Source: Lachnospiraceae bacterium
GTDB lineage: Bacteria; Bacillota; Clostridia; Lachnospirales; Lachnospiraceae
Direction: 5' to 3'
Length of the DNA: 50,885 nt
Assembly: GCA_022800815.1 (NCBI GenBank)
Contig: JAAWRC010000025.1
Span: 1 to 50,885 of the forward strand
The notes under the pieces are model-generated. The model did no database searches. It was not told where the DNA came from and was given only the letters and a program-made list of their open reading frames with translations. Below, one piece after another: positions 1 to 50,885 of the stretch. Both the position numbers and the translations under genes were made by a program. Numbering within the stretch: the stretch's first letter is position 1; each line of letters begins with the position of its first letter.

Positions 1-1161
1 CATAGAAACACTCTGGTTCTGCACGTCCTTGTTGGTGTAGACATTCTGGAGAAATTGGAAGGAGGAAGCGCCGGATTCCTTCACCAGACCGAGGAAATCT
101 CCAAAGCGGTCCTCCGAGAGAGCCTTCGCCTCTGCTGCCGCCCGCTCATTCTCCGCAAAGAAATGAAGGCTCCGAAGCACGGCCCGGTCCCCCGCCTTCT
201 TACGCACCTCGGGGATCTTTTTCATAAATTCGTCCCGGCCAACTTCCCGTAATACATTCTTTCCGAAACAGGCCGCCGCCGCCTTCATCTCCGCCGGAAT
301 CTGGGCGTAATCGTCGGTGAGGTCGGAATGGGAGCCCTTGGTGTCCACGATGCACAGGCTGTAATGGTAGGAGTCAAAGTCCACGGACACCTTCTCCACC
401 ACCGGTGCCTTCGGATCCTTAAAATCGATGCTGATGAGCCCGCCCACGGAGGAAGCCGTCTGGTCCATGAGGCCGCAGGGCTTCCCGAAATATTCATTCT
501 CCGCATACTGGGCCACCTTTGCGATCTCCACCGGGTCGATCTTCATCTCGTGGAAGAGACCGCAGATGATGGTTCCCACCAGCACCTCGAAGGCCGCCGA
601 GGAGGAAAGTCCGGCGCCGATCAGCACGTTGCTGGTCACGTAGGCGTTGAAGCCCTGCTTCGTGGCAAAGCCCAGTCTTTCCAGTCCTGCCGCCACGCCC
701 CGGATCAGCGCCGCCGTGGTCTCCCGCTCCCCTTCCTGTCTGGAAAGATCCGCCAGGCCGACGGTGATCATCCCGTAGCCCTCGGACAGGATCCGGATGC
801 AATGATCCTCATTGAGCCCCACCACCGCAATGGCATCCAGATTGACCGAGGTGGCGAGCACCTGTCCGTACTGATGGTCCGTGTGGTTTCCGCCCACCTC
901 GCTGCGCCCCGGCGCACTGTAGATCTCCACCTCTTCTCCACCGAACAGCTCACCGTAATGTTTCACGGCTTCCACGTACCGCTCCCTCTGAGCCGCCACC
1001 ATGGATTCATCGACGTAAATGTCCTTCAGCCGCCCGTCATAGACTCCCTGCATCAGTTCCTCAAGGAGCTGTTTCTTTTTCTTCATAGCCTGCACCAACC
1101 CTTTCTGCTTCCGCTCTTTCGCCGCCTCGGCCCGAAAACACCCCTGCGGCAGTTTTCCCAT
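1..1161 (-). CDS. galK: Galactokinase, C-terminus cut by window edge
   Basis: Phosphorylates galactose to galactose-1-phosphate in the Leloir pathway (GHMP kinase family). Reading leftward from 1161, residues 85-99 carry the galactokinase signature GRSEVGGNHTDHQYG, and further on the GHMP ATP loop GLSSSAA is present. The gene is open to base 1, so the C-terminus lies outside the window. It has about 60 residues before the core, as in the longer clostridial galactokinases. The chosen ATG has a strong GGAGGAG Shine-Dalgarno. A second Met at residue 26 fits the usual family N-terminus slightly better but has a weaker ribosome site. The upstream kinase gene ends 75 bp away, and three TTTACTAA-type repeats fill that gap, so separate sugar control is likely. 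Confidence 0.93.
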   Translation of the reverse strand, partial: MGKLPQGCFRAEAAKERKQKGLVQAMKKKKQLLEELMQGVYDGRLKDIYVDESMVAAQRERYVEAVKHYGELFGGEEVEIYSAPGRSEVGGNHTDHQYGQVLATSVNLDAIAVVGLNEDHCIRILSEGYGMITVGLADLSRQEGERETTAALIRGVAAGLERLGFATKQGFNAYVTSNVLIGAGLSSSAAFEVLVGTIICGLFHEMKIDPVEIAKVAQYAENEYFGKPCGLMDQTASSVGGLISIDFKDPKAPVVEKVSVDFDSYHYSLCIVDTKGSHSDLTDDYAQIPAEMKAAAACFGKNVLREVGRDEFMKKIPEVRKKAGDRAVLRSLHFFAENERAAAEAKALSEDRFGDFLGLVKESGASSFQFLQNVYTNKDVQNQSVSM

Positions 1162-1186
1162 CTCTTGCTCCTCCTATCCTACCATA

Positions 1187-1242
1187 GTTTTACTAAAAGT
1201 TCAACGGTTTTTTACTAATAATATCATTTTATTTCACTAAAC
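1187..1242 (-). promoter_or_regulatory. Three phased operator-like repeats upstream of galK
   Basis: On the plus strand, TTTTACTAAAA (centre 1193), TTTTACTAATA (centre 1215) and TTTCACTAAAC (centre 1237) lie exactly 22 bp apart, about two helical turns. The first is a palindrome except for its central base. They precede galK, and a LacI/GalR-family regulator is encoded 4 kb away. Binding by that regulator is inferred, not shown. A TTGAAC-N17-TAGGAT match overlaps the first repeat, but it would start transcription inside the Shine-Dalgarno, so I do not call it the promoter. Confidence 0.5.
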
Positions 1243-2118
1243 TTTCTGCATCGTAAGGATAATCCCGAGCCTTTCGCCCCCCACCTCGGCCCTCACGCTC
1301 CATCCCATCCTCTCCGCCAGCTCTTTCACGATAAACAGACCCAGCCCGGAGGAACCTTTTCTCCTTGCAGGGTCTGCCTTATAAAAACGCTCAAAGAGCT
1401 GCCCCGGATCCGGCTTTTCCCGGTCGGCCAGGGCGTTTTCAAAAATCAGAGAAGCGCCCTTCTGGGTGATCCGCACTGCCCCGTCTCCATGAAAGAGCGC
1501 ATTTTGAAGCAGGTTGCGGAAGATGCGCCGGAGCCACTCTTCATCGGCAAGGACTTTCACCCCTTCCGATTCAAAGACCACCTCCGGCGAGATCCCCCGC
1601 TTCTCAAATTGACAGTACAGGCCGAGCAGGCAGTCACTAAGGAGGGGAAGAACCTGAAATTCCGTGGGAACCGGTTCGAACTCCCCTCCCGCAAGCTTTG
1701 TATACAGGAATAACTCTTCCAGCATATCCTTAAGCTCTTCCAGCCTGTCGCCTGCCGTCCGCAGATAGCGCTGCCGCCTTTCCTCCTCCCCGCACTCCCC
1801 CGCAAGCTGTACGTAGCCTGCGGCCCCGGTGAGCGGAGTCCGGATGTCGTGGGCAAGACAGGTAACATTCTCCTTCAGCCTCTTTTCCGCCCGCTCGTAC
1901 TGAAGCTGTTTTTGAAACTGGTGGCGGCAAAACCGGTTCAGCGTCCGGCCAAATTCCAGAAAATCTCTCTGACGACTTTCCAGCCCGAGCTCCATGCGGC
2001 TTCCCCGCTCCAGCTCCCCAAGCTGCCCATTTAAGGACCGGATGGCCAGAATCAGGCGGACATGCCGCATCGCCAGCCACGCCAAAAGACTGCATACTGC
2101 TGCCAAAAGCACTGCCAT
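1237..2118 (-). CDS. Sensor histidine kinase with a single short membrane anchor
   Basis: A 293-residue kinase. One hydrophobic segment lies at residues 1-18, followed directly by a cytoplasmic helix, the HisKA H-box AHDIRTPLTG (phospho-acceptor His90) and a HATPase domain with NLLQNALFHG (N box) and GSSGLGLFIV (G box). There is no extracellular sensor domain. Kinases this small usually work with a neighbouring ABC transporter that does the sensing. Transcription order is response regulator, ATPase, permease, kinase. A 282-bp gap with a large palindrome separates it from the permease. GGGAGGG lies just ahead of the ATG. The partner is inferred to be the regulator at 4184-4903. The inducing compound is unknown. 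Confidence 0.85.
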   Translation of the reverse strand: MAVLLAAVCSLLAWLAMRHVRLILAIRSLNGQLGELERGSRMELGLESRQRDFLEFGRTLNRFCRHQFQKQLQYERAEKRLKENVTCLAHDIRTPLTGAAGYVQLAGECGEEERRQRYLRTAGDRLEELKDMLEELFLYTKLAGGEFEPVPTEFQVLPLLSDCLLGLYCQFEKRGISPEVVFESEGVKVLADEEWLRRIFRNLLQNALFHGDGAVRITQKGASLIFENALADREKPDPGQLFERFYKADPARRKGSSGLGLFIVKELAERMGWSVRAEVGGERLGIILTMQKV

Positions 2119-2146
2119 GTCTTCCCTCCCATTGTCTTCATCTTTT

Positions 2147-2395
2147 TAGAAAAAAGCGGTTTTACACTTTGGAATCTGTCAAGAAGTCCCCGACAGTGTT
2201 CCTCGGCGGACACGTCGGGTTTCAGGAATTTCACTGCGCCGCTTATGGCAGGCAATTTTACCTCCATCAAACCGGGTCGGATAAAATTGCCTGCGCTATG
2301 CTCGTGAAATCCCTAACCCCTTCCTATCGTCCGCCGAGGAACACTGCCGGGGACTTTCCAGAACTTTTTCATGAAAGTGAAAAACCCTTTTTCTA
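2147..2395. repeat. ~250-bp imperfect palindrome between permease and kinase genes
   Basis: The left arm 2186-2212 (AGTCCCCGACAGTGTTCCTC followed by GGCGGAC) is matched in inverted orientation at 2329-2355 with one difference. Inner arms GCAGGCAATTTTA pair with TAAAATTGCCTGC around 2248-2260 and 2282-2294. The outer AGAAAAA / TTTTTCT ends and TTTCAC blocks also pair. The loop is about 20 bases near 2261-2281. In the minus-strand transcript it would fold into one long hairpin ahead of the kinase gene. It could be a MITE-like insertion or a structured leader. No convincing target-site duplication is visible. Confidence 0.75.
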
Positions 2396-2400
2396 TGAAA

Positions 2401-3207
2401 TCAGATGTCCCGCTTTTTCAGCAGGAGCCCTGCCGCCGCCGTATAGAGGGCCAGAAATCCGATCCCCACCAGGTAAACCTTCAGATCCCTTGCGGAGGCG
2501 TACCGCTCCGGCCCCGTGGCCAGGGACAGATAGATGGTGTATTCCAGCCATCCTCCCATATGGAAGAGACTGCACACCCGGTAGAGGGTCATGACCAGAA
2601 AACCGCTTCCGAAAAGGACGGCCACAAGCGTTCCCGCCGCCATATTCCTAAAAAGGACGCAGGCAAAAAGAATCAGTGCGGCAAAGGCCATGGTCAAAAG
2701 CCAAGCATAGCTCAGATAAAACACCGTTTCCCTCCATCCGGCTCCCGGCACCATGTTCCCGAACAGTCCATTTAAGAGCAGGGTAAACGCCAGATGGCCA
2801 AGAAGATAGCAGAGGTCCACAATACCGGCCGTAAGAAGCTTGCTCCCCACGTATCTCCACCGGTTCTGATGGAGAGCCATGATATTTTTGATAAAACCGC
2901 TCTGAAAATCCGTGCAGATAAAGAGCATAAACCAGATCCCGAAGAGGGTATTGTACATCCCAGCGTCTAAGGATGCCTGCCGAAACAGGCCAAGGACGTT
3001 CGTACCATCCAAAAGCTCCCGGAATTCTCCCAGCTCTTCTGTCGAAAGCATCCCGATGCGCAGGGCCGTCTTTTGTCCGCCCGGCGTCGCCAACAGCCAG
3101 AGCATTCCAAAAATGGCCACCGAACAGAAAAGCAGGATCCCGAAGATCACATATACGGATCTGCCCCTCTTTACCCGGTACAGATCCATCCGCAGCAAGT
3201 TAAACAT
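2401..3207 (-). CDS. ABC-2 type membrane permease of a peptide/antibiotic transporter
   Basis: A 268-residue membrane protein with about six hydrophobic segments: the first near residues 17-40, then segments in the middle and C-terminal half, ending in a basic KKRDI tail. Its start ATG lies inside the last codons of the ATPase gene (8-bp overlap), so the two are translationally coupled and almost certainly form one transporter. The module architecture (regulator, ATPase, permease, small kinase) resembles bacitracin/lantibiotic resistance and immunity transporters of Firmicutes. That role is inferred from context, since the permease itself is poorly conserved. Confidence 0.82.
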   Translation of the reverse strand: MFNLLRMDLYRVKRGRSVYVIFGILLFCSVAIFGMLWLLATPGGQKTALRIGMLSTEELGEFRELLDGTNVLGLFRQASLDAGMYNTLFGIWFMLFICTDFQSGFIKNIMALHQNRWRYVGSKLLTAGIVDLCYLLGHLAFTLLLNGLFGNMVPGAGWRETVFYLSYAWLLTMAFAALILFACVLFRNMAAGTLVAVLFGSGFLVMTLYRVCSLFHMGGWLEYTIYLSLATGPERYASARDLKVYLVGIGFLALYTAAAGLLLKKRDI

Positions 3208-4108
3208 TTCGGCTCCCCCCTTCCATGCGCTCCAAGAAATAATCCTCCAGATCCATGCGGTGAAAGCCGGAGGCGCAGACCGGAATCTGATGCTCCACCA
3301 GCACCCGGTTGACCCCGGCACCGTCCTCCGCCCCGTAAATCCGAATGGATTCTTTGTCCATGACCTCCGCCACGATCCCCGGAAACGCCTCTTCCAGCAC
3401 CGGAACCGCACGGGTGATATCCTGAACCTGGATTTGAAAATAGTCCTGGCATTTTTCTTCCAGTTCCTCCCTAGTGATCTGCTCGATCAGTTCCCCGTCC
3501 TTAATAATTCCGTAGCCTGTGGAAATCTTGCTCAGTTCTCCCAGGATGTGGGAGCTTATGAGGATGGTCTTCCCCTCCTCCTTAAGCTCTCCGAGCAGCT
3601 CACGGAATTCCCGGATGCCCTCCGGGTCAAGACCATTGATCGGCTCATCCAAGATCAGAAGATCCGGGTTGCCGAGAAGGGCCAGGGCGACCCCGAGCCG
3701 CTGCTTCATTCCCATGGAGAAGTGACGGACCTTCTTTTTCCCCGTCTCCAGAAGTCCGGTTTTCTCAAGGACCGTATCCACCGCTTCCTCGTCGGCAAGC
3801 CCCATGCATTTCGCCTTCATCATCGCATTCTGTCTTGCGCTCATTCTGGGATACAGACCCGCCGCTTCGATCAAGACCCCCAGACGACGCCGCACCGCAG
3901 GGTCGCTCACCGGCTTTCCAAACAACCGGACCTCCCCCGCCGTCGGCTGCGCAAGCCCGCTCAACATTTTCAAGGTCGTCGATTTTCCGGCTCCGTTCCT
4001 GCCGATAAACCCGTAAATCTCCCCTTCCCGGACCTGCATGCCGAGATTTTTCACCGCCGCCCGATTTCCATACTGCTTCGTAAGAGCCATCGTCTCTATG
4101 GCAAACAT
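3200..4108 (-). CDS. ABC transporter ATP-binding protein, BcrA/lantibiotic-immunity type
   Basis: A 302-residue ATPase powering the adjacent permease. Visible motifs: Walker A GRNGAGKST (residues ~37-45), signature FSMGMKQRLG, Walker B LLILDEP, D-loop and the switch histidine in ISSHILGEL. A ~90-residue C-terminal extension (from about QVQDITRAV) is typical of the BcrA/drug-export group. AAAGGAG stands just before the ATG. It is preceded by the response regulator gene with a 75-bp gap and overlaps the permease gene by 8 bp. All catalytic residues look intact. Confidence 0.9.
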   Translation of the reverse strand: MFAIETMALTKQYGNRAAVKNLGMQVREGEIYGFIGRNGAGKSTTLKMLSGLAQPTAGEVRLFGKPVSDPAVRRRLGVLIEAAGLYPRMSARQNAMMKAKCMGLADEEAVDTVLEKTGLLETGKKKVRHFSMGMKQRLGVALALLGNPDLLILDEPINGLDPEGIREFRELLGELKEEGKTILISSHILGELSKISTGYGIIKDGELIEQITREELEEKCQDYFQIQVQDITRAVPVLEEAFPGIVAEVMDKESIRIYGAEDGAGVNRVLVEHQIPVCASGFHRMDLEDYFLERMEGGSRNV

Positions 4109-4183
4109 CGCTTTCTCCTTTCCTGTGGCTTTTATAATAAGGCAAGTCTACCGCAGGAATATTCAAAAAGTTTTCAAAAAGGG

Positions 4184-4903
4184 TTAAGAAAGTTTAAAGC
4201 CCATCCCCCAAACCGTCCGGATGTAAGTGTCTGTCCCGCTCTTCTTCAATTTGGAGCGGATATTGCTGATGTGAACATTGATGGTCTTATCCTCCGCCAG
4301 ATATTCTTCTCCCCACGCATACTCATAGATCATCTGCTTGGTAAAAACCCGTCTGGGGCTGCCGATGAAAAGCTCCAGGATCAGGAATTCATGCCTGGTC
4401 AGGGGAATGACCTCTCCCGCCGCACGCATTTCCTGGGTGTCCTGGTTTAAGGTCCATTCCCGGTAGGAATACACATGGGCCGTTTCCTCCCCGCCCGCAG
4501 GAAAGGCGCCCGCATGTTCTCCCTGTTCCTCCTCCCGCTCCTTACGCCTTTCCAGCCGCCTGAACTGTACCTGGATGCGCACCAGAAGTTCCGTAAGGTC
4601 AAAGGGCTTGCAGATGTAATCCTCCGCCCCCGCCGACAAAACCTCCACCTTGCTGTTTAAGTCCAGCTTTGCGGACAAGACAATCACCGGCGTTTTTTCC
4701 GAAATGAACGCCACCAATTCTTCCCCGGAAATGCCCGGGAGCATCAGGTCCAAAAGCACCAGATCATATTCCTCCATGGAAAACAGAAGCTTCGCCTCAC
4801 TGCCGGAATAAGCCTGGGCGCACAGATACCCATGGTTCTCCAGATATTCCTTTATCATCTGATTATTTTCCGCATCATCCTCTACGATCAAAATTTTCCG
4901 CAC
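4184..4903 (-). CDS. OmpR/PhoB-family response regulator
   Basis: A 239-residue DNA-binding regulator. The N-terminal receiver has the acidic pair VEDD, phospho-acceptor Asp in LLDLMLPG, LSAK and KPFD. The C-terminal winged helix has LTRHEFLILELF and the recognition region NVHISNIRSKL. The reading frame extends upstream without a good ribosome site, so I chose the GTG at 4903, which sits eight bases after GGAGG and gives a standard N-terminus MRKILIVEDD. It is first gene of the regulator-transporter-kinase module and is divergent from the LacI gene. A TACAAT -10-like hexamer lies at 4944-4949 on this strand. Confidence 0.9.
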   Translation of the reverse strand: MRKILIVEDDAENNQMIKEYLENHGYLCAQAYSGSEAKLLFSMEEYDLVLLDLMLPGISGEELVAFISEKTPVIVLSAKLDLNSKVEVLSAGAEDYICKPFDLTELLVRIQVQFRRLERRKEREEEQGEHAGAFPAGGEETAHVYSYREWTLNQDTQEMRAAGEVIPLTRHEFLILELFIGSPRRVFTKQMIYEYAWGEEYLAEDKTINVHISNIRSKLKKSGTDTYIRTVWGMGFKLS

Positions 4904-4988
4904 CGTTTTTTCCTCCAGCCCGCAGCCACCTGTTGTCCCATCCATTGTACTACAGGTGCGGGGATTTTTCCATGCCCGTCCTCCGGGA

Positions 4989-5017
4989 TTGCTTTTCTTC
5001 CCATTTTTGTTTATAAT
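4989..5017 (+). promoter_or_regulatory. SigA-type promoter of the LacI-family gene
   Basis: TTGCTT at 4989-4994 and TATAAT at 5012-5017 are separated by 17 bp and lie about 40 bp ahead of the proposed TTG start. Confidence 0.65.
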
Positions 5018-5054
5018 ATCCGGGAAAGACAACGTGAAAGCGAGGGTTTTCCCA

Positions 5055-6062
5055 TTGGCCACTTTAAAAGATGTTGCCCAAAAAGCCGGCGTCTCCTCTG
5101 CCGCCGTTTCCCGGATCCTCAACAATGACGCCTCCCTGTCGGTCCCCCCGGAGACCAGGCAGAAGGTTTTAGATGCTGCCAGGGAATTAAATTATCAGAA
5201 AAAATCAAAAGGCACCGCAAAATCCGCCTATACCATGGGGATCCTGCAGTGGTTCTCCTCCCTCCAGGAATTGGAGGACAGCTATTACCTCTCCATCCGT
5301 CAGGGCATCGAGGATTTTTGTCTGGCCAACTGCCTGAACGTGGTCCGTACCTTCAAAACTGATTTAAACTGCATGGAATCCCTCTCCCAGGCGGACGGGC
5401 TGATCTGCATTGGGAAATTCACGGCGGACGAGGTGGCCAGCTTCAAAGAGATCACCGACTCCCTGCTCTTAATCGACATGGCCTCCCCGGACCCAGAGGT
5501 TTCCTCCATCACCCCGGATTTTGAACAGGCCGTATCCGAGGCCCTGGACTATCTGTACCGGCTGGGCCACCGGGACATCGCCTATCTGGGGGGCTTGGAA
5601 TATCTGGCGGACGGCTCCCTCTTTCCCGACAGCAGGTGCGCTGCCTTTACCGCTTACTGCGAAAGCCACGGCATCAACTATCTGCCTTACATGAAGGAAG
5701 AACAGTTTTCCAGCGAATCCGGCTACCGTATGATGACGGAGTTAATCGAGTCCGGTTCTCTCCCCTCCGCCGTATTTGCCGCCAGCGACCCCATCGCCCT
5801 GGGAGCCCTAAACGCCGCCAAAGAGCAGGGCTTAAAGGTACCCGGCGATCTCTCCTTCATCGGCTTTGACGACATCAGCCTCTGCCGGATGGCCTCCCCG
5901 CCCCTCACCACCGTCCATGCCCCGGTCTACGAGATGGGGCAATACGGCGCCGGCATCGTCTACCACCTGTTAAAAACGCCCTCTGACGCCGCCCTTCAGA
6001 TCAAGATACCCTGCCGCCTGGCCCTCCGGAATTCCTGCCGGGAAAAGAAAGACGGAAAATGA
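5055..6062 (+). CDS. LacI/GalR-family transcriptional regulator
   Basis: A 335-residue sugar-responsive repressor. The N-terminal helix-turn-helix reads ATLKDVAQKAGVSSAAVSRI with the LacI hinge region following, and the C-terminal half is a periplasmic-binding-like effector domain containing FAASDPIALG and SFIGFDDIS, typical of the GalR group. The open frame runs further upstream, but the family N-terminus starts at a TTG (5055) preceded by GCGAGGG. It is one of the few plus-strand genes here and is divergent from the response regulator. Its likely target is the phased TTTACTAA array before galK. This is inferred from family and proximity only. Confidence 0.88.
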   Translation: MATLKDVAQKAGVSSAAVSRILNNDASLSVPPETRQKVLDAARELNYQKKSKGTAKSAYTMGILQWFSSLQELEDSYYLSIRQGIEDFCLANCLNVVRTFKTDLNCMESLSQADGLICIGKFTADEVASFKEITDSLLLIDMASPDPEVSSITPDFEQAVSEALDYLYRLGHRDIAYLGGLEYLADGSLFPDSRCAAFTAYCESHGINYLPYMKEEQFSSESGYRMMTELIESGSLPSAVFAASDPIALGALNAAKEQGLKVPGDLSFIGFDDISLCRMASPPLTTVHAPVYEMGQYGAGIVYHLLKTPSDAALQIKIPCRLALRNSCREKKDGK

Positions 6063-6103
6063 GAAAAAAGCGGAAAAAAGTACTTTTTCTTTCAAATTTC
6101 TAG

Positions 6104-6132
6104 TTGACAAGCCGGCGCTTCTATAGTATATT
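6104..6132 (+). promoter_or_regulatory. tRNA-Thr promoter
   Basis: TTGACA (6104-6109), 17-bp spacer, TATATT (6127-6132), ending 36 bp before the tRNA 5' end. Near-consensus SigA promoter. Confidence 0.85.
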
Positions 6133-6168
6133 ATTCATGTTGCCGCAAAGAAGCGGAACAAAATAAGC

Positions 6169-6241
6169 GCTGGCGTGGCACAGGTGGTAGCGCACCTCAT
6201 TGGTAATGAGGAGGTCGGCAGTTCGAGTCTGCTCGCCAGCT
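6169..6241 (+). tRNA. tRNA-Thr (anticodon GGU)
   Basis: The acceptor stem GCTGGCG (6169-6175) pairs with CGCCAGC (6234-6240). The anticodon stem CCTCA/TGAGG encloses loop TTGGTAA with anticodon GGT at 6202-6204. The T arm contains GTTCGAGTC. The CCA end is not encoded. It has its own promoter and terminator. The sequence after it is a decayed mobile element, consistent with tRNA 3' ends serving as integration sites, but I found no second copy of the tRNA 3' end that would mark an attachment repeat. Confidence 0.96.
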
Positions 6242-6251
6242 CTAAAAATAG

Positions 6252-6280
6252 CCCGGAAACATTAGGTTTCCGGGTTTTTT
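6252..6280 (+). terminator. Intrinsic terminator of tRNA-Thr
   Basis: CCCGGAAAC (6252-6260), loop ATTAG, GTTTCCGGG (6266-6274), then six T. A perfect 9-bp stem. Confidence 0.92.
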
Positions 6281-6328
6281 CGTATCCAGGGATCTATCCG
6301 CTTTCCAAGTTGCAGATGGTTCCTATAA

Positions 6329-6445
6329 ATGAAGTGTGATTTCGACGCAAGGCCGATCTGTCTGAATAAATATGGGCATATCAAGGCATACTTTAAAAGT
6401 CGGGTTATGGCACTTCATGCAAAAGTGACGTGGAATATAGATTGA
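6329..6445 (+). pseudogene. Possible transposase C-terminal scrap
   Basis: A 38-codon stretch encodes MKCDFDARPICLNKYGHIKA and continues with YFKSRVMAL. The pattern (F)DARPI-K-HIKA-F resembles the end of IS4/IS1634-type transposases. No more of such a gene is visible on either side. The base composition is A+T-richer than in the flanking genes. The match is weak, and it may be meaningless sequence inside the element remnant. Confidence 0.3.
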
Positions 6446-6519
6446 TGTTTGAGCTGCTGTGTGATAGTATGCATCTATGAAAATATTCAACACGAAACGT
6501 GCAGGGAGTTGACAGGTAT

Positions 6520-7083
6520 ATGTTAAACATACAGACCGCCGAACAAATATTAGCCGATAGTAAAAAACTTCTTATCGGCATGAAGAAATACAAGCGTATT
6601 ATGGATAGCCTTTACTGAACAGATGTTTCTGCCGACAAAGACTTCCAACGTGCCTTTAATGACTTTTTTGTTATACGTTCCAGAAAGAGCCCGTATTACG
6701 ACAGATTCTATTTGTTTCTTGAACAAAAGAAACACAAAGGGGCAACTTTCGAGGAAACACCGGACTATTTAAAAGAAGCTGGGGGACAGCTTGAATTATC
6801 ATTTTCCAGTAAGCTGATCCACGTTATCAATCCGAACAGACCTATATGGGATAAGATTGTTGCAGAGACCCATTTCAAGATGAAATTACCCGGCTATGGC
6901 GGAGACACATCTCTCCGTCAAAAGGAGATTGTCAAACTGTACCATGAGTATTGCAGTCGGTTTTATGAATTTCTGGATTCAGCCGATGGACAACTTATCC
7001 TCCGACTGTTTAATGACAAATACCCTCACACCGGCTTTATGAACGCTAAAAAAATTGATTTTATCATGTGGGCGGGCGGCTGA
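6520..7083 (+). pseudogene. Hypothetical mobile-element protein, interrupted by in-frame TGA
   Basis: One frame runs 188 codons from ATG 6520 (N-terminus MLNIQTAEQILADSKKLL) to the stop at 7081-7083, broken only by TGA at 6616-6618 (codon 33). The remainder reads smoothly (ADKDFQRAFNDFFVIRSRKS and on to KKIDFIMWAGG), as for an intact family member. I recognise it as a type of uncharacterised Firmicutes protein often near integrative elements, without known function. The TGA may come from a CGA Arg codon by one transition. A restart at Met 6712 would give only the C-terminal two thirds. No clear Shine-Dalgarno is visible. Confidence 0.6.
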
Positions 7084-7229
7084 TTGCCTATGCCCTTTTT
7101 CCCGGAAATCGTGTATAGTAAGTGAAAGAGACAGCCGGAAGTCTGTCCGGTTCCAAGATGTATTCATTCGGCAGTCTGTTAAGCGGCAGTGCAAACGAAA
7201 CCTTCTCCCTCGAATTGGCAAGGACGTAA

Positions 7230-7304
7230 ATGGAGCAGAATTTCATCTTAATGCGGCAGAATGAGGAAATCCTACGGTTACTGAAAAAGATTGCGAGGGC
7301 TTGA
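7230..7304 (+). CDS. Small ORF, mobile-element remnant
   Basis: 24 codons, MEQNFILMRQNEEILRLLKK followed by IARA, ending 2 bp before the next reading frame. Amphipathic and leucine/charge rich, suggesting one helix. It resembles small ORFs that precede the following hypothetical gene in integrative elements, but this rests on memory of the gene pattern only. There is no convincing Shine-Dalgarno. Function is unknown, and it may be the tail of a larger decayed gene. Confidence 0.35.
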   Translation: MEQNFILMRQNEEILRLLKKIARA

Positions 7305-7306
7305 AT

Positions 7307-7564
7307 ATGTATCAGACATTGACGAATTATCTTTCAGAGATAAAAAGTGACGATTTCGGCAAATGAATCATAGACAAGGATAATGACGGCACACCAGAAC
7401 ATCCGATCCAAATGCCTCATGTGGAATATTCTCAAGTAATAAGGCGGTTTATACATGATATTCACTCATTCCAAGAAGACCATCCAGAATCCGGGCTGAA
7501 CCGTTACAGCGATATTTTGAGGGACAATAACCTTGAAAGTCTTTGCATTTCCAACATAAAATAA
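7307..7564 (+). pseudogene. DUF6508-like hypothetical gene, in-frame TGA and truncated
   Basis: From ATG 7307 the frame reads MYQTLTNYLSEIKSDDFGK, TGA (7364-7366), then IIDKDNDGTPEHPIQMPHVE and on to a TAA at 7562. The conserved block after the stop shows that this is one gene. In family members I recall, a Trp stands where the TGA is, so TGG to TGA is the simplest change. The usual C-terminal half is missing. It is the second gene in this island broken by TGA. It follows the 24-codon ORF by 2 bp. Confidence 0.6.
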
Positions 7565-7565
7565 T

Positions 7566-7594
7566 TTGATATACGCTCAAGAACCGCATATAAT
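7566..7594 (+). promoter_or_regulatory. Promoter of the toxin-antitoxin pair
   Basis: TTGATA (7566-7571), 17 bp, TATAAT (7589-7594), 39 bp upstream of the antitoxin ATG. Two direct TACGAAAA motifs follow at about 7600-7607 and 7612-7619, a possible antitoxin autoregulation site. Confidence 0.75.
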
Positions 7595-7633
7595 AAAAGT
7601 ACGAAAAATCATACGAAAACAGGAGGTGATAGC

Positions 7634-7894
7634 ATGTTGGCAGTAAAAAGCATGGATGTACGTGAAAATTTTAAGGAGTGGTGCAATAGAGTCATAGGCG
7701 GTGAAACGCTGATTGTGTCACGGCCCAAAAATGAAAATGTAGTAATCGTATCCGAAAAAGAGTATAACGAAATGGCAAAAGCAAAAAGGAATGAGGAATA
7801 TCTAAAAAAATTAGACCATAGCTTTGCCCAGCTAGAACAAGGTGAAGTAATCCATAAATCACTTGATGAATTGAGGGCTATGATTGATGAATGA
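7634..7894 (+). CDS. Antitoxin, Phd/YefM family
   Basis: An 86-residue protein with the Phd/YefM N-terminal DNA-binding fold: start MLAVKSMDVRENFKEWCNRV, then GETLIVSRPKNENVVIVSEK. The C-terminal part (LDHSFAQLEQGEVIHKSLDE) is the usual toxin-neutralising tail. AGGAGGTGATAGC gives a perfect ribosome site. It overlaps the toxin remnant by 8 bp, the normal coupled arrangement. The gene appears intact although the toxin is not. Confidence 0.88.
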   Translation: MLAVKSMDVRENFKEWCNRVIGGETLIVSRPKNENVVIVSEKEYNEMAKAKRNEEYLKKLDHSFAQLEQGEVIHKSLDELRAMIDE

Positions 7895-8103
7895 TTTCAC
7901 CTTTTCCCCAGATGCAATGGCGGAATTCCTGGATTGGATTAAAAAGGATAAGAAAACAGCAAATAAAATTTATTCGTTGATTGAAGATATACGAAGAAAC
8001 GGAGCCATGCAGGGCATTGGAAAACCGGAGCCACTGAAACTCCCAAAATACCAAATTGGCAGGCAAAACCGTGATAACACAGATCAAGCGTTATAGCTCT
8101 TAA
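7887..8103 (+). pseudogene. YoeB/Txe-type toxin, internally deleted and frameshifted
   Basis: The N-terminal half is canonical: MNDFTFSPDAMAEFLDWIKK, then DKKTANKIYSLIEDIRRNGA and the hallmark GIGKPEPLK. The frame then runs into unrelated residues and stops at 8096. The expected family C-terminus, GKTVITQIKRYSS, is encoded in the +1 frame ending with TAA at 8101-8103. About 25 residues, including the conserved Ser-Arg-Arg-Ile and His-Arg-Leu-Val segment carrying catalytic positions of this RNase family, are missing. The mRNA interferase should be dead. Confidence 0.82.
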
Positions 8104-8109
8104 GTTCCC

Positions 8110-9141
8110 TCAATACTTCCGCTCCTCCTGGATCGCATCCAGGTCCATGAAGGCATCAAAGCACCGTTCCTCCACATACTGGATCTTCTCCACCGACTCC
8201 CCACGCTCCAGCTTCCTTATGATCTCGTCCACCATGGGGGCCAGAAGCGGGTTGCACTCCATGTCCGCATGGAGCTTTCCCTCTTTCATGGCCGCAAAAG
8301 AAGCTTCCGATACCGCATCAAAAGAGATCACGATGATATCCCCCTTCGGTCCGCAGGTCCTTCCGGCCTGCTCGATGGCCTCGATGGCGCCGAAGGTCAT
8401 GTTGTCGTTCTCGCTGATGACCACGTCAATGTCATGGTAGCTTTTTAAAAACCGAGCCATGACCTCCTGGCCCTTGCTCTGGGTGAAATCCCCGGAAGCA
8501 CATTCTAACATCTGCCAGTTGGGATGCCTCCCGAGAATTTGGGAAAATCCGGCGGTCCGACCGATCTGAGCGGAAGAGCCCGGCGTTCCCTGAAGAGTCA
8601 CCAGGCGAATTTCATCCTCATCCCGGCCCGTCTTTTCCAGATAGTTTTCCAGCCAGAGACCGGCCTTTTTGCCCTCCTCCTCGAAATCACTCCCCACCCA
8701 GCAGGTATAAAGGTCCTCGTCCTCCACCGTCACCGAGCGGTCCGAGAGGATCACCGGGATCCCGGCGGCCTTGGCCTCCTGCAAAACCTCGTCCCAGCCG
8801 GTCTCCACCACCGGATCCAGCACGATGTAATCCACCTCCTGCAGGATGAAATTCCGCATGGCCTTGATCTGGTTCTCCTGCTTCTGCTGCCCGTCCTCGA
8901 ACAGCAGATAATAGCCGTTCTCCGCACAGAAGGTCTCCCGGAAGGAAGCGCTGTTGGCAATGCGGTAGTCGGACTCCGAACCGACCTGGGCAAAGCCCAC
9001 CACGATATAATCCTCCCGCTCAGAAGTCACGTCATCCTCATAGAGCCGCTCGTCCCTCGGCCTCTCCCCCTGTCCGTGGCATCCGGCCAGGGAAAGGACC
9101 AGGAGAAAAGACAGCAGAAGCTTCCATTTCAGTTTTTTCAT
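8110..9141 (-). CDS. Second sugar-binding lipoprotein of the arabinose-type ABC importer
   Basis: A 343-residue substrate-binding protein of the YtfQ/ribose-binding (periplasmic-binding-like) family. The signal peptide has lipobox LAGC, so it is anchored to the outer membrane leaflet. The mature domain includes DYRIANSASFRETF, VDYIVLDPV, GTPGSSAQIGRT and ENDNMTFGA, matching the first binding protein of the locus (12967-14052) motif by motif but with clearly diverged sequence. It is the last gene after the second permease (62-bp gap). It may widen ligand range or feed the sensor kinase. The start was moved 13 codons in to MKKLKWKLLL, the proper signal peptide. Confidence 0.88.
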   Translation of the reverse strand: MKKLKWKLLLSFLLVLSLAGCHGQGERPRDERLYEDDVTSEREDYIVVGFAQVGSESDYRIANSASFRETFCAENGYYLLFEDGQQKQENQIKAMRNFILQEVDYIVLDPVVETGWDEVLQEAKAAGIPVILSDRSVTVEDEDLYTCWVGSDFEEEGKKAGLWLENYLEKTGRDEDEIRLVTLQGTPGSSAQIGRTAGFSQILGRHPNWQMLECASGDFTQSKGQEVMARFLKSYHDIDVVISENDNMTFGAIEAIEQAGRTCGPKGDIIVISFDAVSEASFAAMKEGKLHADMECNPLLAPMVDEIIRKLERGESVEKIQYVEERCFDAFMDLDAIQEERKY

Positions 9142-9203
9142 TTCCACCGCCCTCCCTCCCGGACTTGAATTCCAAATCACCTGGAACTATTCTATCACTT
9201 TTA

Positions 9204-10259
9204 TCACTTTACGCCCAACTGTTTCTTTTTCCGCACGCTCATGACCACGCTCTGGATCACTAAGAACAGGCAGAGCATGGCGGCCGTCGTGATCCCGGTC
9301 CACCAGGCCTCGCCGAGACCGGCGGAGGAAACGATGTTCTTGATGGTGCTTAGGGACAGCACGCCGAACATGGTCCCGACGATGTTGCCGACGCCGCCGG
9401 TCAGCAAGGTTCCGCCGATGATGGAGGATGCGATGGCGTTCATCTCCGCACCGGACGCATGGGAAGGGGCACAGGAGGCCACATGCAGGAAATACACGAA
9501 GCCGCCCACGCCGGCCAAAAGCCCGCAGAGAAGATGGGACATGAATTTCGTCCTCTTCACATTGATGCCCAGCATCAGAGCGCTCTGGCTGTTGCCGCCC
9601 ACCGCATAGAAGCTGCGGCCGAACTTCGTCCAGCGGAGCATGCAAAACATGAGGATGACCACCACGAGGGCCACCACCACGCCGATCTCCACATAGGCGT
9701 TCACATACTCGCCCAGCTTGTTGACGGTTCCCATGCCGGGGACATTGACTCTCGTACCGCTCAAGGCCTTAAAGCCCTCGTGGGCCACGTTGAAGGGCTC
9801 CGAGTTGACGATGGTCGTCATGCCCTTGGCGAAAAACATGCCCGCCAGGGTGACGATAAAGGGCTGAATCTCCAGATATGCCACCAGGAAGCCCTGCACC
9901 AGGCCGAAGCCAAGGCCGATGGCCAGGGCCAGCAGAGCCGACACGGCCACGTTGCCGCCCATCTTATCCAGGTACACGGCGCAGCACATGCAGACCAGGG
10001 CCGTCACACCGCCCACGGAGATGTCGATGCCGCCGGTGATCATGACCAAGCTCATGCCGCAGGAGAGGATAATCAGGGACGCATTGTCGTTGAACAGGTT
10101 CAAAAACGCCTGGGGCTTCAAAAATCCCCCTTTTAAGATCAGCATGGCACCCAGATACATGACCACGAACACCACCACGGTGATCAGCATCAGAAGGCTG
10201 GTGTCATTGAGGCTTTTCTTTGCACCACCTTGCTTCGGTGCGGATGATGTCTTTGCCAT
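9204..10259 (-). CDS. Sugar ABC transporter permease, YjfF-like
   Basis: 351 residues with about nine to ten hydrophobic segments and the BPD_transp_2 hallmarks MSLVMITGGIDISVGG and GGTLLTGGVGNIVGT. It forms the membrane channel with the upstream permease. The chosen start (MAKTSS) lies 1 bp after the upstream stop, with AAAGGAGG inside the end of the previous gene. This is closest to YjfF of the E. coli galactofuranose importer. Arabinose as substrate is inferred from the araA/araR neighbourhood. Confidence 0.9.
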   Translation of the reverse strand: MAKTSSAPKQGGAKKSLNDTSLLMLITVVVFVVMYLGAMLILKGGFLKPQAFLNLFNDNASLIILSCGMSLVMITGGIDISVGGVTALVCMCCAVYLDKMGGNVAVSALLALAIGLGFGLVQGFLVAYLEIQPFIVTLAGMFFAKGMTTIVNSEPFNVAHEGFKALSGTRVNVPGMGTVNKLGEYVNAYVEIGVVVALVVVILMFCMLRWTKFGRSFYAVGGNSQSALMLGINVKRTKFMSHLLCGLLAGVGGFVYFLHVASCAPSHASGAEMNAIASSIIGGTLLTGGVGNIVGTMFGVLSLSTIKNIVSSAGLGEAWWTGITTAAMLCLFLVIQSVVMSVRKKKQLGVK

Positions 10260-10260
10260 A

Positions 10261-11349
10261 TTAAGCCGCCTCCTTTCTCTTTGCCTGCGGCGCAAGGGCG
10301 GAAAGCTTCGCTCTCACCACCGGCGAGCTTAAGACCACCAGCAGGATAACCACCACGGCCTTGTAGGCCGGAAGGGCGGTCGACGGAACCTTGAATTTGT
10401 AGAGGGTCGTCGTCAGGCACTGGATCACGTAGGCACCCACCACGGAGGCAGCCATGTTGAACTTGCCGCCGCTAAGGGCATTTCCGCCCAAAGCCACCGC
10501 CAGGATGGCGTCCATCTCGATATCCTTGGCGATGACGCCGTAGTTAATGGTGGCAAGACGGCTCACCTTGATCAGAGCCGCCACGCCCACGCAGGCTCCC
10601 AGAATCACAAAGGACAGAATCTTGATAAAAGTTGGATTCAATCCGTTTAGTTTGGCAGAATTCTCATTGATGCCCACCGACTGGGTGTAGAGCCGCAGGT
10701 TGGTAAATTTAAGCACCAGCCAGATCGCCACCAGACAGAGGATGGCAATGAAGATTGGCGTGGGGACCGGGATTCCGGGAATGAAGCCGCCGAAGTAGCC
10801 AAAGGACGGCTCGCCGATGATGGGAAGCTCATTGTTGTTGACCCAGGAGGCGATGGAACGGCCCGCCGTGTAGAGAATCAGCGTCGCCACCATGGGCTGG
10901 ATCCGGAACACGGCCACCAACACGCCGTTGAAAGATCCGAAGAGCATGGCCACCACGAAGGCCACCAGAAAGGCCACGAGGATGGGCGCCTGCAGGGTCT
11001 CCGGACGGGTATTGCTTCCGCAGAGTACCCGCAGCAGCACACTGCCGCTGATGGCAATGGCTGCGCCCACGCTGATATCCTGCCCGCCGCTGGCCGCCGT
11101 CACCAGTGTCATGCCGATGGCCAGGATCGCAAGCTCCGAGCCGTTGTCCAGAATGTTGATCAGGAAACCGGAAAGCACCGGGTTCCCCGCACTGTTCTCG
11201 TCCATCGTGATCGCAAAGGAAGACGGATCGAGGATCAGGTTGAACAGAAGGAGCGCCGCCAGGGCCGCCAGGGGAATGAACATCTGGTTCCTGGTCATCC
11301 TGGTAAGGAGGCTTCCCTCTTTGGATTTACTCACCTTATTTGTACCCAT
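10261..11349 (-). CDS. Sugar ABC transporter permease, YtfT-like
   Basis: 362-residue integral membrane protein of the ribose/galactofuranose permease family. Motifs GMTLVTAASGGQDISVGAA and ALGGNALSGGKFN are diagnostic, with around nine hydrophobic segments. GGAGGTG precedes the ATG, which comes just after the ATPase stop. It pairs with the next permease as a heterodimer, as in YtfT/YjfF systems. Confidence 0.92.
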   Translation of the reverse strand: MGTNKVSKSKEGSLLTRMTRNQMFIPLAALAALLLFNLILDPSSFAITMDENSAGNPVLSGFLINILDNGSELAILAIGMTLVTAASGGQDISVGAAIAISGSVLLRVLCGSNTRPETLQAPILVAFLVAFVVAMLFGSFNGVLVAVFRIQPMVATLILYTAGRSIASWVNNNELPIIGEPSFGYFGGFIPGIPVPTPIFIAILCLVAIWLVLKFTNLRLYTQSVGINENSAKLNGLNPTFIKILSFVILGACVGVAALIKVSRLATINYGVIAKDIEMDAILAVALGGNALSGGKFNMAASVVGAYVIQCLTTTLYKFKVPSTALPAYKAVVVILLVVLSSPVVRAKLSALAPQAKRKEAA

Positions 11350-11351
11350 CG

Positions 11352-12860
11352 TTATTTTTCACCTCCGGCAATGGTATTCATGACGGTGCTCTGCTTTAGC
11401 TCTTCCCCGGAAAGCTCCCCGACCATCCTGCGGTCCCTCATGACCATCAGTCTGGAGCAGGTCCTAAGCATCTCGTCCAGCTCGGAGGAGATGAAGGTCA
11501 CGCTCATCCCCTCGGAAGCAAGCTTTAACACCAGCTTCTGGATGTCCACCTTGGTTCCCACGTCGATCCCCCTGGTGGGCTCATCCAAAATCAGATATTC
11601 CGGATGGGTGAGGAGCCAGCGGGCCAGAATCACCTTCTGCTGGTTGCCGCCGGATAAGGACTTGATGGGCGTGTCGGCAGAAGCTGTCTTGATGCTTAAG
11701 AGCTTGATGTACTCGTCGGCGATCTTGTAGGTCTCCGACTTCTTATAAGGCTTCAGGAAGCCCTTTAACACCTGGTTGGCCAGGATGATGTTGTCCCGGA
11801 CGGACAGATCTCCCACGATGCCGTCCCGCTTCCGGTCCTCCGGCAGATAAGCGATGCCGTTTTTCATGGCATCGATGGGCTTTGCGATCTTCACCGGCTT
11901 CCCGTTCATCTTCACTTCGCCGCCAAGGACCCGGTCGGCCCCGAAAATGGCACGGACGCTCTCACTCCGTCCGGAGCCCAGAAGGCCGGTAAAGCCGTTG
12001 ACCTCGCCCTTCTTGATATCGAAGTCGAAAGGCTTGATGCCGGAATCGCTGTAAAGCCCCTTGGCCTCGAAGACCGGTGCCTCGCCCTCCGCCGCCTCGT
12101 AGGAGGAATATTCCCCCTGGATGTCGGACAGATCGTCCAGCTCCTTGCCCAGCATCTTGGAGACCAGCTGGACCCTGGGAAGCTCCTCGGTCACAAATTC
12201 CCCCACCAGCTTTCCGTCCCTCATGACGGTGATCCGGTCACAGACCTCGTAGACCTGGTCCAGGAAATGGGTGACGAAGATGATGCCCACGCCCTTCTCC
12301 CTAAGGTCCCGCATCAGCGTGAAGAGCTTCTCCACCTCCTGCTCATCCAGAGAAGAGGTCGGCTCGTCCAAGATCAGCACCTTGCAGTCCGTGTCCACCG
12401 CCCTGGCGATGGCCACCATCTGCTGGACCGCCAGGGAACAGCTGGAAAGCTGCTGGCTGCCCCTCGCCGGGATCCCCAGATTCGTGAGGATCTGATCGGC
12501 ATCCGCATTCATCTTCTTCCAGTTCTGCACGGCACCCTTTCCCCGGCCTATGTACATGTTTTCCGCCACCGAAAGGTTGGGGCAGAGGGTGATCTCCTGA
12601 TACACCGTGCTGATGCCCACCCTCTGGGCATCCTGGGGCGAATGGATCGCCTCGTCCTTTCCGTCCAGGTTGATCTGGCCCTCATCTTTTGAATACACGC
12701 CGGTCAAGACCTTGATCAGCGTCGATTTTCCTGCGCCGTTTTCCCCCATCAGCGCATGGATCTCCCCCCGTCTAAGCGTAAAGTCCACCCCTTGCAGAGC
12801 ACGCACACCAGGGAAGCTTTTATGGATATTCCGCATTTTTAACACTGTGTTCTCTTCCAT
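11352..12860 (-). CDS. Sugar ABC transporter ATPase with two nucleotide-binding domains, YtfR-like
   Basis: 502 residues made of two fused ABC domains, as in RbsA/AraG/YtfR. First domain: Walker A GENGAGKST, Walker B LILDEPTSSLD, a signature of the form LSSCSLAVQQ. Second domain: degenerate Walker A GLLGSGRSE, signature LSGGNQQKV and Walker B LILDEPTRGID, the usual asymmetry in this family. The start was set at MEENTVLKM, preceded by AGGAGGTGAG. The longer open frame upstream has no ribosome site. It couples ATP hydrolysis to import through the two permeases downstream. Confidence 0.94.
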   Translation of the reverse strand: MEENTVLKMRNIHKSFPGVRALQGVDFTLRRGEIHALMGENGAGKSTLIKVLTGVYSKDEGQINLDGKDEAIHSPQDAQRVGISTVYQEITLCPNLSVAENMYIGRGKGAVQNWKKMNADADQILTNLGIPARGSQQLSSCSLAVQQMVAIARAVDTDCKVLILDEPTSSLDEQEVEKLFTLMRDLREKGVGIIFVTHFLDQVYEVCDRITVMRDGKLVGEFVTEELPRVQLVSKMLGKELDDLSDIQGEYSSYEAAEGEAPVFEAKGLYSDSGIKPFDFDIKKGEVNGFTGLLGSGRSESVRAIFGADRVLGGEVKMNGKPVKIAKPIDAMKNGIAYLPEDRKRDGIVGDLSVRDNIILANQVLKGFLKPYKKSETYKIADEYIKLLSIKTASADTPIKSLSGGNQQKVILARWLLTHPEYLILDEPTRGIDVGTKVDIQKLVLKLASEGMSVTFISSELDEMLRTCSRLMVMRDRRMVGELSGEELKQSTVMNTIAGGEK

Positions 12861-12966
12861 GAAAGGCTCACCTCCTGAATTCATTCTCCGTAGAAAGACG
12901 CAGTGTAGCTTTTCTGTCAGATTCCAGTTTTGCTGCACCGCGCCAGTCAAGTTCCTTTACACTTAT

Positions 12967-14052
12967 TTAGATTCCAAACTGCTCGATCACTTCCGGTGTG
13001 ACGTTGCTCTGGTCAAAGCCCACCTCTTCCATGATGATGGTCTTTTCCGCAGGCTCCTGGCCGTTCTGAAGGCCCTGGATGACCTCGTCGATCATGTCCG
13101 CCTGATAAGGGTTGCACTGTCCGTCGTAGTTCCAGGTCCCGTTCATGACGTTCTCCAGAGCGAAGGTGTTGCAGTCAAAGCCCATGATGACGACCTTCTC
13201 GCCCACGCCGTGCTTGATGCCGGCCTTGTCGAGAGCCTTCACGGCGCCGTCCGCCATGTTGTCGTTCTCCGCATAGATCACGTTGAAATCCGTCCCGGCG
13301 TCGATCACAGACTGCACGATCTGCTGCGCCGTCTCAGCGTTCCAGTCCGCACACTGCTGGGTCACGATGTTCCAACCCTCTGCCTCGGCCATGTTCACCA
13401 GAGCCTCGCTGCGGCCCACCTGGGCGGAAGAACCCATCTGGCCCTGAAGATGGATGATGTTGTAGGACTCCAGCTTCTGATCCTTCAGCCAGTTGGCAGC
13501 CGTCTCGCCTTCCTTTGCCATGTCAGAAACGATGGAAGCCGCATAGAACTCCTCGTCCGCATCAATGACACGGTCATAAAGAATCACCCGGATTCCCTGA
13601 TCCTTCGCATCCTGCAAAACCTTGTCCCAGCCGGAGGTGTTTGCCGCGGCGATGGCCAGATAGTCCACGCCATCCTGGATCATCTTGTTGGCGGCAGCAA
13701 CCTGCTCGTCATTGGTCTTGCCATATGCAAAAGTCGCATCATAGCCGTTCTCTTCCGTGAACTTCCTCTGCAAGTCCCTGTCATTGGCCACACGGTAGCC
13801 GGACTCACTGGTGTCGTTGTTGATGATGCCGATCTTGATCAGCTCGCCGGAAGCAGCCGGCGCTGCAGCCTGGGTATCTCCGGCCGCCTCAGTGCCTGCA
13901 TCCGCCTTGGTATCCTCGGCCGCCTTGGTGTCTCCCTCCGTCGCCGCAGCAGGAGCGTCCGTCTCCTTCGTATCAGAGCCGCCTCCGCAGCCCGCAAGCA
14001 GCGTGGCCGTCATCGCCGCACACAGTAAGAAACCAACAAATTTTTTTCTCAT
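12967..14052 (-). CDS. Sugar-binding lipoprotein, YtfQ-like (arabinose-type ABC importer)
   Basis: 361-residue extracellular binding protein. Signal peptide with lipobox LLAGC, then a ~45-residue Ala/Thr/Asp/Glu-rich tether, then the two-lobed domain beginning IKIGIINNDTSESGYRVAND. Sugar-contact-type motifs include VILYDRV, GSSAQVGRSEAL and AENDNMADGAV. First gene of the importer operon, with GGGAGG before the ATG. The 176-bp upstream region has phased direct repeats likely bound by the adjacent AraC-type regulator. Arabinose is the expected ligand from context. Galactofuranose-type sugars are possible from family. Confidence 0.92.
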   Translation of the reverse strand: MRKKFVGFLLCAAMTATLLAGCGGGSDTKETDAPAAATEGDTKAAEDTKADAGTEAAGDTQAAAPAASGELIKIGIINNDTSESGYRVANDRDLQRKFTEENGYDATFAYGKTNDEQVAAANKMIQDGVDYLAIAAANTSGWDKVLQDAKDQGIRVILYDRVIDADEEFYAASIVSDMAKEGETAANWLKDQKLESYNIIHLQGQMGSSAQVGRSEALVNMAEAEGWNIVTQQCADWNAETAQQIVQSVIDAGTDFNVIYAENDNMADGAVKALDKAGIKHGVGEKVVIMGFDCNTFALENVMNGTWNYDGQCNPYQADMIDEVIQGLQNGQEPAEKTIIMEEVGFDQSNVTPEVIEQFGI

Positions 14053-14086
14053 GGTAGAAATCCTCCCTCATGTTATTTTGTTTGTC

Positions 14087-14102
14087 GCCGGAGTTCTCCG
14101 GC
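14087..14102. other. Perfect 16-bp palindrome in the binding-protein leader
   Basis: GCCGGAGTTCTCCGGC lies about 35 bp before the binding-protein start codon. It could form a small hairpin in the leader or be a protein site. It is too short and lacks a T-run for a terminator. Confidence 0.4.
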
Positions 14103-14161
14103 AGCTTTGTTATAAGATTTTAATCCATGAAAAAAAATTTAGATACGGACATCCTTCGGAA

Positions 14162-14240
14162 GAAAGTTGATTTTTTTACTGTTTTTACAAAGTCTTCCCA
14201 AAAAAGTTCGATTTTTTATGAAAAAGGTTCAATTTTTTAC
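14162..14240 (-). promoter_or_regulatory. Three direct repeats upstream of the importer operon
   Basis: Read on the minus strand, TAAAAAATTGAACCTTTTT, TAAAAAATCGAACTTTTTT and TAAAAAAATCAACTTTCTT recur. Aligned on the plus-strand GTT(C/G) core, they start at 14166, 14206 and 14227. Spacings of 21 and 40 bp keep them on one helical face. The 21-bp spacing is the usual distance of AraC-family half-sites, and an AraC-type response regulator is encoded 1.5 kb upstream. The first repeat overlaps the end of the kinase gene. Confidence 0.6.
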
Positions 14241-15674
14241 GGCCGGAATCTCCACGACCGATTCCGTCCACTCCCCGGCCTCGCTGTCTATGGACAGGCT
14301 GTATTCCGCCCCGTAATTCAGGAAAATACGCTGGGCCACGTTGAAAAGCCCAAAGCCGGAAGGACCGTCCCCTCCTGCCTGGCTTCCCCAGATCAGCTTC
14401 CTCACACGTTCAAGCTCCTCCGGCTCCATCCCCTTTCCGTTGTCCCACACCCGGAACACCAGACGGTCACCCAGAGATTCCCCCGTGACCCGGATATGCC
14501 CCATTCCCCGCTTATTTTTGATTCCATGATAGAGAGCGTTCTCCACCAGCGGCTGCAAAGTCAGCTTTAAAATCTGATACTGATAGAGCTCCTCCGGAAT
14601 CTGAATCTCGTACTCCAGAATGTCCCGGTAACGAAGCCGCTGAATTTGGAGATAGCTGCGGATGTGGGCCTCCTCCTCCCGGACCGTGATGTAGTCCCGG
14701 CCCTTGCTTAAGGTGGTCCGGAAAAAATCAGAAAGGGCCGATACCAGGGTGACCACCTGTTCACTGTCCCCGGCCTCCGCCAGCCAGATGATCGTGTCCA
14801 GCGTGTTGTACAGAAAGTGCGGATTGATCTGGGCCTGCAGCAGCTTAAGCTCCGTGGCCCGGAGATTTAGCTGCTCGATGCGGATGTCCTCCACCAGCTT
14901 TCCCACCTCCTCCACCATCCGGTTGAAGCTGGAATTTAGGACCGCCAGCTCGTCGTCGCTCCCCTCCCTGGCCTGGACGGCAAAATCTCCCTTTCCGACC
15001 TGCCTCGTCATCTCACAGAGACGCCGGATGGGCCCCGTGATATTGGTCATAATCCTCCGGCTGATGAGCAACGCCCCCGCCAAAATCAGGACATAACCGA
15101 TACTGACCGTGCGGACTGCCCCGTCCACGTCCGCCCGGACACCCCCCCTGAGACTCTCCAGATTCGTGGTCTCATAATAAATATATTTCTGAATCTGCTC
15201 CTGGATCAGCTCCGTCAGGATACGGATATTCAAATCCAGCCGTTCCATGTTCCGGTCATAGGAACCGCTTACCAGGGCGTCCGCCTCAATCTCCTCCACC
15301 CGGTCCTCCAGGGTATTCAAACTTTTTATAATCCCATTCAGCCGGTTTCTCGCATACTCCGCATCGGCCGTCTCAAAGAGTCCCTGGAACACCTGCCTGG
15401 CGTCCTCGATCAGAAGGTGGGGCTGTTCCGTGTCCACCAGCTCACCGGCCCGCTCCGCATTGACCACGATGATGTACATCAGATAGTCCATATCCTCTTT
15501 AAAATTGATGTTGTAGGCGTTTGCCTTGGTAATGTTTTCCACGATGACATCGTAGCGTCTGGAAAACTGCTCCACCATGACAAGCAGATAGAGAAGCAGG
15601 GCCGCCAACGGAATCAGGCACACCAAAAGCAGCATGTTCAGACGTTTTTTCAGAGTAGAACCTCTTTTCCACAT
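14229..15674 (-). CDS. YesM-type sensor histidine kinase
   Basis: 481 residues. A hydrophobic segment at about residues 15-35, a ~160-residue extracellular region, a second segment near residues 190-210, HAMP linker, then the His_kinase domain with AQINPHFLYNTLDTIIW (phospho-His in NPHFLYN) and a HATPase domain with QPLVENALYHG and DNGKGM. This is the sugar-sensing kinase type that pairs with AraC-like response regulators. The regulator gene ends 11 bp upstream. The start MWKRGS has AGAGGAGAGG ahead of it. It probably senses arabinose or a binding-protein complex. The ligand is inferred only. Confidence 0.92.
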   Translation of the reverse strand: MWKRGSTLKKRLNMLLLVCLIPLAALLLYLLVMVEQFSRRYDVIVENITKANAYNINFKEDMDYLMYIIVVNAERAGELVDTEQPHLLIEDARQVFQGLFETADAEYARNRLNGIIKSLNTLEDRVEEIEADALVSGSYDRNMERLDLNIRILTELIQEQIQKYIYYETTNLESLRGGVRADVDGAVRTVSIGYVLILAGALLISRRIMTNITGPIRRLCEMTRQVGKGDFAVQAREGSDDELAVLNSSFNRMVEEVGKLVEDIRIEQLNLRATELKLLQAQINPHFLYNTLDTIIWLAEAGDSEQVVTLVSALSDFFRTTLSKGRDYITVREEEAHIRSYLQIQRLRYRDILEYEIQIPEELYQYQILKLTLQPLVENALYHGIKNKRGMGHIRVTGESLGDRLVFRVWDNGKGMEPEELERVRKLIWGSQAGGDGPSGFGLFNVAQRIFLNYGAEYSLSIDSEAGEWTESVVEIPAVKN

Positions 15675-15685
15675 ATCCCTCTCCT

Positions 15686-17293
15686 CTATGTCCTGGAACG
15701 GAATTCCCTCGGAGTACACTCCTGCGTCTTCTTAAAAAGATAGCTGAAATAATGTGCGTCCTTGTAGCCCACCGCAAAGGCCACCTCCGCCGTCTTCATG
15801 GAGGTACTGCGAAGAAGCTCCTTTGCCTTTTCCATTCGCACGGAAGTTAGAAATTCGATAAAGGTCTGGCCTGTCTCCTGGCTGAAAATGGAACTGAAAT
15901 GGTTGGGGCTTAGGTTCACGCTGGCAGCTACGGAATTCAGCGAGATTCCTTCGTTGTCATAGTTTTCCTCAATATAGGCCCTGGCAGTCTCCAAAAGAGC
16001 ATGGTAGGTCTTTTGGGAAGCGCTCTCTCTGAGTTCAAGTGCCGTCTCAAGCACCTTCGTCAGGTATTCCCCCGCCTGCTCCACCGTGGAAAACATCGCC
16101 GACATATCCTGAGAGTTTCCACAGCGCTCCGCCAATTCCCCATGATCGCACCCAAACTGCTCCGTCAGAGCCGCCGCCGTAAAATAGACGTCCATGGTCA
16201 CATACTGGCGAAAGAGGAGCGATTGAATATTGTCTCCAAAGCTTTGGAAATATTCCCCCAGAAACTCCTTCACCTGCCCCTTGGTTCCGGTTTTCAAAAA
16301 CTGTTCCATGGCTCTGCGGTCCTGTCCTCTCACTCGGAAGGCGCCAAGCTCCAGCTCGTCATCTCCCATCACCGGCTCTTCCCCACTTAAAATAATTCGA
16401 TTTCGTTTTCGCAGATAGCGATAGGCAAAGGCACGGCTGGCCTCCTCATAGCAGCGGCCAAGCTCGCTGATGCGCTCCGTCTCCTTTCCCACTCCGCCAA
16501 AATATTCAAGCTTTGGTCCTGCCTGCTCCACCGTTCTTCTAAGCTTTTTCAGAAATTCCGCTAAAATTTGCTCCAGGGGCTTCTCCCCCATCTCTTTCAG
16601 AATAAAAGCCCAGCCCTCCAGACCAAGCTCCACCATCAAAACCTCCGGCATCTCTCCGGCCATCTCCTCCACAGCCCTGGCCGTCGTATTTTGCTCCTCC
16701 GAGTACCCTTCGGCCTCACCTCCGGCAAAGATTTGAAACAGCACAATCCGGTAACGATTGGCGGCCAAATCCATGCCCAGCTCCCGCCCCTCCTTAAGCA
16801 GAGAAGAGACCGACTTGTTGCCCGACACCAGCCTTCTGAAAAACTTCTGTTTCTCCAGCTCCACATTCTCCCGCCGTTCCCGCTCAAAGGTCTCCAAAAA
16901 TTCCTTCTGCTGCCGCTCCTCCTCCACCAGCTTTCCCACCTTTTTCACGGCTGCAAGAAGCTGCGCCCCGGACACCGGTTTCACCAGATAATCCGTGATG
17001 CCGATGTTAATGCCCTCCTTCGCATATTCAAACTCGTCATACCCGCTTAAAATCATGCACTTGATATCCGGAAGCTCCTGCTTTACCAGACGGCAGAGCT
17101 CCAGACCGTCCATAAAAGGCATCCGAATGTCCGTGATCAAAATGTCCGGCTTTGTCTTCTGAATCAGGGGATAGGCCAATTCCCCGTCCCCGGCCTCCCC
17201 CACGAAAAGAAAGCCTTCCCGCCCCCAGTCGATGTTGTTCTTGATGCCTTCCCGTATGACAATTTCATCCTCCACCAAAAATACTTTCAGCAT
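15686..17293 (-). CDS. YesN-type response regulator with AraC DNA-binding domain
   Basis: 535 residues. The N-terminal receiver has VEDE, phospho-acceptor Asp in ILITDIRMPFMDG and KPV. A ~280-residue middle region is variable, as usual. The C-terminal AraC domain has two helix-turn-helices with VNLSPNHFSSIFSQETGQTF and VAFAVGYKDAHYFSYLFKK. The start was set to MLKVFLVEDE, 21 codons inside the open frame, matching the family N-terminus. Cotranscribed with the kinase. It probably activates the importer through the direct repeats at 14162-14240. A hairpin lies between it and the upstream kinase-family gene. Confidence 0.93.
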   Translation of the reverse strand: MLKVFLVEDEIVIREGIKNNIDWGREGFLFVGEAGDGELAYPLIQKTKPDILITDIRMPFMDGLELCRLVKQELPDIKCMILSGYDEFEYAKEGINIGITDYLVKPVSGAQLLAAVKKVGKLVEEERQQKEFLETFERERRENVELEKQKFFRRLVSGNKSVSSLLKEGRELGMDLAANRYRIVLFQIFAGGEAEGYSEEQNTTARAVEEMAGEMPEVLMVELGLEGWAFILKEMGEKPLEQILAEFLKKLRRTVEQAGPKLEYFGGVGKETERISELGRCYEEASRAFAYRYLRKRNRIILSGEEPVMGDDELELGAFRVRGQDRRAMEQFLKTGTKGQVKEFLGEYFQSFGDNIQSLLFRQYVTMDVYFTAAALTEQFGCDHGELAERCGNSQDMSAMFSTVEQAGEYLTKVLETALELRESASQKTYHALLETARAYIEENYDNEGISLNSVAASVNLSPNHFSSIFSQETGQTFIEFLTSVRMEKAKELLRSTSMKTAEVAFAVGYKDAHYFSYLFKKTQECTPREFRSRT

Positions 17294-17328
17294 TTCTGCC
17301 TCCCTTTTTCTTCTGGAAATACACGAAA

Positions 17329-17364
17329 GGGGAGCGGTTCTTTCAGTCGGAAACACGCTCCCCC
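17329..17364 (-). terminator. Hairpin after the sugar kinase gene
   Basis: In the minus transcript GGGGAGCG (17363-17356) pairs with CGCTCCCC (17336-17329), followed by TTTCGTGT. The T-run is weak, so it may be an attenuator or a stabilising 3' hairpin that separates the metabolic genes from the two-component system. Confidence 0.5.
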
Positions 17365-17377
17365 TCCTAATAAGTGT

Positions 17378-18973
17378 TTAGCGTAAGACGTCCACGGCGG
17401 CACGCTCGATGGGAAGGCCGCCGGCATACTGCTTAATAAAGGCATTGAAGCCTGCGACATCTGCCGCATCCGGAGAAAGCTTTTCGGCCTTTACGTCCGC
17501 AAACACCCGGTCTGCCAGATAGCTTCCAAGGCTCTCCCCGTCCTGCTTGTTTTTCACGTAGGCGGCCAGAAGCGCCACGCCCCAGGCGCCGCCCTCTCCC
17601 GCCGTCTCCATCACGGAAACCGGCGCATTTACAGCCGCCGCCAGGAGCCTTTGTCCGACTCCCTTCGTCTTAAAGAGACCGCCGTGCCCCAAAATCTCAT
17701 CCGCCTGAACGTCCTCCTCCCTAAAGAGAAGATCCAGGCCGGTCTTTAAAGCCCCGAGGGAAGTCATCAGATGCACACGCATGAAATTGGCCAGGTTGAA
17801 CTTTGCGTCCGGCGTCCGTACAAACAGCGGGCGCCCCTCCTCAAAACCGGTCAAATGCTCCCCGGAGAAATAATTGTAGGCCAGGAGGCCGCCGCAGTCG
17901 GGATCCCCCTCCAGGGCCTTGTTGTATAAGGTGCCAAACAGCTTGTCCATGGAAACCTCCGCACCGATGGCCTCTGCAAACTCCCGGAAAAGGTTCACCC
18001 AGGCATTTAAGTCTGAGGTACAGTTGTTGCAGTGGACCATGCCCACCAGACTGCCGTCCGGCGTCGTCACCAGGTCAATCTCCGGATGTACCTTTTTGAG
18101 TTCCCGCTCCAGAACGATCATGGCAAAGACGGAGGTGCCGGCAGAAACATTTCCTGTGCGCTTCTTCACGCTGTTGGTGGCCGCCATGCCCGTACCGGCG
18201 TCTCCCTCCGGCGGGCAGAGCACGATCCCGGCCGCAAGGTCTCCGGAAGGATCCAAAAGCCTTGCACCCTCCTCTGTCAGCATCCCCGCCGGCTCTCCGG
18301 CCACGAGAACCTCCGGCAAAATCTCCGAAAGCTTCCAGGGATACCGCTTGTCCGCCACCAGTTCTTCAAATTGGCGGATCATCCGCTCGTTAAATTTCTT
18401 CGTACCCGTATCAATGGGGAACATACCGGAGGCCTCTCCCACTCCCAAAACCTTTCTCCCGGTCAGCTTCCAGTGAACATAGCCGGCCAAAGTCGTGATA
18501 TGGGATAGCCTTGCCAAATGCTCCTCTCCATTCAAAACCGCCTGGTACAGATGAGCGATGCTCCACCTCTGGGGAATGTTGTACTGAAACAGCTCCGTGA
18601 GCTCCTTCGACGCCTCACCCGTGATCGTATTGCGCCAAGTACGGAAAGGCACCAGAAGCTCCCCGGCCCCGTCAAAGGCCAGATACCCGTGCATCATCGC
18701 ACTGAAGCCCATGGAGCCGATGGAAATGAGCGTCACCCCGTATTGTCTCTTCACATCCTCCTTGAGCGCCCGGTAACTTCCCTGGACCCCCTTCCAGACA
18801 TCCTCCAGCGAGTAGGTCCAGATGCCATTCTCCAGCCGGTTCTCCCAGTCGTAGCTTCCGGAGGCGAGAACCTCGTGGTTCTCGCCGATTAAAACCGCCT
18901 TAATCCTGGTGGACCCAAGCTCCATCCCCAAGGCCGTCCTACCCTTCTCAATCATGTCCCTTTCATTTCCCAT
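17378..18973 (-). CDS. FGGY-family carbohydrate kinase, probable L-ribulokinase
   Basis: 531 residues. An FGGY sugar kinase: [14 protein letters not shown] is the N-terminal phosphate loop, [16 protein letters not shown] and [15 protein letters not shown] belong to the ATPase fold, and [17 protein letters not shown] the C-terminal domain. It lies directly after L-arabinose isomerase, so phosphorylation of L-ribulose is the expected reaction. It belongs to the xylulokinase-like subgroup, not classical AraB, so the assignment rests on context. The start MGNERD has GGAGAAGGA ahead. The 61-bp gap to araA holds part of a dispersed repeat. The 4-epimerase AraD is not in the window. Confidence 0.85.
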
Positions 18974-18990
18974 AATCTTCCTTCTCCTTT

Positions 18991-19034
18991 CCATATTTCA
19001 CAAAGATTCTGACGATTGCTTCCAGGAAAAGGCC
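18991..19034 (-). repeat. Dispersed palindromic repeat, partial copy C
   Basis: Plus-strand AAAGATTCTGACGATTGCTT continues with CCAGGAAAAGGC to 19033. This 32-bp run differs at two positions from the inverted right arm of the full copy at 35007-35218. The repeat ends at the araA stop codon, inside the araA-araB junction. Confidence 0.7.
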
Positions 19035-20522
19035 TCAGAATCTGCACTGCGAATTCCAGCGCAGCTCATTTTTCAGGCTGCGAATGGTCGTGTCCTTGTC
19101 AATGTAGACCACCTCGATACCCATGGCGGCACCCCAGTCGCCGATCTGCTCCGCAGTCAGGTCGTAGGAGAACGCCGTGTGATGGGCACCTCCGGCCAGA
19201 ATCCAACTCTCGGCGCCGGTCGCCAGGTCAGGCTGCGGGGTCCAGAAGGCCGTCGCCACGGGAAGCTTCGGCATGGGCTTCTCCACCTTCTTGCAGTCCA
19301 CCGTGTTGACGATCAGACGGAAGCGGTTTCCCAGGTCGATTAAGGATGTCGCCACGGCCGGGCCGGTCTTGGAGGTAAACACCAGACGGGCCGGATCCTC
19401 CCTGTCGCCCATGCTTAAGGGATTGACCTTGATGCCGATCTTCCCCTCCGCAATGGTCGGGCACACCTCCAGCATATGGGCCTGCAAAATCCCCTCCTTG
19501 CCGGGAACCAGATTGTAGGTGTAGTCCTCCATAAAGGAGGTTCCTTTCGCATCCTTCATGCCCGCCGTCATCAGCTTCATGAGGCGCACCATGGCCGCCG
19601 TCTTCCAGTCGCCCTCCGCACCGAAGCCGTAACCCTTCTCCATGAGCCTCTGGATGGCCAGCCCCGGAAGCTGCTGCAAGGCCCCCAGGTCGCCGAAATG
19701 GGTCACAATGGCGTGATAATCCTTTTCCTTCAGGAACCGCTCAAAGCCGATCTCAATCCCCGCCTGCACGGCCACGTGTCTCCTGAACTCCTCCGGATCC
19801 CTGCCCTCCAGCAGAATCTCATATGTATCATAATATTCTTCCACCAGTGCGTCAACATCGCCCTTGGACACATCCTTCACATAATCGGCGATCTCGTTCA
19901 CCGGGTAGGCGTCGACCTCCCAGCCGAACTTGATCTGGGCCTCCACCTTGTCCCCCTCGGTCACGGCCACGTTCCGCATGTTGTCCGCCACCCGGACCAC
20001 CCGGATGTGGCTGCTCTCCATGATGCCGATGGCCGTCCGCATCCAGGAGGCGATCCTCTTTACCACCCTCTCGTCGGCCCAGTGGCCCACGATCACCTTC
20101 CGCTCAATCCCCATGCGGGTCACGATATGACCGTACTCCCGGTCACCGTGGGCGGACTGGTTCTCATTCATGAAATCCATGTCGATGGTGTCGTAAGGGA
20201 TCTCCTCATTGAACTGGGTGTGCAGATGGAGGAGCGGCTTTCTGTACTCCTGCAGCCCCAAAATCCAGGACTTGGCCGGAGAAAAGGTGTGCATCCAGGT
20301 GATCACGCCGGCGCAGGCTTCATCTGCATTGGCCTCATTGAAAGTCTTCCGGATCAGCTCGTTGGTAATGAGCGTGGGCTTCCAAACCACCTCGTAGGGA
20401 AGCAGACCGGACGCATTCAGATGCTCCACAATGATTTTGGAATGCTCCGCCACATGGGCCAGGCACTCATCCCCATAAAGATCCTGCGAACCGGTTGCAA
20501 ACCAGAATTGATACTTTTTCAT
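19035..20522 (-). CDS. araA: L-arabinose isomerase
   Basis: 495 residues, the normal length, converting L-arabinose to L-ribulose in the cytoplasm. The N-terminus KKYQFWFATGSQDLYGDE and blocks GFGAEGDWKTAAMVRLM, GTSFMEDYTYN and the C-terminal GGAHHTAFS with catalytic/metal His residues are diagnostic. The coding end is unusual only in that a dispersed repeat begins at the stop. It follows araR by 58 bp, in which a 12-bp inverted repeat lies. AAGGAGG precedes the ATG. Confidence 0.97.
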   Translation of the reverse strand: MKKYQFWFATGSQDLYGDECLAHVAEHSKIIVEHLNASGLLPYEVVWKPTLITNELIRKTFNEANADEACAGVITWMHTFSPAKSWILGLQEYRKPLLHLHTQFNEEIPYDTIDMDFMNENQSAHGDREYGHIVTRMGIERKVIVGHWADERVVKRIASWMRTAIGIMESSHIRVVRVADNMRNVAVTEGDKVEAQIKFGWEVDAYPVNEIADYVKDVSKGDVDALVEEYYDTYEILLEGRDPEEFRRHVAVQAGIEIGFERFLKEKDYHAIVTHFGDLGALQQLPGLAIQRLMEKGYGFGAEGDWKTAAMVRLMKLMTAGMKDAKGTSFMEDYTYNLVPGKEGILQAHMLEVCPTIAEGKIGIKVNPLSMGDREDPARLVFTSKTGPAVATSLIDLGNRFRLIVNTVDCKKVEKPMPKLPVATAFWTPQPDLATGAESWILAGGAHHTAFSYDLTAEQIGDWGAAMGIEVVYIDKDTTIRSLKNELRWNSQCRF

Positions 20523-20556
20523 TTTCTTAATCCTCCTTAAATAGATTCAAACTATA

Positions 20557-20584
20557 GTAAACGGCAAATTACTTTGTCGTTTAC
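20557..20584. promoter_or_regulatory. 12-bp inverted repeat between araR and araA
   Basis: GTAAACGGCAAA (20557-20568), 4-bp spacer TTAC, TTTGTCGTTTAC (20573-20584): one mismatch. The right arm contains the araR stop codon and the repeat sits ~35 bp before the araA start. No T-run follows, so it is more likely an operator than a terminator. It does not match the GTACAAAT half-sites found upstream of araR. Confidence 0.55.
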
Positions 20585-21678
20585 CATATTTTCTTCACGG
20601 AATCCCGCTCCGAAAGGCGGGCCTCAAACCCAAAGTCTTCCCCCGGAAGGCCATTTTTTATCATAGAAAGCAGTACTTCTGCCGCTTTCTCTCCCAGCCT
20701 TCCCTTGGGGTGCCCGACGGAAGTCAGCCCCACATTTCCTCTGAGAGCCAGCTCCGTGTCGTCCACGCTCACGATGGAAATATCCTCCGGCACCAAAATT
20801 CCATTCCTCTTGAGCAACTCCATAACCTTGATGGCCGTCTCGTCATTGTAGCAGAGGATCCCGCTGCAGCTTCCCAGATAATCCACCAGCTTTCTCTCCA
20901 TTCCGGGAAAATCGGCGGCATCCTCTGTGTCAAACCACACCATACTCCTCTCCCGGTCATAGATCCCGGCCTCCCAAAGTCCTCTCATAAATCCCTGATA
21001 ACGCCTGATGCCCTGTCCGTCATCAGATTTGAAGAGGCCCCCCAGCCTTCTGTGGCCGCAGGAAATCAGATGCTTAGCAGCCAGATACCCTGCCTCCTCG
21101 TCCCGCAGGGCAACCATGGGACAGTCCCCAAGCTCCGGATACCTGCTGTTTAAAAACACAATGGGAATCCCCCGTGCCATAAGCTCCCGGTACAGGGAAA
21201 GATTGGGATTGGGCAGGGCGCTCTTGGTGGTTTCTATAATCAACCCCCTGAGATCCTGAGTCAGAAGATCCCGGAGAACCTCCGCCTCCCGCCAAAGCCG
21301 GTTGCCCGTAAAGGCAAGCTGCATCTGGAAGCCCTGCTCGGAAAGCGTGCTCTCGATGCCCCGGATAATCCCCGGAAAAATGTAGTTGTCCACGTAGGTA
21401 GTGACCACGGCGATGCGCCTGCCTTTCCGCTGCTCCTCCGCCTCCCTGTCCACCACGAAAGTCCCGCTTCCCTGGCGGCTGCGAAGGATCCCCGCTTCCT
21501 CAAGCACCGAGAGGGCCTTCCGCACCGTCTGACGGCTCACCTCAAACTGCTCCTGAAACTTTTGCTCCGAAGGGAGCCTCTCTCCGGGCCGAAACATCCC
21601 ATCCTCAATGTTCTGCCTGATCCAATCTGCCAATACCTGATACTTTGCCATCACTTCGTCTCTTTCCTGTTCTTCCAT
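20581..21678 (-). CDS. araR: AraR-type transcriptional repressor (GntR DNA-binding plus LacI-like effector domain)
   Basis: 365 residues. The N-terminal winged helix is GntR type (GERLPSEQKFQEQFEVSRQT, then VRKALSVLEEAGILRSRQGS). The C-terminal ~280 residues are a sugar-binding domain like LacI (VVTTYVDNYIFPGIIRGIES, CYNDETAIKVME, ISIVSVDDTELA). That hybrid is the hallmark of AraR, and araA follows directly. ATG 21678 has AAAGGA seven bases away. Two other Mets nearby are possible starts. Two promoters and repeated GTACAAAT half-sites lie upstream, suggesting autorepression relieved by arabinose. Confidence 0.92.
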   Translation of the reverse strand: MEEQERDEVMAKYQVLADWIRQNIEDGMFRPGERLPSEQKFQEQFEVSRQTVRKALSVLEEAGILRSRQGSGTFVVDREAEEQRKGRRIAVVTTYVDNYIFPGIIRGIESTLSEQGFQMQLAFTGNRLWREAEVLRDLLTQDLRGLIIETTKSALPNPNLSLYRELMARGIPIVFLNSRYPELGDCPMVALRDEEAGYLAAKHLISCGHRRLGGLFKSDDGQGIRRYQGFMRGLWEAGIYDRERSMVWFDTEDAADFPGMERKLVDYLGSCSGILCYNDETAIKVMELLKRNGILVPEDISIVSVDDTELALRGNVGLTSVGHPKGRLGEKAAEVLLSMIKNGLPGEDFGFEARLSERDSVKKIW

Positions 21679-21713
21679 CTCGTTTCCTTTGACCATCTGC
21701 TTGTCTTCTCTCT

Positions 21714-21742
21714 ATTGTAATGCCATTTTGCCCGGGATACAA
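21714..21742 (-). promoter_or_regulatory. Proximal araR promoter
   Basis: On the minus strand TTGTAT (21742-21737), 17 bp, TACAAT (21719-21714). The -35 is part of the AraR-like palindrome at 21737-21755, so binding there would block RNA polymerase. Confidence 0.6.
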
Positions 21743-21787
21743 GAACAATTTGTACTGTTTTACCACCTTCCTTCTTCTAATTTGTAC
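21737..21787 (-). promoter_or_regulatory. AraR-like half-sites
   Basis: AATTTGTAC occurs at 21747-21755 and 21779-21787, 32 bp (three turns) apart. The first forms an imperfect palindrome with ATACAAG at 21737-21743. Known AraR operators of Bacillus are built from ATTTGTAC/GTACAAAT arms, so these fit the encoded regulator. Confidence 0.6.
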
Positions 21788-21830
21788 CTTCCATGTTCTT
21801 CTTGTATGCTTTTTCTTTACTTCTGATTTA

Positions 21831-21859
21831 TTTATATATCATTCTGCACAATATGTCAA
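21831..21859 (-). promoter_or_regulatory. Distal, near-consensus araR promoter
   Basis: On the minus strand TTGACA... the hexamer TTGACA reads from 21859 to 21854, then 17 bp, then TATAAA (21836-21831). Both AraR-like half-sites lie downstream, in the path of this promoter. Confidence 0.7.
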
Positions 21860-22024
21860 TACTTATTTTTTATTTATACTGTTATATTTTGATGTATAAT
21901 AATATAATTATATTATTTGTATCTATTCTATAAAGTAACAATTTGAAAAATTGGATAAAGAAACGTTCTTCCCCCTCCCATGGCCGCCCCGCACCGATTT
22001 TTCCTTGGGGGGATCCAGAGGTGA

Positions 22025-22069
22025 CAAAAAAATTCCCTGCCGCCTGTCTGTCATGGCGTTAGGGAATTT
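22025..22069 (-). terminator. Terminator of the cysS-mrnC-rlmB operon
   Basis: AAATTCCCT (22030-22038) and AGGGAATTT (22061-22069) form a 9-bp stem, extended by GCC/GGC pairing, and the minus transcript continues into a run of T. Confidence 0.85.
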
Positions 22070-22129
22070 CTATTTTATACCTTTAGTTCCACCCTGTTTT
22101 TAGGGTAAATCGATAACAATAATTATTTT

Positions 22130-22278
22130 TCAAAACTGTCCGCCCATTTTTTTAAGCTCTGCGGCATTCTGCCTTCCGTTCAAAAGCCTTCCGTCCGTTA
22201 TCGTCGCCGACGGTACGATCTCCTGCAGGGTTTCCGCCGTCTTTCCAAGTCCACTGCCACCGGACGTGACAAACCCTC
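22130..22278 (-). pseudogene. C-terminal remnant of a flavodoxin-family protein
   Basis: Immediately after the rlmB stop, one frame reads GGFVTSGGSGLGKTAETLQE, then IVPSATITDGRLLNGRQNAA and ELKKMGGQF, stop. TSGGSG-G-TAE-LQ and DG-LLNGRQ are the C-terminal signature of flavodoxin-like NAD(P)H/FMN proteins of Clostridia. The N-terminal ~110 residues, including the FMN phosphate loop, are missing and no start or ribosome site exists, so it is a leftover. A terminator follows. Confidence 0.75.
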
Positions 22279-23022
22279 CTATTTTCCCATTCTCTGGCGC
22301 AGGACCTCGTAGGCCAGCACTCCGGCCGCCACCGACGCATTGAGGGAGTCGACGTCCCCCTTCATGGGAATCGCCGCAGCCATGTCGCACCGTTCCTTCA
22401 CCAGGCGGCCCACACCCTCCCCCTCGTTTCCTATGATCACGCCGAGGGGGCCCGTCAAATCCAGGTCGTACATGAGGGTCCCGCCCATGTCGGCGCAGAC
22501 GAACCACATGCCTTTCTTTTTCAGCTCCTCCATCACCGCCGTCAGGTTCGTCACCTTCGCCACCGGCGTATAATTCAGGGCCCCGGCCGAAGCCCTGGCT
22601 ACCACGGCGGTAAGCCCCGCCGCCCGCCTCTTCGGAATGATCACCCCGTGGGCCCCGGCCTGATTGGCCGTCCGTATGATCGCCCCCAGGTTGTGAGGAT
22701 CCTCAATTCCGTCAAGCAGAAATAAAAAAGGCGGTTCTCCCTTCTTTCCCGCCATGGCCAGCATGTCCTCCACCGAGGCGTACTCGTAGGCCGCCGCATA
22801 GGCGACGACCCCCTGGTGCTTTCCGGTCTCCGAAAGCTGGTCCAGCCGGATTTTCGGCACGTACTGAATCAGCGTGTCCTGTTTTCTGGCCATCCTGGCG
22901 ATGCTTGACACCGGCCCGTCCTGACAGCCCTTCAAAAGAAACAGCCGGTCAATGGTTTTTCCCGAACGAAAGGCCTCCAGCACTGCGTTGCGCCCCTCGA
23001 TCACCGATTCCTCATATCTCAT
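22279..23022 (-). CDS. rlmB: 23S rRNA (guanosine-2'-O)-methyltransferase RlmB / TrmH family
   Basis: 247 residues of the SpoU (SPOUT) family. An N-terminal substrate-binding domain begins VIEGRNAVLEAFRSGK. The SAM-binding knot is made of DGIEDPHNLGAIIRTANQAG, GVIIGNEGEGV and IPMKGDVDSLNASVAAGV, the three SpoU motifs. It methylates a 23S rRNA guanosine 2'-hydroxyl. Its ATG overlaps the mrnC stop by 4 bp, the conserved cysS-mrnC-rlmB order of Firmicutes. Confidence 0.94.
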   Translation of the reverse strand: MRYEESVIEGRNAVLEAFRSGKTIDRLFLLKGCQDGPVSSIARMARKQDTLIQYVPKIRLDQLSETGKHQGVVAYAAAYEYASVEDMLAMAGKKGEPPFLFLLDGIEDPHNLGAIIRTANQAGAHGVIIPKRRAAGLTAVVARASAGALNYTPVAKVTNLTAVMEELKKKGMWFVCADMGGTLMYDLDLTGPLGVIIGNEGEGVGRLVKERCDMAAAIPMKGDVDSLNASVAAGVLAYEVLRQRMGK

Positions 23023-23558
23023 AACACATCCTCTGCGGAAACAGTTTGTCCAACCTCCGCCTGCGTTTCTTCTTCCTGTTCCTCAGCCGGCTCCCGAGAC
23101 GCTGTTCCCGCTCCGTCTCTCCCGTAAAATTCCAGACAAAGCTCTAAAAGCTCCGTCATCCGCTCATTCTGTCCCGTCAGGTAAAGATAGCCAAACAAAG
23201 CCTCCAGCCCCGTGGCATGGCGGTATTCCGACATGGTCGCATGTTTCGCCCGGCTGGGCGCCTGGGCATTCCTTCCCCGTCTGTAAACGCTCGTTTCCTC
23301 CTCGGAAAGCGCCTCCAGGATACCGCGGATCATCTGTGACTGAGCTTTCGCCTGCACCAGGCCGCTGCATTCCTCATGCAGCTTCCCGGGGGCCGTGTTC
23401 CCCCGCCCCGCCACAATGGTGCGGATGTAAAGGCTGAACACGGCGTCCCCGATAAAGGCCAGCGTCAGGGGGGAATAGGTGCGGATATCCTTCCCGCAAA
23501 AAAATTTCTCTCTCTGGTCCAGAAGTCTGTCCACGCACTCTCTTACGCTCTCGTCCAT
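23019..23558 (-). CDS. mrnC: Mini-ribonuclease III (23S rRNA maturation)
   Basis: 179 residues: an RNase III catalytic domain without the double-stranded RNA-binding domain. The core begins YSPLTLAFIGDAVFSLYIRT with catalytic Asp in GDAV, and a second acidic region ATGLEALFGYLYLTGQ completes the site. Processes 23S rRNA ends. The last ~40 residues (EPAEEQEEETQAEVGQ) are an acidic tail beyond the usual family length of about 140. It overlaps cysS by 16 bp upstream and rlmB by 4 bp downstream. Confidence 0.93.
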   Translation of the reverse strand: MDESVRECVDRLLDQREKFFCGKDIRTYSPLTLAFIGDAVFSLYIRTIVAGRGNTAPGKLHEECSGLVQAKAQSQMIRGILEALSEEETSVYRRGRNAQAPSRAKHATMSEYRHATGLEALFGYLYLTGQNERMTELLELCLEFYGRDGAGTASREPAEEQEEETQAEVGQTVSAEDVL

Positions 23559-24946
23559 TTGACCCCTTCTCTGGTGTCTTTCAGGAGAATCCCCTTTGCC
23601 GCCAGCGTATCCCGAATCTCATCCGCCCTGGCAAAATTCTTATCCTTCCTCGCCTGCTGCCGTTCCTCGATCAACGCCTCGATATCTGCGTCCAGAAGTT
23701 CCTCTTTCTTCTCCGTAATGATTCCCAGAACATCGCAAAGCCTCTCCACCGTGGTCTTCACAGACTCTACGAGGGCTTTGCTACTCTTCTCATCCACAGA
23801 TGTATTGGCTAACTTCACCAGCTCAAACACCGCAGAAATGGCATCCGCCGTATTAAAATCATCCTCCATGGACGCCTCGTATTTTGCCACCAGCTCCTTC
23901 ACCTGACTTTGGACACCGAGCTCTTCCTCTGTCATTTCCTTGTCCGCCACAGAGGGGAGAAGCTCACCAAGCCGCTCCACCGCCGTCAAAATCCGAACCA
24001 GCCCGTTTTTGGAAGCCTCCATCAGCTCCGCACTGAAATTGAGAGGGCTCCTGTAATGGGCGCTCAACATAAAGAACCTGAGCACCTGCAGGTCGTATTT
24101 CTCGCTGATCTCCCGGACCGTGAAGAAATTGCCCAGGGATTTGGACATCTTCCTGTTATCAATGTTCAAGAACGCATTGTGCATCCAATATTTTGCAAAC
24201 TCCTTGCCATTGGCCGCCTCGCTCTGGGCGATCTCATTCTCATGGTGTGGAAAGATCAGGTCCTCGCCGCCCGCATGAATGTCGATCTCGTCCCCCAGAT
24301 AATGCTTGGCCATGACGGAGCATTCAATATGCCAGCCGGGACGGCCGTCGCACCAGGGCGACTCCCAGTAGGGCTCCCCGTCCTTCTTCGGCTTCCAGAG
24401 CACGAAGTCCAACTCGTCCTCCTTCTCCCCCACCACCTTGATCTCCCGGTGGCCCGCCTGCAGGTCCTCCAGGTTTTTGTGGGAGAGCTTCCCGTAATCC
24501 TTGAATTTCCTGGTACGGTAATAGACGGTTCCGTCCTCCGCCTTATAGGCATAACCCTTCTCAATCAGCGTCTCGATCATCTTGAGCATGCCATGGATCT
24601 CCTCCGTCGCCAGCGGATGGGTCGTGGCCGGCTTCACGTTCATCCCTTCCATGTCCTTTTTGCACTCGGCAATGTAGCGCTCGGAGATCACGGAAGCGTC
24701 CACGCCCTCCTCAATGGCCTTATTGATAATTTTGTCGTCCACGTCGGTAAAATTGGAAACGTAATTCACGTCATAGCCCTTGTACTCGAAATACCGCCTC
24801 ACCGTGTCGAAGACGATCATGGGCCTGGCGTTTCCGATATGAATAAAATTGTAAACCGTGGGGCCGCAGACGTACATCCGCACCTTCCCCGGCTCCAAAG
24901 GGACAAATTCTTCTTTCCTTCTGGAAAGCGTATTAAAAACCTTCAT
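23543..24946 (-). CDS. cysS: Cysteinyl-tRNA synthetase
   Basis: 467 residues, class I synthetase charging tRNA-Cys. HIGH-type motif HIGNARP near residue 37, zinc ligands from CGPTVYN and the SPWCDGRPGWHIECS / HHENE region, and KMSKS in NRKMSKSLGNFF. Full family length. First gene of the cysS-mrnC-rlmB operon, with a 77-bp gap after the protease gene. No T-box leader can fit in that gap. Confidence 0.97.
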   Translation of the reverse strand: MKVFNTLSRRKEEFVPLEPGKVRMYVCGPTVYNFIHIGNARPMIVFDTVRRYFEYKGYDVNYVSNFTDVDDKIINKAIEEGVDASVISERYIAECKKDMEGMNVKPATTHPLATEEIHGMLKMIETLIEKGYAYKAEDGTVYYRTRKFKDYGKLSHKNLEDLQAGHREIKVVGEKEDELDFVLWKPKKDGEPYWESPWCDGRPGWHIECSVMAKHYLGDEIDIHAGGEDLIFPHHENEIAQSEAANGKEFAKYWMHNAFLNIDNRKMSKSLGNFFTVREISEKYDLQVLRFFMLSAHYRSPLNFSAELMEASKNGLVRILTAVERLGELLPSVADKEMTEEELGVQSQVKELVAKYEASMEDDFNTADAISAVFELVKLANTSVDEKSSKALVESVKTTVERLCDVLGIITEKKEELLDADIEALIEERQQARKDKNFARADEIRDTLAAKGILLKDTREGVKWTRA

Positions 24947-25023
24947 TTTTTCCTCCTGCTCTCTCCTGTAAAACTGTTTACTCCGCTGCGGTAAAAGGGC
25001 ATCTTCTTCCGGAGATTGTCGGG

Positions 25024-26298
25024 CTATCTGCTATCTGCCCGTCTCATCTCCCCGGCCAGGATCTCCTTTGCCCTGTCAAGCTGATTATCCCGGGTCCCGT
25101 CCTCGCTTTTTTCCTTTTCCACCGCCACGTCCGGCTCGATTCCGGTCCCGTGGATGTTGGCTCCGCTCGGCGTATAGTAATCGGATATGGTAATTTTCAT
25201 GGCCGTTCCGTCGTCAAAGGGATAGATGCTCTGGACGATCCCCTTGCCGAAGGTGGTGGTTCCCACCAGAACCGCCTTGTCGTAATCCTTCAGGGCTCCG
25301 GCCAAAACCTCCGAGGCGCTGGCGGAATTTCCATTGGCTAGGAGCACCACCGGTCCCTCGAATCGAAGCTCCTCGTCCGCCTCGTAGGTGGTTCCCAGCC
25401 CGTTCTTGTCCTTGGTGGAAACGATGACCCCCTCCGTGAGAAAATCGTCGGCGATCTCCACCACCTGGTCCAGTCGGCCGCCGGGATTGTCCCTGAGATC
25501 CAGGATCATCCCCCGCATGCCCTGGGCCTTCAAATCCTCCAGGGCCCTGACGAACTGCTCATAGGTGACGCCGTCAAACTCGGTGATCTGGAGATAGCCC
25601 ATGCCGTCCTCCAGCATGTTCCACTCCACCGTGTCCATGCTCACGTCCCGGCGCTCCACGTCCATCTCCACGTAGCCATTCGCCGATTCCCGGTACACCT
25701 CGATATGGACCTTCGTGCCGGCACTTCCCCGGATCTTCGCCACCACGCTGTTGATGTCCTCGCCCGTAATGTCCTCGCCTTCCACCTTGTACAGCACGTC
25801 GCCCGCCTGCATCCCGGCCTCCTCCGCCCCGGATTCCCGAAACACCCGGATCACCGTGATCAGGTTGGTGCTCTCGCTCTGGCTGATCTGAACGCCGATG
25901 CCCACGTATTCCCCGTCGGAGGATTCCATCATGTCCTTGTATTCCTCCGCCGTGTAATAGACCGTGTAGGGATCCCCGAGCCCGGCGATAAATCCCTTGT
26001 ATATCCCCTCGGCCATGGCCTCCTCGTCCGCCTCGTAGAGGAACAGCTTATCCACCATGCCCTTTAGCATCTCCAGCTTTTCGTCAACCTCCCCGTAACC
26101 CGTTTTTGTCTGTTCCGCCTCCCGGCCTCCTGCCGACAGCAAAAAATACACGCCCCAAACGGCGGCCGCCGCCACGACGAGGCTGCAGAGAAGCCCCGTC
26201 AGCACGCCTTTCAGAAAACGGTCGTCCCGCTTCTTTCTTCTTCCGCCGTCCTCCAGCCAGCCATCCGGATCCTCCATCCAATCATCCTGCTTTTCCAT
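25024..26298 (-). CDS. S41 C-terminal processing peptidase (Ctp)
   Basis: 424 residues. A single membrane anchor at about residues 31-55, then a PDZ domain (GIGVQISQSESTNLITVIRV, AGMQAGDVLYKVEG) and a S41 protease domain. The catalytic Ser is in ANGNSASASEVLAG and Lys in TTTFGKGIVQ. It degrades or trims exported proteins outside the membrane. It follows the M23 peptidase gene by 47 bp, and the FtsEX-hydrolase-Ctp grouping recurs in Clostridia, suggesting Ctp controls the cell-wall hydrolase. Confidence 0.93.
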   Translation of the reverse strand: MEKQDDWMEDPDGWLEDGGRRKKRDDRFLKGVLTGLLCSLVVAAAAVWGVYFLLSAGGREAEQTKTGYGEVDEKLEMLKGMVDKLFLYEADEEAMAEGIYKGFIAGLGDPYTVYYTAEEYKDMMESSDGEYVGIGVQISQSESTNLITVIRVFRESGAEEAGMQAGDVLYKVEGEDITGEDINSVVAKIRGSAGTKVHIEVYRESANGYVEMDVERRDVSMDTVEWNMLEDGMGYLQITEFDGVTYEQFVRALEDLKAQGMRGMILDLRDNPGGRLDQVVEIADDFLTEGVIVSTKDKNGLGTTYEADEELRFEGPVVLLANGNSASASEVLAGALKDYDKAVLVGTTTFGKGIVQSIYPFDDGTAMKITISDYYTPSGANIHGTGIEPDVAVEKEKSEDGTRDNQLDRAKEILAGEMRRADSR

Positions 26299-26345
26299 GC
26301 GCTTTTCCTTTCTTTTTGCCTGCGGTACTGCCCGTCTTCCCTCCG

Positions 26346-27770
26346 TCAGGGAGGCGACACGTAATTCAGTGGATTCCTTGAATAGGCGGAGGTGCTGAAT
26401 CCTCCCACCCGCACCTCAAAATGCAGATGCGCTCCCGTGGACCAGCCGGTGCTCCCCACCAGTCCGATGGTCTCCCCCTGTTTTACCCGCTCCCCGGCCG
26501 ATACCAGGAGCTTTTGGCAGTGCATGTAAACCGTGTATGTACTGTTTCCGTGATACAGCACGATCCAGTTGCCGGCCGAGGTGCTGGCCCTTGCGATGAT
26601 GACCTCCCCGTCAGCCGCCGCCACGATGTCCGCCCCCGCCAGGGCACCGCCCGGAAGGGCAATGTCAATGCCGTGATGGTTGCTCAAAGTTCCGTCGCTC
26701 TCCCCGGTCAGCGGGTCGTCCCTGTCTCCGTAGCCGGAGGAAATCCGACCGCAGGAGGGAACCGGCCAGACAAAGCCCCCCGAAACCGCAGGCGGCTTCG
26801 CAGTCGTCTCCGGGGGGGCCTTGGTCGTCTCCTCCGTCTCTTCCCCTCCGGGGGAACCGCTCTCCGTCGTCCCGCCTTTGTCTGTTTCCGGAGTCTCTTC
26901 CCCGCTCTCTTCCGTCTCCTCCGGTGCCTCCGTCTCCTCCGGGGTCTCCGTCTGATCCGCCGCCTCCGACTCCGCCCTTCTGGATGCCTCCTCACTGGCG
27001 GCCAGCTCCCTGGCTTCCTCCGCCTCTCTCAGACGGATGGCTTCCTCCAGGGCCAGAAATTCATCCAGCTCCTCCTTCATGGCCTCGTCATAATCCGCCA
27101 TCAGATGCTCATGCTCGGAGATCTCCGCATTCAATCCGGAAAGCTCCTCCTCCCGGGCCTTCTGAAGATCGGAAAGAGAGAGCCTTTTCGCCTCCGCCTG
27201 AGCCGTCATGGTCTCAAGCTCCCCATAAGCTTCCTGCAGCTCCTCCGTCCGCCTGGCGATAAATTCCTTCGTCTCCTTATAGGCGGCCAACATAGTTCTA
27301 TCATATTCCGATATTCTGGAAATATACTCCGCCCGGTTCAGAAATTCTGCCGGACCTGCGGACTGAAACAGCATTTCCAGAAAAAGCGTATCTCCTTTTT
27401 CGTACATGTACTGAATGCGGAGCTTCATATCCTCATACTGCTCCCGCTCCGATTCCTTTGCCGCCTCCAGCTCCTCCCTGGCCGTCCCGATTTCCGTGCG
27501 CAGCGTCTCCATGCGGCCCTCCAGTTCCGCAATGCCCTCCTCCGCCTCCTCGAGCTCCTCGTTGACCGCCTCGATATAGGCGCTCACGTCATCCTTCATG
27601 GCGTCCAGCTCGGACAGCTTTTTCCGGACCCGTTCCTGCTCCTCCTCAATGGCGTCGATGCGCCCCTGCCTGCTCTCCAGTTCCTCCGAGGCCCCCACTC
27701 CCGGAAGGCCCCCCAAAAGAACAAGCGCTGCCGTAAACGTTCCGACCAGTCTCCTGTATTTCCTTTTCAT
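26346..27770 (-). CDS. M23 murein hydrolase with coiled coil, PcsB/EnvC-like, probable FtsEX partner
   Basis: 474 residues. Signal peptide (MKRKYRRLVGTFTAALVLLG), then ~220 residues of coiled coil (EELESRQGRIDAIEEEQERV onward), an acidic Glu/Thr/Pro linker near residues 255-325, and a C-terminal LytM domain with zinc motifs NHHGIDIA (HxxxD) and HLHFEV (HxH). This layout is that of the division hydrolases activated by FtsEX. The genes for FtsE and FtsX are immediately upstream. The start was moved 19 codons inward to the signal peptide, with AGAGGAA ahead. Confidence 0.92.
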   Translation of the reverse strand: MKRKYRRLVGTFTAALVLLGGLPGVGASEELESRQGRIDAIEEEQERVRKKLSELDAMKDDVSAYIEAVNEELEEAEEGIAELEGRMETLRTEIGTAREELEAAKESEREQYEDMKLRIQYMYEKGDTLFLEMLFQSAGPAEFLNRAEYISRISEYDRTMLAAYKETKEFIARRTEELQEAYGELETMTAQAEAKRLSLSDLQKAREEELSGLNAEISEHEHLMADYDEAMKEELDEFLALEEAIRLREAEEARELAASEEASRRAESEAADQTETPEETEAPEETEESGEETPETDKGGTTESGSPGGEETEETTKAPPETTAKPPAVSGGFVWPVPSCGRISSGYGDRDDPLTGESDGTLSNHHGIDIALPGGALAGADIVAAADGEVIIARASTSAGNWIVLYHGNSTYTVYMHCQKLLVSAGERVKQGETIGLVGSTGWSTGAHLHFEVRVGGFSTSAYSRNPLNYVSPP

Positions 27771-27861
27771 GTCGTCATTCCTCTTCTTCGTACTGTTCCG
27801 TCCCCGGTACGGCATCGCACCGTGCATACGCCGACCATTCAGGGTCTCCCACTTCGACGCA

Positions 27862-28770
27862 CTATGCCTTCAGGTGCTTCCGGATGGAAAACAGGCTGCC
27901 GAAAAGCCCGATTCCCAGTCCAAGCCCGAGGGAGACGGGAATCAGAACCCGGAATACCTGCCCTGCCGGAAGCAGGGTCAGAATCCTGGATAAAATGCTC
28001 AGTCGGCTTAAGCAGAACCGCACCGCATAGCCATAGGCATAATAGACCACCGTCAGCGGAATCCCGGCTCCGAAGGCCCCGATGATCAGGCCCTCCACCA
28101 CAAAAGGAGCCCGGATCAGGAAATTGGTCGCACCGATCATGCGCATGATCCGAATCTCCTCTTTTCTGGCGCTGATGGTAATAGCAATGGTATTGCTGAT
28201 CAAAAACACCGCCACGGCAAGCAGGATCAGGATGATCCCCATGGACACGTAACCCACCAGGTTATTGATCCCGGAAAGCCCGTCCGCCGCAATCTTGGAA
28301 TAGTTGACCCGCCGAATGCCGTCCACGTTCTTTAAATATTCCACAAACTCGTCCTGGTCGGCGAGATCCTCCAGATAAATCTCATAGGAAGCACAATTGG
28401 CCAGGGGATTGTCCTTCGCAAAGCCCTCGGCCAACTCCGGCGCCTCATGGAAATAATCCTTCTGGTAGGTCTCCCAGGCCTCTTCCGCCGAAATATAATT
28501 CAGTCCGGCCACGCCCTCCCTGGCCCCGATCGCATCCCCGATGGCAAAAATCTCCTCCTCCGAAAGCCCCTCGTCAAAGAACACCGTCACGCCCACCGTG
28601 TTTTCCAGATTTCTCACCATGAACTGGACGTTGGTCACCATGGCGTAAAAAATGCAGAACAAAAAAATGCAGATCGCCATGGTCCCCACGGAGGCCAGCG
28701 AAAACAGCTTGTTCTTTCGGATGCTGTGAAAGCCCTGCCTGACGCAATACCACAGTGTGCTAATCCTCAT
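27862..28770 (-). CDS. ftsX: Cell division ABC permease FtsX
   Basis: 302 residues. Four hydrophobic segments: one near residues 22-45 followed by a ~120-residue extracellular domain ([20 protein letters not shown]), then three C-terminal segments. The motif [25 protein letters not shown] is the FtsX cytoplasmic coupling loop. Overlaps the ftsE end by 11 bp. Transmits FtsE ATPase motion to an extracellular murein hydrolase, here very probably the next gene. Confidence 0.94.
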
Positions 28771-29458
28771 TTTCGTACCCGCTTTCTTCCCTGTCTGTCA
28801 CGATCTCGCCCCGCCTCATGGTGATGACCCGTTTCTTCATCCTGTCCACAATCTCCTTGCTGTGGGTCACCACCACCACGGTGGTGCCCGTCTGGTTGAT
28901 CTCCTCCAGAAGCTTCATGATCTGCCAGGCATTTCCCGGATCCATGTTCCCGGTAGGCTCGTCCGCCAGAAGGATCTCCGGACGGTTGACCAGCGCCCTC
29001 GCAATGGCCACCCGCTGCTGCTCCCCGCCGGAAAGCTGGTTCGGCATGGATTTATATTTGGAAGAAAGGCCCACCATGGCCAATACCTCCGGCACCCGTT
29101 TCCGGATCTCCCTGGTGGGCGTCACCACCACCCGCTGGGCAAAGGCCACGTTCTCATAGACGTTCTTGTCCTTCAGCAGACGGAAATCCTGGAAAACGAC
29201 ACCCAGGTGGCGTCTGTACCTGGGTATCATCTTCCGCTTCATCTTGGTGATATCAATGCCGTTCACCCGGATCCTGCCGGAGGTCGCCTCGATCTCCTTT
29301 AACAGAAGCCGGATCAGGGTCGTCTTTCCCGACCCGCTGTTTCCCACGACAAAGGCAAACTCTCCTTTCTCGATTTTCAGATTCAGGTCCCGCACGGCCT
29401 TCGTTTCCCGGTCAGTCGCCTTGTCGTAGGTTTTGCTTACGTGTTCAAATACGATCAT
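28760..29458 (-). CDS. ftsE: Cell division ATPase FtsE
   Basis: 232 residues, small stand-alone ABC ATPase. Walker [10 protein letters not shown], signature [14 protein letters not shown], Walker [13 protein letters not shown], and switch His in [10 protein letters not shown], all intact. The N-terminus [15 protein letters not shown] is typical. It starts 15 bp after the end of the CdaR-like regulator gene. Confidence 0.96.
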
Positions 29459-29473
29459 GAAAAGCCCTCAATT

Positions 29474-30562
29474 CTAGTTATCCAGCGTCTCGATATAATT
29501 CATGTATTTCACCACCATCAGGGCGATCTTGAAGGTGATGGCGTCCTCGAAAACCCGAAGGTCTAACCCCGTGCTCTTCTGGAGCTTATCCAGCCGGTAG
29601 ACCAGCGTGTTCCTGTGGATGTAGAGCTGCCTGGAAGTCTCGGAAACATTCAGGTTGTTCTCGAAAAACTTGTTGATGGTAACCAGGGTCTCGTCGTCCA
29701 GATCGTCCGGAGACTTCCCGTCGAAGATCTCCTTGATGAACATCCGGCATAAGGAGACGGGAAGCTGATAAATCAGGCGGCCGATCCCCAGATTGTTGTA
29801 GGGCACTATGTTCTTGTCGCTGTAGAAGATCTTTCCCACGTCCAGGGCCATCTTGGCTTCCTTATAGGAGCGGGAGACCTCCTTCACCTCGTTCACAATG
29901 GTCCCGTATGCCACGTGGACCGTGGCCATGGCCTCGGTATTCAACATGTCCAGGATCATCTTCGCCACCTTGTCCATGTCCTCGTAGCTCTCGCCCGGCT
30001 TTAACTCCTTCACCAGAATGATGTTCTTTTCATCCACCGCCGTGATGAAATCCTTGGACTTGGCGGAGAACATCCCCTTGAGCGTCTCCAGGGACACCGT
30101 GTCATTTTCCGTCTGGGTCTCCACCACGAACACCACCCGGCGCACGTTGATGTCGATGTGCAGCTTCTTGGCCCGGTTATAGATATCCACCAGAAGCAGA
30201 TTGTCAAGCAGCAGATTCTTGATAAAGTTATCCTTGTCAAACCGCTCCTTGTAAGCCACCAGAAGGTTCTGGATCTGGAACACGACCACTTTCCCGGCCA
30301 TGTAGGCGTCGTCCCCCGCCCCCCTTGCGAGGAGCACGTACTCCAGCTGATGCTCGTCAAACACCTTGAAAAACTGATAGCCCTGGATCACCTGGCTGTC
30401 CGCCGGAGACTCCACGAAGGCCAGCACGGAGAACTCGTACTCCTCCGCATCGGGAAACGTGGTAGCCAGGACCTTCCCCTCCGTATCGCAGATGCAAAGC
30501 TCAATTCGCATAATTCCTTTCAGGCCTTCGATCGTGTTTTGCAGGATCTGATTTGATATCAT
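29474..30562 (-). CDS. CdaR/PucR-type helix-turn-helix regulator
   Basis: 362 residues. The N-terminal half includes a sugar-diacid-recognition-like sensor region, and the C-terminus is the PucR-type helix-turn-helix (NLNVSETSRQLYIHRNTLVY, then RLDKLQKSTGLDLR). The start MISNQILQ has GGGGTGAAA ahead. An upstream in-frame Met has none. It sits in front of ftsEX with 15 bp between, as in other Clostridia, yet a link to division is unproven. The effector is unknown. Confidence 0.88.
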   Translation of the reverse strand: MISNQILQNTIEGLKGIMRIELCICDTEGKVLATTFPDAEEYEFSVLAFVESPADSQVIQGYQFFKVFDEHQLEYVLLARGAGDDAYMAGKVVVFQIQNLLVAYKERFDKDNFIKNLLLDNLLLVDIYNRAKKLHIDINVRRVVFVVETQTENDTVSLETLKGMFSAKSKDFITAVDEKNIILVKELKPGESYEDMDKVAKMILDMLNTEAMATVHVAYGTIVNEVKEVSRSYKEAKMALDVGKIFYSDKNIVPYNNLGIGRLIYQLPVSLCRMFIKEIFDGKSPDDLDDETLVTINKFFENNLNVSETSRQLYIHRNTLVYRLDKLQKSTGLDLRVFEDAITFKIALMVVKYMNYIETLDN

Positions 30563-30732
30563 AAATTTCACCCCTATTACGTTACATGTCATATTTCGTC
30601 TATTAGTTCTAGTTTAAACAATGGGCGACCCGCCCTTATTTTATCTTAATGCATAAAGACCAAAAATGAAAGAGTTTTTCGATTTTTTTTATAAAAAAAG
30701 GAAGGCCCCGCACCGGCCCCCCCTGGATTCTG

Positions 30733-31701
30733 TCAGGGAACCGCTTTTCCGGTCCCCCTATCAAAAAAGAAAAATTCACAGCCGGCCTCCGGCCTCGTCT
30801 CCTCCGGTTCCTCTCCTTCTGCGGCGGGCCGGCAGGTCGTATAGCCCAAAAGCATCTTTTTCCCAAAATATCCGCCCCGCTCCAGGCGTCTGACCCATTC
30901 TGCGGGAACGTCCACGCTGAAATTATTTCCCACGGCCTCCACGGCCGTCTTTCCCTTCACGATCTCCACCTCGCTGCTCCCGAAAGCGGAACCGTTCATG
31001 AACTGGGCCACGAAAAAATTACAGGGATTTTTCTTAAGCTCCTCAGGGGCTCCCACCTGCTCGACCGCCCCCCGGCGCATGACCACGGTTCTGGTTCCCA
31101 TAAGCGCCGCTTCCTCCGCATCGTCGGTGGCATAGACAAGGGTCGTCCGGATCTCGCCGTACAGCTCCTTCAGCCGTTCCCTCGCCCGCTTTCTGGCGGA
31201 TGCGTCCAGGCTTCCCAAAAGGTCCAGCATCAAAAACGCCTCCGGCCTGCGGACGTTAGCCCTGGCCATGGCCACGTACTGCTTCTGCAGGTCGTTGAGC
31301 TCCCTGGGATAACAGGACAGCAGATTTTCGATCCGGAACAATCTGGCGTTTTCCTCCACCAACGGACGAATCCTTTCCTCCGGCTCCCCACGAAGCTTCA
31401 TCAAAAATGCGATATTGTCATAGACCGTCATGCCCGGATAAAGGGTGAAATGCTGGAAGATCATGCCCATGTTCCGTTTCTCCGGACTGCCGTTTTTCAC
31501 TGTCTCACCGCCGATTGTAAGCTCTCCGTCACTGATCGGCTCCATTCCGGCGATCATGCGGAGGACCGTCGCCTTTCCGGAGCCCTTCGGTCCGGTCAGC
31601 ACCACGAATTCGCCGTCGCCGATCTCCAGGCTGAAATCTCTCACCGCCGCCTTTCCATTGGGGAACGTCTTTGTCACATCTCGGAATGAAATCCCTGCCA
31701 T
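30733..31701 (-). CDS. MalK-like ABC ATPase with degenerate catalytic motifs (pseudo-ATPase)
   Basis: 322 residues. The fold is that of sugar-importer ATPases (N-terminus MAGISFRDVTKTFPNGKAAV, Q-loop Q83, YPGMTVYDNIAF), but catalysis looks lost. Walker A reads GPKGSGKAT (Ser to Ala, 37-45). The signature is LNDLQ (135-139) in place of LSGGQ. Walker B is FLMLD followed by Leu161 where the catalytic Glu should be. The switch His is Asp193. The C-terminal regulatory domain is shortened. The reading frame is clean with a good GGAGGCGGAG site, so it is probably made. No transporter gene is adjacent. A regulatory or structural role is possible. Confidence 0.85.
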   Translation of the reverse strand: MAGISFRDVTKTFPNGKAAVRDFSLEIGDGEFVVLTGPKGSGKATVLRMIAGMEPISDGELTIGGETVKNGSPEKRNMGMIFQHFTLYPGMTVYDNIAFLMKLRGEPEERIRPLVEENARLFRIENLLSCYPRELNDLQKQYVAMARANVRRPEAFLMLDLLGSLDASARKRARERLKELYGEIRTTLVYATDDAEEAALMGTRTVVMRRGAVEQVGAPEELKKNPCNFFVAQFMNGSAFGSSEVEIVKGKTAVEAVGNNFSVDVPAEWVRRLERGGYFGKKMLLGYTTCRPAAEGEEPEETRPEAGCEFFFFDRGTGKAVP

Positions 31702-31898
31702 CTCTCCGCCTCCTGCCTTGTATGATCAGTAACATCATACCCCAACGCCGTATAAAAAGCCATAATCGAAATCCACAAAAAGCTTTTTAGGTCTTTAGCA
31801 ACTTTGTACACCCCATCTGCGAACTGACAGGCATCGCACCCTTTTTCCTACCTTTTCCTGTGAAGTATTACCAGAAAAATTTCCGAAGAAATAACGGC

Positions 31899-33683
31899 TT
31901 AAATGGCCCTGGTCGCCTCCCGCAGCCACCGAAGCTCCTCCCCCGAAAAACTGGGCGACAGCGCTTCCCACACCCTCTCATGGTAGGCATTCAGTCTTTT
32001 TTTGTCTCTCTCATCCATCTCCCCAGGATCCACTGCGTCCAGGTCAACAGGCACCAGGGTCAGGTGTTCAAACTCCAAAAACCGCCCGTACCGGTTCCGC
32101 TCCGCCTCCCGGCATAAAAGCAGGTTCTCGATCCGGATGCCATACTCCCCCTCCAGATAAAATCCCGGCTCGTCGGAAGTCACCATGCCGGGAAGAAGCA
32201 CGGCCGTCTCCGCCCCCTCCGGCGGCAGCTTCCAGCGGAAGCCGTTGGGGCCCTCGTGGACGTTGAGGAAATATCCGACCCCGTGGCCGGTCCCGTGCTG
32301 ATAGTCAAGCCCCATGGTCCACAGCGGTTCCCTGGCAACATAGTCCAGATTGGTGCCCCTGCACCCCTGCAGAAATTTCGCATCCCCCAGGGCCAACATG
32401 CCCTTAAGCACAGCCGTGAAATGCCGCTTCTGCTCCGCCGTAAGGGGCCCCAGGGCAATGGTTCTCGTAATATCCGTGGTCCCTTCCAAATACTGCCCCC
32501 CGGAGTCCACCAGAAGAAATCCCTCCGGCGCAAGGAGGTCGCCCTCCCCCTCCATCCCGTAATGGACCACGGCCCCGTTGGCGCCGAAAGCGGCTATGGT
32601 CGGAAAGCTGGGGCCGAAATAATGCTCCCCCTTTTCCCTACACGCTTCCAGATACGCCGCCGCCGCCCTCTCCGTGACGGGCCTCCTTCCAATATTGTTC
32701 TTCAGCCAGTAAAGGAACCTCGTCACGGCGACACCGTCCTTCACGTGGACCTTTTTCATATTTTCCGCCTCCACCGGATTTTTGACCGCCTTCATCACGG
32801 CGGAGGGATTCGGCTTGTCCAGGATGCATCTCGTCTGCCGAATCTGACTCCACGCCCGCTCGTTTACCCGGCCGCTGTCGGCCAGCACCGTTTTAAACCT
32901 GCAGATGGGGGAAAGCTCGTCAAAAAACCGCTCATAGGGACGCACTCTGATGCCGTCCTCCAGAAGTTCCCGCTCCAGGTCCCCTGAAACCGCCCCCTCC
33001 TGCACAAACAGCCACGCCTCCTCCATGGAGAGAACCAGATAGCTGAAAAACACCGGATTGCAGGCAATGTCACTGCCTCTCAGGTTGGTCAGCCAGGCAA
33101 TGTCATCCAGGGCCGTCACCAGATGGAGGTCGGCTCCCTCCCTCTTCATGATTTTGCGGACCCTCGAAAACTTTTCTTTCCGGCTCTCCCCCGCATAACA
33201 CGCTTCAAGGGCAAACACCGGCTTCGCCATGCGGGCCGGACGCTCCTCCCAAACCTCCTCCGGCAGATCGATCAGACGAATCCTTCCGTCTTTTTTTTCC
33301 GCGATGGAGCGGAGGGTCTGGCTCAGCTTCCGGTTCACCACCGTTCCGTCGTAAGCCAAAATCCCCCGTTCCGGGAGCCTGCGGGCAATCTCCTCCTCCA
33401 GGGAAGGAACCCCCTCCTCCCCCATTTTATATAGGGTGATCCCGCTTCCGAAAAGCTCCCTCTCCGCCTGCAGAAAATACCGGCCGTCCGTCCAGAGCCC
33501 CGCCCAGTCCGCCGATACGGCCAGCGTCCCTGCAGAGCCGGTAAAGCCGGAGAGGTATTTCCTGGCCTCAAAATGCCCGCCCGGATACTCCGAGCCGTGG
33601 GGGTCCGCCGTCGGAATCACGCAGAGGGCGATCCAGTGCTCTCTCATTGCCTTCCGCAGGACTTCGATTTCTGTTCTTGCCAC
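31899..33683 (-). CDS. Xaa-Pro aminopeptidase P family (M24B)
   Basis: 594 residues in three domains: two creatinase-like N-terminal domains (from LRKAMREHWIALCVIPTADP) and a pita-bread catalytic domain. Metal ligands appear in LLVDSGGQYLEGTTDITRT (two Asp), GTGHGVGYFLNVHEGP (His), SDEPGFYLEGEYGIRIEN (Glu) and LEFEHLTLVP (Glu). It removes N-terminal residues preceding proline, in the cytoplasm. Long form typical of Firmicutes. Fifteen bp after hemL, apparently last gene of the hem operon, with no obvious pathway link. Confidence 0.95.
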   Translation of the reverse strand: MARTEIEVLRKAMREHWIALCVIPTADPHGSEYPGGHFEARKYLSGFTGSAGTLAVSADWAGLWTDGRYFLQAERELFGSGITLYKMGEEGVPSLEEEIARRLPERGILAYDGTVVNRKLSQTLRSIAEKKDGRIRLIDLPEEVWEERPARMAKPVFALEACYAGESRKEKFSRVRKIMKREGADLHLVTALDDIAWLTNLRGSDIACNPVFFSYLVLSMEEAWLFVQEGAVSGDLERELLEDGIRVRPYERFFDELSPICRFKTVLADSGRVNERAWSQIRQTRCILDKPNPSAVMKAVKNPVEAENMKKVHVKDGVAVTRFLYWLKNNIGRRPVTERAAAAYLEACREKGEHYFGPSFPTIAAFGANGAVVHYGMEGEGDLLAPEGFLLVDSGGQYLEGTTDITRTIALGPLTAEQKRHFTAVLKGMLALGDAKFLQGCRGTNLDYVAREPLWTMGLDYQHGTGHGVGYFLNVHEGPNGFRWKLPPEGAETAVLLPGMVTSDEPGFYLEGEYGIRIENLLLCREAERNRYGRFLEFEHLTLVPVDLDAVDPGEMDERDKKRLNAYHERVWEALSPSFSGEELRWLREATRAI

Positions 33684-33698
33684 CTTTTTATCTCCTCC

Positions 33699-34976
<1,278 letters not shown>

Positions 34977-35006
34977 AGTCTTCTCCTTTTCTTTTTCTGT
35001 TTCCCA

Positions 35007-35218
35007 GGTAATTGCGAAACTTGAAATTGCAGAATCGATTCTGGCGATTGCGTCCATCCAAAGCCTGCAGCGCCAAACATTCCAACGAGCCCATAAGCGC
35101 AGAAAACACTCGGGCAGAGGCCCTCCTGTTTTCCATGGTCTCCTTTCCATGGCGCAGAGGGCTTTTCCTGGAAGCAATCGCCAGAATCTTTCCCATATTT
35201 GTCATTTTCGCAATTACC
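35007..35218. repeat. Dispersed palindromic repeat, full copy A
   Basis: 212 bp bounded by perfect 13-bp inverted ends GGTAATTGCGAAA / TTTCGCAATTACC. A second inverted pair, GATTCTGGCGATTGC(G/T)TCC, lies inside (35037-35055 and 35170-35188, 18 of 19 matching). Its left 80 bp align without gaps to 50696-50775 and its right arm to 19002-19033. One frame is open right through it on the minus strand (84 codons from 35205), but the matching stretch in the copy at 50696 contains a stop, so coding is doubtful. Size and ends suit a MITE-like or REP-like element. No transposase is nearby. Confidence 0.82.
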
Positions 35219-35243
35219 TTCCCGTCTATTTCTGCGCCGACTG

Positions 35244-36227
35244 CTATCCGATCCGGCCTTCATCCATATATCTTGCAAGCTCTTTGGCATAATAGGTGAG
35301 GAGCACGCCGGCACCGGCCCGGTACACGGCCGTGGCCGCCTCGCAGACCACCGACGCCTCGTCGATCCAGCCCTTCCCGGCCGCCGCCTTGATCATGGCG
35401 TACTCCCCGCTGACACTGTAGGCCGCCACCGGTACATGGACCGTCTCCGACACCCGCCGGATCACGTCCAGATAGGAAAGGGCCGGCTTCACCATGACCA
35501 GATCCGCCCCCTCCTCCACGTCGAGGAACGCCTCCTTGATCCCCTCTTTGGCGTTGTGGTAATCCATCTGGTAGCTCCTCCGGTCCCCGAAGGCCGGGGC
35601 CGAGTCCGCCGCCTCCCGGAAAGGCCCGTAAAAAGCCGACGCATATTTGACCGCATAGGACAGGATCGGAATCTCCACATGTCCGTTCTCGTCGAGGATC
35701 CGCCGGATGGCCGCCACCCTGCCGTCCATCATGTCGGAGGGTGCCACCATGTCCGCCCCCGCCTGCACATGGGAGAGAGCCGTCTTTGCCAAAAGAGGCA
35801 GGGTCCTGTCATTGTCCACGTCGTGGCCGCAGAGGGCACCGCAGTGGCCGTGGGACGTATACTCGCACATGCACACGTCCGTAATGTAATAAAGCTCCGG
35901 CACCGCCTTCTTCCCCGCCTCCAGGGCCCGCTGGATGATGCCGTCCTGCGCCCAGGCGCTGCTCCCGATCTCATCCTTGCTGTCCGGAATGCCAAAGAGC
36001 ATCACCGAGGACACGCCGGCCTTCGCTGTCTCCTCCAGCGCCGCCGGCAGCATGTCCAGACTGTAGTGATACTGTCCCGGCATGGAAGGGATCTCCCGCT
36101 TGATCCCCGTTCCCTCAACCACAAACATGGGATAGATCAGAGAATCCTTGCTCATCCTGGTCTCCCGCACCATATTCCGAAGGGTTTTCGTCCCCCGAAG
36201 CCTCCTGGGCCGCTTGATCATGTCCAT
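35244..36227 (-). CDS. hemB: Delta-aminolevulinic acid dehydratase (porphobilinogen synthase)
   Basis: 327 residues. Condenses two aminolevulinates to porphobilinogen. N-terminus RPRRLRGTKTLRNMVRET, Schiff-base lysines in SYAVKYASAFYGPFR and MVKPALSYLDVIRRV, and zinc-site-type Cys in DVCMCEYTSHGHCG. Full length. Its start overlaps the end of the triple-fusion gene by 10 bp. Confidence 0.97.
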   Translation of the reverse strand: MDMIKRPRRLRGTKTLRNMVRETRMSKDSLIYPMFVVEGTGIKREIPSMPGQYHYSLDMLPAALEETAKAGVSSVMLFGIPDSKDEIGSSAWAQDGIIQRALEAGKKAVPELYYITDVCMCEYTSHGHCGALCGHDVDNDRTLPLLAKTALSHVQAGADMVAPSDMMDGRVAAIRRILDENGHVEIPILSYAVKYASAFYGPFREAADSAPAFGDRRSYQMDYHNAKEGIKEAFLDVEEGADLVMVKPALSYLDVIRRVSETVHVPVAAYSVSGEYAMIKAAAGKGWIDEASVVCEAATAVYRAGAGVLLTYYAKELARYMDEGRIG

Positions 36228-38746
36228 TTTTCACTCCTCCTCGTCATCTCCAGCAATTTCTCCACCATACTGTCGATCGTAGCCTCCGCAGACACCACCG
36301 TCCGGATCCCGTATTTTTCCGCTTCCCTCCTGGTCTGTTCCCCGATGCACAGTCCCCGTACCGTCCGATGATCCAGCTCCGGATAGAGGGACACGAAACC
36401 CCGGACCGTGGAAGCGCTGGTGAAGGTCACGACATCATCCGGCAAAAGCTCCGGCAGGATCCGGTCCCCGTCTGCGGCCTTCGTCCGATAAATGGGGATA
36501 TCGTCAAAGGAGATCCCGGCTTCCGCAAGGGGCCTGGTCACTTCCTCCGTTCCGATGTCCGCCCTCGGAAGGAGCAGGCGCTCCCCGGCCTTCATCTCCT
36601 CTGCCAGCCGCCGCCCCATGGTCTCCCCGGTGAAAGGCTCCGCCTGAAGGTCGGCGAAGATGCCCCGTTTTTCCAGAGCCTTCCCGGTGGCCGGTCCGAT
36701 GACGGCAAACCGGATCCCAGAAAGCGTCCGGATATCCGTCCCTTCCCCCTGCAGCTTGTCAAAAAAGCAGTCCACACCCTCTGCGCTGGTAAACGCGATC
36801 CATCCATATTGCGAAATATGGGTGAGCGCCTCACGAAGCTCCGGAGCATCCGTGACCGGCTCCGTCTCGATGGCCGGGAGCAGGATTACCTCCGCCCCCA
36901 GTCCCTCAAGCCGCTCCGCCATCCTCCGGCTCCGCTTCTTGGGCCGGGTCACGATCACCCGCCTTCCCCCGAGGGGCCGCATTCCCGCCCAGCCGAAGGT
37001 CTCCGAAAGGCCGCAGACCTTTCCCACCACGATGAGGGCCGGGGAAACGATCCCTCCCCGTTTTACCTCCTCCTCGAGCGTTTCCACCGTGGATACCACC
37101 TGTCTCTGAGCCGCCGAGGTTCCTCTGGAAATGACCGCCGCCGGCGTCTCCCCCGGCATCCCCGCCGCCATAAGCCCTCGGCAGATCCCTCCAAGCTCCG
37201 AGAGTCCCATGTAAAAGACCAGCGTGCCGTCTAGCTTCGCCAGCGTCTCAAAATCCGGCGCTTCCCCGCTTCCCCGCTTCTTGTGGGCGGTGATCAGATG
37301 GACCGAGGAACAATAGTCCCGGTGGGTGACGGGAATCCCCGCATACGCACACACCGACGACGCCGCAGTCACCCCCGGCACCACCTCAAAGGGAATGCCT
37401 TTTTCGGCGAGGAGCTCCAGCTCCTCGCCGCCCCGGCCGAAGACAAAGGGATCGCCGCCCTTTAACCGCACCACCCGCTTCCCTTCCTCCGCCTTTTCAA
37501 GGAGGATCCGGTTGATCTCCTCCTGGGGCACCGGATGATCCCCGGAGCGCTTTCCCACATCGATCTTCTCCGCCTTCTCCGGCATCATCTGCAGGATCCC
37601 CGGCCCCACCAGCCGGTCATAGACCACCACCTGAGCCTCAGAGAGGACCTTCGCCCCCTTGAAGGTAAAAAGCCCGGCGTCAGAAGGGCCGGCACCCACC
37701 AGCCAGACCTTGCCGGAACACCCGGCTTCCGGCCCGTCACCGCCGGGCTTTCCGCCTGCCTCCGGCCTCCCGCTTCCCGCCTCTTCCTGCCGCCGGCTTC
37801 TGCCGGAAATCTCCAGTTCCCTCACCAGCTTCTTCGCCAGATCGATCCCTAGACGTTCTCCCTCCTCCGCAGGACCCGTAAGCTCCCCGGTCAGATAAGT
37901 CCCTGTTTCTTCCTTATAATAGAGCCCCCGAAGACGGATGGTCCCGTCCGCCTGGGTTCTGGCATAGGCCGCAATGGGCGAGGAACAGCCCCCGTCAAGA
38001 TACCGGACAAAGCTCCGCTCCGCCCCGGCCTCCTGCCATGCCCTCCTGTCGTCGACGCAGTCCAGCCAGGAATGATCCTCCCCCGCCCGGCCCTGCACCG
38101 CCAGGATCCCCTGTCCCGCCGCCGGGATCACTTCCTCCGTATCCAGATATTCGTCGATCCGCTCCGAAAGCCCCAGACGGATAAGCCCCGCCGCCGCCAG
38201 CACAACGGCGTCATATCGGCCCTCGTCCAGCTTCTGAAGCCTGGTCAGCACATTCCCCCGGAGCAGGGAAAACTCTGCCTCCGGAAACATGGCTGCGAGC
38301 TGGAGCCGCCGCCTCTCGCTGGAGGTCCCGATCACAAAGGGCCGGCCACTCTCCGGCCTCCACCGCTCCCGTCCCCTGGGATAGACCAGCACGTCCCGGA
38401 CCTCCCCACGCTCCGACAAAGCGACGATGGGCATCCCCTCCGGCTGATCCATGGGCATGTCCTTCAAGCTGTGGACAGAGCAGTCGATCCGTTCCTCCTT
38501 AAGTGCCAGATCCAGCTCCTTGACAAAAAGCCCTTTTCCGCCCACCTTGTCCAGGCTCCGGTCCAAGATCTTATCCCCGGTGGTCTTCATGGTCACCAGT
38601 TCAAAGGCCAGCTCCGGATGACACTCTTCCAGCCGGCGAAGAAGGATCCTCGTCTGCTCCACGGCCAGCCGGCTCTCCCGGCTTCCCACCCGGATCACCC
38701 GCCTTTTATCTTCCGTTTTCACATCTCCCAGTTCCTTATCTTCCAT
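36218..38746 (-). CDS. Trifunctional HemC-SUMT-HemD fusion
   Basis: 842 residues joining three enzymes. Residues ~15-312: porphobilinogen deaminase, with the dipyrromethane-cofactor Cys254 in DGGCSSPIAA. Linker 315-345 rich in Gly/Arg/Glu. Residues ~346-600: uroporphyrinogen-III C-methyltransferase (VWLVGAGPSDAGLFTFKGAK, VVRLKGGDPFVFGRGGEE, GVTAASSVCAYAGIPVTHR). Residues ~605-835: uroporphyrinogen-III synthase (RRVIVTRPKKRSRRMAERLE, FTSASTVRGF). In one chain it takes porphobilinogen to precorrin-2. The ATG at 38746 follows GGGGAGGAG. Overlaps both neighbours by about 10 bp. SUMT-HemD fusions are known in clostridia. Adding HemC is rarer. Confidence 0.95.
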   Translation of the reverse strand: MEDKELGDVKTEDKRRVIRVGSRESRLAVEQTRILLRRLEECHPELAFELVTMKTTGDKILDRSLDKVGGKGLFVKELDLALKEERIDCSVHSLKDMPMDQPEGMPIVALSERGEVRDVLVYPRGRERWRPESGRPFVIGTSSERRRLQLAAMFPEAEFSLLRGNVLTRLQKLDEGRYDAVVLAAAGLIRLGLSERIDEYLDTEEVIPAAGQGILAVQGRAGEDHSWLDCVDDRRAWQEAGAERSFVRYLDGGCSSPIAAYARTQADGTIRLRGLYYKEETGTYLTGELTGPAEEGERLGIDLAKKLVRELEISGRSRRQEEAGSGRPEAGGKPGGDGPEAGCSGKVWLVGAGPSDAGLFTFKGAKVLSEAQVVVYDRLVGPGILQMMPEKAEKIDVGKRSGDHPVPQEEINRILLEKAEEGKRVVRLKGGDPFVFGRGGEELELLAEKGIPFEVVPGVTAASSVCAYAGIPVTHRDYCSSVHLITAHKKRGSGEAPDFETLAKLDGTLVFYMGLSELGGICRGLMAAGMPGETPAAVISRGTSAAQRQVVSTVETLEEEVKRGGIVSPALIVVGKVCGLSETFGWAGMRPLGGRRVIVTRPKKRSRRMAERLEGLGAEVILLPAIETEPVTDAPELREALTHISQYGWIAFTSAEGVDCFFDKLQGEGTDIRTLSGIRFAVIGPATGKALEKRGIFADLQAEPFTGETMGRRLAEEMKAGERLLLPRADIGTEEVTRPLAEAGISFDDIPIYRTKAADGDRILPELLPDDVVTFTSASTVRGFVSLYPELDHRTVRGLCIGEQTRREAEKYGIRTVVSAEATIDSMVEKLLEMTRRSEKWT

Positions 38747-39233
38747 TCCCGTCTCCTCCCCGTTTTGCAACCTCCGGATCCCTAAATTTTTCCACAAACA
38801 GCCTGCGGATCTCTTCCGCCGCCGCCTTCGCCAGGCCATGAGATTTCCCGTCGGCGCAGACCCCCGCCGTCAAAATCCCCTCCCTGGCGATTCCCGGAAA
38901 ATAAAAGTCGCACTCTTCCTTCCGGTCCGCCACATTGACAAAGACCCCGGCCGACCGGCACCAGAGCGCCACCTGGTGATTCGCCTGCCTGTCGCTGGTC
39001 GCCGCCACCACGAGAAACGCATCCCTCACATCCTCTTCCGCCGCCTCCCGAAGCATACAGGTAAGCCGGCCGGCCTCCCACAGGCTCCTCACCTTGCCGG
39101 AAATCTCCGGCGAGATCACCGTCACCCTGGCCCCGAACTCCAAAAGCGCCAGGATCCGCCTCGTGCCGATGGTCCCGGCCCCGGCCACCACCGCCTTCCT
39201 TCCTTCCAATTCCACAAACATCGGAAATCTCAT
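38736..39233 (-). CDS. Precorrin-2 dehydrogenase / siroheme synthase N-terminal domain
   Basis: 165 residues, Met8p/CysG-N type. The Rossmann start FPMFVELEGRKAVVAGAGTI and VAATSDRQANHQVALWCRSA, FVNVADRKEECDFYFPG are typical. It oxidises precorrin-2 to sirohydrochlorin with NAD and may insert iron as Met8p does. It overlaps the fusion gene by 11 bp, consistent with siroheme or cobalamin precursor supply. It is shorter than complete CysG because the methyltransferase is in the next protein. Confidence 0.92.
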   Translation of the reverse strand: MRFPMFVELEGRKAVVAGAGTIGTRRILALLEFGARVTVISPEISGKVRSLWEAGRLTCMLREAAEEDVRDAFLVVAATSDRQANHQVALWCRSAGVFVNVADRKEECDFYFPGIAREGILTAGVCADGKSHGLAKAAAEEIRRLFVEKFRDPEVAKRGGDGNGR

Positions 39234-39249
39234 ATCCCGTCCCCGTCTC

Positions 39250-40488
39250 TCATTCCAATTCCTTTGCCGAGCGGAACAGACCCTCCAGGCAGGGCTTCCA
39301 AAGTTCCGGCTCCATGTCCTCCCTGAGTCCGTAACAGAGCTTCGCCGCCACTTTGGCCGCCGCCCGCTCAATGGACTCTGAGAGCGCCTCCCGCTCTTCC
39401 CGTTTAAGCGGATACTGCCGCAGTTCTTTTTTTAACCTCGCCGCCGTATCCTCCCCGGCCAGCTTCGAGATCCGCTTGACCACCGGCACATATTCCCGGA
39501 ACGCATACCACTGCTCGTATTCCGTCTCATACTTTCTGAGGATTTCATCGGCCTCTTTGATCTGCCTCCTGTCCCCCTCGGACTTGATGGTGTCAAAGCT
39601 GTCCATGTCAAACAGCCGGATCCCGGGCAGACTCCCGAGCATCGGCTCGATATCCCTGGGAATGGCCAGATCCACAAACACCTTTCCGCCCGTCCCCAGC
39701 TTTCCCTCCGCCTGCTCCCTCGTCAGCGTATAGTGGGGGCTTACCGTCGCGCTCACCACCAGATCCATGTCCGGAAGGACCTCGTAGCGGTCCTGATAAT
39801 CAATGACATGACAGCCGGCCGGGATCACGGCCTCCTTTGCCTTGTACTGGCGCAGAGTCATGGACACCTTCCCACCCAGCCGCACCAGCTCGGCGGCGGC
39901 CAGCCTTCCGATCTCCCCGTTTCCGATGACCAGACAGCGCTTCCCGAAAATCTCGATCCCTTCCCCAAGAAGGAGACTCCCCATGGCAGCGGCCACCGAC
40001 CGGTCCACCCCCACAAGGAGCACCCGGCTCTTCACCTTCTTGGCCCCCGTGACGGCGGTGCGGAATAAGATCTCCAGGACAGGATCCAGCGCCCCCTGCT
40101 CCCTGGCCATATCCACCGCCCGCTTCACCTGGGTAATGATCTGGTCGTCCCCGAAGATCTGCGACTTTAACCCGCAGGAAAGCTCCATCAGGTAATGAAC
40201 GGCCTCCTTCCCCTCCCGCACGGTGAAATACTCCCCGTACTCGGAAGCTGCAAGTCCCTTTTCCCGGCAAAGAAGCGAGACCGCATCCAACTCGTCAAAA
40301 GTATCCTCCTCCCCGCTGATCCAATACTCCGTCCGGTTGCAGGTGGAGATGATAACGCATCCGGTCACGCCGGGAGTCCTACGCCCCTCCCTGAGGGCCC
40401 GCTCCACCATGGAAGCCGTCATGGAAAATCGCTCCCGAACCTCCACTGGAGCTTTTTGATAATCAATCCCAGCCATTTTTATCTTCAA
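39250..40488 (-). CDS. hemA: Glutamyl-tRNA reductase
   Basis: 412 residues, first committed step from glutamyl-tRNA(Glu). The N-terminus KMAGIDYQKAPVEVRERF, catalytic Cys in VIISTCNRTEYWI, GLKSQIFGDDQIITQVKRAV and NADPH fold LVIGNGEIGRLAAAEL identify it. I chose the TTG at 40488, seven bases behind AGAGGAA. An ATG 4 codons later and another 13 codons earlier are alternatives. First gene of the hem operon, ~95 bp after a consensus promoter. Confidence 0.94.
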   Translation of the reverse strand: MKIKMAGIDYQKAPVEVRERFSMTASMVERALREGRRTPGVTGCVIISTCNRTEYWISGEEDTFDELDAVSLLCREKGLAASEYGEYFTVREGKEAVHYLMELSCGLKSQIFGDDQIITQVKRAVDMAREQGALDPVLEILFRTAVTGAKKVKSRVLLVGVDRSVAAAMGSLLLGEGIEIFGKRCLVIGNGEIGRLAAAELVRLGGKVSMTLRQYKAKEAVIPAGCHVIDYQDRYEVLPDMDLVVSATVSPHYTLTREQAEGKLGTGGKVFVDLAIPRDIEPMLGSLPGIRLFDMDSFDTIKSEGDRRQIKEADEILRKYETEYEQWYAFREYVPVVKRISKLAGEDTAARLKKELRQYPLKREEREALSESIERAAAKVAAKLCYGLREDMEPELWKPCLEGLFRSAKELE

Positions 40489-40582
40489 TGACGTTCCTCT
40501 TTTCTTCTTTTGATGTTTTCTTGCCAAGCCGTTTCTGCTCCCGGCGCCTTCCGCCTTTCCAGGACGGCTCCGGCCTAATCAC

Positions 40583-40611
40583 ATTATATCCGGTTCATCC
40601 CGCAGAGTCAA
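40583..40611 (-). promoter_or_regulatory. hemA operon promoter
   Basis: On the minus strand TTGACT (40611-40606), 17 bp, TATAAT (40588-40583). The transcript leader is about 90 nt with no riboswitch fold that I recognise. Confidence 0.82.
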
Positions 40612-40676
40612 TGCGAACAGGCGTGGCCGGTAGCGTCAATTGTCCATCAAAGGTATAATTATAATAATGAAAGAGC

Positions 40677-40697
40677 AGGGGAGAAGGTTCTCCCCCG
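40677..40697 (-). terminator. Hairpin after cotJC
   Basis: GGGGAGAA and TTCTCCCC (40678-40685, 40688-40695) form an 8-bp stem 35 bp after the cotJC stop. The following minus-strand sequence TGCTCTTTCATT is only moderately T-rich. Confidence 0.55.
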
Positions 40698-40729
40698 CCC
40701 GATGGAAGTGACCGTCAAAACGGAAAATT

Positions 40730-41356
40730 TTACTTCCGGCAGCCGCAGTTTCCGCCGTCCGGACCGTCAAAGGCCGGATTGAAGGCGTAGAAATTTTGGG
40801 AATCCAGGTTATCCTGGACCACCCGCATGGCTTCCCCGAAACGCTGGAAGTGGACGATCTCCCGCTCCCTGAGAAACCGGATCGGATCGCAGACCTCAGG
40901 GTCCTTGATCAGCCGGAGAATGTTGTCGTAGGTGAGCCTTGCCTTTTGCTCTGCCGCCATATCCTCATAGAGATCCGCAATGGGATCGCCGGTGGACTGG
41001 AACTGGCTGGCGCTGAAGGGGAAGCCGCCGGCCGACTGGGGCCAGATCCCTGCCGTATGGTCAATATAGTAGGGGGCGAAGCCCTGTTCTTCCAGCTGTT
41101 CCGCCGTCAGATTGCGGGTCAGCTGATGGACGATGGTGGCGACGATCTCCAAGTGGGCCAGCTCCTCGGTTCCGATATCCGTCAGCACCGCCTGCCCCTG
41201 CTTGTAGGGCATGGTGTAACGCTGGGAGAGGTAGCGCATGGAGGCACCCATCTCTCCGTCCGGCCCTCCGTACTGACTGATGATCACACTGGCAAGCTTT
41301 GCGTTTGGCGTCGTGATGTTTACCGGGTATTGGAGCCTTTTCTCATAGTTCCACAT
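40730..41356 (-). CDS. cotJC: Spore coat protein CotJC (manganese-catalase fold)
   Basis: 208 residues related to manganese catalases. N-terminus MWNYEKRLQYPVNITTPNAK, metal-site carboxylate/His segments GTEELAHLEIVATIVHQL and REREIVHFQRFGEAM. Last gene of the cotJ operon, so it is made during sporulation and placed in the spore coat. Ends in a Gly/Cys-rich GNCGCRK tail. Confidence 0.95.
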   Translation of the reverse strand: MWNYEKRLQYPVNITTPNAKLASVIISQYGGPDGEMGASMRYLSQRYTMPYKQGQAVLTDIGTEELAHLEIVATIVHQLTRNLTAEQLEEQGFAPYYIDHTAGIWPQSAGGFPFSASQFQSTGDPIADLYEDMAAEQKARLTYDNILRLIKDPEVCDPIRFLREREIVHFQRFGEAMRVVQDNLDSQNFYAFNPAFDGPDGGNCGCRK

Positions 41357-41604
41357 TTACCCGCACCTCCTTCCCAGGGCCAGGGGCCGTTGACCCATAC
41401 CCAATAATCTGCGCAGTCCTTCACGCCGTCTATGGTCAGGGGGCCGTATTGGTCTTCGTAGGCGCTTACGGCGGCATCCCTGGCTTCTCTCATGTTCTTG
41501 TAATACGTCAGGGCTTCCTGATCCTCCGGATGAGTATCCAGATACAAGAGGATGTCACTGACGGCAAAACCGTATTGATAAACCTGAGTCATTACATCAT
41601 TCAT
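41320..41604 (-). CDS. cotJB: Spore coat protein CotJB
   Basis: 94 residues. MTQVYQYGFAVSDILLYLDT and ALTYYKNMREARDAAVSAYE, then GPLT and PWPWEGG are the CotJB signature. The ATG overlaps the cotJA stop as ATGA. It also overlaps cotJC by 37 bp at the 3' end, a longer coupling than usual. Confidence 0.93.
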   Translation of the reverse strand: MNDVMTQVYQYGFAVSDILLYLDTHPEDQEALTYYKNMREARDAAVSAYEDQYGPLTIDGVKDCADYWVWVNGPWPWEGGAGKCGTMRKGSNTR

Positions 41605-42002
41605 GGTCTGACTGCGCACCTCCCGATCATAAATGGTTTGTCAAGGGACGGGAACACCGTCCCGATGAAAAGTCCTTTGTTCAGAGGATACGTGCATTCC
41701 CACTGCTGCCAGGGTACGTAGCCCATGGCGATGTCCGCATTGGCAGCAGGGGGGCAGTCGCCGGGGCGGCAGACGTTGAAGCCTGCCCGGTCCCTCGGCT
41801 GGCAGGGACAGGAGGGCCGGGCGTTTCTATCCGGACGATCCCCACCGCCGGAGGGCCTTTGGCATCCGGTGGGCGGCTTTGGGCCGGCGGGCTGGCAGGA
41901 GCAGGAAGGCTCTCTGCAGGGGCTCGGTCCGGGGTTAAAATTCTGGCCGCAGCAGGAGCTGTTCTTCCGGCAGTCCACGCGGCGCTGATAATAATGTTCC
42001 AA
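41601..42002 (-). CDS. cotJA: Spore coat-associated protein CotJA with Cys/Pro-rich N-terminal extension
   Basis: 133 residues. The C-terminal ~45 (MGYVPWQQWECTYPLNKGLF) is the conserved CotJA domain, while the first ~85 are a Cys/Pro/Gly/Arg-rich extension with about ten cysteines, absent from short Bacillus CotJA. Starts at TTG 42002 with AAAGGAG. Preceded by a sporulation-type promoter. The cysteines could support coat cross-linking, which is an inference. Confidence 0.88.
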   Translation of the reverse strand: MEHYYQRRVDCRKNSSCCGQNFNPGPSPCREPSCSCQPAGPKPPTGCQRPSGGGDRPDRNARPSCPCQPRDRAGFNVCRPGDCPPAANADIAMGYVPWQQWECTYPLNKGLFIGTVFPSLDKPFMIGRCAVRP

Positions 42003-42036
42003 TAGTAGAACTCCTTTCGGATTTATCGGTTACTAG

Positions 42037-42063
42037 TAATATATGAGCAATTGCGGGGGAGGT
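42037..42063 (-). promoter_or_regulatory. Sporulation sigma (SigE/SigK-like) promoter of cotJABC
   Basis: On the minus strand, an AC element (42063-42062), 16 bp, then CATATATTA (42045-42037), matching the CATAnnnTA -10 of mother-cell sigma factors. It would start transcription about 28 bp before cotJA. SigE and SigK elements are too alike to separate here. Confidence 0.55.
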
Positions 42064-42209
42064 GCCAAAAACTCCGGGGGAACGGCTGCGCCAATAGTGT
42101 AAAGTTATCAACGGGAAATGCATTCCTGCGTTTGGGAGGAAAATTACATCCTGCAGATCGAGATCCCGGTCCAAAGCTGAAGTCCTAAGCTTTCCCTGAC
42201 GGAATCGCC

Positions 42210-43790
42210 CTACATGAGCGGGGCGAACACCTTCATCAGGCATCCCGTGAGCTTCACCCTGAGCTTCTCCCCCCGGACCGTCTCCATGGTGACCTGCCTG
42301 CACTTTGCCAGAGTCTCCTTAAAATCCTTCTCAATTCGGGGAATGCAGTCCACTCCGTACAGATAGGTGGCACATTCAAAGTGATGGTACAGGCTCCTGT
42401 AATCCAGGTTGATGGTTCCCACCACCGCCTCCCTCCCATCGCCCACAAAGACCTTGGCGTGTACAAAGCCAGGCGTGTACTCGTAGATCTTCACCCCGGA
42501 TTCCAGCAGGGACGCATAATGAGTTTTGGCCAGCGCATAGGGAATGGCCTTGTCCGGGATCCCCGGCAGCAGGATCACCACCTCGACACCCCGCTCGGCA
42601 GCAAACTTGATTGCAGTCTCCATCTCCCCGTCCAGAATCAGATAAGGCATCATGACGTGGACCTGCCTGGTGGATCGGTTCAGGATATCCATGTAGACCC
42701 GCTCACCCAGCCGGTCCTCGTCCAACGGGCAGTCCCCGTAGGGGATCACGTAGCCCTTCGCCCTCTCCGCCCGTCCGGTCGGATAAGAGAGGAATTTTTC
42801 CCTCTCCTCCTTCCCTCCGCTCCCCCACATCTGCAGGAACATCAAAGTAAAGCTTTTCACTGCCTCGCCCTTTAACATGACGGCCGTATCCTTCCAGTGG
42901 CCGAACTTTTCCTTCCGGTTAATGTACTCGTCCGCCAGATTCACACCGCCGTTGAAGGCCGTATGTCCGTCGATGACCAGAATCTTCCTGTGATCCCGGT
43001 AATTATAATGGGTGGAGACAAAGGGCGTCACCGGGGCAAAGACCCTGCATTTGATACCCAAAGCCTTAAGCCGTTTCGGGTAATCTCTTGGTAGAAGGGC
43101 AAACTCGCAGGTACCGTCATACATAAAACGCACCTCCACCCCCTCCGCAGCCTTCTTCGCCAGGATCTCCAAAATCCGTCCCCACATGATTCCCTCGTCC
43201 ACGATGAAATATTCCATAAAAATGAAATGCTTCGCCGCCTCAAGCTGCCTTAGCATTTCCTCGAACTTCTTCTCCCCCAAGGGAAAATAAGTCACCGCCG
43301 TCCCGTCATACACCGGATGACATCCGCTCCTCGCCACATAGCGGGCCAAGGACGCCGCTCCCGGATTCTCCGCCTCCAGCCGCTCTATGACCGTCTTCTC
43401 CTGAGGAATACAGGTTTTTGTCTCCGAAATAACCTGGTTCATGTACCGTTTCACCACCCGGTGCCCCAGGTCGCTCTGGATATAGACGAAAAACAGCGCA
43501 CCGAACACCGGCAGGAGCATGATCACCATCAGCCAGGTGATCTTCACCGTGGGATTGATCCTGCTGTTCATGTTCAAAAAGACGATGACCAGGACAAAGG
43601 TCAAAAGTACCGTGGCCCCGAAAATATGCGGCAAATATTCCTCAAACCACTGAAAAAGACCGAAGGGAATCAGCACCTGCAAAATCAGCAGCACGAGGAC
43701 TAACCCGAACCGGCTGAATATGGCGTGAATGATTCCCTTCTGTCCCTTTTTTAACAGGGTGAGTCCCCTGCTCGCATCCTCCGTCTGCAT
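42210..43790 (-). CDS. cls: Cardiolipin synthase (phospholipase D family)
   Basis: 526 residues. Two or three N-terminal membrane helices (about residues 30-110), then two PLD domains with catalytic HRKILVIDG and HAKVFVGDG (HxKxxxxDG; Lys two after His in both). Makes cardiolipin from two phosphatidylglycerols at the inner membrane. The ATG at 43790 has AAGGAG. Stands alone between cotJ and the exporter operon. Confidence 0.95.
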   Translation of the reverse strand: MQTEDASRGLTLLKKGQKGIIHAIFSRFGLVLVLLILQVLIPFGLFQWFEEYLPHIFGATVLLTFVLVIVFLNMNSRINPTVKITWLMVIMLLPVFGALFFVYIQSDLGHRVVKRYMNQVISETKTCIPQEKTVIERLEAENPGAASLARYVARSGCHPVYDGTAVTYFPLGEKKFEEMLRQLEAAKHFIFMEYFIVDEGIMWGRILEILAKKAAEGVEVRFMYDGTCEFALLPRDYPKRLKALGIKCRVFAPVTPFVSTHYNYRDHRKILVIDGHTAFNGGVNLADEYINRKEKFGHWKDTAVMLKGEAVKSFTLMFLQMWGSGGKEEREKFLSYPTGRAERAKGYVIPYGDCPLDEDRLGERVYMDILNRSTRQVHVMMPYLILDGEMETAIKFAAERGVEVVILLPGIPDKAIPYALAKTHYASLLESGVKIYEYTPGFVHAKVFVGDGREAVVGTINLDYRSLYHHFECATYLYGVDCIPRIEKDFKETLAKCRQVTMETVRGEKLRVKLTGCLMKVFAPLM

Positions 43791-43827
43791 AGCTCCCACT
43801 CCTTATAAAACCGTACTTTCTCTTGCT

Positions 43828-43858
43828 ATTATAAACCATACGGTAACCGGACGGTCAA
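43828..43858 (-). promoter_or_regulatory. Possible cls promoter
   Basis: TTGACC (43858-43853) and TATAAT (43833-43828) on the minus strand, with a long 19-bp spacer. Confidence 0.4.
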
Positions 43859-43893
43859 GCGAAAAATGACGTCTCCAAGTACCCCGCTCCCCG

Positions 43894-44742
43894 TCACTGC
43901 ATCTGATAGCTCAGCTCTTCCCCCTCCGGCACCATGCTGTTTAACACCCTCGCCGCATGGACGCCGGACTCCCGCCGCAGAACCTCCCGCTCTGCTTCCA
44001 TGAAGGACTCCCCCGCAGGTTCGGCGATCTTGAGGACCACCGACTTCGGCTCCTCGTACTGGTACGCCTCCGACCAGGTGCTCTCCGGGATAAGCGTCAA
44101 CCCACCGCCCGTCCGGGGCTCCGGGGAATCTACCACGCCCACCACCTGGTAAAGTCTTCCCTCCACCTCGACGGTCCCCCCCACCGGGTCCTTCCCGGGG
44201 AACAGAGCTTGGGCCGCCCGACCGTCGAGAAGGGCGGCGTGCCGCCCCTCCTCCACGTCCCGCTCCGTGAGCCCCCGGCCCTTCTCCACCCGGAGGTCGG
44301 CGGCGGCCAGGAAGTCCGGCCCGATCCCCAGGACGCTCCCTCCCTGGAGTGCGTCCATCCCGTGGCAGACGGTTCCGTTGTCCCGCCGGTAAAAGGCAGC
44401 CACCGCCGCTGTCCCTTCCGCTTTCTCAAGCTCCGGCACCAGCCGGTCCGCCAGGGGGACCAAGGCCGGAGCAGAGAACTCCGTGGAGAAGTCGCAGGGA
44501 AACCCGTCCGGCAGACAGAGGGTCACTTCCACGGAACCGCTCCCGAATGCCTTCCCGCCTCCTTCCCCGGCTTCTTCCGTTCCCGCTTCCCGGTCACCTT
44601 CCGTTTTCCCGCCCTTTATCGTCTCCTGCTTCCCTTCCGTCTTCCCTTCCCGCCTGCCCAGGCGGAAGGACACAAATCCGGCAAGGGCGGCAAGGAACAA
44701 ACCGAGGAGGACGACGAGAAGCAAGTGTCTTTTTTTCTTCAC
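43894..44742 (-). CDS. Free-standing MacB-type extracellular (core) domain with one membrane anchor
   Basis: 282 residues. One N-terminal helix (about residues 6-24), a charged Glu/Gly/Lys linker to about 65, then a ~210-residue extracellular domain. Its segment GRGLTERDVEEGRHAALLDG, then AQALFPGKDPVGGTVEVEGR and YQVVGVVDS, is the hallmark of the periplasmic core domain of MacB/FtsX-type ABC permeases, but the three C-terminal membrane helices of such permeases are missing. Starts at GTG overlapping the previous stop (GTGA), with GGGAGGAG. Last gene of the exporter operon, and its partner is probably the adaptors upstream. Confidence 0.82.
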   Translation of the reverse strand: MKKKRHLLLVVLLGLFLAALAGFVSFRLGRREGKTEGKQETIKGGKTEGDREAGTEEAGEGGGKAFGSGSVEVTLCLPDGFPCDFSTEFSAPALVPLADRLVPELEKAEGTAAVAAFYRRDNGTVCHGMDALQGGSVLGIGPDFLAAADLRVEKGRGLTERDVEEGRHAALLDGRAAQALFPGKDPVGGTVEVEGRLYQVVGVVDSPEPRTGGGLTLIPESTWSEAYQYEEPKSVVLKIAEPAGESFMEAEREVLRRESGVHAARVLNSMVPEGEELSYQMQ

Positions 44743-46922
44743 GGTTCCGTCTCCTCCCATTCTTCCGTCTCCTCCGTTTTGATCTCCATCTCTTCCCCAT
44801 AGACGATCCGGGCTTCGGCCCCCTCCATACCGGAGGCTTCCTCCGGATAAGCCAGGTAATCCTCCCCGGTGAGCCCGGAGAGTATCTCGATCTCCTGGCC
44901 CCCGAAGCTCCTCCCGGTTTCCACCGGCCGTTTTTCCAGCCGGCCATCCTCGTCCATGGCGTATACGAAGGCATCCCTTCCCTCGTAGAACAGGAGGCCG
45001 TCCGGAAGGACGATGCCTCCCGCCGCTTCCCCGGAAGGTTTTGTCCCCGTCTCATTCTCCGCAGAGCTTTCTCCCAGAAGCATCCGGGGAATCAGAATCT
45101 CCACCGCATCCCCCGCCCGGACTCCTTTTGTCTCCGATGGGGTAGCCGTAAAGCGGTAATAGCTCATGGCTGGGTTTCCCGCACCGTTCCCGAATGCGTT
45201 CCCGGTGAAAGGGACCGCCGTCCCGGCCAAGGTTCCTCTCCCGCCGGACGCATCTCCCGGCCTGTCGTTTCCGGCCGGTGCGCCGTCATCTGTCCCGCCC
45301 CCATGAAATACGTCACCGTCCGTCCCGCCTCCCGGTTCTTTCTCCACGGACTGGAGGACGGCCTCGAAGGAGACCTCCTTCTCCCGGACTCTTGCCGACA
45401 CCGAAAGCCGGTCACCTGGCCGCAGGGCCGCCGCCAGCACCTCGTTCACCTGGCCGCAGAGGGTGTTCCCGCTCTTTCCCTGGATGGTCAACACCGGCTG
45501 TCCCAGTCTTGCGGCCTCCCTCGGATCCCTTGCCTCTCTCACCTGGCCGGCCGTCTCCGCCGTCAGGATGTTCTCCTCAATCTCCCGTCTCAGATTTTCC
45601 GCCTGCAGCTCATTCTTCCGGATGGCCAGTTCCAGGTTCTCGTACTCCAGGCTCCTCTCCCGGATGGCCCGGGCCAGCTCTTCCTTCGTGTAGCCCCCGG
45701 GCTCGCTCTCCAGCCCTCCCAGTGCGCCCTCCAGCGCCTCGTCGTCAAAGGGCCCGTCGAACTCCGGTGGTGTCTCCCCTGTGTCCGGGATGCTCTCCTC
45801 CACCTGGGAAGGGCTTTCCTCCGTCCCACCGCTTTCCGGCACGCTCCCCTCTGTCCCGGAAGAAGAATCGGACTCCCCCGGCCGGTCGGAGGAAGATTCT
45901 CCCTCGCCGCCTTCCCATCTCCCGGAAGAGCTCTCCTCCGGAGAACTGCCCTCTTCCTGGTCTTCCGAGGAAGGTTCCGTCCCGGAGGAGGGCTCCGTCC
46001 CGGAGGAGGTCTCCCCCTGGACGATCTCCTCATAGACCTTTCCGTCAAAAGTCCAGACAAATAGGGGAGTCTCAGCACTCCCACCGTCCTCAACGATGAC
46101 GAACCGGCCACAGAGCTTCATCCGCACCAGCATGGCAAGAACCTCCGGGGCCACCTCCCCGCCCTTCTTTACATAGTAGACATAAGGGTCCTGCGCCGTC
46201 CCGGTTCCGCCGGAGGGGACGGTGTCCCCGTCGACCCGGTCATGGACCTCGGGGATGCCGTCACGGCCCTCCACCGCCACGAAACCCTCCAGGCTTTCCT
46301 CTGCGGAGACGGGCGCCGTCCGCCCCTCCCCGGCAGAGAGAAACATCCGGCCGGTCCCGACAAAGGCCACTACGGGGCCTCTCTTCCCGGCTCCGTCTCC
46401 AACCGGGACCACTCCGGCTCTCCCCCCGTTCCGGTCCCGGTCAGCGACCAGTGCGGTACCCCCGCCCGGCTCCTCCCCGGTCCGCCCAAGGCCGTCCGGC
46501 CTGGGCTTCGTCGCCCTGAGCATCCCGATGAAGGCACCCAGCCGCTCCAAGTAGACCCTCTGGTTGGCGAGGCTTTTCTCCAGGCCGGAAAGCTCCTCTG
46601 AAAGGGCTGTACAGTCGTAGCGGAGCAGGGGCGTCCCGGACTCCACCAGCTGCCCCTCCTTCACATAGAGCTCCACCGCCGGCTTCCGACTGTCGTAATA
46701 ACAGGCCGTCAGGGAACCGGACTCCATCACGGCGGATACCGCCACCGCATCGGACCACTTCTTATCCCGAAGCCCCTCCACCGAGTAGACGGGGACCTCC
46801 TCCCCGCCCGCCGGCATGAGCCTCTTGATTCCCACGCCGGAAAGAAATCCCGCCAGAAGGAGAACCGCCGCACTGCCTCCCGCAAGAAGCCTCCTCTTTC
46901 CCGTCCACGCCTGTTTTTCCAT
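44739..46922 (-). CDS. Large HlyD-like membrane-fusion protein with inserted region
   Basis: 727 residues. Membrane helix at 11-31, then a split adaptor: N-terminal barrel/lipoyl half (VEGLRDKKW... to VKEGQLVESGTPLLRYD), an unusual globular insert ~136-302, an acidic low-complexity stretch ~303-410 with two SSGTEP repeats, a coiled coil ~411-450 and the C-terminal lipoyl/barrel half. The C-terminal part (FVYAMDEDGRLEKRPVETGR) matches that of the smaller adaptor upstream. Follows it after 63 bp containing a terminator-like hairpin. Such adaptors bridge an ABC exporter and substrate outside the cell. Low complexity could be a spacer across the wall. Confidence 0.82.
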   Translation of the reverse strand: MEKQAWTGKRRLLAGGSAAVLLLAGFLSGVGIKRLMPAGGEEVPVYSVEGLRDKKWSDAVAVSAVMESGSLTACYYDSRKPAVELYVKEGQLVESGTPLLRYDCTALSEELSGLEKSLANQRVYLERLGAFIGMLRATKPRPDGLGRTGEEPGGGTALVADRDRNGGRAGVVPVGDGAGKRGPVVAFVGTGRMFLSAGEGRTAPVSAEESLEGFVAVEGRDGIPEVHDRVDGDTVPSGGTGTAQDPYVYYVKKGGEVAPEVLAMLVRMKLCGRFVIVEDGGSAETPLFVWTFDGKVYEEIVQGETSSGTEPSSGTEPSSEDQEEGSSPEESSSGRWEGGEGESSSDRPGESDSSSGTEGSVPESGGTEESPSQVEESIPDTGETPPEFDGPFDDEALEGALGGLESEPGGYTKEELARAIRERSLEYENLELAIRKNELQAENLRREIEENILTAETAGQVREARDPREAARLGQPVLTIQGKSGNTLCGQVNEVLAAALRPGDRLSVSARVREKEVSFEAVLQSVEKEPGGGTDGDVFHGGGTDDGAPAGNDRPGDASGGRGTLAGTAVPFTGNAFGNGAGNPAMSYYRFTATPSETKGVRAGDAVEILIPRMLLGESSAENETGTKPSGEAAGGIVLPDGLLFYEGRDAFVYAMDEDGRLEKRPVETGRSFGGQEIEILSGLTGEDYLAYPEEASGMEGAEARIVYGEEMEIKTEETEEWEETEP

Positions 46923-46957
46923 GCCATACACCTCACTTTATTTTCCAGAAAATCAGG

Positions 46958-46986
46958 AAAAAAATCGGATTTTCCACCGCCGATTT
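46958..46986 (-). terminator. Terminator-like hairpin inside the exporter operon
   Basis: On the minus strand AAATCGG and CCGATTT (7-bp stem, 46986-46980 and 46968-46962) are followed by seven T. It overlaps the stop of the smaller adaptor gene and lies 40 bp before the larger one, so it may reduce expression of the downstream genes. Confidence 0.6.
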
Positions 46987-48242
46987 TATTCCCCGAAATC
47001 CGCCTCCTGCCCTTCCTCCAGGAGGGCGGACGGCCACGCCAGGTAGTCCGTCATGGCGAGTCCCTCTCTCACCTGCCAGGCGCCGTGCCGGTCATTGTAG
47101 GCGCCGAGGGTGACCGGGCGCTTCTTTAGCCGTCCGTCCTCCCCGGCGGCCCACACCCAGGGCTTCCCGGCGGCATCTTCCACGTATCCCTCCGGCAGAA
47201 GGATCTCCGCCGTCTCAAGGTCCCCCTTCGCAGTTTCTGCCGCAGCCCCTTCCTGATCTCCAACCTGATCTTCTGCCTTTTCCGCCGGGCTTTCCGGTTC
47301 CGTCACGGTCCCGTCCGCACCGTCTTCCGCCTCCGGCGCTCCGCTTCCTCCCGCCGCCCCTATGGCATCCGCCTTCTCAATGTAGACGTGCTGCCCCGGC
47401 AGGAAGGCGCCCGCCCCCGTGACGGTCCCCCTCACCGGATACAGGGAGACCCTGGCGGCCCCGGAGACCGTCTCACTCTCCGACGAGCTTCCGGTCCCGA
47501 CCTGGTCCACGGTTCCGGGGAGGACGAGACTCCCGTCCCGGGCGGCGACCGCCACCGCATCCCCGGCCTGGAAGTCCGCAAGCTCCTCCTCGCCGGCCTG
47601 GAACGAGAACTCGTACTCGTCCTCCGGCACGATGGACAGGCTCCCGCCCTCCGGATCAATTCCGGCCACGGCCCCCCGGCAGGGGGAGGTCACTTCCCGC
47701 TCCGCAAGCTTTTCCTCCAGGGCGGCGATCTCCCGGTCTTTCCGGGAGAGATCGTACTCCTTCCGGGAAAGTTCCGCCTCCGCATTCAGGATTTGCAAAT
47801 CGTAGTCCCCCCTCCGGGCCGCCTCCGCCTGGCCCCGTTCCCGCTTCAGGGTCTGAATCTGGAGTCCGGCGCTCTCCGCATCAAAGACCAGCTGTTCCCG
47901 GTCCAAAAGGAGCTGTTCCTTTTCCAGCAGGAGGGAGGCGTTGTCGTAGGCGGCGAGTACGGCCCCCTCCTCCACGATGTCTCCTTCCCCCACCAGGAAG
48001 CCCGCCGTCTCCCGGCCAGGGTCCAGACGCACCATCACCGCCTCTTTCCGGGAGAGAACCCCCAGGAACCGGCTCCTTATGGCTTCCGACTCCGCATATC
48101 CGGTCAGGGACGCCACGGACTGCACCGGCACCCTCTGCTCCCGGCTCCGTTTCGGGATGGAGGGCGTGCCCAGGTAGAGCCCCAGGCCGGCTGCCGCCAG
48201 GAACAGGAGCACCGCCGCAAACACGATCCATTTCTTCTTCAT
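46986..48242 (-). CDS. HlyD-like membrane-fusion protein (smaller)
   Basis: 418 residues. Membrane helix at 5-24, barrel, lipoyl half with VEEGAVLAAYDNASLLLEKE, coiled coil through ~residue 190 and AEREVTSPCRGAVAGIDPEG, the other lipoyl half, then C-terminal barrel ending in LAMTDYLAWPSALLEEG. Typical MacA/YknX adaptor shape for an ABC exporter. Overlaps the permease gene by 4 bp (ATGA). The acidic region EAEDGADGTVTEPESPAEKA near residue 305 is an extra linker. Confidence 0.85.
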   Translation of the reverse strand: MKKKWIVFAAVLLFLAAAGLGLYLGTPSIPKRSREQRVPVQSVASLTGYAESEAIRSRFLGVLSRKEAVMVRLDPGRETAGFLVGEGDIVEEGAVLAAYDNASLLLEKEQLLLDREQLVFDAESAGLQIQTLKRERGQAEAARRGDYDLQILNAEAELSRKEYDLSRKDREIAALEEKLAEREVTSPCRGAVAGIDPEGGSLSIVPEDEYEFSFQAGEEELADFQAGDAVAVAARDGSLVLPGTVDQVGTGSSSESETVSGAARVSLYPVRGTVTGAGAFLPGQHVYIEKADAIGAAGGSGAPEAEDGADGTVTEPESPAEKAEDQVGDQEGAAAETAKGDLETAEILLPEGYVEDAAGKPWVWAAGEDGRLKKRPVTLGAYNDRHGAWQVREGLAMTDYLAWPSALLEEGQEADFGE

Positions 48243-50662
48243 GACAAAGCACCCTCCTCATAGGTCTGGATGTAGAACCATGCGCCCGCCGCAAGGGCCA
48301 GGCACCAGTAAACAAGCCGCCCCGCCGTCAGCCGGTACATGGAATATCCGGTGAGCAGCGGGAGCAGGGAAAAGTACGGTTCCCCCGTGAGCCCCATCAG
48401 ATACAGGAACACCGGAAGCAGGAGCAGGAGACTTCCCACGAGAACCGTGTGGACCAGGTTCCCACTCCGTCTCGACAGCCAGAGGGTAAGCCCCACCGCC
48501 GCCGCCATCCCCAGGTAACGGGAAAGTCCCACCAGCGCCAGATACCCCCACAGGGGAATGTTAAAGGGAACGTCGTCCAGCAGGGGAAGGCTCTTTAAGG
48601 GGGCGGTGAGCCCCGCCGTCCCGTAGGCCCGGAACAGGGTCAGGTAACGGGGGAGGAAGGCGACGACAAAGGCGAGGGTCCCGTACAGGAGTCCGGCCAG
48701 GTACTTCCGTCTGCAGACGCCTCCCCCGCCCCGGACGCAGGCCCTCTGCAAAAGCTCCACCCGGCTGGTCCGCTCCACGGAAAAAACCGCCGCCAGCCCC
48801 ACCACCAGGAAGAAGGCCAGCTTCCCGGCATCCATGACGTCCGTCCGCCGTCCCTGTTCGTTCAGAAGCGCCTCCCAGCCGGAGGCGTAGAACAGTTCCG
48901 CCTCCGTCCCCTCCCGCACCTGATTCAGAACGTGCTCGTACTGGGCCAGGGCGGTCCCAAACCCGGTGCGGGCGTTCTGGGACGCCTGCAGCTCCATCTG
49001 GGCCGCTTCCCGCTCCTCGTAGGAGAGCTCCCCGGCCGCGTAGGCCTTCGCCGCCCTCGCCGCCCTGCGCTCCATGTCGTCAAACCGTTTCTGCTCCTCC
49101 TGATAGCGGACGGCCGCCTCCTGCAGGGGGACCCCCTCCGCCCAGCCGACGTAATGCCGGTAGAACAGCTCCTCCGGGGACTGGTAGACCTTGAAGTCCC
49201 GGTAACTGCTCCACTGGAGAAGGACAAACAGAAGGAGCACCAGGCCGGCCCGCTCCATGACCACGATCTTGTAAAGCTCCTTCCCGAAAAGTCCCACCCG
49301 GACCCTCCGTGCGCCCGACGCCCGGCTCCTCCCCCGCCGTCTCTTCCGGAACGCCTTCCACCTGGAAAGGAGACGGTTATCCGCACTGAGGGCGGAAGCC
49401 TCCCTCACGTAGAGGAACAGGGCGAAAAAGCAGGAGAGTCCCGCCGTGAGGACCGCCGTCCCGAGGACCGCCGGAATCACCTCCACCGGATACCCGAACA
49501 CGTTCATGTTCCGGTAGTTCCCCAAAAACCAGGAGGCGTCCGCCATGCACACCAGGTTCAGCACCTTGAGGGGGCTCAGGTAAGAATGAAGGCCGACGGT
49601 CAGATAGAGGACGGACTCCAGGAGAATGGCCCCCGCCGGGACCAGGCATGCGCTGACACCGTTTTTGAACACGGTGCACAGACAAAACAGCAGGGAGGCG
49701 AAGGGGAGTGCCGCCAATACCTTCGCCGCCAGGAAGACTCCCAAATACCGTCCCGCCGTCATGGCATAGGGGGAGGCCAGCATTCCCCGGATGCTCTGGA
49801 CGGGCCGGGAAAGGTCCCCAAAACCCAGAAGCCGCTCCGAGAGGAACAGGTTCGCCCCGTAGAAGACCAGCGTGAGGCACAGGGAACAAAGGAGCATCAC
49901 CAGGAGCTTTGCCGCTATGGTCTCCAGATATCCCCTCCGGGTGGGCTTTATGAGGAGCAGAGTCCCCTCCTCCCGCTCCCCCACCAGCATGGAGAGGGCG
50001 AGAATCAGGAGGGCCGCCAGGAGCAGCACGTCCGTCAGCGGAAACTCCGTCGCCAAAAGGATTCCCTCCGAATCGGCCGCCGGGAGCACGGTCCCCCGAA
50101 GGTGGGCGTAGACCGGCGGAGTCCGCTCGATGTTCCGGTAGGAGAAGGTGTCCGGGTTCCCGAAGAGAGACGAGGAAGTCATGATCTTCGCCTCCTCGTC
50201 GATTCCCGCCAGGTAATCCCCGTAGTGGGCCACCGCCGAGACCTGGGCGAGCACGTCGTCGACCAGTTTCTGCTCGCTGTAAAAGTTGGTCAGATAGGAG
50301 AGGTAGCTCCCCTCCGGGTCCAGATCCGGATACTTCTGAAAGACTTCCTGGTTCCGCTCCCGAAACGCCCGCCGTTCCTCCTCGTTCCACTCCCCGTAGC
50401 CGTCGGTCCACTCCCGCCAGACAGACACCGCCGAGAGAAGCTCCTTCTTTTCCGCCAGTTTTTCCTCCGCCTCCAGGGCCGTTAAACCCGCCAGATCTTC
50501 ATAGACCCGGCCCACGTCCTTCCTGGTATAGCTCCAGTCAATCCGCTGTCCCGACTCCCGGTACAGCATCAGGCCGTTAAAGAGGAACAGGAACAGGAGC
50601 AGGGCCGGAACCAGCCGCTTCCCCAGCAACTTTTTCGATTCGTAATAAATGAGCCGTCCCAT
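48239..50662 (-). CDS. Large ABC-2 type permease with two transmembrane sets
   Basis: 807 residues. First membrane helix about residues 16-34, a ~170-residue extracellular region, then about five helices to residue ~420. After a basic linker (RKRRRGRSRASG) the pattern repeats: helix near 475, extracellular helical region with QEEQKRFDDMERRAARAAKA, and further helices to the C-terminus. It resembles two fused ABC-2/Fea-type halves. AAGGAGGGG precedes the ATG. It is separated from the ATPase gene by 120 bp containing a dispersed repeat. Substrate unknown. Very G+C-rich. Confidence 0.82.
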   Translation of the reverse strand: MGRLIYYESKKLLGKRLVPALLLFLFLFNGLMLYRESGQRIDWSYTRKDVGRVYEDLAGLTALEAEEKLAEKKELLSAVSVWREWTDGYGEWNEEERRAFRERNQEVFQKYPDLDPEGSYLSYLTNFYSEQKLVDDVLAQVSAVAHYGDYLAGIDEEAKIMTSSSLFGNPDTFSYRNIERTPPVYAHLRGTVLPAADSEGILLATEFPLTDVLLLAALLILALSMLVGEREEGTLLLIKPTRRGYLETIAAKLLVMLLCSLCLTLVFYGANLFLSERLLGFGDLSRPVQSIRGMLASPYAMTAGRYLGVFLAAKVLAALPFASLLFCLCTVFKNGVSACLVPAGAILLESVLYLTVGLHSYLSPLKVLNLVCMADASWFLGNYRNMNVFGYPVEVIPAVLGTAVLTAGLSCFFALFLYVREASALSADNRLLSRWKAFRKRRRGRSRASGARRVRVGLFGKELYKIVVMERAGLVLLLFVLLQWSSYRDFKVYQSPEELFYRHYVGWAEGVPLQEAAVRYQEEQKRFDDMERRAARAAKAYAAGELSYEEREAAQMELQASQNARTGFGTALAQYEHVLNQVREGTEAELFYASGWEALLNEQGRRTDVMDAGKLAFFLVVGLAAVFSVERTSRVELLQRACVRGGGGVCRRKYLAGLLYGTLAFVVAFLPRYLTLFRAYGTAGLTAPLKSLPLLDDVPFNIPLWGYLALVGLSRYLGMAAAVGLTLWLSRRSGNLVHTVLVGSLLLLLPVFLYLMGLTGEPYFSLLPLLTGYSMYRLTAGRLVYWCLALAAGAWFYIQTYEEGALS

Positions 50663-50695
50663 CTGCCCCCTCCTTCTATTTCCGTCAGGCCGTCA

Positions 50696-50775
50696 GGCGA
50701 TTGCGAAAGTTAAGATTTCAGAGCAGATTCTGACGACCGCATCCATCCAAAGCCTGCCACGCCAAACATTCCAAC
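50696..50775. repeat. Dispersed palindromic repeat, partial copy B
   Basis: 80 bp align without gaps to 35007-35086 at about 65 matching positions. CATCCAAAGCCTGC and CGCCAAACATTCCAAC are identical blocks. Only the left half is present. It lies 8 bp after the ATPase stop codon and 33 bp before the permease start. Confidence 0.8.
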
Positions 50776-50782
50776 AGTCTGT

Positions 50783-50885
50783 TCATTCCCGGAAGCAGGA
50801 GAGGTACACGTCCTCCAGGCCCGGCCGCATCTCCCTGGCCTCATACCCCTCCGGCCTGTCCTCACAGATCACCCGCACGAACAGG
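50783..50885 (-). CDS. ABC transporter ATPase, C-terminal end only
   Basis: The last 34 codons of a gene running off the right edge: FVRVICEDRPEGYEAREMRP, then GLEDVYLSCFRE and TGA. The P-x-LEDVYL motif is the usual end of ABC-2-type exporter ATPases. It is the first visible gene of the exporter operon and almost surely energises the permease at 48239-50662. Confidence 0.75.
   Translation of the reverse strand, partial: LFVRVICEDRPEGYEAREMRPGLEDVYLSCFRE

Follow-up and report, generated by a model that had tools for sequence, protein, structure and literature searches.

Genes for an ABC-2 type permease, two HlyD-type adaptors and a single-pass protein carrying the core domain (PCD) of MacB lie at one end of a 50,885-nucleotide contig of a Lachnospiraceae bacterium (this whole stretch is called the window), and we found all of them as they had been described in the original prediction. 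This raises the question of why the head of one ABC transporter type stands, detached from its permease, behind the motor of another, and whether it is a remnant, an accessory of a MacB encoded elsewhere or part of a machine of its own. We refer to the arrangement as the hybrid.

Gene layout and the ABC-2 motor

The five genes are all on the minus strand and follow each other in the order ATPase, 12-TM ABC-2 permease, adaptor 1, adaptor 2 and single-pass PCD protein. The gene overlaps on which co-production had been argued were partly confirmed: permease and adaptor 1 overlap by 4 bp (ATGA), but the two adaptor genes are 54 bp apart (63 bp if adaptor 2, with 730 aa from the GTG at 46931, starts at the alternative ATG at 46922), and the GTGA overlap of the last two genes exists only if the PCD reading frame starts at the GTG at 44742 (282 aa). 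From the ATG at 44760, it encodes 288 aa and overlaps adaptor 2 by 22 bp. Scans for promoters and terminators gave no more than shuffled sequences (promoter scan of L009: 1 vs 0.8), and the RNA fold of the dispersed repeat was likewise no better than that of shuffles.

Table 1 Features of the hybrid locus in the window
Feature	Position	Strand	Basis or remark
ABC-2/ABCA-type ATPase, C-terminal end	50783..50885	-	remainder on contig C16
Single-chain duplicated ABC-2 permease, ~12 TM	48239..50662	-	PF12679, hydropathy, half-vs-half alignment, homologues
Adaptor 1, HlyD/MacA type	46986..48242	-	TIGR01730 E 1.4e-9 (below curated cut-off); MacA 4dk0 profile match, E 3.7e-7; tree
Adaptor 2, HlyD/MacA type	44739..46931	-	TIGR01730 E 3.2e-12 (below curated cut-off); Spr0693 5xu0 profile match, E 1.2e-5; tree
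Adaptor 2 insert, tip of helical hairpin	45747..46517, borders approximate	-	alignments
Free PCD protein with a single TM helix, hydrophilic linker and MacB core domain	43894..44760	-	PF12704, hhalign, alignment, PDB profile matches
Core-domain part, residues 73-288, alignable with MacB PCD	43897..44544	-	hhalign columns

The first 286 codons of the ATPase gene are located on contig C16 (L009:7372-8229). The final 91 bases of this contig are identical to those of the window, and the reading frame is open across the joint. From this overlap of contig ends, the ATPase gene probably adjoins the permease gene in this genome. The ATPase scored 114 bits with ABC_tran, and its best relatives in the PDB were nucleotide-binding domains of ABCA, with no MacB chain among the best 60 of 65; judged by these matches, the ATPase of the operon is of the ABC-2/ABCA type and not of the MacB type.

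The permease (807 aa) was recognized by PF12679 with 27.4 bits, just above the cut-off of 27.2, and its halves can be aligned with each other (hhalign probability 67, E 5e-5, 162 columns), which bears out the prediction of a large duplicated ABC-2 permease. There are 11 hydropathy peaks in the window permease and 12 in the homologue from L134. Because the first and the seventh peak are each followed by a long non-membrane stretch, we predict outside domains after TM1 and TM7. The permease profile had no significant match among PDB sequences. Permease and ATPase together have the features of an ABC-2/ABCA-type exporter, the permease layout being based on hydropathy only.

The detached core domain, the adaptors and the classical quartet

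The last protein scored 60.4 bits with PF12704 MacB_PCD (cut-off 27) and has one predicted TM helix; PF02687 was not found in it, and this C-terminal FtsX domain is present in the classical MacB of the same genome. As predicted, we identify the protein as a detached core domain of MacB: it aligns with the MacB of the family (hhalign probability 99.9, E 4.8e-34), and its sequence ends at the border of the stalk helix that leads to TM2. Its profile matched MacB 3ftj (E 4.6e-16), YknZ 5f9q (E 1.9e-11) and also Spr0695 in the PDB; its AF2 model was poor (pLDDT 52, pTM 0.33). Identity between hybrid and classical copies was 0.31 in Sabre, 0.38 in Porter 2, 0.17 in Porter 1 and 0.11 in the N-terminus with TM1; Porter 1 (0.63) and the N-terminus with TM1 (0.87) are the regions in which the classical copies agree best among themselves. 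Porter 2 is counted with the mechanical part of MacB in PMC5985334. Since its conservation is no lower than that of Sabre, the pattern does not single out docking. The linker from the TM helix to a fixed alignment column has 33-57 residues in 10 hybrids vs 26-29 in 22 classical copies.

Both adaptors are of the MacA type according to their profile matches in the PDB, though the curated cut-offs were not reached. Adaptor 1 (418 aa) and adaptor 2 are dissimilar proteins (hhalign probability 98, 209 columns). The insert of adaptor 2 consists of a small domain, absent in L134 and L145, and a Ser/Glu/Pro-rich stretch; classical second adaptors have an insert, too. An adaptor-like match in L104 was rejected as a DUF5050 protein.

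Two tandem adaptors had been regarded as a distinguishing mark of the locus. They are not, as two are the rule in a quartet of Lachnospiraceae in which adaptor 1, a MacB-type ATPase, adaptor 2 and MacB follow each other at 23 of the 24 loci examined. The genome of the window has a quartet of its own (G000:C55, L090). In a joint adaptor tree of 59 rows, built without L163, L165, L150, L166 and the second adaptor of L071, which is split, a single branch (100/100) has every first-position adaptor on one side and every second-position adaptor on the other, whether hybrid or classical; by this tree, adaptors 1 and 2 of the window are the counterparts of the first and second adaptors of the quartet, in the same order. 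The PCD, too, has its counterpart there, whereas the MacB-type ATPase between the adaptors and the complete MacB of the quartet are both missing from the hybrid, leaving 54 bp between its adaptors. Because of the adaptor branch and the end of the PCD at the stalk-helix border, we conclude from sequence comparison that the cassette is the quartet minus its ATPase and TM2-4 of MacB, placed behind an ABC-2 pair, and we regard this gene history of the hybrid as well supported. A further outcome of the comparison is that a two-adaptor MacB quartet is common in Lachnospiraceae; we found neither a name nor a description of it. No description of a detached PCD and adaptors with an ABC-2 pair was found in the titles and abstract openings that searches of open-access literature listed.

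Distribution of the hybrid

The free PCD is present in 10 copies in 8 of the 11 genomes of the genus, and a full-length permease homologue occurs in the same eight. The gene order, which the original prediction had proposed to look for elsewhere, was complete at nine of the ten hybrid loci; the remaining one, L130, is on a contig of 3.2 kb. PCD, adaptor 1 and adaptor 2 of the hybrid each form one clade (100/100). Outside the genus, no free PCD of the conserved form was found in the sampled genomes of the family, order and phylum. The best match to the window PCD outside the genus had 77.7 bits (299 family genomes), compared with 142.5-625 bits for the free copies. With the PCD profile, the best among the matches listed had 126.1 bits outside the genome of the window (344 order genomes), compared with 441 for the window, and 63.9 bits outside the family (299 phylum genomes). 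A search of genome contigs with the single PCD sequence gave no relative, the PCD alignment gave nine loci, which we took as the known free copies because of the length of their contigs and their place on them, and viral contigs gave no match.

Frame length does not discriminate free from joined PCDs, as the frames of free copies span 274-385 aa. In G007 and in 20 further classical loci (L148-L167, 19 of them from other genera and L167 from the genus of the window), 4-5 TM helices are predicted for the PCD protein. The short PCD frames of L191-L194 all keep a MacB-type N-terminus, unlike that of the window; L191 (226 aa) and L192 (200 aa) stop early within their contigs and are thus further short PCD frames with one TM helix, and the frames of L193 and L194 reach contig ends. 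L195 has three TM helices after the PCD.

Among 39 loci around ABC-2 permease matches, some of them cut by contig ends, adaptors were found only in L070 and L071. In addition, the permease of L205 (G301) is nested inside the hybrid clade (98/100) and has no adaptors or PCD beside it. This permease and the 37 adaptor-less loci indicate that the ABC-2 motor can do without adaptors and PCD. We rejected L205 as a state preceding the fusion, since its position within the hybrid clade is explained more simply by adaptor loss. L071 (G007), where an ABC-2 pair lies beside a full quartet, was dismissed as an ancestor, its permease grouping elsewhere in the tree.

Possible function of the hybrid and comparison with known systems

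The reading we favour, with a probability of about 0.55, is a 'motor-swapped' hybrid exporter in which the detached PCD still docks the adaptors and the ABC-2 pair supplies the power. Anchored by a single TM helix via a flexible linker, the PCD would be the plate where the adaptors dock, and PCD and adaptors would form a channel above the permease, reaching into the wall of these monoderm Lachnospiraceae. The ABC-2 pair would hydrolyse ATP and pass a substrate into this channel, either picking it up from the membrane or moving it across. This substrate would most likely be a lipid or else a peptide of hydrophobic or amphipathic character. The PCD could no longer be moved as the bellows of MacB. 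We infer docking, transport and substrate, and also the assembly of the parts into an export or envelope machine, as had been suggested at the outset. There is about an even chance that the MacB head and the two adaptors are a self-standing docking and channel module on an ABCA-like pump, by which substrates lifted from the membrane would pass through the adaptor tube into or across the monoderm wall. In support of the motor-swapped reading, PMC4887032 reports that the isolated YknZ outer domain binds the adaptor YknX in vitro. Points against this reading are the fast change of the PCD relative to the other genes compared, the conservation of Porter 2, the poor AF2 model, the occurrence of the motor without adaptors and the dependence of the ATPase-permease link on a 91-base contig overlap. 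As a separate observation, a small secreted protein is a candidate bacteriocin lead (TIGR01653, E 0.057, 13.7 bits, cut-off 32.1; one of five proteins).

That the PCD gene is a functionless leftover of a decaying MacB is highly improbable. Permease-joined homologues are indeed widespread, and the PCD is the fastest-changing among PCD, adaptor 1, permease and classical MacB. However, the one-TM form exists in ten copies in most genomes of the genus, no internal stops were found in the 10 reading frames compared, dN/dS was 0.17-0.39 (34 usable pairs of 45), 48 columns are invariant across nine sequences, and the PCD ends cleanly at a domain border. A broken MacB was rejected on the number of copies, dN/dS and this clean end, in agreement with the original prediction; its caveat that joined homologues might reveal a simply truncated copy applies insofar as they exist, but the window copy is a member of a conserved lineage of its own. 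It is also quite unlikely that free PCD and extra adaptors are accessories joining or competing with the resident classical MacB quartet in trans. The parts are homologous, and classical MacB accompanies the hybrid in 7 of the 8 hybrid-bearing genomes; yet the hybrid genes share an operon with the ABC-2 pair, and permease and PCD occur in the same eight genomes. Because G095 (99% complete) has the hybrid without classical MacB and G300, G304 and G306 have classical MacB without the hybrid, the five genes are, by their distribution, independent of a classical MacB in the same genome.

A lesser possibility is a membrane-spanning transducer instead of an exporter, in which movement of PCD and adaptors by the ABC-2 pair would control lipoproteins or enzymes of the wall in an FtsEX/LolCDE-like manner. 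MacB relatives have such roles (PMC5985334), and in 7 of 9 hybrid loci the gene immediately preceding the ATPase gene encodes a DUF5050-like lipoprotein, in one more a solute-binding protein. Such genes, however, also precede 16 of the 37 adaptor-less ABC-2 pairs, and without the motion-carrying stalk and TM helices, force transfer across the long hydrophilic linker would be poor.

If the hybrid is a motor-swapped exporter, adaptor-based export would not need the mechanical drive of MacB. MacB both holds the adaptor ring and drives it; of these fused tasks, the hybrid would keep the first and drop the second. A genus of gut bacteria carries adaptors and a MacB head without their own motor next to another type of ABC exporter in a shared operon, which suggests that the head-adaptor part is separable from the motor. 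The hybrid offers a way to test whether the core domain serves mainly as a docking plate, and which role adaptors have in bacteria without an outer membrane.

YbhGFSR-like pumps of diderms resemble the hybrid in combining an ABC-2 motor with an HlyD-type adaptor, and they have an outer-membrane duct in a diderm cell; we know of no detached PCD protein in such diderm ABC-2 and HlyD pumps. YknWXYZ of Bacillus, Spr0693-0695 of Streptococcus pneumoniae and AS-48FGH of Enterococcus share with the hybrid the monoderm host, the MacA-type adaptor and the MacB-type outer domain (PMC4887032, PMC5768738 and PMC5985334). They have one adaptor, an outer domain within a 4-TM permease and a MacB-type ATPase, and the hybrid differs in each of these. 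It thus has the core domain and MacA-type adaptor of the MacB/YknWXYZ type (type VII) but neither its 4-TM/FtsX permease nor its MacB-type ATPase. With ABC-2/ABCA-type exporters and the adaptor-less pairs of the family, it shares the ATPase type, the permease family and layout and the lipoprotein neighbours; the ABC-2 pairs of the family are without adaptors and PCD at 37 of 39 loci, whereas the hybrid has both.

The operon and its parts from a classical quartet

The window corresponds to contig C18 in a 3.4 Mb genome of 75 contigs. The end of contig C16 is identical to the window's last 91 bases, and the joint between the two contigs rests on this overlap. Since the ABC ATPase frame on C16 continues in frame into the window and its best PDB relatives are of the ABCA type, we read the operon as ATPase, ABC-2 permease, adaptor 1 (AD1), adaptor 2 (AD2) and a free MacB periplasmic core domain (PCD), here called the hybrid cassette. 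The closest PDB relatives of the ATPase were ABCA nucleotide-binding domains, followed by ABCB chains and, lower still, NosF; no MacB chain was among the best 60 of 65 matches. A dispersed repeat of ~80 bp has 35 further matches in the same genome, and its RNA fold was no better than that of shuffled sequences. One copy lies inside the operon, where 120 bp separate the ATPase stop codon from the start of the permease; this gap measures only ~12 bp in the hybrid loci L070 and L134.

Features of the hybrid cassette, the classical quartet and related loci
Feature	Position	Strand	Length	Remark
ABC ATPase	L009:7372-8229 (C16), stop at window 50783			
ABC-2 permease	window	minus	807 aa	
AD1	window	minus	418 aa	
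AD2	window	minus	730 aa	
AD2 hairpin tip	window 45747-46517			small domain, Ser/Glu/Pro-rich stretch
Free PCD protein	window 43894-44760	minus	288 aa	one TM helix, MacB core domain
Dispersed repeat	window 50694-50775, 35005-35086		~80 bp	
Classical quartet, window's genome	L090:7636-13020			
Quartet behind ABC-2 pair (G007)	L071:297-8971			second adaptor split over two frames
Quartet without ATPase between adaptors (G232)	L158:5206-9414			
Adaptor-less copy (G301)	L205:9614-16493			
Additional cassette copy (G307)	L206:1301-11021			
Small secreted protein family	L009:5348-5719; L205:14195-14542; L206:3206-3583; L207:6531-6953; L208:2281-2697; L209:1035-1496		115-153 aa	signal-peptide-like start

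A four-gene set, AD1 - MacB-type ATPase (~230 aa) - AD2 - MacB (~418 aa), is common in Lachnospiraceae, and this order was found in 23 of 24 loci fetched around MacB matches (L090, L136-L138 and L148-L167; five from the same genus and 19 from other genera). No name or description of this two-adaptor quartet was found in the open-licence PMC literature. The exception, L158, has no ATPase between the adaptors; its MacB is complete, and at other sites of that genome the closest MacB-type ATPases share 51% identity with the one in L090. The window's genome holds its own quartet, L090, with a MacB carrying PF12704 and PF02687.

In an adaptor tree of 59 rows, calculated after removal of four loci with long branches and of L071's second adaptor, which is split, a single 100/100 branch separated every first-position from every second-position adaptor, hybrid and classical together. 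The free PCD aligned with MacB from residue 73 to the protein end (probability 99.9, E 4.8e-34, 28% identity) and terminates at the start of MacB's second stalk helix. The cassette is therefore a quartet that has lost its ATPase and MacB TM2-4 and stands behind an ABC-2 pair. Both adaptors were inherited from the quartet rather than added, and the original prediction that two adaptors mark the cassette as unusual is not supported. The small domain and the Ser/Glu/Pro-rich stretch at the AD2 hairpin tip are also present in classical second adaptors. In L071, an ABC-2 permease and ATPase are directly followed by a whole quartet, with both motors side by side.

Fold and retained parts of the free PCD

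The AlphaFold2 model of the PCD, built from nine sequences, was poor (pLDDT 52.2, pTM 0.33), with residues 150-210 modelled best (block means 66-74). In Foldseek, the first 24 PDB rows were MacB, YknZ, Spr0695 or a related permease domain (3is6), with a best E of 5.4e-8, but the global fit was bad (TM 0.22-0.34 by query). The PCD profile matched the PDB sequences of MacB (3ftj, E 4.6e-16), YknZ (5f9q, E 1.9e-11) and Spr0695 (5xu1, E 3.3e-8). Because of the poor model and global fit, it is the sequence profiles that argue for the MacB-type fold proposed for the last protein.

Mean identity between hybrid and classical proteins, compared with that among classical proteins, was 0.11 vs 0.87 for the N-terminus with TM1, 0.17 vs 0.63 for Porter 1, 0.31 vs 0.50 for Sabre and 0.38 vs 0.52 for Porter 2 (borders transferred by alignment from PMC5985334; L163, L150 and L165 excluded). 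Ten hybrids have 33-57 residues between the TM helix and a fixed column, 22 classical proteins have 26-29, and the free PCD lacks a loop of 16-17 columns adjoining the aligned position of the Spr0695 guard helix. The parts joining the MacB head to the membrane drive are therefore gone or rebuilt, Sabre and Porter 2 being best kept. In MacAB-TolC, two adaptor MP domains per MacB contact Sabre and one contacts Porter. Since PMC5985334 also assigns Porter 2 to the mechanical part of MacB, this retention pattern is compatible with docking without proving it. The isolated outer domain of YknZ binds its adaptor (PMC4887032), and a detached PCD could thus, in principle, dock one.

Conservation, independence and gene neighbourhood

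The free PCD occurs in 10 copies in 8 of the 11 genus genomes, and exactly these eight hold a full-length permease homologue. All five genes follow the operon's order in nine of ten hybrid loci, the tenth (L130) being a 3.2-kb contig. The hybrid PCD (10 rows), AD1 (9 rows) and AD2 (9 rows) fall into one clade each (100/100). Holders include Fusibacillus kribbianus, Candidatus Paralachnospira avium, an uncultured Lachnotalea and other Lachnospiraceae. By a simple counting method that dropped pairs with saturated synonymous change, dN/dS was 0.17-0.39 for PCD (34/45 pairs), 0.09-0.23 for AD1 (14/15), 0.10-0.19 for the permease (21/21) and 0.04-0.13 for classical MacB (10/10), which speaks for purifying selection, weakest on PCD among these four genes. 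In the additional copy at L206, the ATPase and permease frames are interrupted and a piece of AD2 lies near the contig end.

Hybrid and classical MacB occur together in seven genus genomes. G095, a 99% complete genome, carries the hybrid but lacks classical MacB, and G300, G304 and G306 have classical MacB without hybrid permease or free PCD; the hybrid thus stands alone, independent of classical MacB.

Directly 5' of the ATPase, a gene for a DUF5050-like lipoprotein is found in seven of nine hybrid loci, a solute-binding-protein gene in L133 and neither in L131. In 16 of 37 adaptor-less ABC-2 loci, genes of these types also occur no more than six positions upstream of the permease. Fetching the surroundings of permease hits gave 39 loci, of which only two, the hybrid locus L070 and L071, carry adaptors. 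BlaI, M56 and a secreted protein of 123 aa are encoded upstream of the operon in the window's genome, and relatives of this secreted protein are found in the BlaI-M56 cassettes of L205 to L208. This setting is shared by five of the six loci of the small-protein family, which gave no Pfam or NCBIfam match above cut-off and one weak match to lactococcin 972. The second, adaptor-less copy in G301 (L205) runs BlaI - M56 - small secreted protein - lipoprotein - ATPase - permease. This permease falls within the hybrid clade, so the ABC-2 motor can evidently occur without adaptors and PCD.

Possible mechanism and comparison with known systems

Sequence comparison establishes which parts are present, what they descend from, and that they are conserved jointly and independently of classical MacB. 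In the mechanism we propose, the PCD would dock the adaptors, these would build a tube, the ABC-2 pair would supply the power, and a hydrophobic or amphipathic molecule may be the cargo. The putative contact between PCD or adaptors and the permease is the weakest link. YknWXYZ, AS-48EFGH and Spr0693-0695 are reported in PMC5985334 to act in defence or immunity against membrane-active peptides, and a similar, regulated role would fit the cassette as well.

No description of the cassette was found among the titles and abstract openings listed by searches of the open-licence PMC literature. Two defining features of MacB systems, the permease helices and the MacB-type ATPase, are missing from it, and it has the permease and ATPase of ABC-2 systems, the permease qualifying only narrowly. 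The cassette combines parts of MacB and ABC-2 systems.
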